From an uncultured Victivallales bacterium (lineage in GTDB: Bacteria; Verrucomicrobiota; Lentisphaeria; Victivallales; UBA1829), in the NCBI GenBank assembly GCA_944391115.1, contig CALXSJ010000002.1, positions 124,001 through 188,000 on the forward strand: a stretch of DNA of 64,000 nt, read 5' to 3'. The position numbers and the translations under genes were made by a program. Shown here piece by piece: positions 1-64,000 of the stretch. How positions within the stretch are numbered: position 1 is the stretch's first letter; every line of letters starts with the position of its first letter. The notes beneath the pieces are model-generated. The model was not told the DNA's origin. It did no database searches and saw nothing but the letters and a program-made list of their open reading frames with translations.

Positions 1-1
1 C

Positions 2-1426
2 TGGCTGCGCGCGATCTCGCTGCAGGACCAGGGCAAGTATTTCGAAATGGTTCAGCTTGCATCGTGGATCATGAAACTGCAGCCGAAGTCCACTGCAACG
101 GCGGCTTATCTCGCCTGGAACATGGCATACAATATTTCCGTGACCTACAGTTCGCCTGTGGACCGCTGGCGCTGGGTCAACCGCGGACTCGATCTTTATC
201 ATGAGGCCATGCAGTACAACCCGAACGATCCGGTGCTTTACAAGGAACTTGGATGGATTTATCAGCATAAGCTGGGCAATATCCTTGACGATGCCCAGCG
301 TTATTACAAATATCAGATGGCGCTTCGCATGATGACGATTCTCGGCAGGCATTATCCGGACTGGAAGATGCTTGCCGCTGTTCCTGCAACCGAAGACGCC
401 CTGCGTGCGGCGCTCAAACCGGATTCGACCTTTTATACTGTGCTGAAGGAGGCCGGATACGAGTCGCTTCCCATGCTGTCCGAGGCGTTCCGCGAGGCGG
501 ATGGAACGTTCCCGGAAAAGCTGGCGTCGAAAATGAAGAATAAAGAGGAAATCGAGCTGGTGACGAATTATATGCGTGTCAGATGGCTGAAGGAGGTCAC
601 GATGCTTTCGCCCGCCGATATTCTGAAAGTGAATGAGAAATACGGCGATCTGGACTGGGTTCTGCCCGAATCGTTTGCAATTTACTGGGCCATGCTTGGA
701 ATAGAGAAAAGTCCCGACCGTCAGAGCATTGACTGCAGCCGCATGATTACACAGTCCTTGCAGGTTACATTTACCAATGGCCGCATGCTGCTGCCAGATG
801 ACAAGCCCGCGGAGGATTTTCTGCTGATCCCGAATTTTTCCGTTGCGGATGCCGTGCGGCAGTCTTATCTGGATGCAATTGAGGAGAATCCGGACATCAA
901 ATCCTTCCGTGATGCCTATGAGAATTTCATGTCCCGCGCCATTACCACAATGTACAGTTACGGACAGTACACCAAGGCGCAGCAGTTCTATGATTATCTC
1001 ACGGATCACAAAAAGAACCGCGCCACACGTCTTCCGTTCGATCAGTATGTCCTGAAACAGTGGCAGGAGGAGATCCGTGATGCGGGATTCAAGCAGGCCA
1101 ATGACATGATTAACGGTCTGATCTTCCGAAGCTGCATTCTTCTCGGGTACGGCGACAAGACCGCCGCGGATGCCCATCTTCAGCTTGCGCGGATGGCTTA
1201 CAACCGTTATATGAAGGATATGGGAACGGAGACCCGCACACAGCTTCCGCCATTCTCCCAGATGACGTCGGAGATTGCGCAGGCGTGCATCCGGAATCTT
1301 CCCAAGGGAATTGCCGACCGCATCAAGGCACAGCTGCTCCTGGAGGCTCAGCAGGCGCCGGAAGCCGCTGAAAGTCAGGTGGAAAACAACAAGGCAGAGG
1401 CAAAGCCTGCGCCCGCAGGGAAATAA
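2..1426 (+). CDS. TPR-like protein of unknown function (5' end missing)
   Basis: The reading frame is open from base 2, so the gene starts before the window; the first ATG inside (47) is probably internal. At least 474 residues are visible. The N-terminal part carries helical TPR-like pairs (repeated pattern around 'YNPNDPVLYKELGWIYQHK'), which usually serve protein-protein contacts. The rest is helical without a motif I recognise, and the tail after about residue 440 is low-complexity Ala/Glu/Lys/Pro. It converges on the ABC export operon that follows on the other strand. Many Lentisphaerota and Planctomycetes encode such TPR proteins beside Gld-type transporters, but a joint role is only an inference. 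Function not assigned. Confidence 0.75.
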   Translation, partial: WLRAISLQDQGKYFEMVQLASWIMKLQPKSTATAAYLAWNMAYNISVTYSSPVDRWRWVNRGLDLYHEAMQYNPNDPVLYKELGWIYQHKLGNILDDAQRYYKYQMALRMMTILGRHYPDWKMLAAVPATEDALRAALKPDSTFYTVLKEAGYESLPMLSEAFREADGTFPEKLASKMKNKEEIELVTNYMRVRWLKEVTMLSPADILKVNEKYGDLDWVLPESFAIYWAMLGIEKSPDRQSIDCSRMITQSLQVTFTNGRMLLPDDKPAEDFLLIPNFSVADAVRQSYLDAIEENPDIKSFRDAYENFMSRAITTMYSYGQYTKAQQFYDYLTDHKKNRATRLPFDQYVLKQWQEEIRDAGFKQANDMINGLIFRSCILLGYGDKTAADAHLQLARMAYNRYMKDMGTETRTQLPPFSQMTSEIAQACIRNLPKGIADRIKAQLLLEAQQAPEAAESQVENNKAEAKPAPAGK

Positions 1427-1534
1427 GTTTCCGGATTCTTCCCGGAGAATATTTTCCCATCCTGCGCTTGTCTTTCATTCAGGAGGGGGGAAGGGCGTGA
1501 ATATCATATCGCTCCGGATCCCCGGTTCTTTGCT

Positions 1535-2689
1535 TCAGAGAGATTTTCCTTTTCCGGAACCCGTATTTTGCGTGGAAAGTCTTGAATGGGACTGCTTGGT
1601 TTTCTCCGCGCCCGCAACGGCTGCGCCGCTTTTTACGGGAGAGCGTCCGATCTGTTCATACAGCTTTGCCTGATCGGAGACCAGAAAGAGATTGTCATGA
1701 AAATACCGCCGTTCGAAATTGAGGCGGCTTTGCAGCATCGCCTTGCGCTTCAGAAGCCGGGAGGCATTTTCTCCGGGAAGCGCGGCCACCTTGTCCGGGT
1801 CGAAGGAAACCTGAACGATGGCGTATTCGCGTTTGTTCTGACGCGCCACCCGGAGCAGATAGTCGAATCCGTCCGCGCAGCTGAACCGGACGGTCCGTGC
1901 AAACGCGAGTTTCGCCGGATCCTCCAGTGAAAGATCAAGTCCGAACGGCTTGGAGAGCAGATCGGCGAGTTTTGACAGAATACCCGCATCCACCTTTCCC
2001 CCGGCGGGGAGGGCGGCCGTGAACGGATGCGCGGTGCTTCCGCGAATGACGCTCCAGAGCGGTTTTCCGTCTTCTGAGGCTGTAATCCGGAGCGCCTTGT
2101 TCAGGCTGAACAGGCGCAGCGGTTCCACCCAGGCCGAGGGGACCGGGTGGCAGTCTTCGAAGACTTTGGCGATCAGATAGACGCTGTCATCGATTCTGAC
2201 ATAGCGCCCCTCGGCGTTTTCCGCAGGCGGCATTCCGGGTTCCGGTTTCACAAAATGCCCTTTTCCGAGAATGATCCGGAACTTTTCTCTTCCGGCGGCA
2301 TCATGCAGTGTGACTGTAATTCCCGGTATGATCTGCGGATCATCCGTTACAAGACGGAGGCGCTCCAGAATATCCCTGCCGCAGTCGTCCAGTTTTTTGA
2401 CCGCTCCCAGCGTCGAAAGGGATTCCAGCAGGCGCGCGACCTTGGAAGCGGAAGCGTTTTTCATGCCGCGTTCAGCAAGCTTCCAGTTTCCGTCCTTTTT
2501 TTCCAGGGTCACACTGTTTGTGCGCCATTCGATTTTCACCTCCGCGATTTCTTCCGGCCGGAAACGCGGGATTTCCGAACGCATTCCCGCGCCTGCGGCC
2601 GGCGCATGGCTCCGCTTCAGAAGCGCAAAGACGGCCAGTACGGTCAGCAGAAGATAACAAAGAAACAGAAGAAAAAATTTCAATTTCAT
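1535..2689 (-). CDS. DUF4340 domain-containing membrane-anchored protein
   Basis: A short N-terminal membrane segment (about residues 4-22, Leu/Phe rich) is followed by a soluble beta-rich region typical of DUF4340: 'RPEEIAEVKIEW', then the lysine/tryptophan-rich strand 'LEKKDGNWKLAERG' and a conserved loop with 'LLESLSTLGAVKKL'. Start chosen at 2689: its ATG overlaps the stop of the upstream gene (ATGA), with GGAG nine bases before it. A start five codons earlier (2704) would overlap the upstream gene more and lacks this signal. It is the last gene of the five-gene exporter operon. DUF4340 proteins are regularly encoded next to GldG-like ABC auxiliary proteins and are thought to be the extracytoplasmic partner. 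Substrate unknown. Confidence 0.85.
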   Translation of the reverse strand: MKLKFFLLFLCYLLLTVLAVFALLKRSHAPAAGAGMRSEIPRFRPEEIAEVKIEWRTNSVTLEKKDGNWKLAERGMKNASASKVARLLESLSTLGAVKKLDDCGRDILERLRLVTDDPQIIPGITVTLHDAAGREKFRIILGKGHFVKPEPGMPPAENAEGRYVRIDDSVYLIAKVFEDCHPVPSAWVEPLRLFSLNKALRITASEDGKPLWSVIRGSTAHPFTAALPAGGKVDAGILSKLADLLSKPFGLDLSLEDPAKLAFARTVRFSCADGFDYLLRVARQNKREYAIVQVSFDPDKVAALPGENASRLLKRKAMLQSRLNFERRYFHDNLFLVSDQAKLYEQIGRSPVKSGAAVAGAEKTKQSHSRLSTQNTGSGKGKSL

Positions 2690-5334
2690 TTTTTGCGTCT
2701 CCACTTGGAAAAACGGAGGAACGACCAGACGAGTCCGGCGAGCACCACAAGGCCCGGCACGGCAAAAAGGTTGATGATGCGCAGAATGGTATCGATCCTG
2801 TTCAGATCGGCGCGAAGCTGTCTCCGGACTTCCTTGAGTTCCCGGCGGACCTGGGAATGCCGGAAGGAATATTCTCTGAGTTCATTTTTCTGCGCCTCCG
2901 TCAGAGCGGCTCCGGTTCCCGCGCTCATTTGGCTCCGAATGGCCCGGACTCTTTCCTGCGACTCACGCAGATCATGCTCCAGAGCGAGAATACGTGATTT
3001 ATAGGCCAGTTCCGCACGAGCCTTGATTTCATTGATTTTCGTGAGAGGACGGCTCATCGGGACGCGGTTGCGGATGCGTGAGAGCCAGCCGCCGGAGCTG
3101 GTCATCTGTTCGACGATTCCCTCCAGAAGGGCAATGTTGTCGTTGACGCGGACTATGTTGTTCTGTCCGTAGGCGTCACGCACTGCACGCACGCAGAGAT
3201 CGTTGAACAGCATGTCGCTGTCGCCGAACAGAAATACTTCACCTTCCGCTTCGGATTCCTTTTTGTGTGCAGTTTCGGAGACGGTCGGAGGGCCGTTTGG
3301 AAATGCGCTCTGGAAATGGCCGCTCAAGCGGACGGCAAGGGGAATTTTTTCGCCGGATGCCTTGAAGTTCCTCAGAATCAGTTCCGGACGTTCCGCCACA
3401 TAAGCGCTGACCATCTGGGAATCCCTGGAGGTCGCAAGCAGCGTTTCCAGTTTGACGCCCGGCGGCGGATCAGCCTCCAGTCCGCCTGAGAACCAGAGTT
3501 CCAGCGCATTCAGCGGAGCGGTAAGGGGCAGTTTGCGCGAAATGGCGTCGCCGGAGAGGTTCATTGCAACCGGATTGGAGACGATCCGCTCCGGCAGCAC
3601 TTTCCGGTAGGAGTAGATTATGTCCGCCGCGACCAGATTCGGATTGAAGGAGACGCCCCAGGCCTTTGTCAGCGTGTCCAGCGACGAGGAAATCCGCTCC
3701 ATGTAACTGTAATCGTTTTTAAGCTTTATCATTGCGTAGAACGAGCGCGGATCGAGAAACACGGCCATTTTTCCGCCTTTCATCAGATACTGGTCCAGCG
3801 CGTAGACGGCGCGTTCCGGAATGCCTGCGGGATGAATGACCAGCAGCGCATCCACATTCTCGATGACCGAGGCGTCAAGCGGAACTTTCACCACATTGCA
3901 GTTGCGTGAAAGCTCGTTTACAATGTACCATGGTTTTTCAAATACAACCGGTTTGTCCTTGTCATACTGGCGCAACCCGGGATTGACCGGCGTTCCGGTG
4001 ACGGGAAGCGCGCTCATGATGCCGATGACCGGGCGTTTTTCCGCCGTGACATTCAGAATGGCTCGGATCACCTCGTATTCCAGCAGATTTTCCTGCTGAA
4101 GCGAAAGCTGCGGCAGCGCGATGCAGCGGTCGGCGTTCGAAACGGCCAGCCCGAGGTAGAAACGGTCTCCGGTGTTGATCCGGAAGGGCTTGAGTCCCTC
4201 CAGAAAAGCCGCTTCCTCATCTTCTGAATCCGGCTCCGGATCCAGCACGTGCAGCGTCAGCTTTCCACGGGAGGCGGCACAGAGGTCTCCAAGGAGCCAT
4301 TCCACCCGTTCCGCGTATTTCTTCATGGCTTCCGGCATCCGCGGACTGGAGCGTGATGCGTAGAGGCGCAGGGTTGCCGAAGCCTGGAGAGAGGAGGCGA
4401 ATTTTTCCGCTTCCCCGGACAGTGAATATGCTCCGTCGGAACTCATGTCCCAGCGCAGCTGGAATGTCGAACCGATCAGATTCAGACAGATCAGGGCATA
4501 GACGGCGAGCAGAACCCGGACGGCCAGGCGGCGGAACGCCTGCTTTGTCGAGGTTTCCCGCAGAGCGCCAGGCGCAAAGATGTTGCCTGTCCCTGCCGCC
4601 GCGAATTCCAGAGAGAAGGTCGTCAGGCAGAGAAAGAACCCGGTCAGACTGACGCAGTACACCACATCGGCGGAATCGATAAAACCGCGCTGAAACGCCA
4701 GATAATGCGGCAGAAACGCCAGATACGAGAGAACCGACACCAGACTTTCCGGCAGGAACAGCAGCCCCATGTCCAGTATGACAGGCAGTCCGATGGTCAT
4801 GAAGATTGCGCAGATCACAAGGGAAAAAAGAAAACTCGCCGTCTGGCTTTTGGAGAGCGCCGAACAGAAGCATGAGATGGAAAGAAAGACCGCCCCCAGC
4901 AGCAGCGCGCCGAAGTAGCCGCAGACAATCGCGCCCGTGTCCGGTTTCCCGAGATAGAGAGCCGTCAGCGGGACGGACGCCGTCAGGAGAAGCGCGATCA
5001 GCAAGAGGGTCATTCCCGCCAGAAACTTGCCGGCGGCAAGTTCCCACAGGGCCGCCGGAAAGGACAGTGACAACTCAAAGGATCCTGTTTTGCGCTCCTC
5101 CGACCAAAGCGGCATTCCCAATGCCGGAATGATGAACAGAAACAGCCACGGAAACCATTCGAAGAACGGTGACAGATCGGCCTGTCCGTAAGAAAAAAGG
5201 CCGCTCATGACAAAGGTCAGGAATGCCGAAAGCACCAGAAATATCACAAGAAACACCCATGCGGCGGGCGATGCGGCCTCCGCGAAGAACTCCCTCTGCC
5301 AGACGGCGCGGATTTTTCTCAGGGAAAACATCAT
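2686..5334 (-). CDS. ABC-2 permease fused to GldG-like auxiliary protein
   Basis: This 882-residue protein joins two parts usually encoded separately. Residues about 1-250 form a six-helix ABC-2 (GldF-like) permease with the typical 'PLWSEERKTGSFELSLSFP' loop. After another membrane segment (about 270-290), residues 300-850 form the GldG/ABC_transp_aux-type extracytoplasmic region, including 'VDALLVIHPAGIPERAVYALDQYLMKGG' and the 'LFGDSDM' motif. A coiled coil (about 780-840) and a C-terminal membrane helix ending in KWRRKK close it. It overlaps the ATPase gene upstream and the DUF4340 gene downstream by ATGA, so the three are translationally coupled. In Bacteroidetes the GldA/F/G transporter supports gliding; here it is more likely a general envelope exporter. 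Confidence 0.88.
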   Translation of the reverse strand: MMFSLRKIRAVWQREFFAEAASPAAWVFLVIFLVLSAFLTFVMSGLFSYGQADLSPFFEWFPWLFLFIIPALGMPLWSEERKTGSFELSLSFPAALWELAAGKFLAGMTLLLIALLLTASVPLTALYLGKPDTGAIVCGYFGALLLGAVFLSISCFCSALSKSQTASFLFSLVICAIFMTIGLPVILDMGLLFLPESLVSVLSYLAFLPHYLAFQRGFIDSADVVYCVSLTGFFLCLTTFSLEFAAAGTGNIFAPGALRETSTKQAFRRLAVRVLLAVYALICLNLIGSTFQLRWDMSSDGAYSLSGEAEKFASSLQASATLRLYASRSSPRMPEAMKKYAERVEWLLGDLCAASRGKLTLHVLDPEPDSEDEEAAFLEGLKPFRINTGDRFYLGLAVSNADRCIALPQLSLQQENLLEYEVIRAILNVTAEKRPVIGIMSALPVTGTPVNPGLRQYDKDKPVVFEKPWYIVNELSRNCNVVKVPLDASVIENVDALLVIHPAGIPERAVYALDQYLMKGGKMAVFLDPRSFYAMIKLKNDYSYMERISSSLDTLTKAWGVSFNPNLVAADIIYSYRKVLPERIVSNPVAMNLSGDAISRKLPLTAPLNALELWFSGGLEADPPPGVKLETLLATSRDSQMVSAYVAERPELILRNFKASGEKIPLAVRLSGHFQSAFPNGPPTVSETAHKKESEAEGEVFLFGDSDMLFNDLCVRAVRDAYGQNNIVRVNDNIALLEGIVEQMTSSGGWLSRIRNRVPMSRPLTKINEIKARAELAYKSRILALEHDLRESQERVRAIRSQMSAGTGAALTEAQKNELREYSFRHSQVRRELKEVRRQLRADLNRIDTILRIINLFAVPGLVVLAGLVWSFLRFSKWRRKK

Positions 5335-6059
5335 GGGCGCGTTCCTCCATCGGAAAGCATGGCGAATACGTCATCCAGACGGCCGTATGGAGACAATGCG
5401 CGGAATTCGGAAACCGTGCCGTCAAAGACTTTTCGTCCTTCACTGATCGTCAGCACCCGGTCGCAGACGGCATCGACCTCCTCCAGAATGTGAGTGGATA
5501 CGATGATCGCGCTGTGCTCGCGCATCGCGCGGATCAGCGCGCGGATTTCACGCTTCTGGTTCGGATCAAGTCCGTCGGTCGGCTCGTCCATCACGAGCAC
5601 CCGCGGTTCATGCATGATCGCCTGCGCCAGGCAGACCCTGCGGCGGAATCCCTTGGAGAGCGATTCAATTTCTTCGCCCTCCACACTCTCCAGCGCGCAT
5701 TTTCCGATTGAGACGTCGACCGCCGCGCGCAATGCGCCGCCGGAAAGGCCGCGCATTCTTCCGCAATAGACAAGAAACGAACGCACGGTCATATTTCCGT
5801 GAAGCGGCGCATTTTCAGGCAGGTAGCCGATCTGCCGCTTTGCATCGACGAGATTGCGCAGAATGCTTTTCCCGTCCATGCATACGTCGCCGGATGAGGG
5901 CGGCATGATTCCGCAGAGCATGCGCATGGTGGTGGTCTTGCCCGCGCCGTTGGGGCCGATGAAGCCGAGCACACTGCGTTCTTCCAGAGAAAAACTCAGA
6001 TCCTTCACGGATTGCTTGTTTCCATAGTGTTTGCACAGATGTTCGGCTGAAAAAATCAT
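5331..6059 (-). CDS. ABC transporter ATP-binding protein (GldA-like)
   Basis: A standard 242-residue ATPase: Walker A 'GPNGAGKTT' near residue 40, signature 'LSKGFRRR' (the SKGFRQR-like form typical of GldA and related ABC-2 ATPases), Walker B 'VLVMDEPTDGLDP' and switch histidine in 'STHILEEVD'. The frame stays open for 94 codons upstream, but that stretch has no family similarity. The chosen ATG at 6059 gives the normal 'MIFSAEHLCKHYG' beginning and has GGAG seven bases before it. The stop overlaps the start of the permease-GldG fusion. It probably energises that fusion and possibly also the separate permease encoded just upstream. Confidence 0.93.
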   Translation of the reverse strand: MIFSAEHLCKHYGNKQSVKDLSFSLEERSVLGFIGPNGAGKTTTMRMLCGIMPPSSGDVCMDGKSILRNLVDAKRQIGYLPENAPLHGNMTVRSFLVYCGRMRGLSGGALRAAVDVSIGKCALESVEGEEIESLSKGFRRRVCLAQAIMHEPRVLVMDEPTDGLDPNQKREIRALIRAMREHSAIIVSTHILEEVDAVCDRVLTISEGRKVFDGTVSEFRALSPYGRLDDVFAMLSDGGTRP

Positions 6060-6127
6060 CAGGGGACTCCGCAGAACTTCATTAGAATACGCGACGGGAC
6101 AGACGAATGGCGGCCGGGAAACTCTTC

Positions 6128-7108
6128 TCAGCGGGAATCCCGGGCGATTTCCCGTTTGTTGAACAGCGCCATGGCCCAGAGCGTCCAGAACCCGATGTAG
6201 AAGAAGACATACACAAGCGCCCAGAGAAGGTAGCTGAACGGGATCACCTGGCGGCTTGCCAGCGCATCCGCCATCCAGAAATACTGCCAGTTCGGAAGCA
6301 GCGTTCTCACGAAATCCGCGAAAAGTCCTGTGCCGAGCCATTGTGTCACAAAATATTTCGAGACCAGACCCAGCAGGAAGATGACCGAACAGATCGTCAG
6401 GTTGGATACCAGCTCAAGTCTTGTGGAGAGCGCTGTCGTGATGGCTCCCATTGTCCAGACCGCGGGAAACAGCAGCAGGAGCGCGGGAATCAGATGTTTT
6501 GCCTCGATGAACTCTTCCGGATCAATCATTTCCGGGGAGTGGAAGGAACTGACGCGGAGGAAATAGTAGACTGCCGCCAGAACCGGGATCAGGATCAGCA
6601 GTGCGACAAGCGTGTTGGCCGTAAAGCTGGTTCTGCTGAAGAAATTGCGAAGCGCCCCGTAAAGGGCGGCAAGCACGATTGCCGCATAGTAGAGCGCCAT
6701 TGCGGTATAGTCCAGCCGGAACTGGTCCTTGGCGATCAGCACCGACATCAGCGCGGATGCGTTGCAGAGAAATACGAACACGGTGACCGCAGCCAGGATT
6801 CCGGTAATTTTTCCCAGTACGAACGAGGCGCGCGTCACGGGTTTTGACATCAGCAGAAGAACCGTTCCGTTTTTCATTTCCCTGCTGATGGTGTGCGCCG
6901 CGCAGACGACCGCCACGACCAGACTGAAGACCAGAGTCGTAGCCATCGAGCTGTCCACGACCAGCTTGATCTGCTCGCGGAACACGAACATCGCCGCTGT
7001 CGGGAACAGTCCGATCATAATCATTGCGCAGGCGAGCATCAGGAAATAAATCGGTTCGCGGATGCATTCAATGAAAGTGTTTCTGGCCAGTTTGTAAATA
7101 ATCAGCAT
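6128..7108 (-). CDS. ABC-2 type permease
   Basis: A 326-residue integral membrane protein with an amphipathic N-terminus ('MLIIYKLARNTFIECIREP') and about six hydrophobic segments. The loop 'TISREMKNGTVLLLMSKPVTRASFVLGK' is the conserved cytoplasmic element of the ABC-2 / NosY-like permease family that contacts the ATPase. A good ribosome site (AGGAGG) lies just before the ATG. It is the second gene of the exporter operon, 12 bases after the secreted protein and 68 bases before the ATPase. Together with the permease half of the fusion, this gives two different permease domains for one ATPase, i.e. a possible heterodimeric channel. Confidence 0.85.
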   Translation of the reverse strand: MLIIYKLARNTFIECIREPIYFLMLACAMIMIGLFPTAAMFVFREQIKLVVDSSMATTLVFSLVVAVVCAAHTISREMKNGTVLLLMSKPVTRASFVLGKITGILAAVTVFVFLCNASALMSVLIAKDQFRLDYTAMALYYAAIVLAALYGALRNFFSRTSFTANTLVALLILIPVLAAVYYFLRVSSFHSPEMIDPEEFIEAKHLIPALLLLFPAVWTMGAITTALSTRLELVSNLTICSVIFLLGLVSKYFVTQWLGTGLFADFVRTLLPNWQYFWMADALASRQVIPFSYLLWALVYVFFYIGFWTLWAMALFNKREIARDSR

Positions 7109-7120
7109 GGTCTGTCCCTC

Positions 7121-7801
7121 CTATTTTCCCGTGTCCGGCGCATGAAGGGCTTCCGCGGCGCGGTTCCTGATGGCTTCGCGGAATTTTTTCTGCATTTCCC
7201 GGTCCATCAGGAGGTTCCCAAGAATGATCGCGTTGATATTCCAGTTCAGATCCTCGATTTCGGCGCGTTCCGTCTTCGATCCGATGGCGAGACGGTATTT
7301 CGGCGGGATGACTTCCGTTCCTCCGAGCAGGATGACCCGTTTCGGATTCACGAATGCAAGGAAACCGGACAGTTTCTCCTCGGGAAGTTCGAACGCGTCC
7401 TCGATTTTCGGCGGATACACCATGATCTTCTGTTTTGCGGAATATTCGGTGGGAAGAAGAATGTACATCACATCGGAGTCCCTGCGCGCGATTTCGGCAA
7501 GTGCTGCCGGAGACTGGTAATCGGCGGTCAGGATCAGATTCGGGATCCGCTTCCCTTTTTTGTATTTGACATCGCCGGGCGCAGAAATACGTTCCACGGT
7601 GACGGCTGCCGTCAGATCCGCTTTGTTCTCTGTTTTTGCCGGGCATTTGGCGTTTCCGGTTTTCCCGGTCTTTTCTCCGGAAAGTTCCGATTGATCTTTC
7701 TCGGTTGCGGTTTTTTCTCCGGTCTTGCCGGACGGGACTTCCGCGGAAATGGCGGAAAAGCCGAAAAACAGCATCAGCAGCAGGGAAAAAGTGGCTTTCA
7801 T
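7121..7801 (-). CDS. Secreted protein of unknown function, exporter operon leader gene
   Basis: A 226-residue protein with a clear signal peptide ('MKATFSLLLMLFFGFSAISA', cleavage likely after ISA), a Lys/Glu/Thr/Gly-rich low-complexity linker (about residues 22-75), then a globular part with no family I recognise. Start chosen at 7801, which has GGA nine bases upstream; an ATG six codons earlier has no ribosome site. As first gene of the operon that encodes the ABC exporter, it may be a periplasmic partner or substrate of that system. This rests on position only. Confidence 0.75.
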   Translation of the reverse strand: MKATFSLLLMLFFGFSAISAEVPSGKTGEKTATEKDQSELSGEKTGKTGNAKCPAKTENKADLTAAVTVERISAPGDVKYKKGKRIPNLILTADYQSPAALAEIARRDSDVMYILLPTEYSAKQKIMVYPPKIEDAFELPEEKLSGFLAFVNPKRVILLGGTEVIPPKYRLAIGSKTERAEIEDLNWNINAIILGNLLMDREMQKKFREAIRNRAAEALHAPDTGK

Positions 7802-7893
7802 CTTGAAATATCCTGTCATTGAAATTTGATTTTTTTAATAAACCATATATTCTATGACATATTTACTGGAAAATCAAATCGAAAGCGCTGCGA

Positions 7894-8784
7894 ATGGTCA
7901 ATGTTTTTTTAAAAGATTCGTCAAAAAGGCCCTCGGCGGCCATTTTTTTAAGCGGAAGCGGCACCAACGCTGAAAAACTTCTGGAACACAACCGTCGTCT
8001 CGGCGGACGATCCTCCTGGCGTCCGGCGCTGATCGTGACGGACCGCCCGCGCACCAGCCGTGCCCGCGAAATCGCGGAAAAATACGGTCTTCCTCTTCTG
8101 GAACACGGCATTCTGGAATTCTACCGTTCCCGCGGTCTGGAGAAAGTTACTCTGGCGACCCCTGAAGCATGCCGTGTCCGAGAGCTCTGGACCGATGAAC
8201 TCCGTGCGAAAATCGCGCCGTACCGGATTGACTTCGGACTGCTCGCCGGGTTTGTCCCGCTGACCAACATCGTCGGCGACTTTCCCTGTCTGAATGTCCA
8301 TCCCGGCGACCTGACTGTCCTGAAGGATGGACGGCGCTGTCTGATCGGGCTTCACAGTGTCCCTGTTGAACTGGCGATTCTGGCCGGACACACGACGCTT
8401 CGCAGCAGCGTGATCCTGGTGCAGCCGTATACGCCGGGTGCGTCCGAAATGGATTCCGGGCCGCTTCTCGGCATTTCCGAACCCTGTCCTGTGGATCTCA
8501 TGGGACATTCGCTTGAGGAACTCCGCGCGGTGTTTGCCGCGCGGGCAAATGCGCACCGTCACGGAGCGAACAATGATCTGCTTTCGGTTATCGCCTCGGA
8601 AAATCAGGCGCGTCTCAAGGAGCGCGGCGACTGGATCGTTTATCCGCAGGCCGCCGAGGATTTTGCGCGCGGCTGTTTCGGACTGGATGAGCATGGACGT
8701 CTCTGCTGGCGGGAAGATCAGGTGCATGCGTTCCAATGTGTCCGGACTGTCGAATATGGAACCGTCAGGAGGCTGGTCGAATGA
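7894..8784 (+). CDS. PurN-like formyltransferase family protein
   Basis: The N-terminus carries the formyltransferase phosphate-binding motif 'LSGSGTNAEKLLEH', as in phosphoribosylglycinamide formyltransferase. The catalytic trio can be followed: Asn and His in 'LNVHPGDL' and Asp in 'SEMDSGPLL'. Compared with PurN (about 200 residues) this protein is longer (296), has an insertion after residue 70, lacks the usual 'HPSLLP' sequence, and has an extra C-terminal region of about 80 residues. It may therefore use another acceptor than GAR. The stop overlaps the start of the envelope protein gene that follows, so the two are co-translated, an odd partnership for a purine enzyme. No strong ribosome site precedes the ATG, so the start is uncertain. 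Confidence 0.8.
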   Translation: MVNVFLKDSSKRPSAAIFLSGSGTNAEKLLEHNRRLGGRSSWRPALIVTDRPRTSRAREIAEKYGLPLLEHGILEFYRSRGLEKVTLATPEACRVRELWTDELRAKIAPYRIDFGLLAGFVPLTNIVGDFPCLNVHPGDLTVLKDGRRCLIGLHSVPVELAILAGHTTLRSSVILVQPYTPGASEMDSGPLLGISEPCPVDLMGHSLEELRAVFAARANAHRHGANNDLLSVIASENQARLKERGDWIVYPQAAEDFARGCFGLDEHGRLCWREDQVHAFQCVRTVEYGTVRRLVE

Positions 8785-11387
8785 ACCATGCGCCTGAACC
8801 TGAGACAAACTCTGCGGCAGGGACCGTTCCCGTAAAACATGCCGCATGGCGGAAATTCTGGCGTGTCTGCCGCATTCTGATTTTTCTGCTTCCGCTGATT
8901 CTGCTTCTCCTGCCGGGCATTCTGGAACGGGTTTCCAACTGGATTCTGAATCGCTGTCTGGGGAATTCCGCCGTTTGCGTGGAGATCCGCGAGCTCGGAC
9001 TCCGGCGCGGAATGGTCAACGCCCGCGTCACGTTTCCGAAGGACGGGGCGTTTGCGCCCGGACAGATGATGCATCTCGGAGCGCTGGGAGTCTCCTATGC
9101 GCCGCTCCGGCTTCTGACCGGGACTCTGGATTCGGTTTCGGTCAGCAACGTGAACCTGCCGCTCGCCCTGCGCGACGGCAGACTGGAATTCCCTCTGCTG
9201 GAACTTTTCCGCGGCGCAGCTTCTTCTTCGGAGAAAACCAGGGCGCCCGCTCCGGAAAACGCTCCATTTTTCAGCCTTCCCCTGTACATCCGGGAGATCA
9301 GTCTGAGCGGCAATCTGATTTATCTCCAGGAAAAAGAATTTCTGATGATTCCCTTTACCGCTGTCCTGAGGCAGTCCGGAAAGCGCGCCTGGACGAATGT
9401 TTCCTATCATGCGATGCTCTATCTTTCCGGCACCAACCGCCTCGGGCTTTCCGGCGTTGCCGATCTGGAGAAAGGGGCCGTCTCCTGCCGGGCCGAGGGG
9501 GCGGTGCGCCTTGAAAATCTCCCGCGGATTTTTGCCGACCGGATCGGCGTCTCGGAAAATGCGGCGGGCGGGATCACGCTGAGCGCCGACTGTCTTGCCG
9601 ATTTGAAGCATTCCCGCCTGGAAAAACTCGACGGCACCCTCAAGATAGAGGATCTCGGCTGCACCTGGAGTGCGTATACGGTTCAGGGGGGAGGCAGTGC
9701 GAAATTCTCCTGGCAGGGCGGAATCGCCGAAATCGCGTATGATGGCGATCTCCATACGAATATCGGCAGCGTCTCCTATGCCTTGAAACAGTTTTCGCTT
9801 CGGAACGTGCTGAAGCGCGGCAGCGGTGTGAACGGGAGCTGTACGGTCAATGTCGGCGGGACTCCCGGCGGAGATTTTTCGGGACGTTTCATCCTGCGGA
9901 ACAGCCGGGACGGCGTCATGGAGTTTACGCTTCGCCCCCATGCGGGGAAAAACACGGCGCAGGAGATTGCCTTCAATGGAATGAAAGTTTCCTTTCCGGC
10001 CCTGAAACGCTCGGAGAATTATCTGAAACTAGCCTTTACCGACGACATTCACGTTTCCGGATTGTTCCAGTTCCCGGAAATCGCGTTTACTGCCGGCGCT
10101 GTTTCCGCTTCGATGAAGCAGTTCCGCCTGGAGCTCGGCGGCACGCCGCTGTCGCTTCAAGTCGGCATGACGCTGCCGGAGCTTGCGCTTTCCGCGGGAG
10201 GGAATATTCCTCCCGTGGTTCTCGGCGACATCTCCCTTCAGGCGGATCTGGGGGGAACGGAAACCAGTTCGTTTGCGGTAAAGCGCATCCGCTGCGGTGA
10301 ACACGAGATCGGAAAGATTGCGGGCACGCTTCAGCCGGATATGCGGAACGGGCTCTACGGTCTCAAGGCGGAGATCGAGACGCTCGGCGTCCGTTCCGAG
10401 CTTGGCGCGTCCTTCCTCCAGAGCGGCAGGGTGTTCGACGCCGCGTTCCGCATTCCGGAGCAGAATCTGGCAAAGGAGATTGACCTCGGGACGTACGTGC
10501 CCGCGCTTCAGTCGTTTGTGCTGTCTTCCGCGACATTCCGGGCGGACTGCGTCTATCGCTGGACGCCGGAAGGACACCGGGGCGGCGCAAAACTTCAGCT
10601 GTCCAAAGTCAACGCCGTGTCCGAGGAGAAGAAATTCCGCCTTGCGGATGCATCTCTGAGCTTCACGCTTCCGAGTCTGCCGGAACTCCGGAGCGGTGCC
10701 GGGCAGTACTTCCGCTTCCGGTCGCTTCAGTTTGACAATCTGAATTTTGATTCGGCAAATGTGCTTTTCCGGATGGAATCGCCGTCGGTCTGGCAGCTGG
10801 AGGGGGCGACGTTCAACTGGTGCGGCGGAAAAATCCGTCTCGGTTCCGCGAAGATTGCGCCGGCGTCGGAGCGTTTCAGCTCCATTTTGTTCTGCGACCG
10901 GGTAAGGCTCGGCGCGCTTCTCGCCCAGTTCGGAATCGGAACGGATGCCGGTGACAATGCCGCGCTTAACGGGACGATTCCGGTTTCCGTCCGGCAGGGC
11001 AGAATCATCTTCCGCAACGGTTTTCTTTATTCCACGCCGGGTGAGACGGGAACGCTCAAGCTGGTGCCGAACGCCACGGTGGATGCGCTGGGACAGTCCT
11101 CGGTCGAGATGTCCTTTGCTCTGGCCGCGCTGAAAAACTTCCAGTATGACTGGGTGAAACTTGCCTTGAACACGGAAAAGGACAACCTCAAGCTGAAATT
11201 CCAGGTGGACGGCAGACCCGCCGGCGCGCTTCCCTTTTCCATTGATCCGGATTCGGGCCGTCCCGTCCGGACACAGGGAACCAACCGTTTTCAGGGGATT
11301 CCCGTGGATGTGAACGTCACGATACCTCTTTCCAGAACGCTGGAGCTTTATCAGATGTTCGGCCGGCTGTTCGGCGGAGACCGGTAG
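8781..11387 (+). CDS. YdbH/AsmA-like envelope protein (intermembrane lipid transport type)
   Basis: An 868-residue protein with one N-terminal membrane helix (about residues 27-47) and then a long beta-rich periplasmic region of repeating strands, as in the AsmA-like clan. The last 150 residues match the YdbH C-terminal pattern: a strand with 'VRQGRIIFRNGFLYSTPGE', the 'ALAALKNFQYDWVKLALN' segment, and an ending with 'GIPVDVNVTIPL...LEL'. YdbH, with TamB and YhdP, forms bridges that carry phospholipid to the outer membrane in E. coli. Start chosen at 8781: the ATG overlaps the previous stop and has a perfect AGGAGG eight bases before it. It implies a diderm envelope. Confidence 0.75.
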   Translation: MNHAPEPETNSAAGTVPVKHAAWRKFWRVCRILIFLLPLILLLLPGILERVSNWILNRCLGNSAVCVEIRELGLRRGMVNARVTFPKDGAFAPGQMMHLGALGVSYAPLRLLTGTLDSVSVSNVNLPLALRDGRLEFPLLELFRGAASSSEKTRAPAPENAPFFSLPLYIREISLSGNLIYLQEKEFLMIPFTAVLRQSGKRAWTNVSYHAMLYLSGTNRLGLSGVADLEKGAVSCRAEGAVRLENLPRIFADRIGVSENAAGGITLSADCLADLKHSRLEKLDGTLKIEDLGCTWSAYTVQGGGSAKFSWQGGIAEIAYDGDLHTNIGSVSYALKQFSLRNVLKRGSGVNGSCTVNVGGTPGGDFSGRFILRNSRDGVMEFTLRPHAGKNTAQEIAFNGMKVSFPALKRSENYLKLAFTDDIHVSGLFQFPEIAFTAGAVSASMKQFRLELGGTPLSLQVGMTLPELALSAGGNIPPVVLGDISLQADLGGTETSSFAVKRIRCGEHEIGKIAGTLQPDMRNGLYGLKAEIETLGVRSELGASFLQSGRVFDAAFRIPEQNLAKEIDLGTYVPALQSFVLSSATFRADCVYRWTPEGHRGGAKLQLSKVNAVSEEKKFRLADASLSFTLPSLPELRSGAGQYFRFRSLQFDNLNFDSANVLFRMESPSVWQLEGATFNWCGGKIRLGSAKIAPASERFSSILFCDRVRLGALLAQFGIGTDAGDNAALNGTIPVSVRQGRIIFRNGFLYSTPGETGTLKLVPNATVDALGQSSVEMSFALAALKNFQYDWVKLALNTEKDNLKLKFQVDGRPAGALPFSIDPDSGRPVRTQGTNRFQGIPVDVNVTIPLSRTLELYQMFGRLFGGDR

Positions 11388-11446
11388 ACGGTGTCCCGCT
11401 GAACTGTACCGGAGGTGTTTTTTTGAAGCAAAATCGTTGCTGAACC

Positions 11447-11475
11447 TTGAAATTCGCCCTGAAACCGTTTACTGT
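11447..11475 (+). promoter_or_regulatory. Possible promoter of the rex-hydrogenase operon
   Basis: TTGAAA (11447-11452), a 17-base spacer and TACTGT (11470-11475). The -35 is good and the -10 weak. No obvious Rex palindrome (TTGTGAA-type) accompanies it. Confidence 0.3.
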
Positions 11476-11518
11476 GTCGGGGAGGGGCCGCATGGCCGGC
11501 TGTCCCGAGGGAGAAAAA

Positions 11519-12202
11519 ATGCCTGCATCGAAAGTTTATACGATTCCTGCGCTGAAACGCCTTCCGGCCTATCTGCATCATCTGCGCGCTCTGCATGCGG
11601 CGGGAGAGGATTATGCTGCCAGCCCGGCTCTTGCCCGGGCGCTTCGCCTGGATTCCATGACCGTGCGCAAGGATCTGGAAATCATCGGAGTCGGCGGACT
11701 TACCGGCGTCGGCTATCCGGTTGAAAAACTGATTGACGGCATCGAAACGTTTCTCGGCTGGAAGAACTGTTCGGAGGTGTTTCTTGTCGGGACCGGCGGC
11801 TTCGGGAAAGCCCTGCTCGGCTTCCGGGGATTTTCCGCCTATGGCCTCAGGATTATTGCCGCATTCGACCGGAATCCGCCGGAAGGGGAAACCGCGATTC
11901 ACGGCATTCCCCTCTTTCCGTTTGCGGAATTCAAACATCTGACGGAACGGCTCAAAATCAGAATGGCGATCCTCTGCGTGGAGGATGCCGATGCGCAGGA
12001 ATCCGCCGACAGAATGGTCGAAGCGGGAATTCTGGCGATCTGGAATTTTACGCGCCGGACGCTTCACCTGCCGTCCGGGATCATTACCCAGCAGGTCAAT
12101 CTCGCGGGCGATCTTGCCGTTCTTTCCGTGCGTCTGGCGGAAAAACTGCATGGTCCCTCCCGTGTTCCCGATCCGGATTTGAAAGGAGAAAAAACAAGAT
12201 GA
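11519..12202 (+). CDS. rex: Redox-sensing transcriptional repressor Rex
   Basis: Rex senses the NADH/NAD+ ratio and represses fermentation and hydrogen-metabolism genes when NADH is low. The 227-residue protein has the winged-helix N-terminus ('TIPALKRLPAYLHHLRAL', then 'MTVRKDLEIIG', where Rex proteins bind DNA), followed by the Rossmann NADH site 'VGTGGFGKALLGF' and the conserved C-terminal swap helix around 'ITQQVNLAGDLAVLSVRLAEK'. Start set at 11519 (GGAG five bases upstream); an ATG at 11492 with its own GGAGG would add nine residues. It overlaps the next gene by ATGA and heads the sensory-hydrogenase operon, a placement that fits its known targets. Confidence 0.93.
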   Translation: MPASKVYTIPALKRLPAYLHHLRALHAAGEDYAASPALARALRLDSMTVRKDLEIIGVGGLTGVGYPVEKLIDGIETFLGWKNCSEVFLVGTGGFGKALLGFRGFSAYGLRIIAAFDRNPPEGETAIHGIPLFPFAEFKHLTERLKIRMAILCVEDADAQESADRMVEAGILAIWNFTRRTLHLPSGIITQQVNLAGDLAVLSVRLAEKLHGPSRVPDPDLKGEKTR

Positions 12203-12435
12203 GCCACAGCATCGTAATCTGCATGGGAAGCTCCTGCTTCGCGCGCGGAAACAAACGGAATCTCAAAATCATCGAGGAGTATCTCAGGGAACACTCCATC
12301 GACTGCAAATTGAGCGGACGGGCCTGCGCGGGCAACTGCAACGCCGGGCCGAATATCAGCATTGACGGAGAAAATTTCGAGCGGGTCGACTCGGAGGCGC
12401 TGATTGACCTGCTGGATGCCAAACTGAAGGATTGA
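12199..12435 (+). CDS. [2Fe-2S] thioredoxin-like ferredoxin domain protein
   Basis: A 78-residue single-domain protein of the NuoE/HndA-type thioredoxin-like ferredoxin fold. Four cysteines (8, 13, 43, 47) in 'CMGSSC' and 'CAGNC' are positioned to hold one [2Fe-2S] cluster. Such small subunits pass electrons between NAD(P)H-linked flavoproteins and [FeFe] hydrogenases; beside a sensory hydrogenase it may deliver the redox signal. Start overlaps the rex stop (ATGA) and seven bases separate its stop from the hydrogenase gene. Confidence 0.88.
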   Translation: MSHSIVICMGSSCFARGNKRNLKIIEEYLREHSIDCKLSGRACAGNCNAGPNISIDGENFERVDSEALIDLLDAKLKD

Positions 12436-12441
12436 GGAAGC

Positions 12442-14187
12442 ATGAATCACTCTTACCCTGTCTACACGGTCGAGGCGGAGTGTCAGGACTGCTACAAGTG
12501 CGTCCGGCACTGTCCGGTGAAGGCGATTCAGGTCCGCGACGGACATGCCGCGGTGATCCCTGAAATGTGCGTGGCCTGCGGCAACTGCGTCGAGGTCTGT
12601 CCGGTCAAGGCAAAACAGGTCCGCAACGGCACCGGGCGGGCGCGCCAGCTGCTTGCGGGTGATCTTCCCGTCTATGCGTCGCTTGCGCCGTCGTGGGTCA
12701 GCGAATTCCGGGGAGTTTCCGCCGCGCAGCTGATCCGGGCGCTCAAGGAGCTCGGGTTCACGGGTGTCAGCGAAACCGCGCTCGGCGCGCAGCTGGTCTC
12801 GGCGAAACTTGCGCGCGAGCTTGATACGGCGCCGGAGGGACTGCTGCTCTCCTCCGCCTGTCCGACTTCGGTGGACTTCATCCGCAAATACCTGCCCGGG
12901 CTTGCGGAAAACATCACGCCCGTGGCTTCCCCGCTGATCGCGCACTGCCAGCTGCTGCACGACACGTTCGGAGAGAATATCCGGACGGTGTTCATCGGAC
13001 CGTGCATCGCGAAGAAAAACGAGTCCGACCGTCATCCTGAACTCCTGAGTCTGGCTCTGACTTATCCGGAGCTGCGGCAGCTCTTCCGCGAAGAGGGAAT
13101 TGATCCGAAGCGCGTCACGCCGAAGGCCGATGACAGTTTCATCCCCGAGTCCGCGGAAGAGGGCGCGCGCTATCCCATCGAAGGCGGCATGAACGACACC
13201 ATCGCATTCCAGACATCCAACCGGAAAGTGCATTATGTCACGCTCAGCGGTCTGGAGAACATCGAACTTGCGCTCTCCGGGCTCGGGGAACTGCCGAAAG
13301 GGGAAACGGTCTTTGTTGAAATGCTGGCCTGCCACGGCGGCTGTGTCCACGGCCCCTGCGCGGAGCATGATTCTCCCGGGCTTCTCGAACGTCTGCGCGT
13401 CCTCAACTACGCGAAACTTCCGGAACACCCGAAAGAACGGAAAACCGGGGGTGGAATCGGCGATGATTTCCCGGCCGCCGCTTTCGAGCCGCCCGCTCCG
13501 GGCATCAGCGAGATCAACGCGGCATTGCGCAGCATCGGCAAGAACAGTCCCGAGGACGAGCTCAACTGCGACGGTTGCGGATACGACACCTGCCGCAATT
13601 TCGCGCAGGCGCTTCTGGCGGGCCGCGCCGAGCCTTCGATGTGTGTTTCCTATCTCAAGAAACAGGCGCAGAAAAAGGCGAACGCCCTGCTGCGCAGCAT
13701 CTCGTCGGCGGTGGTGATCACGGACAAGAAACTCCAGATCATCGAATGCAATCGGAATTTTGCGGCGTTGTTCGGCGAGGATATTCTGGAGGCGTTCGAC
13801 GCCTGTCCCGGACTCGCCGGTGCGGATCTGACGCGGATCGTGCCGTTCGCGGGGCTTTTCGCCTCGGCGCTTCAGAGCGGGCATGACGTCCGGCGCGATT
13901 CCCTGAAGGTTGGCAAGCGTCTCTACAACCTCAACATCTTCAACATCGAGCCGCGCGAGGTGGTCGGCGCGGTGATCTTCGACGTGACGAACACGGAAAT
14001 GCGCCGCGAGCAGATTGCCGCCCGCGCCAGAGAGGTCATCGACCGCAATCTCGCCACGGTGCAGGAGATCGCCTGCCGTCTCGGCGAGCAGATGGCGGAT
14101 ACCGAACTGCTTCTGCGTTCCATCGCGGACAACTATGCCGATGAACCCTCGGAAGACGACGGACAGCGGGAGAAGGCCGAATCATGA
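12442..14187 (+). CDS. Putative sensory [FeFe] hydrogenase with PAS domain (HydS/HsfB type)
   Basis: Domain order in 581 residues: two [4Fe-4S] ferredoxin motifs (Cys 14/17/20/24 and 43/46/49/53), an [FeFe] hydrogenase large-subunit domain (about 75-340), a four-cysteine Fe-S domain (about 370-415, 'CDGCGYDTCRNF...MC'), a PAS domain (about 420-530) and a short helical tail. All four H-cluster ligand cysteines are present: C140 in 'SSACP', C188 in 'GPCIAKK', C297 and C301 in 'LACHGGC'. The proton-transfer cysteine normally before C140 is Ala139, and the Met of the usual MPC motif is Gly, as known for group C sensory hydrogenases. Low turnover and a signalling role are therefore likely: H2 or redox state sensed, PAS output to the phosphatase encoded next. 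ATGA overlap with that gene. Confidence 0.9.
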   Translation: MNHSYPVYTVEAECQDCYKCVRHCPVKAIQVRDGHAAVIPEMCVACGNCVEVCPVKAKQVRNGTGRARQLLAGDLPVYASLAPSWVSEFRGVSAAQLIRALKELGFTGVSETALGAQLVSAKLARELDTAPEGLLLSSACPTSVDFIRKYLPGLAENITPVASPLIAHCQLLHDTFGENIRTVFIGPCIAKKNESDRHPELLSLALTYPELRQLFREEGIDPKRVTPKADDSFIPESAEEGARYPIEGGMNDTIAFQTSNRKVHYVTLSGLENIELALSGLGELPKGETVFVEMLACHGGCVHGPCAEHDSPGLLERLRVLNYAKLPEHPKERKTGGGIGDDFPAAAFEPPAPGISEINAALRSIGKNSPEDELNCDGCGYDTCRNFAQALLAGRAEPSMCVSYLKKQAQKKANALLRSISSAVVITDKKLQIIECNRNFAALFGEDILEAFDACPGLAGADLTRIVPFAGLFASALQSGHDVRRDSLKVGKRLYNLNIFNIEPREVVGAVIFDVTNTEMRREQIAARAREVIDRNLATVQEIACRLGEQMADTELLLRSIADNYADEPSEDDGQREKAES

Positions 14188-15362
14188 ATCTGACCGAAAA
14201 TCTTTTCATCGACACCGGCTACAGCCAGTGCTGCCACTTCGAGGAGAAGGCCTGCGGCGATGCCGTCGCGTTCAAGCGCATCATCCCGGAGGAACGGCTG
14301 CTCGCCGTCATGGCGGACGGTCTCGGCCACGGTGTAAAGGCGAACATCCTTGCGCTGATGACGACGACGATGGCGCTGCGCTTTGTCGCGGAGGACCGGG
14401 AAATCGTCCACTCCGCCGAGATCATCATGGACGCGCTCCCCGTCTGCCAGGTGCGGCACATCAGCTATGCGACTTTCACGATCGTCGATACGCGGCTTGG
14501 CGGACTCACGCGCGTGGTGGAAATGGGAAATCCCGAGTTTCTGCTCCTGCGCGGCGGCAAGCCGCTGGAGATCGCCGGGCGCGAGTTCACCTCCCCGAAA
14601 TACAGGGACCGGACCATGACCACATATTCGTTTCAGGTGCAGCCGCAGGACCGTCTGATCTTCTTTTCGGACGGAGTCAGCCAGGCGGGACTCGGCACGC
14701 CGAATTTCCCGCTCGGATGGCGTAACTCCGGCGTGCTGGAATATGTGCTCCGGCAGGTCGGGGCGGACCCGGACATCTCCGCGCAGGAGCTCTCCGAACG
14801 CATTCTGCGCGAGGCGATCGCGCATGAACCGGGACTGCGCCCGAAAGACGACATCACGGCGGTCTGCCTGTATTACCGCGAACCGCGCAAGATGCTTCTG
14901 TTCACGGGGCCTCCGTTCGATCAGAACCGTGACGCGGAGTGCGCGAAGATGTTTCAGGAGTTTCCCGGAACCAAGGTCATCTGCGGCGGAACCTCGGCGG
15001 AGATCATCGCGCGCGAGCTGAAACTGCCGCTGAGCGTCGATCTGAGCACGATGGGCGGCGATCTGCCGCCGCTGTCGCGCATGCCCGGAGCGGATCTCGT
15101 GACGGAAGGCATCTTCACGCTCAGCCGTGCCGCAAGCTATCTGGAGAAGGGAGAGTATACGAAGCTGGATCCGGCGGAAAAGCTCGTCGAGCTGATGCGG
15201 CGGCACGACATCATCGAATTCGTAGTCGGCACCCGGGTCAACGAGGCGCATCAGGATCCGAATCTGCCGGTCGATCTCGAACTGCGGCGCAACATTATCC
15301 GCAGACTCGAAACCGTACTGCGCGACCGCTACATGAAAGAGATCCGGATCACGTTTGTATGA
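14184..15362 (+). CDS. SpoIIE/PP2C family protein phosphatase, likely output of the hydrogenase sensor
   Basis: Residues 1-235 are a SpoIIE-type PP2C phosphatase: metal-binding Asp45 in 'VMADGLGHG', then 'LIFFSDGVSQAG' and the C-terminal metal motif 'PKDDITAVCLYY'. Such enzymes dephosphorylate serine/threonine on anti-sigma-factor antagonists or other regulators. Residues about 240-392 are a separate domain I do not recognise ('LLFTGPPFDQNRDAECAKMFQEFPG', then 'LVEGIFTLSR'-like and a charged C-terminus). Translational coupling to the hydrogenase gene (ATGA) strongly suggests a sensor-effector pair. No sensor or membrane segment of its own is visible. It is the last gene of the operon. Confidence 0.88.
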   Translation: MNLTENLFIDTGYSQCCHFEEKACGDAVAFKRIIPEERLLAVMADGLGHGVKANILALMTTTMALRFVAEDREIVHSAEIIMDALPVCQVRHISYATFTIVDTRLGGLTRVVEMGNPEFLLLRGGKPLEIAGREFTSPKYRDRTMTTYSFQVQPQDRLIFFSDGVSQAGLGTPNFPLGWRNSGVLEYVLRQVGADPDISAQELSERILREAIAHEPGLRPKDDITAVCLYYREPRKMLLFTGPPFDQNRDAECAKMFQEFPGTKVICGGTSAEIIARELKLPLSVDLSTMGGDLPPLSRMPGADLVTEGIFTLSRAASYLEKGEYTKLDPAEKLVELMRRHDIIEFVVGTRVNEAHQDPNLPVDLELRRNIIRRLETVLRDRYMKEIRITFV

Positions 15363-15368
15363 AGGCGT

Positions 15369-15405
15369 CCGGGCCCCGCATCCCGGAGCGGATCGCGGGA
15401 CCCGG
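15369..15405. terminator. Hairpin between convergent genes
   Basis: Arms 15369-15379 and 15395-15405 pair as 5+5 GC-rich base pairs around one C-A mismatch, with a 15-base loop. It lies between the stops of two convergent operons and could serve both. There is no clear T-run, so termination is inferred from place and stability. Confidence 0.4.
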
Positions 15406-15410
15406 CATGT

Positions 15411-18400
15411 TTACCAGAGCTTCCGGAACGCGCCCGTGACCGCTTCGGCGGCGCGCTGGAAGATCGCATACAGTCCGGGAATGAACATCATGCCGGCGAC
15501 TGTGGCGACGAGCATTCCCCAGAAGGTCGTGACGCCGATCGACTGGCGGCTTCCCGCGCCCGCGCCGGAGGCGACGACCATCGGAAACACGCCGATCACG
15601 AACGAGAGCGCCGTCATCATGACCGAGCGGAAACGGACGCGCATTCCGTTCAGCGCGGCGTCCGCAACCGAGGCGCCGGCTTCACGTTCCTGCTTGGAGA
15701 ATTCGACCATCAGGATCGCGGTTTTCGCCGTCAGACCGATCAGCATCAGGAGCCCGAGCTGGCAGTAGATGTTCATCGCCATGCCCGAAACCTTCAGCGC
15801 GATGATGGCTCCGAGCGTCGCGGTCGCCACGGACAGCATGACCGAAATCGGCATCGTCCAGCTCTCATACTGCGCCACGAGGAACAGATACGCCACCAGC
15901 AGCGAGATCAGGAGAAGACTGACGATTTTTCCCTCGTTCTGGCTCTCCTGATAGCTCATGTCGGTCCAGCTGATCTGGTAGTCCTTCGAAAGATTCTTCC
16001 TGACCAGATCCTCGAGCAGCGTCATCATTTCGCCGGAGCTGAACGAAGGAATGCTCTGCGTGTTGACCGAGGCGGAAGGAAACATGTTGAAGCGTTCCGC
16101 CTGCCGCGGGCCGAGCGTCCAGCGGAGCGTCGCCACCGCGCTGAGCGGAATGTTGTCCCCGTTCGTGCTCGTCACGTAAAGCTGGTCGATGATGTTCAGG
16201 TTCTCGCGGAGCTCCGGCGCAAGCTGGGTTTTGACCTGGTAGGTCTTGCCGTATTTGTTGAAATCGTTGATGTAGTAGGAACCGAGCTGGCTCTGAAGCG
16301 CGCTGAAGATCGAGTTGACGGGAACATTCATCGCCTCGGCCTTTTCGCGGTTGATGTCCAGATAGAGCATCGGCGTGCTGGCGTCGAAGGAGGTGAACGC
16401 GTAGACCGCTTTTCCCGTCTCCATGATCCGAGCCAGAAGATTGTTCGTCGTCTGCGCGATCTCCTGCGAATTCTGGTCGCCGGTCGCCTGAAGCGAGAAG
16501 GTCACGCCGCCGGTGGCGCCCAGCCCCATGATCGCGGGTGGCACGAAGGCATTGACGGTTGCATCCGGCAGGACCGACGCGCGCCTGATCACCTCCGTCT
16601 GGATCCGGGTGATCTCCGTTTCCGGCGTGGTGCGTTCGCTCCACGGCTTCAGATCCAGGATCAAAAGCCCGAGGTTTTCGCCTTCGCCCGCGGTCAGGCT
16701 GCGCCCCGGCACCGTCATGATGTTGCCGATTCCCGGAACGTCGCGGATCAGCTCGGCGACTTCCGCAAGTGCGGCCTCGGTCCGTGGAAGCGAAGCCCCG
16801 GCGGGAAGCACCACTTCACAGAAAAGCGATCCCTTGTCCTCCGTCGGCAGAAACGCCGAAGGAAGGCGCTGGTAGAGGTAGTAGTTTCCGAACAGGATCA
16901 GCGCAAAAAGCACAATGGTGAGCAGCGCGCGCCTTACCAGCATACCTCCGACGGCCAGATAACCGTTCCTCGTCCAGTTCAGCCCGATGTTGAACAGGCG
17001 GAAGAAGCCGCGCGGCGTTTTGCTCGGGCGGAGAACCAGCGCGCAGAGCGCCGGGCTCAGCGTCATCGCGTTCACTGTCGAAAGACAGAGCGCGATGCAC
17101 ATCGTCACCGCGAACTGCTTGTAGATCGTTCCGACCATGCCGCCGTAGAACATGATCGGCGTGTAGATCGCGACGACCACCAGTGTCGTGGCGATCAGCG
17201 CTCCCGTGAGCTGCTGCATGCTCTTCATCGCGGCGTCGAACGGCGAAAGATGCTCCTCGTCGATCAGTCGCGTGCAGTTTTCCGTCACGCAGATGGCGTC
17301 GTCCACGACCGAGCCGATCACCAGAATCAGCGCGAACATTGTCAGCGTGTTGATGCTCATGTTCAGGAGATACAGGAACAGGAACGTGCCGATCAGCGAG
17401 ACCGGGATCGTGACCGAGGGGATGATCGTTGCTCGCCAGTCCTGAAGGAAGAGGTAAGTGATGATCACCACCAGAAGGAAGGTGAGAAGCAGCGTCTCGA
17501 TGATCTCCTGCATGGAAACCACGACGAACCGGGTCGAATCGTATCCGATCTCCCATTTCAGTCCGTCGGGGAAGTTTTTCTGGAGTTCCCCGAGTTCCTT
17601 TTTGATGTCCTTCATGATTTCCAGGGCGTTGGCGTCGTTCAGCTTGAAGACCGCAAGAACGACGGCGGATTTTCCGTTGAACGTGCCGGTGCTGTTGTAG
17701 GTTTCCGCGCCGAGCTCGACCTTTGCAATGTCGGAGAGTCGGATCTGGCGGCCGTTCTCGCCGGATTTGACGACGATCCGCTCAAACTCCTCAGGTGTGC
17801 TCAGGCGGCCTTTGGCGTCCACCTTGAACTGCATCCAGCGGCTGCTGGATTCTGTGCCGACCGATCCTGTCGCCGCCTGAATGTTCTGACTGGCGACCGC
17901 ATTGCGCACATCGTCGTCGCTGACGGAGTAGGCGCGCATCTTGTAGGGATCCAGCCAGATGCGGATGCTGTATTCCTGTTCGCCGAAAACAACGGCCTGT
18001 CCGACGCCGTCGATTCGCGCGATCGCGTCCTTGACGTGAATGCTGACATAGTTGCTCAGGTAGAGCGGCGTATGTTCGGGATTTTCGCTGTAAAAGGCGA
18101 ATGTCGCGAGCATGTCGCTGGAGCGTTTCACCACGGTGATGCCGTTGTTCACCACGTCGGTCGGGAGCGCGTGTTCGGCGCGCTTCACGGCGTTGTTGAC
18201 GTTGACCAGCGCCATGTCCTCGTCCGCGCCGGACTTGAACGTCAGCGTCAGCGTGTAATTCCCGAGGTTGTCCGACTGCGAGGAGTAGTAGACCATGTCC
18301 TCGGTTCCGTTGACTTCCGACTCAAGCGGCGACGCCACCGTGTCCGCGATGACCTGCGCGCTCGCGCCGGGATATGTCGCCATGACCATGATCGTCGGCG

Positions 18401-18521
18401 GCGAGACCTGCGGATATTCCGCAATCGGCAGCCGGTAGACGGAGATGATTCCCGCAAGCATCAGGAAGAGCGAGATCACCAGCGCGAAGCGCGGCCGCCG
18501 GATAAAAATGGCTGAAAACAT
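15411..18521 (-). CDS. RND multidrug efflux transporter, inner-membrane pump (HAE1/AcrB type)
   Basis: At 1036 residues this is the normal length of an AcrB-like proton-driven pump. It starts with the classical 'MFSAIFIRRPRFALVISLFL' first helix, followed by 'YPQVSPPTIMV' of the porter domain, two large periplasmic loops, and twelve hydrophobic segments. The proton-relay aspartate pair in TM4 is present ('GSVVDDAICVTEN'). It takes drugs or detergents from the periplasm and passes them, via the adaptor encoded upstream, to an outer-membrane channel; no TolC-like gene is in the window. It is 18 bases downstream of the adaptor gene, third in the MarR-controlled operon. Confidence 0.95.
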   Translation of the reverse strand: MFSAIFIRRPRFALVISLFLMLAGIISVYRLPIAEYPQVSPPTIMVMATYPGASAQVIADTVASPLESEVNGTEDMVYYSSQSDNLGNYTLTLTFKSGADEDMALVNVNNAVKRAEHALPTDVVNNGITVVKRSSDMLATFAFYSENPEHTPLYLSNYVSIHVKDAIARIDGVGQAVVFGEQEYSIRIWLDPYKMRAYSVSDDDVRNAVASQNIQAATGSVGTESSSRWMQFKVDAKGRLSTPEEFERIVVKSGENGRQIRLSDIAKVELGAETYNSTGTFNGKSAVVLAVFKLNDANALEIMKDIKKELGELQKNFPDGLKWEIGYDSTRFVVVSMQEIIETLLLTFLLVVIITYLFLQDWRATIIPSVTIPVSLIGTFLFLYLLNMSINTLTMFALILVIGSVVDDAICVTENCTRLIDEEHLSPFDAAMKSMQQLTGALIATTLVVVAIYTPIMFYGGMVGTIYKQFAVTMCIALCLSTVNAMTLSPALCALVLRPSKTPRGFFRLFNIGLNWTRNGYLAVGGMLVRRALLTIVLFALILFGNYYLYQRLPSAFLPTEDKGSLFCEVVLPAGASLPRTEAALAEVAELIRDVPGIGNIMTVPGRSLTAGEGENLGLLILDLKPWSERTTPETEITRIQTEVIRRASVLPDATVNAFVPPAIMGLGATGGVTFSLQATGDQNSQEIAQTTNNLLARIMETGKAVYAFTSFDASTPMLYLDINREKAEAMNVPVNSIFSALQSQLGSYYINDFNKYGKTYQVKTQLAPELRENLNIIDQLYVTSTNGDNIPLSAVATLRWTLGPRQAERFNMFPSASVNTQSIPSFSSGEMMTLLEDLVRKNLSKDYQISWTDMSYQESQNEGKIVSLLLISLLVAYLFLVAQYESWTMPISVMLSVATATLGAIIALKVSGMAMNIYCQLGLLMLIGLTAKTAILMVEFSKQEREAGASVADAALNGMRVRFRSVMMTALSFVIGVFPMVVASGAGAGSRQSIGVTTFWGMLVATVAGMMFIPGLYAIFQRAAEAVTGAFRKLW

Positions 18522-18539
18522 AAAATCACCTCCCTGCGC

Positions 18540-19634
18540 TTACTGGAGCGCACTCCCGTAAACGGGATTCACCTGTTCGCCGGGTTTGGTCTTGTTGATG
18601 CCGCCGACGATGACCGTCTCCCCCTTTTTCAGCCCGGAGAGCACGATCTGGCGGTCCCGCACCTGCGGGCCGATTGTGATGTTCCTCCGTTCCACCTTGT
18701 TCTCCGGCGTGACGGCATACACATAATGATGCGTGCCGTCCGTCATCAGCGCCGTCACGCTCACGGAGGGAAGCGGTTTCGCGAACTTCTCCCGGAACTT
18801 GACCATTACATATCCGCCGGGGATCAGTTCCATATCGGGATTTTCCCCCTCAAGCTGGATCATCAGCGTGCCGGTTTTGGTATCGATCTGATTGTCGATG
18901 AAGTCCACCTTCACTTTGCCGGAATAAACTTTTCCGTCCGCGCGGATGATCTCCAGTCCCGCGGAGGAGAGCGTTCCGTTCCTGCTGTGACGGAAGAAAT
19001 CCGCCTCGCTCATCGAAAACTTGATCTTGATCGGGTCGAACTGGACGATTGTGGCCAGAACTCCTTTTTCCGGCGTGATGTAGTTGCCCTCGCTGTAGAT
19101 GTTCCGCCCGATCCGTCCGGAAAGAGGCGCGTAGATTTTCGTGTAGGAGAGATCATTTTCCGCAAGCGCCAGATTCGCCTTCGACTCGTCGCGCTTGGCC
19201 TCGTAAACAAGATAGGAACGAAGCGCGTCCTCGTAGGTGGTTTGCGCCGCCGCGTTCGACTTGTAGAGTTTCTCGTAGCGGTTCTTTTCGCGGGTCATGT
19301 ATTCGAGTTCCGCCAGATTCTGCTTGAGCGTCGCCTTCGCGACATTGACATTCTCCTTGTAGATCGTATCCTCAAACTGGAAAAGGAGATCGCCCTTTTT
19401 GACCAGGCTTCCTTCGCGGAACGCCGACTTCCACATGACGCCGTTGATCCGGGCGACGATGTCCACGGTCTCGGAGGCCGCGACGGTTCCGACATAAACC
19501 TTGGGTTCCGTGGAATCCGTTTCGGAAACTTTTTCCACACGGACCGACGGAAGCGCATGATCCGCACCGAAGCACGGAGCCAGAAGAGCCGCGCCGCACG
19601 CGCCCGTCAGGATTTTTGACAGAATATGATTCAT
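18540..19634 (-). CDS. RND efflux periplasmic adaptor subunit (membrane fusion protein)
   Basis: A 364-residue HlyD/AcrA-type adaptor: signal peptide (about residues 1-23, 'ILTGACGAALLAPCFG'; Pro before Cys makes a lipobox unlikely), first half of the lipoyl-like domain ('ARINGVMWKSAFREGSLVKKGDLLFQFED'), an alpha-helical hairpin (about 80-150), the second lipoyl half ('IYAPLSGRIGRNIYSEGNY') and the beta-barrel and membrane-proximal domains. It links the pump encoded downstream to an outer-membrane factor. Second gene of the operon, 85 bases after marR. Confidence 0.94.
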   Translation of the reverse strand: MNHILSKILTGACGAALLAPCFGADHALPSVRVEKVSETDSTEPKVYVGTVAASETVDIVARINGVMWKSAFREGSLVKKGDLLFQFEDTIYKENVNVAKATLKQNLAELEYMTREKNRYEKLYKSNAAAQTTYEDALRSYLVYEAKRDESKANLALAENDLSYTKIYAPLSGRIGRNIYSEGNYITPEKGVLATIVQFDPIKIKFSMSEADFFRHSRNGTLSSAGLEIIRADGKVYSGKVKVDFIDNQIDTKTGTLMIQLEGENPDMELIPGGYVMVKFREKFAKPLPSVSVTALMTDGTHHYVYAVTPENKVERRNITIGPQVRDRQIVLSGLKKGETVIVGGINKTKPGEQVNPVYGSALQ

Positions 19635-19719
19635 TTTTCACCTCAATTCTCAGGAACGGGAAACAGTGCTCCCTCCTGTGTTCCAATAAATTTCCAACTA
19701 AAAACTCTTCCCGGACGCG

Positions 19720-20154
19720 TCAAAGCGACGAAGCGCGTTCCGCAAGCGCATCGCAGGTAGCCATGAAGGAGGCAAGTTCCTCGTCGCTCATGGGGCCCTG
19801 GAGACGCCGCTGCATTTGTTTATGCGCCTGGTTGACGCGGATCTGGATTTTTTCCGCCTTCGGCGTCAGGACGATCTTTTTCAGTCTTGCATCCCGTGCA
19901 ACCGGTGCGCGCCGGATGAATCCCTGCTGCTCCAGCGCCTGAAGCAGGCCGGTCGCCGAAGAGGGACGGATTCCGAACACTTCCTCGATGTCTTTCTGAA
20001 ACACCTCTTCGTTCAGCGTGACAATCGAAAGAAAGCAGAGCAGTCTCGCCTGACTTCCCGTGAGGCCTGTCATGCGCGCGTTGCCGTCGCACATCCGTTC
20101 CAGCATCTGCGCCATATGGAAAATGCATCCGATCAGATCTCTTTGTTTCAGCAT
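19720..20154 (-). CDS. MarR family transcriptional regulator, likely repressor of the efflux operon
   Basis: A 144-residue MarR-type winged-helix dimer: recognition helix around 'SSATGLLQALEQQGFIRRA', wing 'DARLKKIVLTPKAEKIQ', and flanking dimerisation helices. Start set at 20154: the GGAG seven bases before it fits, whereas the ATG two codons earlier would have only one base between. It is the first gene of the operon with the adaptor and the RND pump, and the promoter just upstream contains a perfect palindrome. Autorepression lifted by a drug ligand is the standard logic of such loci. Confidence 0.92.
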   Translation of the reverse strand: MLKQRDLIGCIFHMAQMLERMCDGNARMTGLTGSQARLLCFLSIVTLNEEVFQKDIEEVFGIRPSSATGLLQALEQQGFIRRAPVARDARLKKIVLTPKAEKIQIRVNQAHKQMQRRLQGPMSDEELASFMATCDALAERASSL

Positions 20155-20169
20155 CGCCATACTCCTTTC

Positions 20170-20191
20170 ATTAGTTAGTTTCCTAACTAAT
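20170..20191. promoter_or_regulatory. Perfect palindrome, likely MarR operator
   Basis: ATTAGTTAG (20170-20178) and CTAACTAAT (20183-20191) are exact inverted 9-base arms around TTTC. It begins 16 bases before the marR start codon and covers part of the -10 box, the expected place for a MarR-family operator. Confidence 0.75.
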
Positions 20192-20216
20192 ATAATTTTG
20201 TTTTCATATTTTTCAA
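20189..20216 (-). promoter_or_regulatory. Promoter of the marR-adaptor-RND operon
   Basis: Reading the minus strand: TTGAAA (20216-20211), 16-base spacer, TATATT (20194-20189). The -10 runs into the palindrome, so a bound repressor would block RNA polymerase. Confidence 0.6.
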
Positions 20217-20463
20217 GTTCCGCACTGTGAATTTTCCGAATTTTTTCAGGATGAGGAGTCTCAAAAAAAGGATTTTTTTTTCATAACTTTTTAAGTATCA
20301 TAATATTGCAGTCCCATTAATCGCGCACTAAACACATTTACTAAACAGCGCTCAGGAAAATATGGATTTTATTTTTCCACGGAAAAGGAGTACATTATTC
20401 TCTTTGATTTTTGCGGAAAACCCATGCCGCGGACAGAGCGGCGGACAGAAAGGAGAACATTCC
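20217..20463. other. AT-rich leader between marR and glmS
   Basis: No gene is visible in this roughly 250-base stretch; with the marR promoter it makes the 309-base divergent gap. It contains A/T runs (20264-20282) and must hold the glmS promoter, but no -35/-10 pair stands out. No glmS-ribozyme-like core was recognised. Confidence 0.5.
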
Positions 20464-22305
20464 ATGTGCGGAATTGTTGCATACGCGGGGCCGCGACCGG
20501 CGGCGGAAGTCCTGATTGACGGTCTGAAACGTCTGGAATACCGGGGATACGATTCGGCGGGAATTGCCGTGGTCGTGGAAGGCGGTCCCGTGTCCTGTGT
20601 GAAAAGCGCGGGCAAGGTAAATGCGCTGGAACGGCTTCTGCGCGAAAACACTCCGGAACTGATGGAGGCCGCCGGATGCGGCATTGCGCATACGCGCTGG
20701 GCGACGCACGGCGAACCCTCCGACGTCAATGCGCATCCCCACAGCGATGAAAAAGGAAAGTTCTATATCGTTCACAATGGAATCATCGACAATTACCAGA
20801 CGCTTCGCAAACGCCTTGCCGAGCAGGGATGCGTTTTCCGCTCCTCGACGGACAGCGAGGTGATCGCCCATTTGATCGCCCGCTTTTATCAGGGGGATCT
20901 TCCGCGCGCGGTGGCGGCGGCGGTCCGCCAGCTTTCCGGCACGTACGGAATTGCGGTTGTCAGTCCGCTTCATCCCGGGATGATCGTCGCCGCGCGCAAG
21001 GGCAGTCCGCTGGTGATCGGGCTCGGAGAGAAGGAGAACATCGCCGCCAGCGACCTTGCCGCAATTCTTCCCAGCACGCGGAATGTCATGTATCTGAACG
21101 ACGGCGATCTCGCCGTCATGACGGCGGACAGCGTAGAGGTGCGCAATTTTGAAAATATGCCGATCGAGCGCGAAACCACGCGTGTGGAATGGTCCGCGGA
21201 CGCGGCGGAGAAAGGCAATTATCCGCATTTCATGCTCAAGGAGATTTTCGAGCAGCCTGAAACAGTCGAGAACGCGATCCGCGGCAGAATCGATCACGAA
21301 ATGAAAAGCGCGCTGCTTTCTGGTCTGAATCTCACGCCGCGGGAACTTGCGGAGATCGGAAGAATTGTGATCGCCGGATGCGGCAGCAGCATGCATGCCG
21401 GGCTGGTCGGAGAGTATTTCTTCGAGGATCTCGCCGGAATTCCGACGGAGGTCGAACAGGCGGCGGAGTTCCGCTACCGCAATCCGATCATCGAGCCGCG
21501 GACGCTTGTGATCCCGATCAGCCAGTCCGGCGAGACCGCCGACACCATTGCGGCGGTCCGGGAGGCGACCGCAAAGGGTGCGCTGGTAGCGGCGCTCTGC
21601 AACGTGGTCGGTTCGACGGTTGCGCGCGAAGCCGGACGCGGAGTTTACCTGCACGCCGGGCCTGAAATCAGCGTTGCATCGACGAAAGCCTTCACCAGCC
21701 AGGTGACCGTTCTCCTGCTTCTGGCGCTGCTGTTCGGGCGGAACCGCCGCATGGACCGCACCGACGGCGCGCGCCTGATCGCGGAAATCGAGGCGCTTCC
21801 GGACATGATCCGCAAAGTGCTCGAACAGGTGCCGGAAATCGAACGCATAGCGAAACGTTATGCGCACTGCAACGATTTCTTTTTCATCGGGCGCGGTCCG
21901 CTCTATCCGGCGGCGCTGGAAGGCGCGCTCAAGCTCAAGGAAATCTCCTATATCCATGCGGAGGGGTATCATGCGGCGGAACTCAAGCACGGCCCGATCG
22001 CGCTTCTGGATCCTGCGCATCCGGTCGTCGCGCTTGCGAACAATATTCCGGGGCGGGACAAAATGCTCGGAAACATTCAGGAGTGCCGTGCGCGCAAGGC
22101 GCCTGTGATTGCGCTTGTGACGGAGGGAGATGCCGAGGCGGAGGCACTTGCCGGAGACGTGATCCGCATTCCGGAATGTTCGCGTTACGCCGCCGCACTG
22201 CCGACAGTTGCGGCTCTCCAGCTTCTGGCTTACTATATTGCCGCCGAACGGGGCTGCGAGATCGACCAGCCGCGCAATCTGGCAAAGAGCGTGACCGTCG
22301 AATAA
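20464..22305 (+). CDS. glmS: Glutamine--fructose-6-phosphate aminotransferase (isomerizing)
   Basis: Makes glucosamine-6-phosphate from fructose-6-phosphate and glutamine, the first step to peptidoglycan and LPS amino sugars. 613 residues. Start at 20464 places the catalytic Cys2 right after Met ('MCGIVAYAG'), as the glutaminase domain requires; AGGAG lies eight bases before. The glutaminase half (about 1-225) has 'RGYDSAGI', 'HTRWATHG' and 'HNGIIDNY'. Two SIS domains follow ('GCGSSMHAGLVGEYFFEDLAG', 'ISQSGETADTIAAVREA'), and the protein ends in the canonical 'DQPRNLAKSVTVE'. The open frame upstream of this ATG has no similarity to the family. Confidence 0.97.
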   Translation: MCGIVAYAGPRPAAEVLIDGLKRLEYRGYDSAGIAVVVEGGPVSCVKSAGKVNALERLLRENTPELMEAAGCGIAHTRWATHGEPSDVNAHPHSDEKGKFYIVHNGIIDNYQTLRKRLAEQGCVFRSSTDSEVIAHLIARFYQGDLPRAVAAAVRQLSGTYGIAVVSPLHPGMIVAARKGSPLVIGLGEKENIAASDLAAILPSTRNVMYLNDGDLAVMTADSVEVRNFENMPIERETTRVEWSADAAEKGNYPHFMLKEIFEQPETVENAIRGRIDHEMKSALLSGLNLTPRELAEIGRIVIAGCGSSMHAGLVGEYFFEDLAGIPTEVEQAAEFRYRNPIIEPRTLVIPISQSGETADTIAAVREATAKGALVAALCNVVGSTVAREAGRGVYLHAGPEISVASTKAFTSQVTVLLLLALLFGRNRRMDRTDGARLIAEIEALPDMIRKVLEQVPEIERIAKRYAHCNDFFFIGRGPLYPAALEGALKLKEISYIHAEGYHAAELKHGPIALLDPAHPVVALANNIPGRDKMLGNIQECRARKAPVIALVTEGDAEAEALAGDVIRIPECSRYAAALPTVAALQLLAYYIAAERGCEIDQPRNLAKSVTVE

Positions 22306-22338
22306 CGTCCCGGTTTATTGAAAAAATCAGGACATACC

Positions 22339-22410
22339 GCGATGCCCTGCATCGCAAAAATGCTTCGTGCTTTCCAGTGAGTCCTGCCGCGGTCCGGCTG
22401 CGCAAGCCGG
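22339..22410 (+). repeat. Dispersed intergenic repeat, copy 1 (two hairpins)
   Basis: A perfect 7-bp hairpin (22339-22345 / 22349-22355, loop CCT), then a conserved middle ('GCTTCGTGCTTTCCAGTGAG', 22362-22381), then a 6-bp hairpin CCGGCT/AGCCGG (22394-22399 / 22405-22410, loop GCGCA). It is nearly identical to 38761-38834. It lies between the stops of the convergent genes glmS and nfo. Family and function unknown. Confidence 0.8.
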
Positions 22411-22462
22411 CCGCCGGAGGCGGAATCCCCGATATGAGCGTGTGCTCTGCAAGCGGGGCGGT

Positions 22463-23308
22463 TCATTCCTGTGCAAAGGAATAAAGCAGCCTGATCTCCT
22501 CCGGCCAGAGTGTTTCATCGATTGTTTCGAGAACCATCGGGATGTTGTTGAAGCGCGGATCGTTCATCATACGGCGGAAGGGCTCGAGTCCGAGTTCTCC
22601 TCTGCCGATGCTGTTGTGGCGGTCCAGATGTCCGCCGAGAACGCTTTTGGAGTCGTTCAGATGGACGCCGCGGAGGTAACGGAATCCGATGGTGCGTTCA
22701 AACGCCTCCATCGTCTTTTCGTAGCCTTCTTCGCTTTTGAGATCGTATCCGGCGGCGAAGGAGTGGCAGGTGTCGATGCAGACGCCGATGCGCGAAGTGT
22801 CGCGGATCATTTCCATGATGCGTGCGAGCTGTTCGAACGAATACCCGAGATTGCTTCCCTGTCCCGCGGTGTTTTCCAGCACTGCCGTGACGCCCTCCGT
22901 TTCATCCAGCGCCGCATTGACCGATTCCGCGATCAGGCGGAGACACTCTTCTTCGGGGATTTCGCGCAGGTGGCTGCCGGGATGGAAGTTCAGGCGGTCC
23001 AGGCCGAGCAGCATGCATCGCGTCATTTCGTCCGTGAAGGCCTTCCGCGACTGTTCGCGTTTCACGGGGTCTGGATTTCCGAGATTGATCAGATAGCCGT
23101 CGTGCGGCAGAATGTGTTCCGGGGCGTATCCGTGTTTCCGGCAGTTCGCCTTGAATGCCTCGATGGATGCTTCCGTCAGCGGCGGACTTGTCCACTGACG
23201 CTGGTTTTTTGTGAACATGGCGAACGCTTTCGCCCCGATCGCGGCGGCGTTCAGAGGGGCGTTCTCGACGCCTCCGGCAATGGAGACATGGGCTCCGATG
23301 TATTTCAT
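22463..23308 (-). CDS. nfo: Deoxyribonuclease IV (AP endonuclease Nfo)
   Basis: A 281-residue TIM-barrel AP endonuclease of base excision repair, cutting 5' of abasic sites with three zinc ions. The hallmark start '[18 protein letters not shown]', 'FTKNQRQW', '[12 protein letters not shown]', 'LNFHPGSH', '[20 protein letters not shown]', '[12 protein letters not shown]' and '[16 protein letters not shown]' carry the metal-binding His/Glu/Asp residues. AAGGA is seven bases before the ATG. Transcribed alone, facing glmS. Confidence 0.97.
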
Positions 23309-23401
23309 TGGCAGATCCTTCCCTTTTTCCGATAACTTACCGGAAAAAGGCCGCTTGTCAACCTGAAAACGGATTTTTTCTGCTTTGCGGAACAGGACGG
23401 A

Positions 23402-25279
23402 TCAGCCCGGCGGAGGAAGATTCGGAAACACTCTTCCGACATAGACGCGGAGGCGCGAGGCATCCTGCATCCTGCCTGCCGCCTGATAGGCGCGATGCAG
23501 AACCTGGAATGCGAAATAAGGCAGCTCGTAGTGAACGGAATCCGGTTCCCGGAACGGCGCGAGCGCTTCGCCGATTCGCGCAAGTTTCATATTGTCAAGC
23601 GGCGCCCGGCAGGCAACGAGATAAGTCAGTTTGATGATCTGCGTTTCCAGATTTTCCTTCCGGAAGGATGCCAGCGGATCCTTTCCGGCGGCAGGAGCCT
23701 CCGCCGCATAGAGGAAAAGTGTATTCATTTCCTGACGGTACAGGGTCGGCAGAAAATTCGGGAACGGTGCGTAGACCTGTTTGAGACGGTATCCGAGACG
23801 CTCCAGCTCCGGAGACGGCGATTCCGCGATCAGCAGGGCAGGAGAGACCAGATGGATGGAGATATCGTCCGGCATGATATCGTAAATGCCGAAACGGTCC
23901 AGTCCGAGCTGGGCGCCCCAGGGACGGATGCATTTCTTTGCCTGCTGTACCGCATCTTTTCCCAGCCAGTAACGGTTTCCGATTCGCGCAGAGGTCGTAT
24001 TTACGCGGACATTTGCATAGATCCGGCTTTCCTCAAGCTCCGCGGAGAGACGGCTGCGTGGCGTGTTGACCATTCCGTGGAGAAAATCTGCCGCGACGGC
24101 TGTCTGCCAGACAAGGAGCAGTGCAAACGCGTAACGCAGAATCCTGCTCTCTCCGCCCTTGTCCCGGAGACAGCCCGCCAGCATGGTGCAGAACGGCAGA
24201 AGGGGAAGGAGATAACGCGGATATGTATAACGCACCACCTGGCAGAAACAGAGGTGAAGGGAAAGAGTTCCGAGAACAACGGCCAGAATCAGGAAACGGA
24301 GAGTTTTGTCTTTCTTGATGGTTTTCCATTGCGGGAAGAGAAGAACTGCCGCTGTCAGGAAATACAGCAGAAGCGGAAAATCCAGTCCTGCTCCGAGATC
24401 GGACAGCTGAAGCAGAACCAAGCGGAAGCGTCCTGTAAAGGTATTTTCCACGAATGCATAGAGAGAGGATTCGGATCCGTCTCCGAGGATCCATTTGATG
24501 TGCGGAAGAAAAGTGTCTTTCCCGATGCACAGATAAATTGCGGCGGTTCCAGCCAGAAACGCGCAGAGCCAGAGAAAGAGGGGCTGGAGGACTGCGCTCC
24601 ATTTCCGGAACCGGCGGAAACGCCAGACGGCAAATCCGGCGGCGGGCAGAAGATAGAGCGCATACACCTGATCCTTGGTGCAGAAAGCGCAGGCGATCAG
24701 AAAACCGGTCAGGAGCGAAAGCGCAGCATATGTCTTTTTATTCCCTTCCGCGCGCTCGGCAAAGGCCGCGGATGTGATCGAGGCGAAGAACCAGAAGGCG
24801 CTGGGGATGTCCATGTTTGTCGTCTGCGAATAGTAGAGGACAGACGGTATCAGCAGAAACGACAAGGCGGCCCCGAAAGCGGGAAAAGGGGAAAGATTCA
24901 GAATTTTCAGCGAAAAAAGCAGAATCAGGAGGGCTGTAAGGTATTCCATGACGGCGGTGATCCAGCGCATCTGCTTCAGACGGAGGGTGCGGTTTTCGAG
25001 AATCTGTTCCTGCGTCATCTCTTTTTCATCGAGATCCGGTGTCAGCGCGTCCACGATGAGATACTGCAGCGGCGGATACTTGAAGGTGTCGCCCGCCATC
25101 AGCTTACGGGCGCTCAAAGACGTTTGCGGAGAAATCCCGTCCACTTCGGGGGACATGGTGTGCGGCAGCTCCCAGTCGATTGTGAAAATGTGGAGAAGCA
25201 GCCAGCAGAAGAAGAGGGCGGCCGCACCATACCGGAAGGGTGTTTTCGCCACATAATTCAGAAAAACGGATTTTTCCAT
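23402..25279 (-). CDS. GT-C type membrane glycosyltransferase (GT39/ArnT-like)
   Basis: A 625-residue protein with about ten hydrophobic segments in the first 430 residues and a soluble C-terminal part. The first extracytoplasmic loop ('WELPHTMSPEVDGISPQ') carries the acidic residues typical of GT-C enzymes, which transfer sugars from polyprenyl phosphate at the membrane's outer face. The cytoplasmic loop 'FCTKDQVYALYLLPAAGF' resembles the PMT/ArnT family. Substrate unknown; modification of a surface glycolipid or glycoprotein is plausible. It follows a lipoprotein gene on the same strand. Confidence 0.72.
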   Translation of the reverse strand: MEKSVFLNYVAKTPFRYGAAALFFCWLLLHIFTIDWELPHTMSPEVDGISPQTSLSARKLMAGDTFKYPPLQYLIVDALTPDLDEKEMTQEQILENRTLRLKQMRWITAVMEYLTALLILLFSLKILNLSPFPAFGAALSFLLIPSVLYYSQTTNMDIPSAFWFFASITSAAFAERAEGNKKTYAALSLLTGFLIACAFCTKDQVYALYLLPAAGFAVWRFRRFRKWSAVLQPLFLWLCAFLAGTAAIYLCIGKDTFLPHIKWILGDGSESSLYAFVENTFTGRFRLVLLQLSDLGAGLDFPLLLYFLTAAVLLFPQWKTIKKDKTLRFLILAVVLGTLSLHLCFCQVVRYTYPRYLLPLLPFCTMLAGCLRDKGGESRILRYAFALLLVWQTAVAADFLHGMVNTPRSRLSAELEESRIYANVRVNTTSARIGNRYWLGKDAVQQAKKCIRPWGAQLGLDRFGIYDIMPDDISIHLVSPALLIAESPSPELERLGYRLKQVYAPFPNFLPTLYRQEMNTLFLYAAEAPAAGKDPLASFRKENLETQIIKLTYLVACRAPLDNMKLARIGEALAPFREPDSVHYELPYFAFQVLHRAYQAAGRMQDASRLRVYVGRVFPNLPPPG

Positions 25280-25385
25280 AAAAGTTTCCCGGTTGTACAG
25301 CTTCTTTCCTTAGGGAGGGCGATCTGCCGGCCGGCTGCCGGAAGGAAACGCGGGAAGCGGTTTCCTCCCGGGAAACTGCCGGCTT

Positions 25386-25943
25386 TTATTTTGATCCCGT
25401 TTTTCCCTGAGAGGATTTGTTTTCTTTTCGGAGAGCCGCCTTCAGAGCGGCCTCCGGCATGCTGAACAGCATCGCCCGGATTGTGATTTCATAGGTGGGG
25501 ACGTCCGGATCGCTGCCGCTGGAGTAAATCAGGAGATCCCGCTCCTGGGCGATGTTGCTTGCGGAGTTGTCCACGGTGGTCCATGTCGGGGCTCCCAGGT
25601 TTTTCACCTGATCGCTGCGGACTTCGCCGTCCCGGCGCATGTCAACGGACTGGATCAGCACGCCGTTGGCTCCTCTTTCGCGGGCTTCCTCGACAATCCT
25701 CGCCTTGATCTGGGTCATGGTGAAACTGGCGGTGGAGGCGCTTGCGGTCACTTCTCCGATCCTGGTATACTGCGTTTCCGGAACCGGAATCAGCGATTTT
25801 TCGTAATAGACGGCGACCTTCGCGTCGGACGGCAGCGGCGGAAGATTTTCGACTCCGTCGTAGGTTACGCTGATGCATGCGCTCGTCATGGCGAGCAGAA
25901 CAACTGCCAGCAGGAGCGCCGGCGTCTTCCCTGATTTTTTCAT
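25386..25943 (-). CDS. Lipoprotein with RcsF/YbjQ-like pattern
   Basis: A 185-residue lipoprotein: signal 'TPALLLAVVLLAMTSAC' with lipobox Cys. The central part ('TRIGEVTASAS...QIKARIVEEARERGANGVLIQ') follows the pattern seen in RcsF, DUF4156 and YbjQ-like proteins, a small alpha/beta fold. The C-terminus is Lys-rich. Start set at 25943, with GGAGGGGAAGGAT directly upstream; an in-frame ATG ten codons earlier lacks such a site. It lies 26 bases after alr and probably shares its transcript. Role unknown, possibly envelope-stress sensing. Confidence 0.78.
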   Translation of the reverse strand: MKKSGKTPALLLAVVLLAMTSACISVTYDGVENLPPLPSDAKVAVYYEKSLIPVPETQYTRIGEVTASASTASFTMTQIKARIVEEARERGANGVLIQSVDMRRDGEVRSDQVKNLGAPTWTTVDNSASNIAQERDLLIYSSGSDPDVPTYEITIRAMLFSMPEAALKAALRKENKSSQGKTGSK

Positions 25944-25969
25944 ATCCTTCCCCTCCGTTGTAATTTGGA

Positions 25970-27118
25970 TCATTGCTTGTATTCCCTGCTGATGAACACC
26001 CGTTCCACGCGGGTCCCCAGCGAACAGATCACGTCATACGGATGCGTTCCCTTGAGCTGCGCCCAGTTTTCCACGGGAACTGCGTGCATGCCTTCGCCTC
26101 CGAGACAGATCACTTCCTCCCCCGGGAGAACCTCGCCTTCCCCGAACTGTTCCAGCGAGACCGTCGTATAATCCATGGAAAGACGTCCCAGGATCGGGCA
26201 GAGGCGGTCCCGGATGACGACGTAGCCGCGGTTGGAGAGGTTCAGGGGAAGTCCGTCGGCATAGCCCGCGCAGATCGTTCCGACGCGGGTGTCCTTGACG
26301 AGACGGCAGGTGCCGCCGTAGCCGATCGTATGTCCCGCCGGCATGTTCCGCACGGCGACGACGCGGGTTTTCAGCGTCAGGATCGACTTCAGGTCCAGAA
26401 TCCGCTGTCCCTCGCTGTCAAACGAACCGTGCAGGTTGATTCCCGTCCTGACGTAGTTGAACGGATAGCGGTAGGAGAAGGGACAGTTGTTGATCCCGTC
26501 GCTGTTCGCCATGTGAATTTTCCGGAAGTGAATTCCTTTTTCCCGCATGGCGTCCAGGATCCGGTAGAAGCGGTCCGCCTGGCGCGTGCTGAAATTGTCC
26601 TCTCCGCGGTAGGCCACGGGAAAATGCGAATAGATGCCGCAGCAGTCCAGATTCGGAAGGCGCATCACTTCAGGAATGAGCGCAATGGCGTCTTTCGCAA
26701 GAATTCCGAGGCGCCCCATGCCGGTGTCTATCTTGAAATGGCATTCGGCGGTTCTGCCTTGCCTGACCGCTTCGGCGCTGATTTTTTTCGCTGTTTCCAT
26801 GTCGGTGATGCCCAGAATCACGCCGTTTTCAACGGCGGGCGGGATCTCGTAATCCAGCACGCCGCCGAGAATCTGCACGGGTTTGCCGAAGCGGACCAGC
26901 GGCAGCGCCTCCTTGAGTTCCGCCACGCAGAACCCCGCGGCGCCTGCGCGGTTCAGCCGTTCCGCGATTTGCTCCACGCCGAGTCCGTAAGCGTTTGCCT
27001 TCAGAACGGCAAGCACTTTTGCCGGATCGACCGCTTTTCTGATTTTGTTGAAGTTCTCCTCCAGCGTGTCCAGATTGACTTCGACCCAGACACGGCTGCG
27101 TATTCTGCTGCTGTCCAT
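25970..27118 (-). CDS. alr: Alanine racemase
   Basis: Interconverts L- and D-alanine for peptidoglycan. 382 residues of fold-type III PLP enzyme: Schiff-base lysine in 'VLAVLKANAYGLG' (about residue 39), 'IDTGMGRLG', 'MANSDGI', and the C-terminal domain with 'TIGYGGTCRLVKDTRVGTICAGYADGLP' holding the catalytic tyrosine. Start at 27118 ('MDSSRIRSRVWVEVNLDTLE') matches the normal family beginning; the frame is open 79 codons further but without similarity. A weak AGGG lies upstream. Confidence 0.95.
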   Translation of the reverse strand: MDSSRIRSRVWVEVNLDTLEENFNKIRKAVDPAKVLAVLKANAYGLGVEQIAERLNRAGAAGFCVAELKEALPLVRFGKPVQILGGVLDYEIPPAVENGVILGITDMETAKKISAEAVRQGRTAECHFKIDTGMGRLGILAKDAIALIPEVMRLPNLDCCGIYSHFPVAYRGEDNFSTRQADRFYRILDAMREKGIHFRKIHMANSDGINNCPFSYRYPFNYVRTGINLHGSFDSEGQRILDLKSILTLKTRVVAVRNMPAGHTIGYGGTCRLVKDTRVGTICAGYADGLPLNLSNRGYVVIRDRLCPILGRLSMDYTTVSLEQFGEGEVLPGEEVICLGGEGMHAVPVENWAQLKGTHPYDVICSLGTRVERVFISREYKQ

Positions 27119-27396
27119 GATTTTCGCATCCCTTGAAGATTCGGTTCCGCAAACGTTGTCACGGGAATATAATCCGTTTTTGGAGAAATGCACACGGGAA
27201 AAGGACGGTCCGGCGGAAAATTGGCGGAAAAAAAGAACTTTCCCGCGCGGAAATCTCCGGAAGCCGACGCATTGACGTCCCCGCGGGACATCCTGCGGAA
27301 GAGAGAATCGGAAGATCTCCGGAACCGGGATTGAAATCCGCGGAAACTCTGCCATATTACCGGAGAAACGGCATACGGCCGGGAAGGCGGGCGGAC

Positions 27397-27966
27397 ATGA
27401 AACGGCAGAAAGGATTCACAGTCGTGACGGTGACGGATATCGGATGCGAACCGCGCATTCCGAAAGGGGCGCGCCTGCTCTGCTCCGGAGAGATCAAACC
27501 GGAAAACGGGGATTACGTGCTTGTCGGGCGCGGCGGTGCGCCGCCGATCATCCGCGGTTATTTCCTCCGGGAGGACGGGTCCGTGCTTCTGCGTTCATTC
27601 AACCGGGATGCCGACAGTTACACCGCGACTGCGGAAAGTCTGGCGGCCGCCGGACTTCTGGTCGCTGTGCGGATGGAGTGCGATTTCCCCGCCGCGTCAC
27701 GGGCCGGAGAGCTTCCGGGCGCAGGCGCGTCCACGCCTGTGGAAGAACGAAATCCGTTGAATTCCGTTCCGGCGGATTCGCCGCAGGAACTTCTGACATT
27801 CGAGGAAGCGCAGGCCCTGCTGAAGGTCCGGCGGACGAAAATGTATGCTCTGCTTCGTTCCGGGGAACTGCGTGCGTCCAAGATCGGAAAGCTCTGGCGG
27901 GTCGAACGCGCTTCGATCCGGGAATATCTGGCTGGAAAAACCTATCACGGCAGCTCCGGGAACTGA
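27397..27966 (+). CDS. S24 (LexA)-like domain fused to excisionase-type HTH
   Basis: A 189-residue two-domain protein. Residues about 8-75 follow the S24/LexA dimerisation-protease pattern ('DIGCEPRIPKGARLLCSGEIKPENGDYVLV', then 'IIRGYFLREDGSVLLRSFN'), but the catalytic Ser-Met is Gly16-Cys17 and the catalytic Lys is replaced (Arg53), so self-cleavage is not expected. A Pro/Ala linker leads to an excisionase/MerR-like helix-turn-helix (about 136-185, 'LLTFEEAQALLKVRRTKMYALLRSGEL' and 'IREYLAGK'). The order is the reverse of LexA-type repressors, where DNA binding comes first. Start at 27397, with AAGGCGG upstream. A DNA-binding role is likely; target unknown. Confidence 0.75.
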   Translation: MKRQKGFTVVTVTDIGCEPRIPKGARLLCSGEIKPENGDYVLVGRGGAPPIIRGYFLREDGSVLLRSFNRDADSYTATAESLAAAGLLVAVRMECDFPAASRAGELPGAGASTPVEERNPLNSVPADSPQELLTFEEAQALLKVRRTKMYALLRSGELRASKIGKLWRVERASIREYLAGKTYHGSSGN

Positions 27967-27996
27967 CCGTCGGAATGCGGCGGGAAAAGCCTCTCT

Positions 27997-29367
27997 TCAT
28001 ACGTCGGAAGGATGGATGAGACGGTTCTTCACGGCGTTCAGCGCCTCCTCCTTTGTCGAGACGATTCCGTCAAGCTGAAGATCAGTTGCGTATTTCAGCA
28101 GAAAACCGATCTTCGGACCTGGAGGAACGCCGAGCGCGAGAATGTCCCCGCCTTTCAGGAAGGGTGCCGGAAGCGTCTCCGCATGAGAGATCTCCAGTTC
28201 ATGGAGCCGGTCCAGGAGCAGCAGATAATTGCCGAGCTTGCCATGGCAGGAGATGCAGTCGATCCGGTGAAGCTCCAGTTCCAGCGGGAAATTTTCCTCC
28301 GCCGCCAGGCGCCGCCACTTTGCGGTCCGCATTTTGTCGATTTGCGCGAAACGCATATGGTTCCGGACAGCGGAAACGATGCGTTCGCCGGCTTTTCCCG
28401 GCATTTTCAGGCGGCGCATGACTTGTTCCGCGATTTCCGCGCCTTTTTCCTCATGGGTATGAAAATGGATCCGTCCGTCTTCGCGGACCCCGCGGCAGGC
28501 GGGTTTCCCCGCGTCATGCAGCAGAATCGACCAGCCGAGCTCCGGAGACGGAAAGGCCATGTGGGAAAGCATCAGCATCGTGTGTTCAAAGACATCGCCT
28601 TCGGGGTGGAATTCCTTCGGCTGTTCAACGCCGCGCAGCGCGTCGACTTCCGGCAGAAGTTCTTTCAGGACGCCGAGCTGCGCCGCCATGCGGAATGCGC
28701 GGTCCGGCGACGGTCCGCAGAGAATTCTGGTGAATTCGTCCCTCACGCGTTCCGCGGAGAGATAACGCAGTTTCGGAGCCAGAAGCTCGATTGCGCGCAT
28801 CAGGGATTCGTCCGGTGTCAGCTGCAGACGGACGGTGAAACGGAGTGCGCGGAGCATCCGCAGGTAATCTTCGGAAAAGCGCGTGACGGGGTCGCCGATC
28901 GTGCGGAGAATGCCGCGGCGCAGATCCTCGTATCCGCCGGTGTGATCCGTCAGGATCTCCGTTTCAGGATCAAGCAGCATGGCGTTGATCGTGAAATCGC
29001 GCCGTGCGACATCCTCCTGAGGGGTTCTGCTGAACCGGATGTGTTCCGGGCGGCGGCCGTCCTCATAATTGCGCTCCTCGCGGAAGGTGGCGACCTCGAA
29101 ATGCATCGAATCTGCGACAACCGTGACGACGCCGAACGATGCGCCGAGCGGAATGGATTCGGGAAAGAGCCGCATGATTTCAGCGGGCTCGGCGTCTGTT
29201 GTGATGTCGAAGTCCTTCGGGATTTTTCCCAGACAGAGATCGCGGACCGCGCCGCCGACCAGATAAGCGGAAAAACCCGCGGAGCGCAAACGTGCCGTGA
29301 TTCCGCATGCGGCGGTGAACATGCGGCGTTTCCGGATGGAGGAATCTATTTTGAAGGGGATTTGCAT
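27997..29367 (-). CDS. cca: CCA tRNA nucleotidyltransferase with HD domain
   Basis: A 456-residue class II nucleotidyltransferase: head motif 'YLVGGAVRDLCLGKIPKDFDITTDAEP' with the DxD metal pair, 'RRDFTINAMLLD', 'RFSEDYLRMLRALRF', then the neck and body, and an HD-type module ('LGWSILLHDAGKPACR', 'HFHTHEEKGAEI') in the C-terminal third. It adds or repairs the 3' CCA of tRNA; poly(A) polymerases share the head, but the RRDFTINAM and body motifs fit the tRNA enzyme. Start at 29367 (GGAAG upstream); in-frame codons up to 29577 lack family similarity. Divergent from nadD. Confidence 0.9.
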   Translation of the reverse strand: MQIPFKIDSSIRKRRMFTAACGITARLRSAGFSAYLVGGAVRDLCLGKIPKDFDITTDAEPAEIMRLFPESIPLGASFGVVTVVADSMHFEVATFREERNYEDGRRPEHIRFSRTPQEDVARRDFTINAMLLDPETEILTDHTGGYEDLRRGILRTIGDPVTRFSEDYLRMLRALRFTVRLQLTPDESLMRAIELLAPKLRYLSAERVRDEFTRILCGPSPDRAFRMAAQLGVLKELLPEVDALRGVEQPKEFHPEGDVFEHTMLMLSHMAFPSPELGWSILLHDAGKPACRGVREDGRIHFHTHEEKGAEIAEQVMRRLKMPGKAGERIVSAVRNHMRFAQIDKMRTAKWRRLAAEENFPLELELHRIDCISCHGKLGNYLLLLDRLHELEISHAETLPAPFLKGGDILALGVPPGPKIGFLLKYATDLQLDGIVSTKEEALNAVKNRLIHPSDV

Positions 29368-29386
29368 AAAAAATCGCTTCCGGCAT

Positions 29387-29415
29387 TTGAGTTTCTCTGT
29401 TTTCATGCTTAAATA
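29387..29415 (+). promoter_or_regulatory. Promoter of nadD-rsfS
   Basis: TTGAGT (29387-29392), 17-base spacer, TAAATA (29410-29415); about 25 bases of leader before the nadD start. It lies in the 81-base divergent gap to cca. Confidence 0.5.
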
Positions 29416-29448
29416 TGAACGGGAAAACAGGAATTGCAAGAGGCTTTC

Positions 29449-30093
29449 ATGAAAATTGCAGTATTCGGCGGGACGTTCGATCCCGTTCATAACGGTCACA
29501 TCGCCCTGGCGGAGACCGTGCTGGCCCGGCGCTATGCCGACCGGGTGCTCTTTGTCCCCGCTCCCGTGCCGCCGCACAAGGCGGACCGGCTCATCACGCC
29601 GTTTGCGATCCGTTTCCGGATGCTGGAGGCCGCGCTGGAGGGAAGGAACCGTTTTTCCCTTTCCGATCTTGAAAACCGCCGCCCCGGACGCTCCTATACG
29701 ATAGATACTTTAAAACAGCTTTCGCAATTCCATCAAAACGATGATATATTACTGCTGATCGGAGGAGACAGTCTCCGGCAGCTGCATTTGTGGAAGGACG
29801 CGCATGAAATTGTCCGGCGTTTCGGCGTCATCGCGTATCCGCGCGGAGACCATGCCGTTTCCCACGCGGAACTGCTGGTTCACTGGACGGAGGAGGAGAC
29901 GGAAAAACTTCTGGCATCCGTTCTTCCGTCTCCTCCGGTTTTCCCCGTGTCATCCACGGAGATCCGGACGATGATCCGGTGCGGCGAATGGAGCGGAGCG
30001 TCCGGGCTGCTTCCGGCTCCGGTGCTGGATTTCATCCGGCGGAACAAAATCTATTGCAAGACAACCCAGGAGGGCGACAATGACGGCAACTGA
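29449..30093 (+). CDS. nadD: Nicotinate-nucleotide adenylyltransferase
   Basis: Adds AMP to nicotinate mononucleotide in NAD synthesis. 214 residues; nucleotidyltransferase motif 'FGGTFDPVHNGHIALAE' at the N-terminus and the C-terminal 'SSTEIRTMIRCGE' (ISSTxIR) motif. 'LLIGGDSLRQLHLWKDAHEI' is the family's substrate region. Start at 29449 with GAGG five bases before. The last 14 bases overlap rsfS, the well-known nadD-rsfS arrangement. Confidence 0.96.
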   Translation: MKIAVFGGTFDPVHNGHIALAETVLARRYADRVLFVPAPVPPHKADRLITPFAIRFRMLEAALEGRNRFSLSDLENRRPGRSYTIDTLKQLSQFHQNDDILLLIGGDSLRQLHLWKDAHEIVRRFGVIAYPRGDHAVSHAELLVHWTEEETEKLLASVLPSPPVFPVSSTEIRTMIRCGEWSGASGLLPAPVLDFIRRNKIYCKTTQEGDNDGN

Positions 30094-30532
30094 AACGGCT
30101 GGAAAGAAGACGGGAAGAAAGGAAACTCCCGAAGTGAAGCTCGCAAAGCTCTGCGAGGAGATCGCGTATGACCGGAAGGCGGAGAACATTGTCCGGCTCG
30201 ATCTGAAGGAATATTCGGCGGTCAGCGATTACTTTGTGCTCTGCACTGCAACTTCCGAACCGCACATCCGCGCCATTGCCGAGCGGATTCAGCGCGATGT
30301 GCTGGAACAGCTCAAGGTCAAGCCGCTTCATGTGGACGGATCGCCGGAAAGCCACTGGATGATCGTGGACTTCGGCACCGTGATGGTGCATGTCATGGAC
30401 GAGGACACCCGTGCGCTGTATCAGCTGGAAAGCCTCTGGGGCGATGCGCCGAAGACCGATGCGATCAAACGCATCGAAGCAAGAATCAGACGCAAGGCCG
30501 CCGCGGAAAAGAAAAAAGCGAAGGATGCGTGA
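30080..30532 (+). CDS. rsfS: Ribosomal silencing factor RsfS
   Basis: Binds ribosomal protein L14 and blocks subunit joining when nutrients are scarce. The 150-residue protein contains the complete RsfS/YbeB domain (about residues 15-125): 'LDLKEYSAVSDYFVLCTATSEPHIRAIAERI', 'VDGSPESHWMIVDFGTVMVHVMDEDTRALYQLESLWGDA'. A Lys/Ala/Arg-rich tail follows. AGGAGG precedes the ATG inside the end of nadD. Confidence 0.95.
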   Translation: MTATETAGKKTGRKETPEVKLAKLCEEIAYDRKAENIVRLDLKEYSAVSDYFVLCTATSEPHIRAIAERIQRDVLEQLKVKPLHVDGSPESHWMIVDFGTVMVHVMDEDTRALYQLESLWGDAPKTDAIKRIEARIRRKAAAEKKKAKDA

Positions 30533-30538
30533 CACGCC

Positions 30539-31174
30539 ATGCCCGGACCGCTGAAAGACTACTGGAACGAATTCGACTGGGAGCTTGAGCTCAAGAAGGA
30601 CGATGCGCGGATCAGCACCTATATGCAGGAACTGCCCCGCTATATCGACCTGCCTTCGGAAGATGCCGTCATCATGAAGCACATTCAGGAGCGACCCGAA
30701 CTTGTCCCGTTCGGCGGGGATTATCGGGATTCCTCGCTGGCGGGACTGTTCGAAGGCAATGCCGATTATGAGGAGGACGTTTCATTCGGCGAGGACTGGC
30801 AGAAGCGCGACGGGGCCGAGTTCTACATTGTGCTCGGGCGTCTTGCCAAGCTCTGGGCTCAGCATTTTGCGCTGCTTTCCGGACGGGACGAGACTGTCGC
30901 CGGCATGCGGATTCTTGCGCTGTACGGCAAACTGATGGCGCGCTGCGCGGAGATCATCGATATGGACGAAGAGGAATATCCCGCGCTCCGGATTGCGACC
31001 GTGAAGCGCCTGCTCGCGGACGTGAATCTTCTGCTTGGCGGGTTCCGGTCATTCGGCTCGAAGTTCCCCCGCTCCGAAGCAAAGGCGGATTTTCACTTCG
31101 AGCATCTCATGCTTCTCCGTGAAAAGATGCTTAGACTTCTGGAAAAATACCGCTCGAGAGGCAGCGGGAAGTAA
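30539..31174 (+). CDS. Conserved-looking protein of unknown function in the nadD-rsfS operon
   Basis: A 211-residue soluble, acidic and helical protein that I cannot place in a family. Visible features: an N-terminal 'PLKDYWNEFDWELELKKDDAR', a Gly-Asp-rich loop near residues 60-80, and a helical C-terminal half rich in Leu/Arg ('RIATVKRLLADVNLLLGGFRSFGSKFP'). It begins six bases after the rsfS stop, so it is surely co-transcribed and perhaps ribosome-related. No signal peptide or membrane segment. Confidence 0.75.
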   Translation: MPGPLKDYWNEFDWELELKKDDARISTYMQELPRYIDLPSEDAVIMKHIQERPELVPFGGDYRDSSLAGLFEGNADYEEDVSFGEDWQKRDGAEFYIVLGRLAKLWAQHFALLSGRDETVAGMRILALYGKLMARCAEIIDMDEEEYPALRIATVKRLLADVNLLLGGFRSFGSKFPRSEAKADFHFEHLMLLREKMLRLLEKYRSRGSGK

Positions 31175-31224
31175 ATCCCGCCTGCGGGTCCCGTCTGACC
31201 GGTTTCCGGACCGGCCGGAGCTGC

Positions 31225-31253
31225 TTGCATGCCGGGACCGGCGGGTGTATATT
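31225..31253 (+). promoter_or_regulatory. Promoter upstream of the flippase-like gene
   Basis: TTGCAT (31225-31230), 17-base spacer, TATATT (31248-31253). This leaves a leader of about 105 bases before the start chosen for the next gene. Confidence 0.5.
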
Positions 31254-31366
31254 ATTTGCCGCCTCCGCAGGGCGGAACGGACGGCAGTCTGCCGCGGGGG
31301 GAGATGCATGCGGATTGTGAAACCGGGAATTCATCTGTGGATAACGAAGTGAAAAAGAAACAGCTC

Positions 31367-32371
31367 ATGAAGCGATGGGCGGTCCAGATTTTCAAACTGA
31401 TTCTCGCCGGGCTTCTGATTTACTGGGTGGTATGCGACATTGATTTTGCGCATCTGAACCGGATTGCATCCGGGCGCGTTGCGTTTTTCACCTTTCTCTG
31501 CGGGATTGCAATCGGAATTCAGCTTGTGCTCTGTGCGGTCCGGTGGCGGATGCTTCTGAAGATTCAAAAGATCGATATCCCGTTTTCCCGCGCTCTGTCG
31601 CTCAGCATGCAGGGAACTTTTTTCTCCCTCTGCATGCCCGGCGGAGCCGTAGGCGGCGATGTCGTCAAAGCGGCCTTTCTGCTCCGCGAAACGAAGAAAG
31701 GACAGAAACTGCACGGCGTGACTTCCATTTTCATAGACCGGGTCATCGGCATGCTGGCGCTTTTTTTCCTTGTGGCGCTGGCCGTGACGTTTGCCATGGG
31801 GCGCGTACTGGCGTTCCGGGCTGAAGTGAAATATCCGGTCCTTGTGCTTTATCTTCTCTCTCTTGCGGGGCTTGCCGCAGGGCTTGCCCTCTTTTTTCAG
31901 GATGTGATTTTCCGGATTGCCCCCGCGCGGAAATGTCTGGATTTTGCCGACCGGATTCTCCGGAACAGAATCCGGCCCGTGCTGGAATCCGTCCGTGCCT
32001 ACCGCGGGGATCCGCGCCGGCTGTTCGCGACTTTTCTGCTGAGCATTCTTGTGATGCATCCGCTTCTTGTATGCGGGCTGGTTCTGATTGTGGAGGGTCT
32101 TACCGGAACCGCGGCGCATGCGGCGCCCGCCGCGTTTGCCTCCCTCCTCGGCAGCACGGCCGCGGCGATTCCGGTTACGCCTGGCGGGCTTGGAACGCGG
32201 GACAAGATCACCCAGCTGGTGCTGGAATCGCTGGGAGTCGGAACAAATGCCTCCGGGTTTGCTCCTCTGCTTTATACGCTTGCCATGATTGCGGTTTCCC
32301 TGACCGGCGCCTTTTTTTTCCTGGCCGATTCCTGGTTCCGGAAGCACGGAACCGTTCAGAAGGAACAATGA
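31367..32371 (+). CDS. Flippase-like membrane protein (lysylphosphatidylglycerol synthase TM family, UPF0104)
   Basis: A 334-residue protein with about eight membrane segments. It shows the family hallmarks: 'CAVRWRMLLKIQKIDIPFSRALSLSMQGTFFSLCMPGGAVGGDVVKAAFL' region, 'GVTSIFIDRVIGMLALF' and 'AAAIPVTPGGLGTRDKI'. Such domains form the membrane half of MprF-type flippases and stand-alone lipid or glycolipid transporters. No aminoacyl-transfer domain is attached. Start at 31367 puts the first helix near the N-terminus; in-frame GTG (31337) and ATG (31304, 31229) codons are alternatives, and no ribosome site clearly decides. Stop overlaps the next ATG. Confidence 0.82.
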   Translation: MKRWAVQIFKLILAGLLIYWVVCDIDFAHLNRIASGRVAFFTFLCGIAIGIQLVLCAVRWRMLLKIQKIDIPFSRALSLSMQGTFFSLCMPGGAVGGDVVKAAFLLRETKKGQKLHGVTSIFIDRVIGMLALFFLVALAVTFAMGRVLAFRAEVKYPVLVLYLLSLAGLAAGLALFFQDVIFRIAPARKCLDFADRILRNRIRPVLESVRAYRGDPRRLFATFLLSILVMHPLLVCGLVLIVEGLTGTAAHAAPAAFASLLGSTAAAIPVTPGGLGTRDKITQLVLESLGVGTNASGFAPLLYTLAMIAVSLTGAFFFLADSWFRKHGTVQKEQ

Positions 32372-32958
32372 AAAGCATTGAGGTGATGAAAGTGTCGAAA
32401 AAAATTCTGATGATTGTCGGCGATTTCGTGGAGGACTATGAAGTCATGGTGCCGTTTCAGGCGCTTCAGATCTGCGGCTGTGAAGTGAGTGCGGTCAGTC
32501 CCGGGAAGAAATCCGGAGAGCGGATCCGCACCGCAATTCACGATTTCGAGGGGGATCAGACCTATACGGAGAAGCGCGGGCACAATTTTACCTTGAACGG
32601 CACCTTTGAAGAGGTTTCCGCAGACGGATTCGACGCTCTTGTGCTTCCCGGCGGCCGTTCTCCCGAGCATCTGCGCCTGAACGGCCGGGTTCTGGAACTG
32701 ATCCGCGCTTTTGCGGAGCAGGGGAAACCGGTTGCGGCAATCTGTCATGGTCCTCAGCTTCTGACAGCCGCCGGTGTTGTCAAAGGGCGGAAAATCAACG
32801 CCTATCCTGCGGTAAAACCCGAAATCGAAGCCGCCGGCGCGGAATATGTCGACGCAGGATTTACGGGAGCCGTCACCGACGGCATGTTCGTAACCGCCCC
32901 GGCGTGGAGCGCCCATGTCGAATGGCTCAAACAGTTTCTTGCCGTTCTGAACGCATGA
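32368..32958 (+). CDS. DJ-1/PfpI family protein
   Basis: A 196-residue class I glutamine-amidotransferase-like protein: 'KKILMIVGDFVEDYEVMVPFQALQ' with the conserved Glu, and the nucleophile elbow 'VAAICHGPQLLTAAG' with its Cys-His pair. 'FDALVLPGGRSPEHLRL' is the typical PfpI/YhbO strand-loop. Family members act as proteases, deglycases or stress chaperones; no narrower call is possible. Start overlaps the previous stop (ATGA) with AAGG four bases before; an ATG at 32386 is a close alternative. Confidence 0.88.
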   Translation: MKSIEVMKVSKKILMIVGDFVEDYEVMVPFQALQICGCEVSAVSPGKKSGERIRTAIHDFEGDQTYTEKRGHNFTLNGTFEEVSADGFDALVLPGGRSPEHLRLNGRVLELIRAFAEQGKPVAAICHGPQLLTAAGVVKGRKINAYPAVKPEIEAAGAEYVDAGFTGAVTDGMFVTAPAWSAHVEWLKQFLAVLNA

Positions 32959-33275
32959 CCGGGGATGGGAAGGTCCCGGCGGCCGTTTTATTCCGGGGAG
33001 GCGTCCTCCGCGCGTCCGGGAAATGCCGCTTCCCAAGATGTTCATGAATGCGTTTCCTCTGCTTGCTTTCCTGAAACATCATGCTATTTTACCGTTTCGG
33101 AAATTTCATGCGTTTTACCTGAATTCTGAGCGTTTCAGGGCTGAAAAGTGCTGAAGAATTCCGCATTCGGACCGGAGCAGTCGATCCGGTGCAACAGAAA
33201 CAACGACTGACGGCCATGGAAGTGTTCCGACCTGGATGTGCGGGAAAGGCGTCGGCGGAAAGGATAAAAAAATAA
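32959..33275. other. Non-coding gap with a possible promoter
   Basis: No gene in these 317 bases. A possible sigma70-like pair occurs at TTGCTT (33063-33068), 16-base spacer, TATTTT (33085-33090), which could serve the membrane protein gene that follows. Confidence 0.4.
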
Positions 33276-34874
33276 GTGCGTTTTCATATTTTTTTATATG
33301 GTCTGCTGTTCGTTTTGATTCTGCCGCTTGAGCTTGTCATGTGGGCGGCTGCCATGAACCACACCATGGCGGACACCTTTTTCGCCCGCCGCATTTTGAT
33401 GAATCCGCTTTTCGAACTTCCCCGGGAGGTCCTCTGGGGACTTGCCGCCGCGGGTTTTCTTGCGCTTGTGAACGGATTCCGGATCATGTTCCGGGAGAAG
33501 GCACCCTGCCGGAAGATTCATCCCTACTGCGGATTCTTCCTGTTCACGGGCGCCCTTTTTCTGCTGCTGAAACTGCCTTACGGACTGGCTGTCGCAACGC
33601 CGCTGACCATCGTCGGGATCGTGGTAGTCTATTCGATTGTTCTCCGGGGCAATTCCGAATCCTTTCTGTCTGTGAACAGAACCGGCGCCGCCACTTTCTC
33701 TGACCGTTTTTCCGTGGCGTTCTGCCTGCTGCCCCTGATTACGGGAGCGCTTCTGCTGCTTCAGGAAGGTTTTCTTCACTGGCTGGCGTTTCCGCATTCC
33801 AGATATTTCCTGTTTCTGCCGTTTCTCGGCTGCCTGCTGCCGAAACAGAAGCAGCTGCGGGAATTTGTGATTCTCTCCTATGCGGGCATGATTCTGCTGA
33901 CTCTCTGCTTTGCGGCCGCCATGATCTTCATCGACGGCGGCATGCTGGCGGATGTGTCGATTGCCTCGGCCTTTCTTTTTCTGGAGGTTGAGGCGGCGTT
34001 TCTCCTCCGGGAATTCCTGCCGTTCCGGCGCAATTTTTCCGTGTTCATTCTCCTGCTGGCGATTTTCGGGACCAAGTTCATCATGCCTCCGGTATGCGAT
34101 TACCGGATTGTGGCGCTGCTGGTCTTTCTGATTTATGTCATTGCGGAGAATCTGCCGATGCTGCGGAAGAAAATCCTGTCCAGGGCGGATTCCGCCTCCG
34201 GGAATATCCGGTTCATGACGCAGGATGAATATGCGGGGCAGGCATGGGGGTTTGCCGCTGTGCTTGTCACCTATCTTGCCGGGCCGTTCAGTTTCCTGCC
34301 GGTTCTGATCGTCATTGCCGCGGTGCTGGTGACCGCCTTGTTCCGGCGGAGGCTCGGCCGCGGACGGATCTGGATGGAAGCCGCCGTCATGATAGCCGCG
34401 GCATTTGCCGTGGCCGCGCCCGGCTGTTCCGCGGGACAGCTGATCGCGGCATTCGCGTGCGCCGCCCCGATGATGCAGGCTATCTGGCAGACCGGAGCCC
34501 TTGTCAATCAATTCGATTCCGGGCGTCCGCTTCAGAAATTTTATCTTGCGGTTATGAACGCCTGTTTCTTTTTTCTGCTTTTCGTGCTCTTTTTCTTCCA
34601 TGCGTCGGATACATTGATTGTCGGGCTTTATTTCCTGCTCACCGGCCTGATCCGCCTCGGCGAATGCGCCTACGACCGCGATGCCGGACGCGTCAAGCTG
34701 CTGCATGCGTGGCTTTTCATGATTGCAGGGCAGGTCGTCACGGTCATTCCGGGGACGCCTGTTGTGCATCCGTCATGGAGCGTCAATGCCGTTTACGCCG
34801 GAGTGATTGCGTTTTTCGCGCTTTATTTCTTCCATACCTTTGACAGAAACCCGGGAAAGGAGATCCGTTCATGA
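33276..34874 (+). CDS. Polytopic membrane protein of unknown function
   Basis: 532 residues with roughly fourteen hydrophobic segments and very short loops; Phe/Leu/Ala rich. No transporter signature was recognised. The start used is GTG 33276, with AGGA eleven bases upstream; it gives 'MRFHIFLYGLLFVLILPLEL' as first helix. The stop overlaps the thpR start (ATGA), so it is co-translated with an RNA-processing enzyme, without an evident functional link. Confidence 0.7.
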   Translation: MRFHIFLYGLLFVLILPLELVMWAAAMNHTMADTFFARRILMNPLFELPREVLWGLAAAGFLALVNGFRIMFREKAPCRKIHPYCGFFLFTGALFLLLKLPYGLAVATPLTIVGIVVVYSIVLRGNSESFLSVNRTGAATFSDRFSVAFCLLPLITGALLLLQEGFLHWLAFPHSRYFLFLPFLGCLLPKQKQLREFVILSYAGMILLTLCFAAAMIFIDGGMLADVSIASAFLFLEVEAAFLLREFLPFRRNFSVFILLLAIFGTKFIMPPVCDYRIVALLVFLIYVIAENLPMLRKKILSRADSASGNIRFMTQDEYAGQAWGFAAVLVTYLAGPFSFLPVLIVIAAVLVTALFRRRLGRGRIWMEAAVMIAAAFAVAAPGCSAGQLIAAFACAAPMMQAIWQTGALVNQFDSGRPLQKFYLAVMNACFFFLLFVLFFFHASDTLIVGLYFLLTGLIRLGECAYDRDAGRVKLLHAWLFMIAGQVVTVIPGTPVVHPSWSVNAVYAGVIAFFALYFFHTFDRNPGKEIRS

Positions 34875-35443
34875 CCGATAAAAACGCCATGTTGCGTCTT
34901 TTCATCGCGCTTGAAATTCCGCAGGAATTGCGCAGGGCTCTGAACCATTATGAGAAAGAGCTTCCCTTCTGGAAATGGACCCCCGGAGACAGGATGCATA
35001 TGACCATGCGCTTTATCGGAGACACTTCTCCGGGTGCGGCCGACCGGCTGATCGACGCATTTGAATCCGGGCTGGACGGTTTGCGCAAGGTCCGTTTTAC
35101 CTACACCGGCTACCGCTTTTTCCCGAGCGAGCGCAAAGCCTCCGTTCTGGCCGTGACCATGCAGTGCTCCCATGCCTTTGAAGAATTGAAATCCCGTGTG
35201 GACGACGTGGTGCTTGCCGGGCTGAATCTGCCGAAGGAAAACCGCCCGTTCCTGCCGCATATCACGATCATGCGCATGAACCGGCCGCCTGTCGCGTTTG
35301 ATCTTCTGCGCATCCGGAAGTGGGCGGATGCCATGCCGAAACTGCCTGAGCCCTTTGCCCGGAAGATCATTGTTTTCCGGAGCGAACTCAAAAAATCCGG
35401 CTCGGTCTACACGCCGCTTGCCGAACACGATCTGGATTTTTAA
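34871..35443 (+). CDS. thpR: RNA 2',3'-cyclic phosphodiesterase (LigT/ThpR)
   Basis: A 190-residue 2H phosphoesterase. Both catalytic H-x-T/S-x motifs are present: 'HMTMRF' (about residue 38) and 'HITIMR' (about residue 134). 'LRLFIALEIPQELRRAL' is the usual beginning. It opens 2',3'-cyclic phosphates on RNA ends. AAGGAG lies eight bases before the ATG. Five bases separate it from truA. Confidence 0.92.
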   Translation: MTDKNAMLRLFIALEIPQELRRALNHYEKELPFWKWTPGDRMHMTMRFIGDTSPGAADRLIDAFESGLDGLRKVRFTYTGYRFFPSERKASVLAVTMQCSHAFEELKSRVDDVVLAGLNLPKENRPFLPHITIMRMNRPPVAFDLLRIRKWADAMPKLPEPFARKIIVFRSELKKSGSVYTPLAEHDLDF

Positions 35444-35448
35444 GCGCC

Positions 35449-36264
35449 ATGGAAACGAAAGACATTCCCGGGATCAGAACCTTCCGGCTGGAACTGAGTT
35501 TCGACGGAACGGATTATCACGGCTGGCAGCGCCAGGCCAACGGCATCACCGTCCAGGAAGTTCTGGAGACAAAGCTCTGGCATCTCTTCAACAACGATTC
35601 CATCCGGGTCCAGGGCAGCAGCCGGACGGATTCCGGGGTTCATGCGCTGGGCATGGCGGCCTCTTTTCAGGCTCCCCCTTCTCCTTACATTCCGGACTGG
35701 AAACTGAAGAAGGCTCTGAACCGTCTGCTTCCTCCGAGCATCAAGATCCGCGAGGCAGCCGTCGCCGAGGACGGATTCAATGCGCGTTTCTCGGCGCACA
35801 GCAAAGCCTATGTTTATGTCATCAACACCGGCGATTTGAATCCGTTCACCTGCCGCTGGAGCTGGAATATTTCCGATATCGTCAATCCCGATGGCATGTC
35901 CGAGGCTCTGAAACATGTGGAGGGGACGCATGATTTTTCCACATTTACCGTGGAGCTGGATCCGTCGAAAGATCATGTCCGCACCATTTACAAGGCGGAA
36001 ATCAGGCGCTTCGGTCCGCTGCTCTGCATCCACATCATGGGAGACGGTTTTCTCTACAAGATGGTAAGGAGCATTGTCGGAGCGGTCGCGGAAGTCGGAC
36101 GGGGGAATCTCCCGCCGGATGCGGTTGCCCGGATGCTGGAGGCCAAAAGACGTTCCGCCGCGAAGGACACTGCGCCCGCACTCGGGCTGTTTCTGCTGAA
36201 AGTGTTCTATGACGACTCCTGGAAACGTCATGAACTTTCCGCCCCGCCGTTCTGGATGATGTGA
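35449..36264 (+). CDS. truA: tRNA pseudouridine synthase A
   Basis: Converts uridines 38-40 of the tRNA anticodon arm. 271 residues: 'LELSFDGTDYHGWQRQANGITVQEVLE', catalytic Asp in 'GSSRTDSGVHALG' (about residue 61), 'FNARFSAHSKAYVYVIN' and 'GDGFLYKMVRSIVGAVAEVG'. Complete family length. Ribosome site weak. Confidence 0.96.
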   Translation: METKDIPGIRTFRLELSFDGTDYHGWQRQANGITVQEVLETKLWHLFNNDSIRVQGSSRTDSGVHALGMAASFQAPPSPYIPDWKLKKALNRLLPPSIKIREAAVAEDGFNARFSAHSKAYVYVINTGDLNPFTCRWSWNISDIVNPDGMSEALKHVEGTHDFSTFTVELDPSKDHVRTIYKAEIRRFGPLLCIHIMGDGFLYKMVRSIVGAVAEVGRGNLPPDAVARMLEAKRRSAAKDTAPALGLFLLKVFYDDSWKRHELSAPPFWMM

Positions 36265-36327
36265 CCGGGAAAGAGAAATGCGTCTGTTTTCCGTTTCCGC
36301 GGCGGATCCCGGACGGAAGCGCGCCGT

Positions 36328-37707
36328 TCAGTTCCCGTCCGTCTGCGCGGACTGCGGAAGAGATTCCCGGATTTTCAGTTCCACCTCGCGTTTGGAATCA
36401 TATGCAAGATAGGTCGTGCTGGTCGGGAATGCGAATTCCAGTCCCTCTTCGTTGAAGCGTTTGAGGATTGTGCGGTTGATTTCATCCGTCCAGTCGAGTC
36501 CCTGCCAGTAGGCCGTGGTGTTGTACCACAGGACCACCTGAATATTCAGGGAACAGGCTGCGAACTCCACAAAGTGAATCCGCGGGGGAAACTGCGGATC
36601 GACGGATGCATGATGGTCGAGAATTTCATGAAGAACCGCGACGGCGCGTTCCAGTTTTTCAGGTGGCGTGTCGTAAACCAGTCCCAGCGTCATGATCCGT
36701 TTGATCGTCGGCCGGCATGAGACGTCTTCAATCGTGACGTTGGCGGTTGTTTTGTTCGGAATCGTCACCAGAAAACCGTCCGGCGTCCGGATTCCCGTGC
36801 TGCGCAGGCCGACCCGTTCCACCGTGCCCTCCCTGCCGTCGATGCGGATGTAGTCGTTGACTTTGAACGGCCGGTCGATGATAATCATGAGAGAGCCGAA
36901 GAAGTTGGCGATGGTGTCCTGCGCCGCAAAGGCGATGCCCAGTCCGATGACGCCCGCGCCCGCGAGAATCGCGGTGACATTGATGCCGAAGACGTTCTCG
37001 CAGAGAAAGAAGAAGGTGAACATGATGACAAGGATCTGGATGACGCGCCCGATCACCCGGACGGCGAGTTCGTCCATGCTGGTGTTTTTCCCGTTCAGCG
37101 AGAAGAATTTCAGGAAAACCGCGTCCAGAAGCTTGAAGAGATTCAGAACCAGCGCCGCCACCGAGATTGTGACAAGACCGAAGTAGAGTTTTTCAAAAAA
37201 GAGATAACCCCGTCCCGGCAGGCAAAGCAGCATCGGGAGAAAACTGAGGAAAAGACCGCTGAAAAGGAGGAAGGCGGAAAGAGGTCCTGCCAGAAGAGCG
37301 CAAAATGAGCCGGGATTTTTCACCCGGTACAGACGGGATGTGATTTGCCACCATTTGTATTTGATGAACCAGCGGCAGAAAAAGGCGGCGAGAATGCTGA
37401 GAACCGTTCCGCAGAGAGCGATCAGAAGTCTGCGGAGTTCAAATCCCTTCCAGCTCACGAGTTTTTCCGTTTCCTCGGAAACCGTGCGGGCAAGGGATTG
37501 GAAAATGGTGAGATAGGCCTTTGTCTCATCCCCGCGGATGGTTTTGTCGTTCACATCGATTCCCAGCGTGTCGAGAAGAGTCTGCTCCTGAAGCTGTTCC
37601 GTGGTATCCGCCTTTTCTTCCGGTTCCGCCGCCGGCTCCGCCTGCAGGGCAAGGGTGAAGCCGAACAGAAGGAATGCCGATAGAATTGCCGCACTCTTGC
37701 GAATCAT
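36328..37707 (-). CDS. MscS family mechanosensitive ion channel with extended N-terminus
   Basis: 459 residues: signal peptide (1-22), a periplasmic stretch of about 75 residues, two or three extra membrane helices, then the MscS core. The pore helix is glycine/alanine rich ('AILAGAGVIGLGIAFAAQDTIANFFGSLMIIIDRPFKVNDYI'), followed by the beta domain ('GREGTVERVGLRSTGIRTPDG', 'IPNKTTANVTIEDVS') and the C-terminal alpha-beta domain. It releases solutes at hypo-osmotic shock. Start 37707 with AAGGAA nine bases before; a 320-codon open extension upstream is antisense to the uracil-DNA glycosylase gene and is not real. Confidence 0.93.
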   Translation of the reverse strand: MIRKSAAILSAFLLFGFTLALQAEPAAEPEEKADTTEQLQEQTLLDTLGIDVNDKTIRGDETKAYLTIFQSLARTVSEETEKLVSWKGFELRRLLIALCGTVLSILAAFFCRWFIKYKWWQITSRLYRVKNPGSFCALLAGPLSAFLLFSGLFLSFLPMLLCLPGRGYLFFEKLYFGLVTISVAALVLNLFKLLDAVFLKFFSLNGKNTSMDELAVRVIGRVIQILVIMFTFFFLCENVFGINVTAILAGAGVIGLGIAFAAQDTIANFFGSLMIIIDRPFKVNDYIRIDGREGTVERVGLRSTGIRTPDGFLVTIPNKTTANVTIEDVSCRPTIKRIMTLGLVYDTPPEKLERAVAVLHEILDHHASVDPQFPPRIHFVEFAACSLNIQVVLWYNTTAYWQGLDWTDEINRTILKRFNEEGLEFAFPTSTTYLAYDSKREVELKIRESLPQSAQTDGN

Positions 37708-37750
37708 GACGTTCTGTTCCTTTCCTGTAATTTTTCCGGATTCTTTCCGA

Positions 37751-37780
37751 TTGAAGATTGTATTTTCGGGGATATATAAT
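37751..37780 (+). promoter_or_regulatory. Promoter of the uracil-DNA glycosylase gene
   Basis: TTGAAG (37751-37756), 18-base spacer, perfect TATAAT (37775-37780), in the 120-base divergent gap to mscS. Confidence 0.6.
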
Positions 37781-37827
37781 ACATTGTTTTTCCCAAAAGG
37801 CAAATCGCCGGGAGGTTGTTCCAGCTT

Positions 37828-38688
37828 ATGAGCAGGCCGGATCTGTTTGATGAAATCATCGAATGTCTGAAAATGCAGGCGCTTGTTTCTCCTGACACCT
37901 GTCTCAGTCCGGAGGTCCGCAGGGAGTTCTATGCGGACATCGTAAAGCCGGTGCCGCCTTCCCCTGTTCCGCCGCGCCGGACGATCTCTTCCGGCGGCGT
38001 CTCCCCGGCGCGTTCCCCCATGCCGCCGCATCGGAAAGAGGCGGATTCCGCACCGCATGTCCGTTCCGGCACGCCGGACTCTCCCGCGTCTGCCGGAGGA
38101 AAAGATCCGCGGAACATGAGCTGGGAGGAGCTTTCCGCCGCTGTTGCCGCATGCAGGGGATGCAAACTCTGCCGGACGCGGACGAATACGGTGTTCGGCG
38201 ACGGCGATCCCCGGGCGGAGCTGATGTTTCTCGGTGAGGCGCCGGGTGCCGACGAAGATCTTCAGGGACTCCCGTTCGTCGGACGCGCGGGAGAACTCCT
38301 GACGCGCATGATCGGCGCAATGCAGTTCAACCGTGCCGAAGTCTTCATTGCCAACACCGTGAAATGCCGCCCGCCGAACAACCGCAATCCGGAACCGGAT
38401 GAAACCGAGGCATGCCGTCCGTTCATCATGCGGCAGATTGAGCTGATCCGCCCGAAGGTCATCGTCATGCTCGGCGCGGTTCCCCTGCGTCTGTTGTTTC
38501 CCGAGGTCAGGGCCGGGATTACACGGATCCGCGGCAACTGGATGGACTATCACGGGATCAAAGTCATGCCGACCTTCCACCCCGCCTATCTGCTGCGCAA
38601 TCCGGCGGCAAAGGCGGACGTCTGGAAGGATCTCCAGCTGGTGATGGCGGTGTTCGGGAAAAAGCATGTCCCCGGACGCCGCGCCTGA
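37828..38688 (+). CDS. Uracil-DNA glycosylase, family 4
   Basis: Removes uracil from DNA. The catalytic part (about residues 110-286) has the four Fe-S cysteines, 'CRGCKLC' region and 'VKCRPPNNRNPEPDETEAC', the motif 'GEAPGADEDLQGLPFVGRAGELL', and motif 2 'PTFHPAYLLRNP'. An N-terminal Pro/Ser-rich extension of about 100 residues, found in many bacterial family-4 enzymes, precedes it. ATG 37828 lies 12 bases after GGAGG; a TTG at 37816 touches GGAGG and is less likely. No mobile or phage genes nearby. Confidence 0.92.
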   Translation: MSRPDLFDEIIECLKMQALVSPDTCLSPEVRREFYADIVKPVPPSPVPPRRTISSGGVSPARSPMPPHRKEADSAPHVRSGTPDSPASAGGKDPRNMSWEELSAAVAACRGCKLCRTRTNTVFGDGDPRAELMFLGEAPGADEDLQGLPFVGRAGELLTRMIGAMQFNRAEVFIANTVKCRPPNNRNPEPDETEACRPFIMRQIELIRPKVIVMLGAVPLRLLFPEVRAGITRIRGNWMDYHGIKVMPTFHPAYLLRNPAAKADVWKDLQLVMAVFGKKHVPGRRA

Positions 38689-38760
38689 TCCGTTTTTCTT
38701 TTCCTGCGAGACAGATCCGCATCCAGGGAAGGGCTTTCATCAAAAAAACGGGTTGATCCC

Positions 38761-38834
38761 GCGATGCTCTGCACCGCAAAAAAGTGCTTCGTGCTTTCCA
38801 GTGAGTCCTGCCGCGGTCCAGCTGCGCAAGCTGG
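38761..38834 (+). repeat. Dispersed intergenic repeat, copy 2 (two hairpins)
   Basis: Same design as 22339-22410: stem 38761-38767 / 38771-38777 (one A-C mismatch here, a G-U pair in the complementary strand's RNA), the middle box 38784-38805 shared with copy 1, and stem CCAGCT/AGCTGG (38818-38823 / 38829-38834) with the same GCGCA loop. Relative to copy 1, G-C in this stem is replaced by A-T on both sides. Again placed between two convergent genes. Confidence 0.8.
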
Positions 38835-38863
38835 CCCTTGCATTGCGGTAATTTATTTTTCCG

Positions 38864-38900
38864 AAAAAAAATCCCGCGGAACCGCTGCGGTTCCGCGGGA
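38864..38900 (-). terminator. Strong intrinsic terminator of the lpd operon
   Basis: A 13-bp perfect stem (38872-38884 / 38888-38900) with loop CTG, followed on the minus strand by a run of T (38871-38864). It ends the minus-strand transcript 38 bases after the lpd stop. Confidence 0.9.
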
Positions 38901-38937
38901 ATGGTTCATGTCCGCGGAAAGACGGACAGGTCCCCCC

Positions 38938-40338
38938 TTATTTTTTCTTCCTGGAGGGAATGTGCGCGGATTCGCCGTGAACGGCATGCGCGGCTTCCAT
39001 CATGGCCTCTCCGAGGGTCGGATGGGCGTGAATCGCCTTGCCGAGTTCTCTCGCCGTGATTTCCAGATGGAGCGCCGGGCAGGCTTCCGCGATCAGGTCC
39101 GTTGCATGCGGTCCGACAATGTGAACGCCGAGCACCTGATCGGTCTTGGCGTCCGCGATGATCTTGCAGAAGCCCGCCGTTTCATTGATTGCCATTGCCT
39201 TGCCGAGCGCGGCGAACGGGAACTTGCCGACCCGGGTTTCGATCCCCTCCCTGTCGCACTGTTCCTGGCTCTTGCCGACGGAACCGATTTCAGGCGAGGT
39301 GAAGATGCATCCTGGAACAAGAGTTCCGTCAAACGCGTTTTTCCTGCCGCATGCGACGTCCGCCGCGACGACACCCATCGCGCTTGCCGCATGGGCGAGC
39401 TGCCAGGAACCCGTGGCGTCGCCGATGGCAAAGATGCCGGGGACATTCGTCCGGCAGGAGGAATCCACCGGAATCCAGCCGCGTTCGTTGGTCTTGACGC
39501 CGCTTGCCGCAATGTTCATGCCGTCAAGCGCGGGCTTGCGGCCGATGGAAACCAGAAGGTAGTCCGCGGAAACAGTGAGATCGCCGACTTTGCCGCTGAC
39601 GCCGCTGTCATCCGCCTTGAGGTCTCCGAGCGGTTTGCCGTTCATGATCTCGATTCCCATTTTCCGCATCTGGGCCGCCACGACGCCGGAAGTTTCGCGG
39701 TCGATGTTGGGCATGATGCTTTCGAGCATTTCCACGATCGTGACCTTGGTGCCCAGCTCGGCAAACAGACATGCGAATTCGCAGCCGATGACGCCGCCGC
39801 CGAGAATCAGAAGCGACTTGGGAATTTCGGGGATCGAAAGCAGCTCCGTGGACGTGATGACGCGTTTCCCTTTCGGAATGAATCCCGGGACAAGCGTTTC
39901 GGAGCCGCTGGCGATGATGATTTTATTTGCCGCAATCTCTTCAACGGGCGCTCCTTCGGCATCCACGACCTTGACCGCTTTTCTGCCGGTGAAGGCCGCG
40001 TGTCCCTTGAAGACGGTGACGCCCGCCGCCTTGAGGAGTGAGCCGATTCCGCCGCGCAGAGTTTTGATGACGGAATCCTTGCGGGCAAGCATGGCTTCCC
40101 AGTCGGGAGAGACATCCCCCGTGATTTTCACCCCGAATTCCATGGCGTGACGCGCCTTGTGGTAAACATCCACGCCGGCGATCAGTGTTTTGGTCGGAAT
40201 ACATCCGATGTTCAGGCACGTTCCGCCGAACTCCTTGCGTTCGACAAGCGCCGTTTTCGCTCCGTTTTTCGCAGCTCTGATCGCCGCGACGTATCCGCCG
40301 GGACCGCCGCCGATCACCAATACTTCGAATTCCTGCAT
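38938..40338 (-). CDS. lpd: Dihydrolipoyl dehydrogenase
   Basis: Reoxidises lipoyl groups of 2-oxoacid dehydrogenase or glycine-cleavage complexes with NAD+. 466 residues: FAD motif 'GGGPGGYVAAIRAA', redox disulfide 'GGTCLNIGCIPTK', NAD motif 'LILGGGVIGCEFACLF', FAD motif 'IPGIFAIGDATG'-like ('VPGIFAIGDATGSW'), and the C-terminal active-site pair 'HAHPTLGEAMMEA'. It is the last gene of a minus-strand unit with a DUF4091 protein, not with the E1/E2 genes, which are absent from the window. Confidence 0.96.
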   Translation of the reverse strand: MQEFEVLVIGGGPGGYVAAIRAAKNGAKTALVERKEFGGTCLNIGCIPTKTLIAGVDVYHKARHAMEFGVKITGDVSPDWEAMLARKDSVIKTLRGGIGSLLKAAGVTVFKGHAAFTGRKAVKVVDAEGAPVEEIAANKIIIASGSETLVPGFIPKGKRVITSTELLSIPEIPKSLLILGGGVIGCEFACLFAELGTKVTIVEMLESIMPNIDRETSGVVAAQMRKMGIEIMNGKPLGDLKADDSGVSGKVGDLTVSADYLLVSIGRKPALDGMNIAASGVKTNERGWIPVDSSCRTNVPGIFAIGDATGSWQLAHAASAMGVVAADVACGRKNAFDGTLVPGCIFTSPEIGSVGKSQEQCDREGIETRVGKFPFAALGKAMAINETAGFCKIIADAKTDQVLGVHIVGPHATDLIAEACPALHLEITARELGKAIHAHPTLGEAMMEAAHAVHGESAHIPSRKKK

Positions 40339-40368
40339 GATGACATGCCTTCCTTTCGTTTGGTTGGG

Positions 40369-42030
40369 TTATGCAAAATGCTTTTTAATCAGCTGATTGA
40401 TTTTCGCACGCACGGCAAGCATGTTCTTTTCGCCGCGCGGATAATTCGCCATGCTCATCTTTCCGCCGGGGGAAAGCTTGTCAAGCTCCCTGAGAATTTT
40501 TTCCCGCGGCATTTTCGTTTCCAGAAGCTGCATGGCGCGCTGGTCCTGGAGACCTTCCCGGAACACTTCGTAGCGGATGGAGTCCTCGGGCCTGCCGTCT
40601 TTTCCCGGATATACGAGGAAGGGGTCGCCCGCGGAGAAGGCGCATCCGGAATCGGTGCATTTGTAGGGATCGACCGGATACTTTGAAAGCCGGGAGAAGT
40701 AGAAGTTGAATCCCCAGTGGAGGAAGCCTTCCACATCGTAATAATACATCTGAGTGCCCAGAATCCGGTTGCGCGAGGACGGCATGTGAATGAAACGGTT
40801 GGAGTAAGTTACGGTCGGTCCGCAGCAGTAATAGGTCCAGCGTTCTTTCATTCCCGCCGCAAGGAATTCCTCCAGATGCACTTCGGAGGGAACCGGAATC
40901 CTGATGATGCCCTTTTTATAGAAATCCACATTGGAAAGGGCATCCATGATCTTGAATCCTTCCAGATGTCTGCGCAGAATGGCGGACGCCTTTTCATAGG
41001 ATTCCAGATGCGGCAGAGACGGTTCGTCGGAGCAGTGGAAATAGACCTTGCGCTGCAGCTTGCGTTTCCGGAGGAAGTCGATCAGTTCCGGCAGAAAGGC
41101 GTCCAGGAATTCGGTGTATTCCCGGGAATCGGATTTTACGTCCCAGCCGAAAATGCGTTTTTCCGCACCATCGACCTTCGCCATGATTTTCGGAGTGAAT
41201 TTTGCGCCCCACTGGGTGAACAGGTGGGAGATTTCAAAATACCGGATGCCGCATTTTTCCGCAAGCTCGATCCAGCGTTCCAGTTTCCGGAACCCGAACG
41301 AATAGCGGCCTTTTTTCCGTGTCACGTCGACAAGCTGGACGGTCGGGCGTTCCGTGCCCGGCAGGGTGTCGAGCGGCGGCGTGAAAAGCGGCGTCAGGAT
41401 CATGTTGATACCGTGTTCCGCGGCGCTCTTCATGAAGTTCCCGACAATCCGCCAGTATTCCTCGCTGAACACGTCAATCCTGTAATAAACCGCGAGACAG
41501 TCGGTGTGGAACCAGTGGGTGTTGATCAGTTTCTGTGGGGGGAGCTGCGCATTGAGCACTTCCAGAGTGAAAGACATTTTCTTCCGGATTGTCTGCTCTT
41601 CCGCGCCGGGGATCCGCACGGAAAGAGTCACGTCAATCCGGTATTTCCCCGGCTTGCAGTTTTTCGGAACCTCGACCTTGAACCACAGGGACCGCCACTG
41701 ATTGCAGATCGCCTCCACGGCATTGTTTTCGAGTTCCGAGAGAAGGTCCGGATAGAGGCCCGGATCGCGCGAGATGTAGTCGTCGTCAAAGGCGGTGCCC
41801 GTATATTCCACGGGGACAAGGTTCACCCGCCGCACGGAGATATGTTTTTTCAGTTCGGATTCAATCTCAATATGGATCTCCGTCAGGTGGAAGCCCTCCG
41901 GCCGATATGCCAGCTGGAAGGAGAAAACTTCCCCGCGCAGCGCGGTGCCCGATCGGTATGGAACGGATTCCGGTTCCTTTGCCGGAAGAACTTTCACGAG
42001 AGAACTGCACCATTTGGTTTTGAGTTCCAT
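40369..42030 (-). CDS. DUF4091 glycoside-hydrolase-like protein
   Basis: 553 residues, no signal peptide. An N-terminal beta-sandwich ('RGEVFSFQLAYRPEGFHLTEIHIEIES', 'KPGKYRIDVTLSVRIPG') precedes a TIM-barrel-like region ('EHGINMILTPLFTPPLDTLPG', 'GIRYFEISHLFTQWGAKFTPKI') with 'VYFHCSDEPSLPHLESYEKA', which holds a candidate catalytic Asp-Glu pair. The C-terminal domain ('GFLHWGFNFYFSRL', 'DPFLVYPGKDGRPEDSIRYEVFREGLQD') is typical of DUF4091. Activity of the family is not well defined; sugar-polymer breakdown is likely. Thirty bases before lpd. Confidence 0.82.
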   Translation of the reverse strand: MELKTKWCSSLVKVLPAKEPESVPYRSGTALRGEVFSFQLAYRPEGFHLTEIHIEIESELKKHISVRRVNLVPVEYTGTAFDDDYISRDPGLYPDLLSELENNAVEAICNQWRSLWFKVEVPKNCKPGKYRIDVTLSVRIPGAEEQTIRKKMSFTLEVLNAQLPPQKLINTHWFHTDCLAVYYRIDVFSEEYWRIVGNFMKSAAEHGINMILTPLFTPPLDTLPGTERPTVQLVDVTRKKGRYSFGFRKLERWIELAEKCGIRYFEISHLFTQWGAKFTPKIMAKVDGAEKRIFGWDVKSDSREYTEFLDAFLPELIDFLRKRKLQRKVYFHCSDEPSLPHLESYEKASAILRRHLEGFKIMDALSNVDFYKKGIIRIPVPSEVHLEEFLAAGMKERWTYYCCGPTVTYSNRFIHMPSSRNRILGTQMYYYDVEGFLHWGFNFYFSRLSKYPVDPYKCTDSGCAFSAGDPFLVYPGKDGRPEDSIRYEVFREGLQDQRAMQLLETKMPREKILRELDKLSPGGKMSMANYPRGEKNMLAVRAKINQLIKKHFA

Positions 42031-42104
42031 GATTGATTTAAAACTCCCTGTTGTTTTTATTGATATTGCCGCGGAACGGCATTCCGTGCTCTGTTTCCGG
42101 AGGT

Positions 42105-42437
42105 TCAGATTCCCAGATTGGAAAGCATCATGCAGATCCCGTTGATGATCTTTACCAGCTGAGGATGCGTGACTTCGAAATCGCCGACCGCATCCCGGAG
42201 TTCGGCCGCGGAGATATCCACTTTTTCGGGATCGATTCCGTTTTCATCGGTTGCCGCAAGCGAAAGTTCCTCGGCGTGCTTTGCAATGTGGACGGCGTCC
42301 TCGCGGCGTTCTGCGGCGATTTTGTCCAGTTCGTCCCTGAGTTCGTCCACAAGGTCGAACAGCTTGTCCTTCCGGTCGTCCGGAAGATTCGCCTCGGCTA
42401 TTTTCTCCCTGATATGCTCGATTGTCCTGTCCGGCAT
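42105..42437 (-). CDS. DUF4404-like small helical protein
   Basis: A 110-residue, strongly charged, coiled-coil-rich protein with 'LFDLVDELRDELDKIAAERRE' and the ending 'DFEVTHPQLVKIINGICMMLSNLGI', which matches the DUF4404 pattern (helical pair then a 'HPxL...LSNLGI' C-terminus). AAGGAG seven bases before the ATG. Function unknown. Seventeen bases after the peptide-binding lipoprotein gene. Confidence 0.8.
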   Translation of the reverse strand: MPDRTIEHIREKIAEANLPDDRKDKLFDLVDELRDELDKIAAERREDAVHIAKHAEELSLAATDENGIDPEKVDISAAELRDAVGDFEVTHPQLVKIINGICMMLSNLGI

Positions 42438-42453
42438 ATTTTCTCTCCTTCCC

Positions 42454-44253
42454 TTATTTTCTCAGATCGCCCATGCTGATCGGCGTGAACGCCTTCCGCG
42501 CCGCGTTCCGCGCCACCGGATCCACGGCCAGATACTTCCATGAATGGAAGCCGAAGGCGTGGGGCACGTAATTCGTCACCCATTTATGTGTCAACATAAA
42601 CGCTACTGTATAACTTTCAAATATCCACGGACATTTTTCCGCAAGAAGTTTTGACATTTTTTCATATTTCGCCGTCCTTTCCGGAGAATCGGGCATCGGA
42701 CGGATTTCCTCGTACATGCGGTCAAAGGCCGCGTCCCGGAAAAAAAGACGGTTGCAGCTGTCGCTGTTCGGGCCGTAGAAGAGCTGGAGAAAGTTCTCCG
42801 CGTCGGGATAATCCCCGGTCCAGGAGAGGCGGAACAGCTGGAAGCGCCCCTGATTGAGTTTCTGGAAGAAACGGGAACGGTTGTTGAATTCGGGCCGGAC
42901 AATGATTCCGATTCGTTTCAGATCCGTTGCCAGAAGTTCCGCGATCTGCCGGTAAAGCGTGCTGCTGCCAGCCTGGTCGAAGGTGAGTTCAAGATTTTTT
43001 CCGGTCCCCGGATCGACTCCGTCCGGATAGCCCGCCCTGCGCATATATTCCCGCGCGAGTTCCATGTTGAATGAACTGAACGGAGTTGCGGGTTTTTCAA
43101 GATGCCCCGCGACGCCGGGCGGCACCGGTCCGGTTGCGGGGATCATGCGTCCGTTGGACATCCTGCATCGCAGTTCCCGGTCGAAAGCGAGGCTGATTGC
43201 CCGGCGGAGATCCGGATTGCCTCCCAGAACGGGGTCGGAGAAATTGAAGCCGATATAGTTGGTCTGGAGGTCGGGCGCGGAAATCAGGCGGATGCCGCGG
43301 CTCCGCAATGCCGGGGAAAGCTCCATGTTCTCATTGACCACCGCTTCAAAATTCTCCTCTCCGAGCGCGCAGTAGTCGAGTTCGCCCTGCAGGAACATCA
43401 GCCAGGAGGCCAGAGGCTGTTTCACCAGATAGCAGGTGATCGTGTCAAGAAGCGGCAGCGGCCTGGACCGGTCGGCGGGGGTTTCCGCGGATGCATACAG
43501 TTCTTTCCGGTAATCCGGGTTGCGCTTCATTTCAATGACGAAATCCTTTCTCCAGCGCGCAACGGAGAAAGGGCCGCTTCCGGCCGGATGATCCGCGAAT
43601 TGATCGCGGTAGTATTCCACGGCTCTCCGCGAAACCGCTGAGAAATAGGGCAGCGCCATGGCGTAGAGGAAACGCGGATCCGGTTTTTCCAGCTCGATTT
43701 CGAACGTGAGCTCGTCGAGAATGCGGATTCCGGAGCAGAGCGTATCGTAGGGCGTCATGTCATAAGGTTCCGCCGCCGCGGTCTTTTTCCGGAATTCGCC
43801 GATGCCCCTGATCCGGTCCCGGATCAGCCAGTAGCCGGTTGAGCGGAGACGTGCGTCTGCGAGGCGCAGAATGGAAAATGCCATGTCGCGCGCCGTGATC
43901 CGGCGCGAAGCGCGGTCGGGAAAACAGGGGGCCGCCTGAAAATAAAGATCGTCGCGCAGGCGGCATCGGAAAAGCCGCATATCCTTTGAAACGGCGGGCA
44001 TTTCGGCAAGCATGGAACATTCCAGACGGTAGGGACGCTCCCGGTGGGAATACTGAAGGGGCGTGTCATACAGGGCGCCCGCGATGGACTGACTCGCCGT
44101 ATCCGCCGCAAGCGCGGGATCCAGCGTCGTGATGCGCGTCCCGAGGGAGATGGTCAGCGACCGGTCCGGATTCTGTTCCGTCCGGGGAGAGCATGACACG
44201 AAAAGAGCCGTCATGAGGAAAAGCAACAGGACCGGAGAAGTTTTCTTCAGCAT
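42454..44253 (-). CDS. Peptide-type ABC transporter substrate-binding lipoprotein (SBP family 5)
   Basis: 599 residues, lipoprotein signal with lipobox 'LFVSC'. It follows the OppA/DppA fold: 'TISLGTRITTLDPALAADTASQSI', 'YWLIRD', 'FEIELEKPDPRFLYAMALPYFSAVSRRAVE', 'AGSGPFSVARWRKDFVIEMKRNPDY', 'TNYIGFNFSDPVLGGNPDLRRAISLAFDRE'. Binds oligopeptides or related compounds outside the membrane. No permease or ATPase is next to it, so it must use components encoded elsewhere. Start 44253 has only a weak ribosome site. It follows the Eda-like gene by 34 bases. Confidence 0.88.
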   Translation of the reverse strand: MLKKTSPVLLLFLMTALFVSCSPRTEQNPDRSLTISLGTRITTLDPALAADTASQSIAGALYDTPLQYSHRERPYRLECSMLAEMPAVSKDMRLFRCRLRDDLYFQAAPCFPDRASRRITARDMAFSILRLADARLRSTGYWLIRDRIRGIGEFRKKTAAAEPYDMTPYDTLCSGIRILDELTFEIELEKPDPRFLYAMALPYFSAVSRRAVEYYRDQFADHPAGSGPFSVARWRKDFVIEMKRNPDYRKELYASAETPADRSRPLPLLDTITCYLVKQPLASWLMFLQGELDYCALGEENFEAVVNENMELSPALRSRGIRLISAPDLQTNYIGFNFSDPVLGGNPDLRRAISLAFDRELRCRMSNGRMIPATGPVPPGVAGHLEKPATPFSSFNMELAREYMRRAGYPDGVDPGTGKNLELTFDQAGSSTLYRQIAELLATDLKRIGIIVRPEFNNRSRFFQKLNQGRFQLFRLSWTGDYPDAENFLQLFYGPNSDSCNRLFFRDAAFDRMYEEIRPMPDSPERTAKYEKMSKLLAEKCPWIFESYTVAFMLTHKWVTNYVPHAFGFHSWKYLAVDPVARNAARKAFTPISMGDLRK

Positions 44254-44287
44254 AAGAGATTCTTTCCGCGCAATCCTGCGGCGAAGG

Positions 44288-44944
44288 CTACCTGCCGTTT
44301 TCCGCCTGTTCCCGGCGGATCGCCCGAACGGCGCCGACGGCTTCGGCGGCGTTCTCTGCAATGCGCTTCCAGTCCTTTGCCGCGACGAGTTCCGGCGGCG
44401 CGATCCAAGGCGCGCTGACTGCGACAACTTCCCGGCGCATCAGATATCCGCGCATGTTTTCCAGGGTGACGCCGCCTTTCACGAAGAACTCGATTCCGAG
44501 ATGCTGGAAAGGCTCGCTGATTGCGGCAAGCACCTTGACGCCGCCGCTCTGTTCCGCGGGGAAAAATTGAAACTCCGTAACTCCGCTGAGCATCGCCAGC
44601 TGAATGTTGGAAGCCGTGCAGACACCGGGAGCGAAAACAATCCGCTGACTGCATGCCTCGCGCACCATTTCCATTTCAGTTCCGGGAGAGAAGGCGAACC
44701 GGGCGCTGGAGTCGATGGCCCGGACAAGCTGGTCCTTGTTCAGGATGTTTCCCGCGCCGACGATGAAATCCGGCATTTCGCGGGCGATTCTGCGGATCGC
44801 CCGGCTGTGGGCGAAAGTGCGGAATACAAGTTCCATGATGGGAAGGCCGCCGGAACGCAGCGCCTGCGCCGTGCACAGCGCCTCCTCCTCGGTTTCGGCC
44901 CTCACGAAAGGAACGACCCCGAAATCTCTCAAATTGCTGAACAT
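44288..44944 (-). CDS. KDPG aldolase-like (Eda family) protein lacking the Schiff-base lysine
   Basis: 218 residues of the KDPG/KHG aldolase barrel: 'GVVPFVRAETEEEALCTAQALRSGGLPIMELVFRT' holds the family Arg15 and catalytic-type Glu38, 'FIVGAGNIL' and 'FAPGVCTASNIQLAMLSG' follow. The lysine that forms the Schiff base (KFFPA in active enzymes) is Gln126 here ('FQFFPAE'). A Lys appears one strand later ('FFVKGGV', usually PTGGV). It may be inactive, use a shifted lysine, or have another reaction. Start 44944 has AAGGA seven bases before. First gene of the minus-strand unit. Confidence 0.85.
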   Translation of the reverse strand: MFSNLRDFGVVPFVRAETEEEALCTAQALRSGGLPIMELVFRTFAHSRAIRRIAREMPDFIVGAGNILNKDQLVRAIDSSARFAFSPGTEMEMVREACSQRIVFAPGVCTASNIQLAMLSGVTEFQFFPAEQSGGVKVLAAISEPFQHLGIEFFVKGGVTLENMRGYLMRREVVAVSAPWIAPPELVAAKDWKRIAENAAEAVGAVRAIRREQAENGR

Positions 44945-45087
44945 TGACAAATCCTTGCAAAATATGATGGATATTTTTCAATTATGGCGTAAATTACTGC
45001 ATATCCTTTATAAAATGATACGCAAATGCGCGGGAAACAAGTCATGTTCAGGATAATTTTCAATTTTTTTCGGAACGAGGAGGTATT

Positions 45088-46365
45088 ATGAAGGTCATGG
45101 TTCTGGGCGGCGGCGGCCGCGAACACGCAATCTGCCGGGGATTGAAACGCAGTCCCGAGGTTACGCAACTCTTTTGCTCACCGGGCAATCCGGGCATCGC
45201 GAAGATCGCCGAATGCGTCGCCCTGCCTGCCGGGGATATGGAGGCGGTTGCGGATTTCGCTGCGGAAAACGGGATCGATCTGGTGGTTGTCGGGCCGGAA
45301 CTTCCGCTCTGCCAGGGGGTTGCGGATGCAGTTCGTGCCCGGGGAATTCCCGTGTTCGGTCCTTCGAAGGCGGCTGCGCGTCTGGAGGGAAGCAAGGAGT
45401 TTTCCAAGCAGTTCATGGTCCGGCACGGCATCCCGACGGCGGCCTACGCCAGTTTCACGGAGAAGGGAAAGGCGCTTGATTATGTGCGCGCGGAATATGC
45501 CGCGGGGCGCGGCGTGGTGGTCAAGGCCGACGGTCTTGCGGCAGGAAAGGGCGTGATCGTGGCGTCCTGCCTTGCAGAAGCGGAAAAGGCTGTGGAGGAG
45601 TGTTTCGGCGGAGCTTTCGGCGAGGCCGGAAACGTCGTTGTCGTCGAGGAGCTGCTTGTCGGGGAAGAGGCTTCGATTCTCGCGCTTGCCGACGGCAATA
45701 CGGTGATTCCGCTGGTTTCCTCGCAGGATCACAAGCGCCTGCTGGACGGCGACAGGGGACCCAATACCGGCGGAATGGGCGCCTATTCCCCGGCTCCGGT
45801 CGTGACCGACGCGCTGATGCGTGAAATCGACGAGACGATCCTCCAGCGTTTTCTCCAGGGCGTTCGGGCGGAGAAGCTGGACTACCGCGGCATCATTTAC
45901 GCGGGGATCATGGTCACGAAGGACGGGCCGAAAGTTCTGGAGTTCAACGTCCGGTTCGGCGATCCGGAAACCGAGGCGATTCTCCCGCGTCTGGAAAGCA
46001 GTCTTGCCGATGCGCTGATGAAAACCGCGCTCGGGAAGGCCGCCGACATTGAAATGAAGTGGAGTCCGAAACCTTCCGTCTGCGTCGTGATGGCTTCGGA
46101 AGGCTATCCGGGCTCTCTCCGGAAGGGATTTGAAATCACCGGGATCGAGGAGGCGGAAAAGGACGGCGTCATCGTGTTTCATGCGGGAACCGCGGAGAAG
46201 GACGGCGTCCTCGTCAATGCGGGCGGCCGCGTTCTCGTCGTGACCGCGGACGGAGACACCGTGACCGACGCGATTGCAAAAGCGTATGCTGGCGTCGCGA
46301 AAATCCGCTGGACCGGCGTCCAGTACCGCCGGGATATCGCCCGGAGGGCGGTGAACAGAAAATAA
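45088..46365 (+). CDS. purD: Phosphoribosylamine--glycine ligase
   Basis: Second step of purine synthesis. 425 residues: N-domain 'MVLGGGGREHAICRGL', ATP-grasp 'KADGLAAGKGVIVASC', 'VVEELLVGEEASILALADG', 'DHKRLLDGDRGPNTGGMGAYSPAP', 'VLEFNVRFGDPETEAILPRL', and the C-terminal domain. GAGGAGG precedes the ATG. No other pur gene adjoins it. Confidence 0.97.
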   Translation: MKVMVLGGGGREHAICRGLKRSPEVTQLFCSPGNPGIAKIAECVALPAGDMEAVADFAAENGIDLVVVGPELPLCQGVADAVRARGIPVFGPSKAAARLEGSKEFSKQFMVRHGIPTAAYASFTEKGKALDYVRAEYAAGRGVVVKADGLAAGKGVIVASCLAEAEKAVEECFGGAFGEAGNVVVVEELLVGEEASILALADGNTVIPLVSSQDHKRLLDGDRGPNTGGMGAYSPAPVVTDALMREIDETILQRFLQGVRAEKLDYRGIIYAGIMVTKDGPKVLEFNVRFGDPETEAILPRLESSLADALMKTALGKAADIEMKWSPKPSVCVVMASEGYPGSLRKGFEITGIEEAEKDGVIVFHAGTAEKDGVLVNAGGRVLVVTADGDTVTDAIAKAYAGVAKIRWTGVQYRRDIARRAVNRK

Positions 46366-46366
46366 C

Positions 46367-46390
46367 AGGGGGTTTTTTCAGAAACCCCCT
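46367..46390 (+). terminator. Terminator-like hairpin after purD
   Basis: Stem AGGGGGTTT (46367-46375) / AAACCCCCT (46382-46390), six-base loop, two bases after the purD stop. The T-run that should follow is poor. Confidence 0.6.
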
Positions 46391-46418
46391 TGCATGTTTG
46401 GCATATTGGATATAACTT
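46390..46418 (+). promoter_or_regulatory. Possible promoter of the small lipoprotein gene
   Basis: TTGCAT (46390-46395); candidate -10 boxes TATAAC (46411, spacer 15) or TAACTT (46413, spacer 17). Confidence 0.35.
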
Positions 46419-46454
46419 ATGCAGGAAAGCCAAAATAACAAAAGGAGCTTTGCC

Positions 46455-46853
46455 ATGTTGAAAAAAGTCATGATTGCCGCGGCGGCCGCAGTGGTCGCAC
46501 TGTCCTTCACAGCCTGCTCGTCCATTCAGGTCGCGACGACCCTGAACAACGAGAAGATCACGACCGCCGAGAACGCCACCAGTCTTGCCCATATCAACGG
46601 GGAAATCTGGGGCATCTATCTTTTCAGCATTCCGCTGTTCACCGGCAGCAGCACCCAGCCTGGAAGGTGTGCGGTTTTCAGCGACACGGTTCAGGTTGAC
46701 AACGCCGTTTCGATGGTCACCAAGAAGGCTCTCACTGATTTCGAGGCGACGACTGTGGAGGGGCTGACCTCCGAGAGATCCAGCACCTGGCTGCTTCCCT
46801 TCCTTGTGCTCTGGTATGACTCCGTGCAGGTCAGCGGCAACGCGATCCGCTGA
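46455..46853 (+). CDS. Small lipoprotein of unknown function
   Basis: 132 residues; Ala-rich lipoprotein signal 'MIAAAAAVVALSFTAC' with lipobox. The mature part ('IQVATTLNNEKITTAENATSLAHINGEIWGIYLFSIPLFTGS') is compact with a Trp/Phe-rich strand and resembles no family I know. GGAG seven bases before the ATG. It stands alone between a hairpin upstream and an intrinsic terminator downstream, so it is monocistronic, possibly well expressed. Confidence 0.8.
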   Translation: MLKKVMIAAAAAVVALSFTACSSIQVATTLNNEKITTAENATSLAHINGEIWGIYLFSIPLFTGSSTQPGRCAVFSDTVQVDNAVSMVTKKALTDFEATTVEGLTSERSSTWLLPFLVLWYDSVQVSGNAIR

Positions 46854-46872
46854 TTGTTTCTGATTTTTTCAG

Positions 46873-46904
46873 GGAGCCCTCTGAACAAGTCGGCTCCTTT
46901 TTTT
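46873..46904 (+). terminator. Intrinsic terminator after the lipoprotein gene
   Basis: Stem GGAGCC (46873-46878) / GGCTCC (46892-46897), loop of 13, followed by seven T. Confidence 0.8.
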
Positions 46905-46945
46905 GTCATTTCATCCGGCAGGCCGCACCGGGGACGGGCAGGGCG

Positions 46946-47413
46946 ATGATTCCAAAAGAGATAAAAGCCAGATATTCATGCAGAAGAAAAAGCGATTTCA
47001 TGACGTATTTCGCCATTTATTTCTTTCTTCTGGTGGTGGCTTTCGAACTGTATCTGATTGTCTGGGTGCCGATTCAGCTGAAGCGCGAGGATGTTCTGCA
47101 GAAGCATGTTGCCAAGGAAAATCTTGTGACGCTGGTCGATACGCTTCGGCGGGAGGTCGGCGGAATCGGCGGAACCACTTCCCTGAACAAGGGGGAAGTG
47201 GCGCTGACGCGGACGGTTCTGGATCTTTACGCCTTGTACATCAGGGAACATCAGGATGCGCTGGAGTTTGCTCAGATCCTGGACCTTTACAAGATGCTCA
47301 ACCGTTATCAGGCGGTCATTGAACAATGGAAGGCGAAACAGTTTTCCTTTCAGAAAGAGACGGTCGATCTTCCGGCAGCCTATCAGTATCTGGAAAAGAA
47401 GAACCGGTTGTGA
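46946..47413 (+). CDS. Single-span membrane protein of unknown function
   Basis: 155 residues: a positively charged N-terminus, one membrane helix ('YFAIYFFLLVVAFELYLIVWVPI'), then a soluble helical domain ('LVTLVDTLRREVGG', 'DLYALYIREHQDALEFAQILDLYKML'). No family recognised. ATG 46946 has AGGG upstream; an ATG at 47000, just before the helix, is an equally possible start. The exonuclease gene follows on the same strand. Confidence 0.65.
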   Translation: MIPKEIKARYSCRRKSDFMTYFAIYFFLLVVAFELYLIVWVPIQLKREDVLQKHVAKENLVTLVDTLRREVGGIGGTTSLNKGEVALTRTVLDLYALYIREHQDALEFAQILDLYKMLNRYQAVIEQWKAKQFSFQKETVDLPAAYQYLEKKNRL

Positions 47414-47502
47414 ATTTGCGGCTGCCGTTTCCCCGCGCGGGAAATATGACGTTCATGAATGATTTTGACGGAAGGTTTTGAAGAGTGGCGGAGAATGACA
47501 TT

Positions 47503-48321
47503 ATGATGGAATTGTTTCGGGAGCGTCCGATCGTCTTTTTCGATCTGGAAGCGACAGGGGTCAACATACTCAATGACCGGATTGTGGAGATTTCGGTCGT
47601 CAAGATTTTTCCGGACGGCCGCCGGGAGGTGAAGACGCGCAGAATCAATCCCGAAATGCACATTCCCGAGGAAGCCTCCGCAGTGCACGGGATTTATGAC
47701 AGGGACGTTGAAAACGAGCCGACCTTCCGCGCCATCTCCAGAAATTTCTTCATCTATCTGGAGGACTGCGATCTCGGCGGCTACAATATTACGAAGTTCG
47801 ACATTCCCATGCTGACGCGGGAATTCTCCCGCGCCGGACTTTCGTTCACAATTGCGAACCGCCGGATCATTGACGCCTACAACATCTTCTGCCGCATGGA
47901 GCCGCGCAATCTTTCCGCCGCATACAAGTTCTTCTGCGGCAAGGAGATGAAGGATGCTCACAGCGCCGAGGCCGATACGCTTGCCACCGTGGAAATCTTC
48001 GAGGGTGAAATCCGCCGCTATTCCCGGATGGCGAAAGAGGAGTTGCCCGGCGATGTGGAAAAATGGCCCGAGACGCTGGATGAATTCCATGCCTTCTGCA
48101 ACCAGCGGGTGGTGGACAGCATTGATCCGGAAGGCCGTTTCAAATGGAAAAACGGCGAGGCGATCGTCGCCTTCGGCAAGAACGCCGGGACGCCGCTGCG
48201 CCGTATCGCGATTGAAAATCCGGATTTTCTGCGCTGGATTCTGCGTTCGGATTTCAGCCCCGAAGTCCGGGAGATCGCATCCAATGCCCTGAAGGGCGTT
48301 TTTCCGGAAAAGAAAGGATGA
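47503..48321 (+). CDS. DnaQ-like 3'-5' exonuclease with DUF3820/ExoX-like C-terminus
   Basis: 272 residues. DEDDh exonuclease core: Exo I 'FFDLEATGVNILNDRIVEIS', Exo II around 'GGYNITKFDIPMLTREF', Exo III 'KDAHSAEADTLATVEIF' (His and Asp). The last 60 residues ('AIVAFGKNAGTPLRRIAIENPDFLRWILRSDF') follow the FGK-x-x-G pattern of DUF3820/ExoX-C domains. Probably trims single-stranded DNA ends in repair. Start at 47503 (GGAG nine bases before); GTG 47485 with AAGG is an alternative. Stop overlaps the next gene. Confidence 0.87.
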   Translation: MMELFRERPIVFFDLEATGVNILNDRIVEISVVKIFPDGRREVKTRRINPEMHIPEEASAVHGIYDRDVENEPTFRAISRNFFIYLEDCDLGGYNITKFDIPMLTREFSRAGLSFTIANRRIIDAYNIFCRMEPRNLSAAYKFFCGKEMKDAHSAEADTLATVEIFEGEIRRYSRMAKEELPGDVEKWPETLDEFHAFCNQRVVDSIDPEGRFKWKNGEAIVAFGKNAGTPLRRIAIENPDFLRWILRSDFSPEVREIASNALKGVFPEKKG

Positions 48322-49148
48322 CCGGATTTTTCATGGATCAGGATTACAAACATCTTCTGAGTCTGCTGGACGATGAAAACGAGCAGGCCGCCTCGCTTGC
48401 CATGGCGGAGCTGCTCGCCCGTGATCCGGGGCCGCTGGAGCCGGTTCTCCGCAAACTGCAGGAGAGTCCCAATCCGCGGCTCCGCCGCCGGATTCATCAG
48501 CTTCAGTCCACGATGACGCTGCGCAGAAGGCGCAAATCTCTTACGCGGAATCTTTCCGAGCGCACGATTGATCTTCTGGAGGGACTGATTCAGATTCATC
48601 TGCTCTGGTATGACAATGACGCCTACGATATGGTCCGGAAACAATGGGAGGATCTGGTTGAGGAATCCAGAAAGTATCATCCGGAGAATCTGGAGCAGCT
48701 TGCCTATTTCATGCGGAAACGTCAGTTTGTCTGTTCGCACCGGGATGAAATGGAGCCGGAGTCTCTCTGCCTTGGAACGGTCCTGGATGAAAATACCGGC
48801 GCCGATTTCATGCTTTGCGCTGTTTCCTGCCTGCTTGCGGCAAGATGGGGAATGCGGATTTTCATCACGCAATCTGCGGAAACCGATTTTATTCTTGTCG
48901 ATGAATTCGGCAATATTCTGGTGCCGGTCAACGACTGGGAATACATCCCGTTCGACGGGAAGCAGTATGCCTTTGAATTCTGGAACACGCAGATGCTGCT
49001 GCGTTATGCCACTGCACTGCTCTTCACCTGCGCGGTCAATTCGGACAGTTTCCGTTATGTTTACACGATCGGAAGCTGTCTTTCCGGCGATGCCAGCTCT
49101 GACCGGCTGGATTTTCTTCCTTATCCCTACGGATCCCGGAAAGATTAG
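48318..49148 (+). CDS. Protein of unknown function downstream of the exonuclease
   Basis: 276 residues, soluble. The N-terminal third is helical and HEAT-like ('LLSLLDDENEQAASLAMAELLARDPGPLEPVLRKLQES', then an Arg-rich stretch). The rest has an alpha/beta look with 'TGADFMLCAVSCLLAARWGMRIFITQSAE', faintly like SirB1/transglutaminase-type proteins, not enough for a call. Its start overlaps the exonuclease stop (ATGA), so both are made together; a second ATG at 48333 is possible. Confidence 0.7.
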   Translation: MTGFFMDQDYKHLLSLLDDENEQAASLAMAELLARDPGPLEPVLRKLQESPNPRLRRRIHQLQSTMTLRRRRKSLTRNLSERTIDLLEGLIQIHLLWYDNDAYDMVRKQWEDLVEESRKYHPENLEQLAYFMRKRQFVCSHRDEMEPESLCLGTVLDENTGADFMLCAVSCLLAARWGMRIFITQSAETDFILVDEFGNILVPVNDWEYIPFDGKQYAFEFWNTQMLLRYATALLFTCAVNSDSFRYVYTIGSCLSGDASSDRLDFLPYPYGSRKD

Positions 49149-49626
49149 AGCAGCCGGTTATGCGGCTGGACATGGATCTTAAGGCATACAATCAGAGCTC
49201 CGTGATTCCATCCGGGACGGAGCATGACTTGCAGTTTCTGTCGTGTCATAATCCGGATATGGCAACCGCTCCCCGGTGGCGTTTCCGGCATCCCGGATCG
49301 CGGCTCCTCCTTTCCATTTTCATGGCTCGGAATGTCCGCATCTGGAGCCAAAGCCGAATTGCTGGCGATATATATTTTTCTCTAGTTATTCGGGAATGAG
49401 ACTGCCGCGCCGTTGCAAAGGAGGACTGAAAACATCCGCTCCACCGGCAATGCATCCCGCGACGGACGATTTTATCCTGCGCAGGGAATGATTTCCCGAT
49501 GCATCCATTTCAGAAGACATGCTGCGCCTTTGCACATGGAAGCGGGAATCCGGCAATCATCAGCAGGAAAGCGGATCAGACTCGAAGCCTGCGGTCTGTT
49601 TCAGGCGGTTTTCCGCTGCTGCGGTT
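49149..49626. other. Non-coding gap between convergent genes
   Basis: 478 bases without a supported gene. Short open frames on both strands lack ribosome sites. GCTCCG ... CGGAGC near 49198-49223 can form a modest hairpin without a T-run. Nothing else seen. Confidence 0.5.
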
Positions 49627-51093
49627 CTACTCCTCCTTCAGCTGTTTTTCCATGAGTTCGAACTCCCGCAGAATGGATCTCCTTTGCTGTGGGAAATAGT
49701 GATTCACGGCAATGATGGTGCCCAGACCGGCAAGAAAGCCGGGAAGGATTTCATACATGTAGACTCCAAGTCCGGCGGCATACCAGGCGAGCATGACGAC
49801 TGTTCCCGCCGCCATGCCGCACAGCGCGGACTGCCATGTCGTTTTTCTGGAATAGAGCGCCATTAATACCACGGGTCCGAAAGCCGCTCCGAAGCCGCCC
49901 CATGCGAAGGTCACAAGCGAGAAGATCGTTTCATTCGGGTTCAGCGCCATGAGTGCGGCAATTACCGTGATCAGGAGCACAAAGAAACGGCTGAGGTGCA
50001 TCAGTTCTTTCTCGCCCGCGCGTTTGTTCAATACATTTTTGTAGAAATCTTCCGTGAGCGTGGAGGATGAGACCAGCAGCTGGGAGTCAATCGTGGACAT
50101 GATGGCCGCCATGATAGCCGCAAGAAGAACCCCGCCGAGCCATGGGTTGAAAAGGTTTGAAATCATGTAGATGAATACCTTCTCGGAGTTGGCTTTTGTC
50201 AGATTTTCATACATGGGAATGGCGAGAATTCCGATCACGACAGCCGCCGTAAGCGAAATCAGGACCCAGATCATGGCGATGGTGCAGGCCCGGGGAAGAA
50301 GCCGGACGGATTTGATGCTCATGAAGCGGACAACGATATGAGGCTGTCCGAAATAACCGATGCCCCATGCCATCATGGAAATGACTGCGAGGTATGGGGA
50401 GAGGCCTTCTCCCGCGGGGAGGAGGTTGAACGTGATGTTCCGTGTTTCGCATGCCGCCGCAATCGCTCCCGGCTCGAGACTTCGGAAGGCCATGACCGGC
50501 ACAATGACCAGCGCGAAGAACATCAGGAGTCCCTGAAGCATATCGGTCCAGCAGACCGCCAGATACCCGCCGAGAATCGTATAGCCGAGAAGCACCGCGG
50601 CGGAAATGCAGACTGCCCATTTGTAATCCAGATGGAACATGGACTCGAAGAGCTTGGCGGAAGCGACAAGTCCCGAAGCGGAATAGATCGTGAAAAACAG
50701 CAGGGTGATGATTGCCGCGAGAACGCGCAGAATTCCTGTCGGGTCACGGAACCGGCGGCCGAAAAAAGCCGAAAGAGTCAGAGATTTCGTCTTTTCCGTA
50801 TAGATCCGCAGGCGCGGCGCGACGATGAGCCAGTTGAGAAACGTCCCGAGAGCAAGTCCGATTGCAACCCATGCCTGATTGATGCCCGCCATATATACTA
50901 CGCCGGGGAGTCCCATCAGCAGCCATCCGCTCATGTCGCTCGCCTGTGCCGAGAGCGCCGTGACCCAGCTTCCCAGTCCGCGGCCTCCCAGCAGATAGGC
51001 GTCGACGTTCTGCGACGCCTTTTTGTAAAAATAGATCCCGACGGCAAACATGACCGCAAGGTAGAGCCCGAATGTAATATAGGTGGGAATCAT
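49627..51093 (-). CDS. putP: Sodium/solute symporter, PutP (proline) type
   Basis: 488 residues, about thirteen membrane helices of the SSS family. 'LLGGRGLGSWVTALSAQASDMSGWLLMGLPG' matches the Na+/proline site of PutP, as do 'INWLIVAPRLR'-like and 'YLAVCWTDMLQGLLMFFALVIVP'. It imports proline (or a close substrate) with sodium. Only a weak ribosome site precedes the ATG. It stands alone and convergent to the unknown gene at 48318. Confidence 0.9.
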   Translation of the reverse strand: MIPTYITFGLYLAVMFAVGIYFYKKASQNVDAYLLGGRGLGSWVTALSAQASDMSGWLLMGLPGVVYMAGINQAWVAIGLALGTFLNWLIVAPRLRIYTEKTKSLTLSAFFGRRFRDPTGILRVLAAIITLLFFTIYSASGLVASAKLFESMFHLDYKWAVCISAAVLLGYTILGGYLAVCWTDMLQGLLMFFALVIVPVMAFRSLEPGAIAAACETRNITFNLLPAGEGLSPYLAVISMMAWGIGYFGQPHIVVRFMSIKSVRLLPRACTIAMIWVLISLTAAVVIGILAIPMYENLTKANSEKVFIYMISNLFNPWLGGVLLAAIMAAIMSTIDSQLLVSSSTLTEDFYKNVLNKRAGEKELMHLSRFFVLLITVIAALMALNPNETIFSLVTFAWGGFGAAFGPVVLMALYSRKTTWQSALCGMAAGTVVMLAWYAAGLGVYMYEILPGFLAGLGTIIAVNHYFPQQRRSILREFELMEKQLKEE

Positions 51094-51384
51094 AACGGAT
51101 ATCCAGAAGGTTTTTGCATCAAACGGTTTTCCGGATGATGCGGGATGAAAGTAAAAGGGATCCGGAACAAAAAAGAACAGGAGCCTGCCCGGCAGATCCT
51201 GTCACAGCCTGTTCCCCGTGTTCCATGTCATTCGTTCCGGCATAGGACTTCCTCCCCGGACGGCGGCAGTACCGGATTCCGACTGTGCGATGTCTTTGCA
51301 TTTCAGAGATCCGCCCGGTGTTTTGTGATTGACCGTTTTGCGGAATTGTTTTTTTTCACGATTTTCTCTCCTGACGCTGATTGT

Positions 51385-51418
51385 GAAACATATGGATTCA
51401 GAGACTATAATATGTTTC
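51385..51418. repeat. Inverted repeat around a TATAAT box
   Basis: GAAACATAT (51385-51393) and ATATGTTTC (51410-51418) are perfect 9-base inverted arms, 16 bases apart, with TATAAT at 51406-51411 next to the second arm and TTGTGA at 51381-51386. It looks like an operator over a promoter; the gene served is unclear. Confidence 0.5.
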
Positions 51419-51835
51419 CGCGTAAAATCAAATCATGAAGAAAAGAAAGACGCTCCGGATGGATGTCTTTCCGGAACGCATCCCGGCAACGGGAATTTTT
51501 GTCCCTGCGTCAGGGAAGTGCGGCATTGCAGATTCCGGCGGAACGGTGGAAGCGGTATTTTCAGTTTCGGAGTGCATTCCGCCGCGGCGGAATGCAATGC
51601 TCTGCATGCGGTGCGGCTGACTCGGGAAACTGCTTTTCCGACGGAAAAATGCGGCGGATGCGATGCGGGATGCGTCGGCAGATCGGCTGAAGCGTCAGCG
51701 ATGGACAGGTCAGAGGGGAGGGGATGAAAAGAAGCGGCATGAATCCGTATTCCTTGCGAAGTCTCCCCGCATTGTTCCGGGGGCAGTTCTGATGTTCCGG
51801 GAACAGTTTTTTAAGGATATTCAAAATGTTCTCTC

Positions 51836-51863
51836 TTGAAAAGAAGAAGGTTTTATTTATATT
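51836..51863 (+). promoter_or_regulatory. Possible fucosidase promoter
   Basis: TTGAAA (51836-51841), 16-base spacer, TATATT (51858-51863), leaving about 210 bases of leader. Confidence 0.4.
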
Positions 51864-52078
51864 TGGCGTGGAAAGCATTGTGGAATCTGACCATGAAGAT
51901 GAAGCCGGTCTTGCATATATATATGTGCCTGTGAAGTGAAGTTCGCAGGTTTCCGGATGAGCAGTGCGCTTGGAATGGCATGACTTCGGGGGTGTTGCAT
52001 TTCCGCATTCCGGCAGGGAAACCGGAACAGGAGACGCCGCCGTGAAAAATTTTCTGATTTGAATGAAAGGAAAATATA

Positions 52079-53800
52079 ATGAGAACACAAAATGAAAATC
52101 CTCTGCTTTCCGGACTTAATTCCGGCAGAGTTCCTTCCGAACGGCTGCGGAAACGCGGGGATATGGAATGCTATGCCATTGTGCATTTCGGGTTGAACAC
52201 GTATGCGGACAAGGAGTGGGGATACGGCGATCTTCCGCCGGAACTTTTCAACCCTTCCTCGTTTGATGCGGATGCCATTGTACGGACCTGTCTGGAGGCC
52301 GGGCTCTCCGGTCTGATTCTTGTCTGCAAGCATCATGACGGCTTTTGTCTTTGGCCCACGGAAACCACATCCTACAGCGTGGCGTCCTCTCCCTGGCGGG
52401 ACGGGAAAGGCGACATGGTCCGGGAATTTTCCGAGGCCTGCGCCCGGCATCATATGAAGATCGGTTTTTATGTTTCTCCCTGGGACCGCAACCACCCCGC
52501 ATACGGCACGGCGGAATATCCGGAGATATTCCGCAGGCAGCTCCGGGAGGTCTATACCCGTTACGGCGAGGCTTTCGAACTCTGGTTCGACGGCGCGAAC
52601 GGAGGTGACGGTTACTACGGCGGGGCCCGGGAAAAGCGTTCCATTGACCGGGATTCCTATTATGACTGGCCCCGTGTCTGGAAAATGGCCCGGGAACTTC
52701 AGCCCAATGCCTTGATTTTCAGCGACATCGGACCGGATTTGCGCTGGGTTGGAAATGAAAAAGGCTTCGCGGCGGAGGATTGTTTCGGATGTTTTACTCC
52801 GCGCATGCCGGAAGGCTCCGGCGGAATTCCGTGTCCCGGCAGCCTGGACTCCGCCTTGAGCTCTTCCGGCGATGCGGACGGGCTGTATTATATTCCGCCG
52901 GAATGCGATGTCCCGCTCAGACGTGGCTGGTTTTACCATAAGTCCGAAGATGCCATGCAGCGCGGCACCGGCCTGCTGATCCGGATTTACCTCAGCTCGG
53001 TCGGTTGCGGCGGATTCCTGAATCTGGGGATTGCTCCGGGACCGGACGGCAGACTGCATCCTGCCGACATTGCCGCATTGAGGGCGTTCCATGAAGCGAG
53101 AGAAGCGCTCTTTGCCTCCCCTGTTTTCCGGCGCAAGTGTATTCCATGTGCCGGAGGCGCCTGCATGATTGAATTCGGGAATACGGTTTCCTTCAACCTG
53201 CTTGAAATGGCGGAGGAAATGGAGCGGGGCGAGCTTGTTTCCGGTTATGTGATTGAGCTTCGGTGCGGCGGCATGTGGAAAATCGTTCAGACCGGCAGGG
53301 CGATCGGCAGGAAGCGCCTGAAATACTTCCGGGATTCCCTGACGGGGGATGCGCTGCGGATCCGCATTACGGAGTCTTGCGGCGAAGTTCGCGCCTTGTT
53401 TCTTGCCTGTTACGATGCGCCGGCGGAATTTCTGAATGCGTCCGCTTCGGATGCGCCGGACCCGCGCAATACCACCAGCTATCGGAAGCTGGGTGCCGGA
53501 ACTGGAACGGACTGGGTGTACGATCTGGGAGAAAACATGAGATTTCGGGGATTCATCTTCACTCCCGATCCCGCGCTTCCTCCCGGAACGCCGGACCGCT
53601 ACGTTTTCGCCGTCGGCGGCGACGGAAAAATCTGGACGGAGATTGCGGAAGGGGAGTTTTCCAATTTGCGCGCAAATCCTGTCCCGCAGCTGGTGGAGTT
53701 TCCCGCCGTTGACGCAAGATTCATCCGTTTTTCGGCAACACGGATGCTGATTCCGGCGGAAAATATTTCCGGCGTGGATTTCGGCATTCTTCTCCAATAA
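52079..53800 (+). CDS. Alpha-L-fucosidase, GH29
   Basis: 573 residues, no signal peptide, so it acts on imported fucosides. GH29 motifs: 'YAIVHFGLNTYADKEWGYG', 'LILVCKHHDGFCLWPTETT', 'HHMKIGFYVSPWDRNHPAYG', nucleophile Asp171 in 'ELWFDGANGG', and 'GCGGFLNLGIAPGPDGRL'. After about residue 430 a beta-sandwich follows ('DWVYDLGENMRFRGFIFTPD', 'RFIRFSATRML'), F5/8 type-C/CBM32-like. AAGGA seven bases before the ATG. Likely removes fucose from host or dietary glycans, with the GH2 enzyme encoded next. Confidence 0.93.
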   Translation: MRTQNENPLLSGLNSGRVPSERLRKRGDMECYAIVHFGLNTYADKEWGYGDLPPELFNPSSFDADAIVRTCLEAGLSGLILVCKHHDGFCLWPTETTSYSVASSPWRDGKGDMVREFSEACARHHMKIGFYVSPWDRNHPAYGTAEYPEIFRRQLREVYTRYGEAFELWFDGANGGDGYYGGAREKRSIDRDSYYDWPRVWKMARELQPNALIFSDIGPDLRWVGNEKGFAAEDCFGCFTPRMPEGSGGIPCPGSLDSALSSSGDADGLYYIPPECDVPLRRGWFYHKSEDAMQRGTGLLIRIYLSSVGCGGFLNLGIAPGPDGRLHPADIAALRAFHEAREALFASPVFRRKCIPCAGGACMIEFGNTVSFNLLEMAEEMERGELVSGYVIELRCGGMWKIVQTGRAIGRKRLKYFRDSLTGDALRIRITESCGEVRALFLACYDAPAEFLNASASDAPDPRNTTSYRKLGAGTGTDWVYDLGENMRFRGFIFTPDPALPPGTPDRYVFAVGGDGKIWTEIAEGEFSNLRANPVPQLVEFPAVDARFIRFSATRMLIPAENISGVDFGILLQ

Positions 53801-53998
53801 CAAACAAATGAGTGAAATGATGACGGCCTGAAAAAGATGCCGGATGACGTCAGGTGATTCCGCCAGTTGCAATGCCGTTCCGGATGGTCCATGGCCGTGA
53901 TTCCTGTGGACGGCCGTTTTCCGGAATTCCGTTTATGAGGAACGGGGACGTTTCGCGGAATTTTCCGGAAGACTGGAAACATGGATGCTAGGAAAGCA

Positions 53999-54040
53999 AC
54001 ATTTGTCTTATTGAAAAAGAGCGGAGCCCGTATACATTAT
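53999..54040 (+). promoter_or_regulatory. Shared activator element with promoter, GH2-araC operon
   Basis: An 18-base element (53999-54016) ends with TTGAAA (54011-54016) as -35; -10 candidates are TACATT (54033-54038, spacer 16) or CATTAT (54035-54040, spacer 18). The 18 bases match 58235-58252 at 17 positions. Place next to the -35 box fits an AraC-type activator site. Confidence 0.55.
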
Positions 54041-54117
54041 TCCCGTTGTTCCAGCCTTCCGGAATCAGATTCCCGGAATGCAGAAACAAGACTGTAAAAT
54101 CAAAAAAGGCCATTTTG

Positions 54118-54141
54118 CTGTTTTCACAGGACGGAAAACAG
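54118..54141. repeat. Inverted repeat in the GH2 leader
   Basis: CTGTTTTC (54118-54125) and GAAAACAG (54134-54141), perfect, 8 bases apart. Could be an operator or an RNA hairpin in the leader; no T-run follows. Confidence 0.45.
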
Positions 54142-54445
54142 GCGATGACACCTTTGTTTGGGAATACGGTGCGGGAATATCATTTTCCTGCGGAAGAGAC
54201 GCCGCTCCGGGCGCGGAACGCAGGCCGGAGACGAAGTCCGCTCCGTCCGGCGGAAATTCCTGCGTCTGAAGGATGCACCCCTTCCGCTCTTGCCGCGTGC
54301 GGCATCCCGTTTTCACCGGGAAGGCGGTTGATTTGCGATATTCTCCGGGGTTATCCTCAGGGAGCGGTCCTTCGGCGCTGTGAATGCATTTGAAACATCA
54401 GAATAACGTCATGATTTCTCATGTGTGAAACGAGGTGAAGATCCA

Positions 54446-57271
54446 ATGTTCGAGGCAGGAAAAACAACGGAGCTCAACGGAGTCTGGGACTTTTATTACG
54501 ATCCTCATCCATTTCTTCCGGGATCGACGGCGCTTCCGGAAAAGGCGCTTTTCACCGGACGGATGGCGGTCCCGGGATACTGGGACGATCATTACGACCT
54601 TTTCGACGAGGAGGATTTCTTTTCGCTGCACGCCCGCTTCAATCCGGATTACCGGAAAGTGCATTTTCCGATGGGACATACCCAGCTGCCCCATGCCAGC
54701 AGTTCGTTCCTGATCGGAAGCGGCTATTACCGCAGGAATCTGGCCGTCCGCTTTCCCGAAGGGGCGCATGCCGTTCTGCATGTCGGGCCCGCCATGTGGG
54801 GCTGTTCCGTCTACTGCAACCGGAAGCCCGCCGGCGTGCAGACCGGATACAGCACGGGAACGGATTTTGATCTGACCGGTCTGCTGCGCTCCGGCGAAGA
54901 GAACGAACTTCTCATCGTCGTCTGCAATGTCCGCGACGACGGCGGCGCCTACTGCCGTCTGGACGGGTCTCATGACGGCGAGGATTTCGGCACGCGGGCC
55001 GGGCAGCACCGCGGACTTGCCGCCCAGGGATATCAGGCAGAGCGGGCCGGGATCTGCGAGGGCGTCACGCTCCGTCTGACCGGAAGCGGAGTCATTGCGG
55101 ACTGTTTCACGTATGCCGATGCCGGATGTCCCCGCTGGAAGGCGGAGCTGCGGAACGGGACGGGAAAGACACTGGCCTGGCGCGTTTCCGACGGGGAACG
55201 GATTCTGGATTCCGGCTCCTTCGCCTGTTGTTCGGACGAGGCGGATTTCCGGACGGCTCCTCTGCCGGAACTCTGGTCTGACCGGACGCCGAGACTGTAT
55301 GACTTTACGCTGGAGCTTTTTGACGGGGAAACCCTTTCCGACCGCAGGACATGGAAATGGGGGTTCCGCCATGCCGTCTGTGACGGGCTGCGCATTCTGC
55401 TGAACGGGAAACCGACGTATTTCCGCGGTGTCACCGAACACTGTTATTTTCCGGAAACCTGCAACCCCCATTCCGACAAGGGAAAATATCTGCACGATCT
55501 GGGCATGCTGCGCAAGGCGGGATTCAATTTCATCCGCTGTCATACCTGGTGTCCGCCGGAAGCCTTCTATGAAGCCTGCGATGAACTTGGGTTTCTGGTT
55601 CAGACGGAACAGCCTTCCGTGTATTCCCCTGCCGAAACGGAATCGATCCTCCGCATGATCCGGCGTCATGCCTGCGCCGTGATCTTCTGCGAGGGCAATG
55701 AAAAGAAAATTTCAGACAGGGTTTTCGAGCGTCTGCGGCAGGTCGCTTCGATGGTGCGGAGACTCGCCCCCGGCATGCTGTTCAATCCGCAGGAGGCCAT
55801 GCGCGGCGTGGAATACGATTTCATCGAAGGGCGGAACATCGAACGGAATCCGATTCCCCATGACGCGGAGCGCCTTGCGCAGATCGCGGAGTTCTCCGAT
55901 CTTTACGGTTCGCTGAGCGGCGGCTATTTCAGCTATCTGCATGATGTCTTCCCGGGAGTTGCGGAGGTGGAGAGACAGCACTCCTTCTACCGGAAGCCCT
56001 GCCTCAGCCATGAGATCGGCATTCTCGGCGGATATCTCAATTTCGAACTGGAGGCGCGTTACGAAGGCACGTTCATCGGGCAGGATCTCTTCCGCGCCGT
56101 CCGGGAGCATCTGCGGAAAAACAATGTCTATCAGTATGCGGATCTTTATTACCGGAACAACTGCCGCTTCATCGCCTCGCTCCGCAAGCAGCTGATGGAA
56201 AACATCCGTTCGTGTCCTTCCATCACGGGATATGACTTTCTGGGAGGCATCGATACGCACTGGCACTTCTGCGGCTATCCCTGCGGCGTGCTCAACGAGT
56301 TCTACGAGGAAAAATACGGAGAGACGCTCCGGGACGTTCTTCGCTACAACGGGGAAAGCGTCCTGCTCTGCGGCGCCTCCAACCGGCGGAACCGTTTTGC
56401 CGGGACGGAGTTCCGGGAAAAACTTCTGATTTCCTGTTTCGGAGCGGAACCGGAGGCGGACGGCGAGCTGTTCTGGTCCTTCGCCTCCGATGACGGGAAT
56501 GTGATTGCGGAGGGACGGCGGTCCTTTTCGGGCATCCCCGCCGGAACTGTCCGTGAGCTGGAGGAGATCGCGTTTCCCCTGCCGGAAAGCGCCCGCCCTT
56601 ATTCCGGAGTTCTCCGGGCGTCGGCGGAATGCGGCGGGACGGTTCTGGAAAATTGCTGGACGTTCTGGGTGTTTCCCCGGAAAGAGGTGCTGCCGGGGAA
56701 TCGGGTCCGCTGTGCGGAGACTCTGACAGACGAGGTGATCGGCTTTGCGGAAGACGGCGGCTCCGTGCTTCTGCGTGGCGGATTTCCGGCCGGAACCAGA
56801 ACGGAGACGTTCCGGCCCCATACTTCGGGCCGGACGCTGGGCCATGCCGGTATTCTCATTCATGAACACCCTGTCCTGCGGGATTTTCCGCACGAGGGGT
56901 TCGGCGACTGGCAGTTTTTCCCCATGATGAGCGGCGCCGTGTCGATGATTCACGATTCCGGCATGCCGGAATTTCATCCGGTCATTGAGCTGATTCCCTC
57001 GTTCAAGCTGGTCCGGCGGAAATCCATGCTTTCCGAATTCCGCGTCGGGAAAGGCCGGATCCTGATGTGCGGACTGGCGCTTTCGGATTCCGATCCGGCG
57101 GGGCGGTATCTCCGGGGTGCGCTTCTGGAATATCTGAACCGTGGCGTATGGGAGGAGGCTCCGGAATGGGAAAGCGCCTCCCTGCGGGAAAGAATCCGCC
57201 GGGATCACGGAGAAAGATTCCAGGAGATCCGTCTTGACGAAGGGGGACGCATCCGGGAGAAGAGACAGTGA
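54446..57271 (+). CDS. Glycoside hydrolase family 2 (beta-galactosidase/glucuronidase-like)
   Basis: 941 residues, no signal peptide. Sugar-binding jelly roll (about 1-210, 'LNGVWDFYYDPHPF', 'GSGYYRRNLAVRFPEG'), an Ig-like domain, then the TIM barrel from about 320 ('ILLNGKPTYFRGVTEHCYFPETC', 'FNFIRCHTWCPPEAFYEACDELGFLVQTEQP'). Acid/base Glu419 in 'CEGNEKK' and nucleophile Glu523 in 'LSHEIGILGGY' are in place. C-terminal beta domains follow. The sugar cannot be told; sequence differs from LacZ and UidA. Start 54446 (GAGG ten bases before); GTG 54425 lacks a ribosome site. Lies 26 bases before the AraC gene. Confidence 0.9.
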   Translation: MFEAGKTTELNGVWDFYYDPHPFLPGSTALPEKALFTGRMAVPGYWDDHYDLFDEEDFFSLHARFNPDYRKVHFPMGHTQLPHASSSFLIGSGYYRRNLAVRFPEGAHAVLHVGPAMWGCSVYCNRKPAGVQTGYSTGTDFDLTGLLRSGEENELLIVVCNVRDDGGAYCRLDGSHDGEDFGTRAGQHRGLAAQGYQAERAGICEGVTLRLTGSGVIADCFTYADAGCPRWKAELRNGTGKTLAWRVSDGERILDSGSFACCSDEADFRTAPLPELWSDRTPRLYDFTLELFDGETLSDRRTWKWGFRHAVCDGLRILLNGKPTYFRGVTEHCYFPETCNPHSDKGKYLHDLGMLRKAGFNFIRCHTWCPPEAFYEACDELGFLVQTEQPSVYSPAETESILRMIRRHACAVIFCEGNEKKISDRVFERLRQVASMVRRLAPGMLFNPQEAMRGVEYDFIEGRNIERNPIPHDAERLAQIAEFSDLYGSLSGGYFSYLHDVFPGVAEVERQHSFYRKPCLSHEIGILGGYLNFELEARYEGTFIGQDLFRAVREHLRKNNVYQYADLYYRNNCRFIASLRKQLMENIRSCPSITGYDFLGGIDTHWHFCGYPCGVLNEFYEEKYGETLRDVLRYNGESVLLCGASNRRNRFAGTEFREKLLISCFGAEPEADGELFWSFASDDGNVIAEGRRSFSGIPAGTVRELEEIAFPLPESARPYSGVLRASAECGGTVLENCWTFWVFPRKEVLPGNRVRCAETLTDEVIGFAEDGGSVLLRGGFPAGTRTETFRPHTSGRTLGHAGILIHEHPVLRDFPHEGFGDWQFFPMMSGAVSMIHDSGMPEFHPVIELIPSFKLVRRKSMLSEFRVGKGRILMCGLALSDSDPAGRYLRGALLEYLNRGVWEEAPEWESASLRERIRRDHGERFQEIRLDEGGRIREKRQ

Positions 57272-57297
57272 TGCGCCCGGCGCAAAGGTGAAATCCT

Positions 57298-58098
57298 GTG
57301 AAACCGCTGACATACATTGCGCAGGCATACCGTGTGGGCTCTTCCGGAGAGGGGATTTGCCGGGTTCTCTCCTGCGGTCACTATTGCGCGGAGAAAGGTT
57401 TTCAGGACAGAATCGCGAAAAAGAATTTTCTGGAAATCTTCTGGTGCGTGAAGGGATACGGCTGTCTGGAACGCGACGGACGGGAATTCCGGCTGCTGCC
57501 CGGCGAAGTCTGCTGTTATTTCCCGGGCGAGCGGCACAACGTCCATACCGATGCCCCGAGCTGGAATTACTACTGGATGGGGCTGGACGGGCCTTATCTT
57601 CAGGAACTGATTCGGGCTTTCCGCCTGAAAAACGAGCCTTGGACGGCGGGAAAATGTCCGGAGGAACTCTTTGAAAAGATCATGCGGGCGCTTTCGGATC
57701 TCGGCATTCACGGACAGCATCAGGCATCCTGTTTCGCCTATGAGCTCCTGAGCCGGATTGCAAACGGCCCGTTTCAAACGGCGAACGATCAGATCGAACA
57801 GCTGAAGCGGAAGATGGAGAAGGAATTCAGCCGGCCCGATTTTTCCATTCTGAAGGAAGCGCGCAGAATCGGCGTTCACCGGTCCACGCTGTACCGGCTG
57901 TTTGTCAGCCGGACCGGCATGTCGCCGCAGAATTATCTGATCGCATGCCGCCTGCGCGAGGCACTTGTGCGCCTTCATGCCGGGGAACCCCTCAAGACAA
58001 TTGCCTTTGAGTGCGGATTCTCCGATCAGAATTATTTCACCCGGGTATTCCGGAAAAAATACGGCATTCCGCCCGCGAAATTCCGGCGGAGCTGCTGA
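57298..58098 (+). CDS. AraC family transcriptional regulator
   Basis: 266 residues. An N-terminal cupin-like ligand domain ('FLEIFWCVKGYGCLERDGREFRLLPGEVCCYFPGERHNV') and C-terminal double helix-turn-helix (about 165-265: 'ILKEARRIGVHRSTLYRLFVSRTGMSPQNYLIACRLREALVRLH', 'IAFECGFSDQNYFTRVFRKKYGIPPAKFR'). GTG start with AAAGGTG seven bases before. Co-transcribed with the GH2 gene and likely senses a sugar released by the enzymes. The shared 18-base elements at 53999 and 58235 are its best candidate targets. Confidence 0.93.
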   Translation: MKPLTYIAQAYRVGSSGEGICRVLSCGHYCAEKGFQDRIAKKNFLEIFWCVKGYGCLERDGREFRLLPGEVCCYFPGERHNVHTDAPSWNYYWMGLDGPYLQELIRAFRLKNEPWTAGKCPEELFEKIMRALSDLGIHGQHQASCFAYELLSRIANGPFQTANDQIEQLKRKMEKEFSRPDFSILKEARRIGVHRSTLYRLFVSRTGMSPQNYLIACRLREALVRLHAGEPLKTIAFECGFSDQNYFTRVFRKKYGIPPAKFRRSC

Positions 58099-58234
58099 AC
58101 TGCCGGATGTGCGGCTCTCCTGCCGTATGAAACGGCTCCTCCGCGCTTTCCGCAGCGGAATCTCCGGCGTGCCAATGCCGTCCGGGCGGCAAATGGTAAA
58201 TTCCCTCTTTTGCGACATGCATCCTATAAATAAT

Positions 58235-58275
58235 ACATTTGTCTCATTGAAACGGAGGAGTCCGCAGTGTATTTT
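58235..58275 (+). promoter_or_regulatory. Shared activator element with promoter, copy 2
   Basis: The 18-base element (58235-58252) again ends with TTGAAA (58247-58252); 17 bases on comes TATTTT (58270-58275). It drives the decayed gene that starts at 58378 and possibly the Gfo/Idh gene behind it. Confidence 0.55.
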
Positions 58276-58377
58276 CCGGAAAGATGTCAGCGGGGTTCCC
58301 GGATCTGCCGGGGGCACTTCTCCCGTGCGAAGACATTTTGCAGACTCAAAAAACAAGACACAAAAAGGGAGCGGGGA

Positions 58378-58920
58378 ATGAAGAACTGGCTGCTGTTCAC
58401 ACTCGGCATGGCTGTTGTCTTCCGGTTTGCGGCGCATTCCGCGGAGCTTGTCCGGAAGGGGTGTCCGGTCTCCGGGACCCTGATTGATCCGTCCGCGCAT
58501 CCCGCGGTCCGCCATGCGGCGGAGCCAGGCTTTTTTACGGGAAAAGCAGCGGCGGGCGTCTTGCCGTCGGAACAGTTCCGGGCAGGAGGATTCCGTGAAA
58601 AATCATCCTTGTGACTCCGGATGCGGCAATCAGGAAAACGCATTTCTCCCGGTGTCCGGAGTTCGTTATGCCTCCGGGACGAGAAGAAGAAATACATCAG
58701 GGACTGGGGAAAGGATGACGCCTCCCGCGGGGGGACACGGAATAAAGCCGGATTTTCCAATCCTTCTCGGCGGTGTTTTTTGATCCTTTTCATCAGGACG
58801 ATGCAATTTGCGCCTTCCACTTTTTCAACTGTCCGACCCATCTGGAGATGCTTCGGTATCTGATGAAGATGATGGAGGGGAAACGTCTGAAACGGGAAAT
58901 CTCAGGAAAGGAAGAGAGCC
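58378..58920 (+). pseudogene. Decayed secreted gene (N-terminal and possible C-terminal remnants)
   Basis: A good start (GGGAG six bases before ATG 58378) opens a signal peptide ('MKNWLLFTLGMAVVFRFAAHSA') and about 25 residues ('LVRKGCPVSGTLIDPSAHPAVRHAAE') that look like the first strand of DUF4838/GH67N-type hydrolases. The frame then turns to unrelated sequence and stops at 58614. Near 58771-58926 another frame reads smoothly ('FFDPFHQDDAICAFHFFNCPTHLEMLRYLMKMMEG') like the end of a protein. The middle is missing or scrambled. A remnant of a large enzyme is the simplest reading; a short secreted protein of 78 residues is the alternative. The whole gap between the AraC and Gfo/Idh genes (58099-58920) holds nothing else except the promoter. 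Confidence 0.4.
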
Positions 58921-60063
58921 ATGTTTGAAAAAAAAGATGTCCGCGTTGCCGTGATCGCCGCGGGCGGCCGTTCCCAGGGAGTGATGGAGCGTCTGCTGCG
59001 CGATTCGGAGCGTCATGTGAGAATCGTTTCCGTTTATGATCCGGATCCCGCAGTTGTGGAGCGGGCGCTTGCACGATGGGAGACTCCCGGAGCCGCGCGC
59101 TGCGCCTCCATGGAGGAGGCGGTCGCCTTTCCCGGCGTGGAATGGGTGATGGTGTTTTCTCCCAACGCCTTTCACAAGGAGGCGATCCTGGAAGGCTTCC
59201 GCATGGGGAAAAATGTTTTTTCCGAGAAACCGCTTGCCACGACATTGGAGGACTGCCGTGCCGTTTATGACGCCTGGCGCGCTTCCGGAAAACTTTTCGC
59301 CACCGGGTTCGTGCTCCGCTATTCGCCGGTTTACCGGAAAGCGAAGGAACTTCTGGATTCCGGTTCGTTCGGACGCCTGCTTTCCGTGGACGCGACGGAG
59401 AATCTCGCTCCGGCGCACGGGGGCTATATCATGCAGAACTGGCGGCGGAAAAAATCGCTGGCCGGCCCGCATCTTCTGGAGAAGTGCTGCCATGACCTTG
59501 ACATGCTCAATTACCTCATCGGCTCCCTTCCCACGAAAACAGCGGGATTCGGAGGCCTCGACTGTTTCATCCCGGAAAATGAGCCTCTTTTCCGGAAATA
59601 TCCCGCCGGGACGTATGATTCATGGGAGGATCCCCACCGGACGAAGGAATCGCCTTTTTCCTCCGACAAGGAAATCCGGGACACGCATGTGGCGCTGTTT
59701 CTTTACCGGAACGGCGTAAAAGTCCAGTTTCAGGCGACCTGCTGCAATATGATTCCGGAACGGCGGATGTACTTCTCCTGCACGGAGGGAACGATCGTTC
59801 TTGATCTTGTGCGCAGCGTCCTTTCCTGGCGGAGGATCGGAGAGGAAGCCGAAAGCGTGATCCGTTTCTCCGCGGACGGTCATGGCGGAGGCGACAATAC
59901 CCAGACTATCGAGCTGTATGAATGCATGTGCACCGGGAATCCGCCCCGCTCCGGCGGATCCGAGGGGCTGGAAAGCGCGGTGGTCGCTCTTTCCGCGGAT
60001 CTTGCCATGGAGGAGCTGCGCGTGGTCGATCTGGAAGAGACATGGCGGGCGCTCGGACGTTGA
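58921..60063 (+). CDS. Gfo/Idh/MocA family oxidoreductase
   Basis: 380 residues, no signal peptide. N-terminal Rossmann domain with a divergent glycine motif ('VAVIAAGGRSQGVMERLL' instead of GxGxxG), 'WVMVFSPNAFHKEAILEGFRMGKNVFSEKPLATTLEDC' (EKP lysine present), and the C-terminal alpha/beta domain with 'LLEKCCHDLDMLNYLIG' (His-Asp pair). NAD(P)-linked oxidation or reduction of a sugar or cyclitol is the family's job. AGGAAAGGAAG precedes the ATG. Plus strand, behind the decayed gene. Confidence 0.9.
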   Translation: MFEKKDVRVAVIAAGGRSQGVMERLLRDSERHVRIVSVYDPDPAVVERALARWETPGAARCASMEEAVAFPGVEWVMVFSPNAFHKEAILEGFRMGKNVFSEKPLATTLEDCRAVYDAWRASGKLFATGFVLRYSPVYRKAKELLDSGSFGRLLSVDATENLAPAHGGYIMQNWRRKKSLAGPHLLEKCCHDLDMLNYLIGSLPTKTAGFGGLDCFIPENEPLFRKYPAGTYDSWEDPHRTKESPFSSDKEIRDTHVALFLYRNGVKVQFQATCCNMIPERRMYFSCTEGTIVLDLVRSVLSWRRIGEEAESVIRFSADGHGGGDNTQTIELYECMCTGNPPRSGGSEGLESAVVALSADLAMEELRVVDLEETWRALGR

Positions 60064-60121
60064 GGGCACAGGCCGGCGGATTCGTCTTCCGGAGCAGAGT
60101 TTCCGGCTGTTTTGAGATGCA

Positions 60122-61369
60122 TTATTCTTCCGCGAATCCGGAGGAATTCCGCTGAATCAGTTTCATGGCATGCATGACGAACGGAATCAGAATCAGGAAT
60201 CCGCACGCCGCGACGACGTACACGCTCCGGACTCCGAAGTGATAGATTATCGTTCCGCCGAACGGCGCCGCCAGCAGGAGTCCGCAGGTGCGGGAGGTCG
60301 AGCTCCAGCCGAAAATCTGCCCCCGCCGTTCCGGGGGCGAGGCTTTCGAGAGCATTGTCAGAAAGACCGGTTCCAGTCCTCCGGCCGTGACAAATGTGAA
60401 GAAGCGCGAGACTCCGAGCACGGCAAGCGTCGGCGCGAATCCCTGGCCGAGCACGAACAGGGCCGACATCACGATTGCCGGAAAGGCCACTTTCCCGGGA
60501 GAGAAGCGATCAACCAGATAGCCGACGCACACTCCCGCCACAACGCCGCCGCATGCCGCCAGCGCGCTGATCCAGCCGGTATGGAGCTCCGTATTGACAT
60601 GTCCGGCGATATGTTCAACCTGAAGCGCCAGATATGCCTCGTCGAACCGCCGCGCGAATGCCATCAGCAGAAAGAGGGAAAGGATCATCCAGACTGTTTT
60701 TCCGAAATCCGGCAGATGGAGCCCGGGTTTCATCCGGGGTGTTTCCTCCGCCGTTTTCCGTACCGGGGCGATCGGATTCTCCCGTACGAAAAGCAGGACG
60801 AGAATTCCACCAACCAGATACATCACTCCGCAGAAAAGAAATGCTGTCGTATATCCGAAACAGTGCACGATCGTGGCGCCGGCGAGGTAGCCGAGCATGT
60901 TGCCGCTCCAGACCACGGAGCTCAGGGACCCGAGCGCGAATCCGTGCTTTTCCTCCGGCGTCGTGGAGACGATCAGCGTCTGCGCGGCGTTCACCGTTCC
61001 TGAACACATGCTGGTCAGGAACCGTATGCCGATCAGTGTCCAGATGCCCGGCGCGAACGCCATGCAGGGCATCAGGAGCGCGGCTCCGAAGCTTGCCCGC
61101 AGCAGCATGAGCTTCCGTCCATACCGGTCGGCGAGCAGCCCCCAGATCGGGGTGAACACCGCGAAACTGGCCATGCCGAAGAAGTAGAACATTGAAACAT
61201 ACCAGCCCCGCAGGTTCGGGTCTTCGATCCCGAATTTCACGCGCATGTAGACTGGAATGAAGGGCATTGCCGCCGCAAATCCGGCCAGGGAAAGCAGCTG
61301 GGAAAGCCAGATGAAGAAGAGATTCCTCTTCCAGCTGATCTTCCCGATTTCCCGCGAGGAAACACTCAT
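60122..61369 (-). CDS. MFS transporter
   Basis: 415 residues, twelve hydrophobic segments. The loop 2-3 motif 'GLLADRYGRKLMLLRAS' and the second-half 'YLVDRFSPGKVAFPAIV' are typical of the major facilitator superfamily (drug or sugar/H+ type). Start 61369 overlaps the stop of the Gfo/Idh gene upstream (ATGA); in-frame codons up to 61522 are antisense-like and unneeded. Probably imports the compound that the co-encoded oxidoreductase modifies. Confidence 0.92.
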   Translation of the reverse strand: MSVSSREIGKISWKRNLFFIWLSQLLSLAGFAAAMPFIPVYMRVKFGIEDPNLRGWYVSMFYFFGMASFAVFTPIWGLLADRYGRKLMLLRASFGAALLMPCMAFAPGIWTLIGIRFLTSMCSGTVNAAQTLIVSTTPEEKHGFALGSLSSVVWSGNMLGYLAGATIVHCFGYTTAFLFCGVMYLVGGILVLLFVRENPIAPVRKTAEETPRMKPGLHLPDFGKTVWMILSLFLLMAFARRFDEAYLALQVEHIAGHVNTELHTGWISALAACGGVVAGVCVGYLVDRFSPGKVAFPAIVMSALFVLGQGFAPTLAVLGVSRFFTFVTAGGLEPVFLTMLSKASPPERRGQIFGWSSTSRTCGLLLAAPFGGTIIYHFGVRSVYVVAACGFLILIPFVMHAMKLIQRNSSGFAEE

Positions 61370-62496
61370 AGCCTGACCCAGCTCCTTTTCTCCGCTGATT
61401 CCCTGACCTTTTCCAGAAGGTATTGCAGATAGACGCCATGTTCCAGAGTGGGGCCGAGGGGGATTCCCCGGTAAACCGACTCCAGGAATGTGTAGAGGCA
61501 GTGGACATGTCCGCGCATCCATCCCATCGGGGCTTTCGGCGTCGGGAAGCCGGCCGGTTTGTCATAGCGCTGCCCGCAGTCGATGGCCGTCCAGCCCCTG
61601 ATCCCGCCGAGAGGTGCGGATTCCGCGGCGCGGTCATAGTAGTACAGCCTGTGAAGATCCATCGGCGCCATTCTGAGCGCGCCTTTGCTGCCGTAGATTT
61701 CAAAGCTCATTTCATCCTCCGTGCCCGTGGCGATTTTGGAGGCGTTGATATTGCCGTATGCGCCGTTGGGCAGGCGCACGGTTGCAAGCATGTTGTCTTC
61801 CGCGTCGACCCGGACCGTTTCCGAGGGGTTCTGCGCCGAAGGACGCTCCGGATATGCGGTGTGCGTAACGGCGGAGAGTTCGCTGAATCCGCCGAGCAGA
61901 TGGTGCATGAGGTCGAGCACATGACTCCCGAGGTCCGCGGCGACGCCGCCGCCCGATGCGCCGGATAGTTTCCACTTGAGCGGCGTTTCCGGATCGGCGT
62001 TTCCGGAATGCAGATAGGAGGCGCGGAATTCAAGAATTTCGCCGATTTTCCCTTCGTCCATCAGCTGTTTTGCCCGGAGCGTGACCGGAAAGAAGCGGTT
62101 CTGAAGCGTCATCTGCGAAATGCCCTTGTAATTCCGGAGCGCCTCCCGGATCAGCAGGGCCTCTGCCCAGGTCGCCGTGAGCGGCTTGTCGCAGTAGATG
62201 TGCTTGTTGTGGCGGATTGCCGACAGGAGCGCCTCGCAGTGGAAATTGTTCGGCGTGCAGATGTCCACAATGTCGATGTCCGGATTTTCCGTGATTTCCC
62301 GGTAGTCTGTCACCGCGTGGACTGCGCCGGCCTGCAAAGCGCTCTTTTCCGCAGTCTCCGCTCTGGAGGTGCAGACATGCGTGATTCTGCTGCCGAATTC
62401 CCGCTGATCGTAAAAGAGCGGAATGTTCCGGTGCCCGTAGGCGTGAACCTTTCCGATGAATCCGAATCCGATGATGCCGACCGTGTAGATTTTCAT
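61366..62496 (-). CDS. Gfo/Idh/MocA family oxidoreductase, co-encoded with the MFS transporter
   Basis: 376 residues: 'VGIIGFGFIGKVHAYGH' (NAD-binding GxGxxG), 'IDIVDICTPNNFHCEALLSAIRHNKHIYCDKPLTATWAEALL' (the DKP lysine), and in the C-terminal domain 'GVAADLGSHVLDLMHHLLGG' (catalytic-type Asp/His). Also 'GGIRGWTAIDCGQRYDKPAGFP', a loop seen in inositol-type members. First gene of a two-gene minus-strand operon; the gap of 311 bases upstream is shared with the plus-strand gene at 62808. Confidence 0.93.
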   Translation of the reverse strand: MKIYTVGIIGFGFIGKVHAYGHRNIPLFYDQREFGSRITHVCTSRAETAEKSALQAGAVHAVTDYREITENPDIDIVDICTPNNFHCEALLSAIRHNKHIYCDKPLTATWAEALLIREALRNYKGISQMTLQNRFFPVTLRAKQLMDEGKIGEILEFRASYLHSGNADPETPLKWKLSGASGGGVAADLGSHVLDLMHHLLGGFSELSAVTHTAYPERPSAQNPSETVRVDAEDNMLATVRLPNGAYGNINASKIATGTEDEMSFEIYGSKGALRMAPMDLHRLYYYDRAAESAPLGGIRGWTAIDCGQRYDKPAGFPTPKAPMGWMRGHVHCLYTFLESVYRGIPLGPTLEHGVYLQYLLEKVRESAEKRSWVRL

Positions 62497-62807
62497 CCGT
62501 TTTTCCTTGTTTTCAGTTAAGGTCTTCTTTTCCGGAATTTAAATCGGGATTTGCTTTTTTCCAGAACATTTTGGAAAATTTCTTCTTTCCTTACTGCTTT
62601 CCAATTCCGGTATCCGGTTCATATCGCCGGCGCCCCGGCGGGGCAAAACCTGTCTCCATGCGGGAGGCGTTCCTCCGCGCATCGGAGACGGCGCAAAAGC
62701 GCAGGAAGTTTTCCCGTTGAGGGTTGACATTTTCGCTCCAGAGGGTAAATTATACATTGTGTCATGAATTGTTTTATCCAAAATCACAAACAGGAGAGCG
62801 TTGCATC
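62497..62807. other. Divergent control region
   Basis: 311 bases without a gene between two divergent Gfo/Idh genes. It carries the plus-strand promoter at 62724-62751. A matching minus-strand promoter could not be singled out. Confidence 0.5.
62724..62751 (+). promoter_or_regulatory. Promoter of the Gfo/Idh gene at 62808
   Basis: Perfect TTGACA (62724-62729), 16-base spacer, TAAATT (62746-62751), about 50 bases of leader. The 18-base AraC-type element is absent here. Confidence 0.6.
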
Positions 62808-64000
62808 ATGGCGGAAAAAGTCAGAAAGAGTACGGCGAAAACACCTGCGAAACCCGCGGCGAAGAAGGTGGTCAATCTGGCCTTCATCGGCTATGGAATT
62901 CAGGCGCGCACCGTGCTGGTGCCGAATTTCATCAAGCAGGAGAATGTTGTCGTCAAGGCCGTTTGCGACTGCGACCGGGTGCGCCGGGAAGCGGGCGTGA
63001 AATATGTCAATGACTATTACAGGAAAAATAAGAAATCCCGCCTTGCCAGATGCGTGGCCGTCGCTGATTTCCGCGATATCATCCGTGACAAGGGAATTGA
63101 CGCGGTCTGCATTGCGACGCCGGATCACTGGCATGCCTACATCTCCTGCGCCGCGATGAAGGCCGGAAAAGATGTCTATTGCGAAAAACCGCTGACCTAT
63201 TCCGTCGAGGAGGCGCTTCTTCTCGTTCAGGCCCAGAAAAAATTCAAGAGCGTTTTCCAGACCGGCGCCATGCAGCGTTCCAGGCGCGAATTCCGCACCG
63301 CCTGCATGATCGTCCGCAACGGTTTCATCGGCGACGTCAAGTATGTCGACTGCAACTACGGCAACGCGTCCGCCCAGAACAATACGGATATCGCCAACTT
63401 CCCCGCGAATCTTGGCGGTCCCTCTCATCCGCATCGCTTCTTCTGCCAGTGGAACGGACCGGAAAAGAAGGTTCAGGACATCGCCACGGAATCCGCGCCC
63501 AACAAGGATGTCGACTGGGACATGTGGCTCGGTCCGGCGCCCTGGTCGCCCTATTCCGACCAGTGCGCACCCCGCAAGGTCGCCAATTTTTATCCGATGT
63601 TCTGGCGTTTTGACGACAATTACGGAACCGGCTACAATGGAGACTGGGGCGCCCACCATCTTGACATCGCGCAGTGGGGTCTTGATCTTGACAAGTCCGG
63701 CCCGGTGAAGGTGATCCGTTCCGACGAGCCCCATTCGACAAATCCGCTGCATGGCGGGCGCCGTCAGTTCGGAATGAAATTCGTTCTCGCCAACGGCTGT
63801 GTCATTCAGCACAATCCGTTCAGCACCTGGGGAACGGTTTTCTATGGAACCAGGGGGATTGTCGCGGTCAATCGCGGACGCATCGCCGTGTGGACGGGCA
63901 GAGGCGTCAAGCCCACGCCTGAGGTCCGCAAGGCTCTGGAGGACGTCTCCTTCAGCAAAATGAAGAAGATTGCCGCATCCGTCGGCGAAGATTACGGTTT
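62808..64000 (+). CDS. Gfo/Idh/MocA family oxidoreductase (3' end missing)
   Basis: Open from ATG 62808 (AGGAG eleven bases before) to the window end, at least 397 residues. After a Lys/Ala-rich start ('MAEKVRKSTAKTPAKPAAKK') comes the Rossmann domain 'LAFIGYGIQARTVLVPNF', 'IDAVCIATPDHWHAYISCAAMKAGKDVYCEKPLT' and the C-terminal domain with 'NYGTGYNGDWGAHHLDIAQWGL'. This pattern is that of the large Planctomycetes/Bacteroidetes-type members, but without the usual Tat signal: the protein should stay in the cytoplasm. Confidence 0.92.
   Translation, partial: MAEKVRKSTAKTPAKPAAKKVVNLAFIGYGIQARTVLVPNFIKQENVVVKAVCDCDRVRREAGVKYVNDYYRKNKKSRLARCVAVADFRDIIRDKGIDAVCIATPDHWHAYISCAAMKAGKDVYCEKPLTYSVEEALLLVQAQKKFKSVFQTGAMQRSRREFRTACMIVRNGFIGDVKYVDCNYGNASAQNNTDIANFPANLGGPSHPHRFFCQWNGPEKKVQDIATESAPNKDVDWDMWLGPAPWSPYSDQCAPRKVANFYPMFWRFDDNYGTGYNGDWGAHHLDIAQWGLDLDKSGPVKVIRSDEPHSTNPLHGGRRQFGMKFVLANGCVIQHNPFSTWGTVFYGTRGIVAVNRGRIAVWTGRGVKPTPEVRKALEDVSFSKMKKIAASVGEDYG

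Follow-up and report, generated by a model that had tools for sequence, protein, structure and literature searches.

A conserved Victivallales gene encodes a reversed fusion of an S24 domain lacking its catalytic residues and an excisionase-type helix-turn-helix

The gene at positions 27397 to 27966 on the plus strand of the window, the whole stretch of 64,000 nucleotides that was analyzed, encodes a protein of 189 residues (27397 to 27963, with the stop codon at 27964 to 27966) in which an S24 domain of the LexA/CI kind precedes a helix-turn-helix (HTH) of the excisionase kind. It is a real, conserved gene and not a chance reading frame. The protein is probably a chromosomal transcription regulator that self-cleavage cannot switch off, with the S24 part serving as an oligomerization module that perhaps also binds a ligand. 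S24 domains are known as self-cutting switches; this lineage appears to have kept the fold, lost its chemistry and placed it before a different DNA-binding domain, which would make the fold a purely structural or sensing module. Our searches of the open-licence literature turned up no earlier description of such a protein.

The original prediction had the LexA/CI order reversed in this protein, with the S24 part first and an excisionase-type HTH last, and the arrangement was borne out by Pfam and by structure alignment. Pfam placed Peptidase_S24 at residues 4 to 83 (E value of 8.7e-5) with 22.7 bits, slightly below the curated cutoff of 23.3, and the match reached 24.3 bits, above that cutoff, in a six-frame search of the genome itself; the S24 relationship proposed for residues 8 to 75 stood. 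The HTH passed both of its cutoffs, with 49.3 bits against 27 for Pfam HTH_17 (PF12728) at residues 132 to 180 and 38.3 bits against 28.8 for the NCBIfam family "excise" (TIGR01764). Among solved structures, C domains of lambda CI came closest in a sequence comparison, with a weak match (E value of 0.17).

An AlphaFold2 model was built from 12 orthologues (mean pLDDT of 73.8 and pTM of 0.47, weak at residues 106 to 129). In this model, residues 1 to 97 (27397 to 27687) are predicted to adopt the S24 fold of the LexA/CI C domain, aligning with the C domain of Mycobacterium tuberculosis LexA at a Z of 10.8 (rmsd of 2.3, 91 residues aligned), and the C domains of LexA, CI and UmuD all aligned with modeled residues 1 to 101 (Z of 8.5 to 10.8, about 90 residues). 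Residues 129 to 183 (27781 to 27945) are predicted to form a winged HTH of the excisionase/BldC type; the Xis of phage Pukovnik (4j2n) aligned with them at a Z of 8.3 (rmsd of 2.2, 53 residues), and HTHs of the Xis/BldC type matched modeled residues 128 to 184 or so with Z values up to 8.3. The best Foldseek match to the model had an E value of 0.017, with none at 0.001 or less. The linker between the domains, about residues 98 to 128 (27688 to 27780), was modeled with low confidence and is fast evolving. Since the start codon is conserved among the orthologues, the protein truly starts at the S24 domain, without a preceding cleavage-site segment. The MerR family is defined by a coiled-coil dimerization helix behind the HTH; the protein described here stops 6 residues past its last helix (residues 171 to 183) and has no such helix.

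When the protein was aligned with 11 HTH-S24 proteins from its own order, the Ser column was occupied by Gly16 and the Lys column by Arg53, exactly the replacements that had been predicted. The reference proteins retained the Ser in 9 of 11 cases and the Lys in 10 of 11. Across the 13 full-length orthologues (12 read from the alignment and one, G060, judged by eye), residue 16 was Gly in seven, Ala in four and Val in two, and residue 53 was Arg in all 13. The protein accordingly has the fold and the profile match of peptidase family S24 without its catalytic Ser and Lys, and it has neither the HTH-then-S24 order nor the cleavage-site segment ahead of S24 that mark LexA and CI. From these residues, the fusion protein should not cut itself. 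Because Arg never varies at the Lys position, the relic S24 groove may do more than the dimerization alone that the original prediction expected. The genome's only other HTH-S24 protein (G000:C8; L146, 3618 to 4325), which has the normal domain order, also carries Ala for Ser and Arg for Lys. At another locus, a 553-residue protein (L093, 49 to 1710, minus strand) was seen by eye to have an N-terminal S24/S26-like domain with a Ser-Met motif kept and a long unassigned remainder, and its gene adjoins one resembling an HPr-kinase-type protein.

A profile search found the fusion in 14 of the 137 genomes of the order, full length in 13 and cut by a contig end in one (G024), where the HTH alone is visible. 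There was one copy per genome, and the carriers made up the whole of four genera: g1, which comprises the window's own genome (G000) and G001 to G003 (4/4), g7 (3/3), g8 (3/3) and g10 (4/4). These four belong to one Victivallales family, whose other genera were without the fusion. Altogether, 49 of the 137 genomes matched the profile at an E value of 0.001 or better, 35 of them in one part only; an earlier search had matched 17 of 41 near relatives. A sample of the phylum (387 genomes) gave 22 matches at 1e-9, consisting of 11 fusions (G024 included) and 11 matches to the C-terminal part, with no full-length relative outside the four genera. Among 28 loci in named records, 12 were of the fusion kind (11 near full length and one cut) and the other 16 matched the C-terminal part; the titles of those 12 records read Victivallales, Lentisphaeria or Lentisphaerae in 11 cases and "uncultured bacterium" in one. 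None of the matches in viral (4 loci), phage (1 record) or plasmid (14 records) collections reached 80% of the query, and those with ranges listed covered the C-terminal part. The same kind of HTH was also seen by eye at the N terminus of proteins of about 222 to 233 residues that resemble PTS EIIA fusions (L014 and L015).

Pairwise dN/dS values, for seven pairs among the 10 full-length sequences other than G012, G019 and G060, were 0.03 to 0.25 in the S24 domain (six measurable of seven pairs, one saturated), 0.02 to 0.14 in the HTH (seven pairs) and 0.10 to 1.03 in the linker (five measurable of seven pairs, two saturated). Both domains are under purifying selection and the linker is looser, and the low values in both domains indicate that the protein serves a function. 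Trees of the gene (12 rows) and of the MurB-Ddl protein (21 rows) both separated g1 and g8 from g7 and g10. Horizontal transfer was rejected on this shared deep split, since descent with losses suffices.

In the window, the divergent neighbor across a gap of 278 bp is alr (25973 to 27118, minus strand), which encodes alanine racemase and is a candidate target; here and in G001, the fusion gene is divergent from alr and convergent with cca. In g7 and g10, a gene for a MurB-Ddl fusion lies immediately upstream on the same strand of all six intact copies, at gaps of 10 to 62 bp (G022, G016, G009, G019, G012 and, from coordinates only, G060; the G022 and G019 proteins were checked with Pfam). In g8 (G010, G017 and G023), the gene lies behind a gene like those for DUF523/2-thiouracil desulfurases and an rsmI-like methylase gene, as judged from Pfam on the G010 proteins and, for G023, from upstream sequence. 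In G002 it is flanked by gdhA and the gene of a solute-binding protein, and in G003 by a polysaccharide lyase gene and a maltose-acetyltransferase-like (hexapeptide) gene; an acetyltransferase gene resembling the latter also adjoins the G019 and G024 copies. No neighbor was constant among the contexts compared, and two of the five kinds of context were D-alanine genes. As a separate observation, a single protein of about 620 residues combines MurB with D-Ala-D-Ala ligase across the family, with matches in 33 of 36 genomes (L025, 5243 to 7102; L027, 5712 to 7562; and L152 to L181; two proteins confirmed by Pfam).

The surroundings are those of a host chromosome. Among ten neighboring proteins scanned with Pfam, eight gave housekeeping-type or MarR matches and two gave none; none was phage-like, as had been predicted, and none was an integrase. 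The chromosomal, single-copy gene agrees with the host regulator that the original prediction had envisaged. A defense system was rejected, as PADLOC returned no match. The suggestion that the target might be alr or cca survived in part. Both cca and alr adjoin the gene in just this species and its closest relative. This leaves cca without support, and it was dropped as a target; alr gained indirectly, since the gene comes straight after murB-ddl in six other genomes, making a D-alanine link possible.

A probable promoter, TTGAAA-N18-TATTAC, is located at 27331 to 27361 (plus strand). The stretch AAACTCTGCCATATTACC (27344 to 27361) was kept with zero to two mismatches before the gene in all four g1 species; it accompanies the gene in all three of the upstream settings seen there and therefore marks the gene's own promoter. 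In the four g1 genomes it had 17 matches, four before the fusion gene and 13 elsewhere with two or three mismatches. Nine of these 13 were inspected and lay inside other coding frames or where such frames begin, three of them, by eye, at the start of a thrS-like gene, and control counts were 0, 2, 3 and 7. A regulon based on this stretch was rejected.

In all three g8 genomes, which are close relatives, two 13-bp repeats with a period of 20 bp (two helical turns) lie directly upstream of the −35 box, in a block conserved against diverged flanks. The repeats are alike at 11 or 12 of 13 bases, a level seen in 2, 11 and 2 of 2000 simulations for the three genomes at a fixed period of 20, and, less strikingly, in 4, 26 and 3 of 200 with no fixed period. 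The pair, allowing up to three mismatches, occurred once per genome, against none in the control. No tandem repeat beyond simulation preceded the gene in g1, where the best was reached by 119 to 199 of 200 simulations. The single g8 box gave 50 hits against 38 in the control, 18 against 19, and 38 against 14 in the three genomes, near control in one and above it in two. Among 12 inspected single-box loci (at most one mismatch), only two pairs shared proteins. In one pair the proteins are orthologues with 82% identity, and the box falls within an ABC-transporter frame; in the other they share 32% identity. No clear regulon emerged from the single box in the three genomes. Sought at 11 loci of alr and 12 of murB-ddl, one of which lacked upstream DNA, the box gave only chance-like matches with two to five mismatches. 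The tandem repeat upstream of the g8 promoter suggests autoregulation, and with repeats at its own promoter, no convincing box at alr or murB-ddl and no clear regulon, autoregulation is the best-supported action that we infer for the protein.

Next, we considered how a regulator of this build might act. LexA, CI and UmuD each dimerize through the S24 domain. By analogy, the S24 domain here would join two subunits, the flexible linker would let their two HTH domains occupy direct repeats, and the protein would bind its own promoter, as best seen at the g8 repeats. For targets beyond its own promoter, the strongest candidates are alr and murB-ddl, both of them D-alanine genes. That the protein is a regulator of D-alanine or peptidoglycan precursors, acting on alr in this genome and on murB-ddl in other genera, is nevertheless a doubtful proposition: divergence from alr in two genomes and the position behind murB-ddl in every intact g7/g10 copy speak for it, and two such contexts among five kinds would be unlikely at random positions (on the order of 1% by our own rough estimate), but 5 of the 13 full-length copies (three in g8, G002 and G003) lie elsewhere, murB-ddl also occurs in genomes without the regulator, and matches to the g8 box before alr and murB-ddl look like chance. 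More speculatively, and rather improbably, the dead S24 groove with its invariant Arg could hold, without cleaving it, either a short peptide or a peptidoglycan precursor that contains D-alanine, gripped by its carboxylate end, and signal to the HTH, which would set the expression of D-alanine and murein genes. If so, the protein would be LexA's pseudo-protease counterpart and would read the cell wall rather than DNA damage. With its single copy and strongly conserved HTH, the protein lends itself to a direct test of what it targets.

A prophage-repressor origin of the S24 domain is plausible: its profile scored best with HTH-S24 proteins of the order (up to 28.9 bits), against 19.0 bits or less for LexA/UmuD-type loci. 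It is unlikely that the protein is a domesticated repressor part with a remaining action on mobile elements, for instance through S24 pairing with intact prophage HTH-S24 repressors. One of these HTH-S24 proteins (L133) adjoins genes resembling phage early genes by eye, yet the window's genome has no intact HTH-S24 repressor with which to pair, its only other one having lost the catalytic pair as well, and phage-like genes among the scanned neighbors and full-length relatives in the viral, phage and plasmid collections were lacking. In two relatives (L132, 2838 to 4445; L133, 1083 to 4019), an intact HTH-S24 repressor gene stands opposite small divergent genes in a phage-switch-like layout, and in one of these regions a divergent gene encodes a 55-residue excisionase-type HTH. 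Far less probable is a role in the SOS response, with the regulator inactivated, as LexA is, through cleavage stimulated by RecA. The S24 fold would suit it, and LexA-HTH matches in the window's genus are weak (about 26 bits, compared with 42 to 62 in most other family members), as they are in G012, so that these genomes may be without LexA; the reading is already contradicted by the loss of Ser and Lys in all 13 copies and by the missing cleavage-site segment. Replacement of LexA in general was rejected, because g7, g8 and g10 carry the fusion and include genomes with strong LexA matches. Equally improbable is a decaying relic without function, which the lost catalytic residues and the sister genera lacking the gene might suggest, but which the dN/dS values and full-length copies free of internal stop codons contradict.

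The preferred reading, a regulator with a noncleaving S24 module, was compared with known systems. LexA, lambda CI and UmuD share the modeled S24 fold (Z of 10.8 to 8.5 over about 90 residues), whereas here S24 comes first, the Ser-Lys pair and cleavage segment are absent and the HTH is of another type. The HTH-S24 repressors of the same order (L130 to L143) have the nearest S24 domains found, but carry the HTH first and mostly retain the catalytic residues, as counted above. Excisionase-type HTH proteins such as Pukovnik Xis resemble the C-terminal domain in profile and modeled structure; here that HTH is fused behind S24 and encoded by a chromosomal, single-copy gene with no integrase among the scanned neighbors. 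BldC has a related HTH (Z of 7.2 for 6ama and 6.7 for 6amk against the model) and binds direct repeats head to tail (PMC5859096). BldC differs in having 68 residues and oligomerizing via its HTH on 9-bp repeats, whereas the candidate repeats here have a period of 20 bp. IrvR of Streptococcus mutans is similar by description, as a LexA-like regulator outside the RecA rule (PMC7101444). Judged from sequence, the reversed, apparently noncleavable S24-HTH arrangement is a variant of the known S24 regulators, found here only in four genera.

Follow-up and report, generated by a model that had tools for sequence, protein, structure and literature searches.

The window analysed here is a stretch of 64 kb of DNA from an uncultured Victivallales bacterium. 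Its sugar locus has the order site 1, GH2, araC, site 2, where the sites are two similar sequences that we read as operators, each at a predicted promoter. The features, all on the forward strand, are these:

53975..54016 (+), putative operator 1 in full, with ACA-N4-T cores at 53979-53986 and at 53999-54006 and the -35 hexamer at its end
54011..54040 (+), predicted promoter 1 (-35 TTGAAA at 54011-54016; -10 either TACATT at 54033-54038, spacer 16, or CATTAT at 54035-54040, spacer 18)
54446..57271 (+), GH2-type glycoside hydrolase gene (PF02836 above cut-off), first operon gene downstream of operator 1
57298..58098 (+), AraC-family regulator gene (AraC_binding domain and two-helix-turn-helix C-terminal domain)
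58211..58252 (+), putative operator 2 in full, with ACA-N4-T cores at 58215-58222 and at 58235-58242 and the -35 hexamer at its end
58247..58275 (+), predicted promoter 2 (-35 TTGAAA at 58247-58252; 17-bp spacer; -10 TATTTT at 58270-58275)
58379..58928 (+), gene debris (signal peptide and DUF4838-type N-terminal piece at 58379-58612; CapA-like C-terminal piece at 58776-58928)
58921..60063 (+), Gfo/Idh/MocA oxidoreductase gene (PF01408, PF02894), the first gene after promoter 2 that is intact

The AraC protein has an N-terminal sugar-sensing domain (PF02311, E 4e-12) and a C-terminal domain recognized by PF12833 (E 3.2e-24) and PF00165 (E 1.1e-14), all above the cut-offs. The sequence that follows promoter 2 had been described as a decayed secreted gene. 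It is indeed broken and begins with a signal-peptide-like start, but it contains the remnants of two different genes and not of one. The first piece resembles the N-terminus of DUF4838-type proteins (weak matches in genome G051, E 0.003-0.009), the name being given by likeness to a DUF4838 protein, and the second piece resembles the C-terminus of a CapA-like protein of ~415 amino acids (E 6e-5 to 4e-7), a name judged from sequence. Pfam reported no match for the debris pieces of 58379-58928.

The original prediction was of an 18-base element shared by the two promoters, and its positions and degree of identity proved exact: ACATTTGTCTTATTGAAA (53999-54016) and ACATTTGTCTCATTGAAA (58235-58252) agree at 17 of 18 bases, with TTGAAA as the final six bases, equally placed, in each copy. 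TTGAAA by itself is uninformative, as the bare hexamer occurs 52 times in the window against 48.7 expected, a frequency that by itself would suit a fortuitous resemblance or a repeat, whether mobile or dispersed. The 18-mer behaves differently, with two matches at up to three mismatches in the window, where 0.06 were expected and where 0 of 100 shuffles reached two. Throughout the 3.66 Mb of the genome, only the copies at 53999 and 58235 were found at 0-2 mismatches, while the five genomic matches with exactly three mismatches are at chance level (three in a reversed-pattern control). When one mismatch was allowed across 36 family genomes, single extra matches appeared in other genomes. An Rfam scan of window positions 50000-64000 gave none at the gathering thresholds. 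These counts make an origin by chance or from a repeat hardly credible, and the conservation of the same position across genera, described below, already contradicts it.

Ungapped comparison of the two window copies extended their likeness about 20 bp further upstream of the 18-mer, where 12 of 20 bases are identical and ACATGSATSCTAKRAA stands before ACATTTGTCTYATTGAAA in both. The 18-mer thus makes up the half nearer the promoter of a longer element built as a tandem direct repeat. Between site 1 and the start codon of GH2 (54446), which lies downstream, there are about 430 bp. The hexamers of promoter 1 are kept in the sister species, and those of promoter 2, together with their spacing, are identical in genome G013.

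The sister species is the closest genome (G001, contig CALXRI010000006.1, also an uncultured Victivallales bacterium), which has orthologues of the GH2 (93%) and AraC (88%) genes. Upstream of its GH2-araC pair it retains ACATGGATGCTA..AAAGCAACATTTGTCATATTGAAAAA...GTATACATTAT, so that site 1 is conserved, and further downstream, in the leader, the alignment is no longer good. This leader measures about 400 bases in the window (54041-54445, promoter 1 to the GH2 start), more than 500 in the sister species and less than 100 in G013; that of the window matches no Rfam family. Synteny with the sister breaks just upstream of operator 1 (window ~53950, L038:7279); beyond the breakpoint the window carries a GH29-type fucosidase gene, and the sister carries sugar isomerase-like and DUF4838 genes. 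Between araC and the Gfo/Idh/MocA gene, the sister has a gap of ~200 bp with no second site and no debris.

Among the relatives, clear GH2 orthologues or fragments were found at ten further loci. Within the stretches that were read, the GH2 gene has an adjoining AraC homologue only in G001 and G013, and a scan of the collection added one locus, L107. The element is present in both G013 and L107, which belong to other genera of Lentisphaeria and have the AraC homologue beside the same GH2; in G013, GCGACAAATATGCTATACATAATACATTCCTTTCCTTGTAAAATCAAGTTCCCGCATGTATTTT aligns gap-free with window site 2. At six GH2 orthologues with no adjoining AraC homologue no match to the element was found, and upstream scores were at background. 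These comparisons also bear on whether the two elements are one promoter that was duplicated locally and needs no regulator. They share a locus, the sister species lacks the region of site 2, and site 2 may have originated by a copying event. However, the likeness of the window copies is patchy, since the flanks and the 8 bp between the half-site blocks differ, and the same patches are kept, on the 20-bp repeat, at araC loci of other genera, which makes duplication alone a very improbable explanation.

To look at the element across the family, a weight matrix from four sites (the two window sites and those of G001 and G013) was run over both strands of 76 AraC loci. At 29 of these, including one training locus (G013), the best match fell within 300 bp upstream of araC and pointed away from it, compared with 3.8 loci expected. 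The aligned sites give the consensus TGCRACAAAATTACCnnnnATAATACATnnTTCCTCTTG-17-TATAAT, and Victivallis vadensis (L124/L017) is among the loci with the predicted operator. In most operator-bearing loci the divergent gene starts with the same GH4-like sequence; Pfam was run on this gene for the locus of this genome only (C33), where GH4 was confirmed. We refer to these loci as AraC-GH4 divergons, and those of Victivallis vadensis DSM 14823 and of this genome (G000:C33) show the same consensus, TGCRACAAAATTACC...ATAATACATnnTTCCTCTTG-17-TATAAT. Their regulators, about 40% identical to the window AraC, form the clade closest to it, while their half-site letters differ in detail from those of the window. 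They also differ in arrangement: as in most site-bearing relatives, araC is divergent from its target, here of GH4 type, whereas in the window araC follows GH2 in the same direction and is itself followed by a second operator. In the verrucomicrobial AraC-GH4-type divergon of Geminisphaera colitermitum TAV2 (L123) we noted what may be a form of the operator, CGCAACATCAGTGCTA...CACAACGCTGCTATTG, a hint that it is more widely distributed.

A held-out matrix of 11 sites from other genomes, from which every GH2-type site was left out, was then run on the 64-kb window. It ranked position 58211 first with a score of 28.9, compared with 5.5 for the best unrelated match and a block-shuffle maximum of 16.0. 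Position 53975 came second with 8.5, which is inside the shuffle range (shuffle mean about 9).

The repeat structure is seen in 17 aligned sites, whose invariant columns include A5 C6 A7 T12 and, with identical letters precisely 20 bp further on, A25 C26 A27 T32. Column autocorrelation gave a single peak of 4.88 at 20 bp, with no other shift reaching 1; by permutation, P is 0.0004 at 20 bp and 0.014 when shifts 6-30 are all considered. A -10-like hexamer is in register across the 17 sites, and the proximal half-site block abuts the -35. Read as an inverted repeat, the site reached at best 2.4, compared with 4.9 for the direct repeat, and this reading was rejected. A motif-free search of the 250 bp upstream of the 76 araC genes revealed an excess of direct repeats with spacings of 20 and 21 bp (z 10.0 and 9.6, respectively), and after removal of the 15 core-clade loci z values of 8.6 and 9.4 remained. 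The control downstream of araC gave z 1.1 at 20 bp and z 3.1 at 21 bp; inside araC the 20-bp value was negative and the 21-bp value was z 5.7, which is probably codon periodicity. Outside the core clade, araC genes have tandem repeats of their own, spaced 20-21 bp and followed by a TATAAT-like box, for example TGCATCAAAAGT...TGCATCAAAAAC; such clade-own repeats were seen at L035, L130, L131, L156, L158, L023, L036 and other loci. It looks as if each AraC clade had its own half-site inside one common architecture.

A maximum-likelihood tree was built for 78 AraC proteins, 28 of which have the site; 22 of these 28 group in a single 25-member clade (support 99/94). Mapped on this tree, the site label requires 10 changes, compared with a shuffled mean of 23, and 0 of 500 shuffles were as low; the test is not independent, as part of the clade supplied training sites for the motif and the threshold was set with the scores already in view. 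The 76-locus matrix scan and the motif-free repeat test are less affected by this.

The search for further sites in the own genome used a profile built from the 17 sites by sequence alone. The leading matches were the C33 AraC-GH4 divergon (E 3.7e-12), site 2 (1.2e-8) and site 1 (5.8e-7), followed by matches with E 0.0013 and 2.7. As the three leading matches are members of the training set, the informative part of this result is the absence of further sites. Over the 36 family genomes, the E-values leave a gap between 6e-7 and 3e-4. The own-genome match with E 0.0013 (G000:C4:80231) was set aside as a further operator, there being no credible gene downstream. The wider glycan regulon that a genome scan had been proposed to uncover did not appear: the own-genome scan gave no sites upstream of other glycan genes, only the two window sites and the paralogous AraC-GH4 divergon, and the regulator looks to act locally.

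The genome holds a large set of AraC-family genes (at least 42 scored matches among 79 candidates in 3.66 Mb). One paralog (G000:C4:5791-6576, L039) is 60% identical to the window AraC and its recognition helices are very similar. No operator was found within its 16-kb stretch, and with such helices it would be either an orphan or acting on the same sites; it could cross-bind the window sites. So large a set and so similar a paralog give some room for another regulator, encoded elsewhere, to be the protein that binds the element. However, the element follows the adjoining AraC gene across genomes and along the AraC tree, and the own-genome sites in the profile scan lie solely beside AraC genes, and we regard binding by another regulator as improbable. 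The AraC link, originally proposed from proximity alone, gains support from the same tracking, and the shared site very probably belongs to the regulator gene between the two promoters.

Our reading, with a probability of about 0.8, is that both elements are operators of the AraC regulator encoded at 57298-58098 and act by class II activation. Each operator would be a tandem direct repeat of the half-site ACA-N4-T, 20 bp from repeat to repeat, spanning roughly -70 to -35, with the downstream half-site abutting the -35 hexamer. Upon binding of a sugar ligand, the regulator would occupy both half-sites and contact RNA polymerase, and the promoter would be turned on. From site 1 this would drive the GH2-araC operon, amounting to positive autoregulation, and from site 2 a transcript through the gene debris into the Gfo/Idh/MocA oxidoreductase gene. 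The proposed class II geometry was borne out at the level of the predicted features, as the operator ends at the -35, consists of a 20-bp direct repeat and is followed by a -10-like hexamer 16-18 bp on. The 20-bp repeat and its position against -35 and -10 fit the AraC/XylS class II activators. Conservation, tracking with the AraC neighbour, the held-out motif ranks and the repeats at 20-21 bp make this reading well supported; from it we infer binding, the inducing ligand, the transcription starts and the sign of regulation, activation rather than repression.

Several known systems can be compared with this one. At araBAD of Escherichia coli, the sugar regulator AraC uses two direct half-sites beside the -35 with 21 bp spacing; that promoter also has looping of the DNA and, upstream, a site for CRP. 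MtlR of Pseudomonas fluorescens is a sugar-responsive activator that uses 15-bp blocks at -72 to -58 and -50 to -36 of PmtlE (PMC4514859). As in the window, there are two similar blocks upstream of the -35, but the MtlR blocks are 22 bp apart, have another half-site sequence and were demonstrated experimentally, while the window operators are read from sequence. According to a study on XylS at Pm (PMC5481539), two tandem helix-turn-helix proteins recognize a pair of 15-bp direct repeats there, and the study, together with a title in its reference list, reports that the XylS and RNA polymerase sites overlap. XylS/Pm, from the Pseudomonas putida TOL plasmid, is like the window in having two direct repeats for an AraC/XylS-family protein; it differs in its half-site (TGCA-N6-GGTA, compared with ACA-N4-T at a 20-bp repeat distance), its benzoate-type ligand and the 321-aa length of its regulator.

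AraC-family proteins are able to act as repressors as well as activators, and the operators might instead be real sites where the AraC protein, by sitting on the -35 region, represses the promoters or alternates between repressing and activating them. The operator does abut the -35, and sites 1 and 2 have a fair TTGAAA that might work unaided. However, tandem repeats ending at the -35 match the activators XylS and MtlR, and at many sister sites the -35 hexamers are poor (for example TTGGGA and TTGTCG), which suits activator dependence. We consider repression unlikely, though less so than the other alternatives, and favour class II activation by the adjoining AraC protein.

In the open-licence papers searched, we found no published description of operators of the AraC-GH4 divergons or of AraC regulators of this lineage. 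Neither the operator sequence nor its recurrence in the lineage seems to have been described, while the kind of system is known. We lean towards a more general rule, that the AraC regulators of Lentisphaerota, of which a genome may have dozens, share one promoter architecture of tandem half-sites 20 or 21 bp apart directly upstream of the -35, most often placed between araC and the target gene that diverges from it, with half-site letters that drift with the clade. If true, the local regulons of uncultured Lentisphaerota would be readable from their genomes alone. Genomes of this lineage hold large sets of AraC genes, many of them beside glycoside hydrolases, and a conserved operator would link particular targets, GH2 or GH4-type genes, to one clade of regulators and make regulon prediction possible in uncultured bacteria. 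The cultured relative Victivallis vadensis offers a direct test of the operator model. The switch at this locus would be an ordinary sugar switch, yet one that may reveal a DNA-binding code recurring across a little-studied bacterial group.
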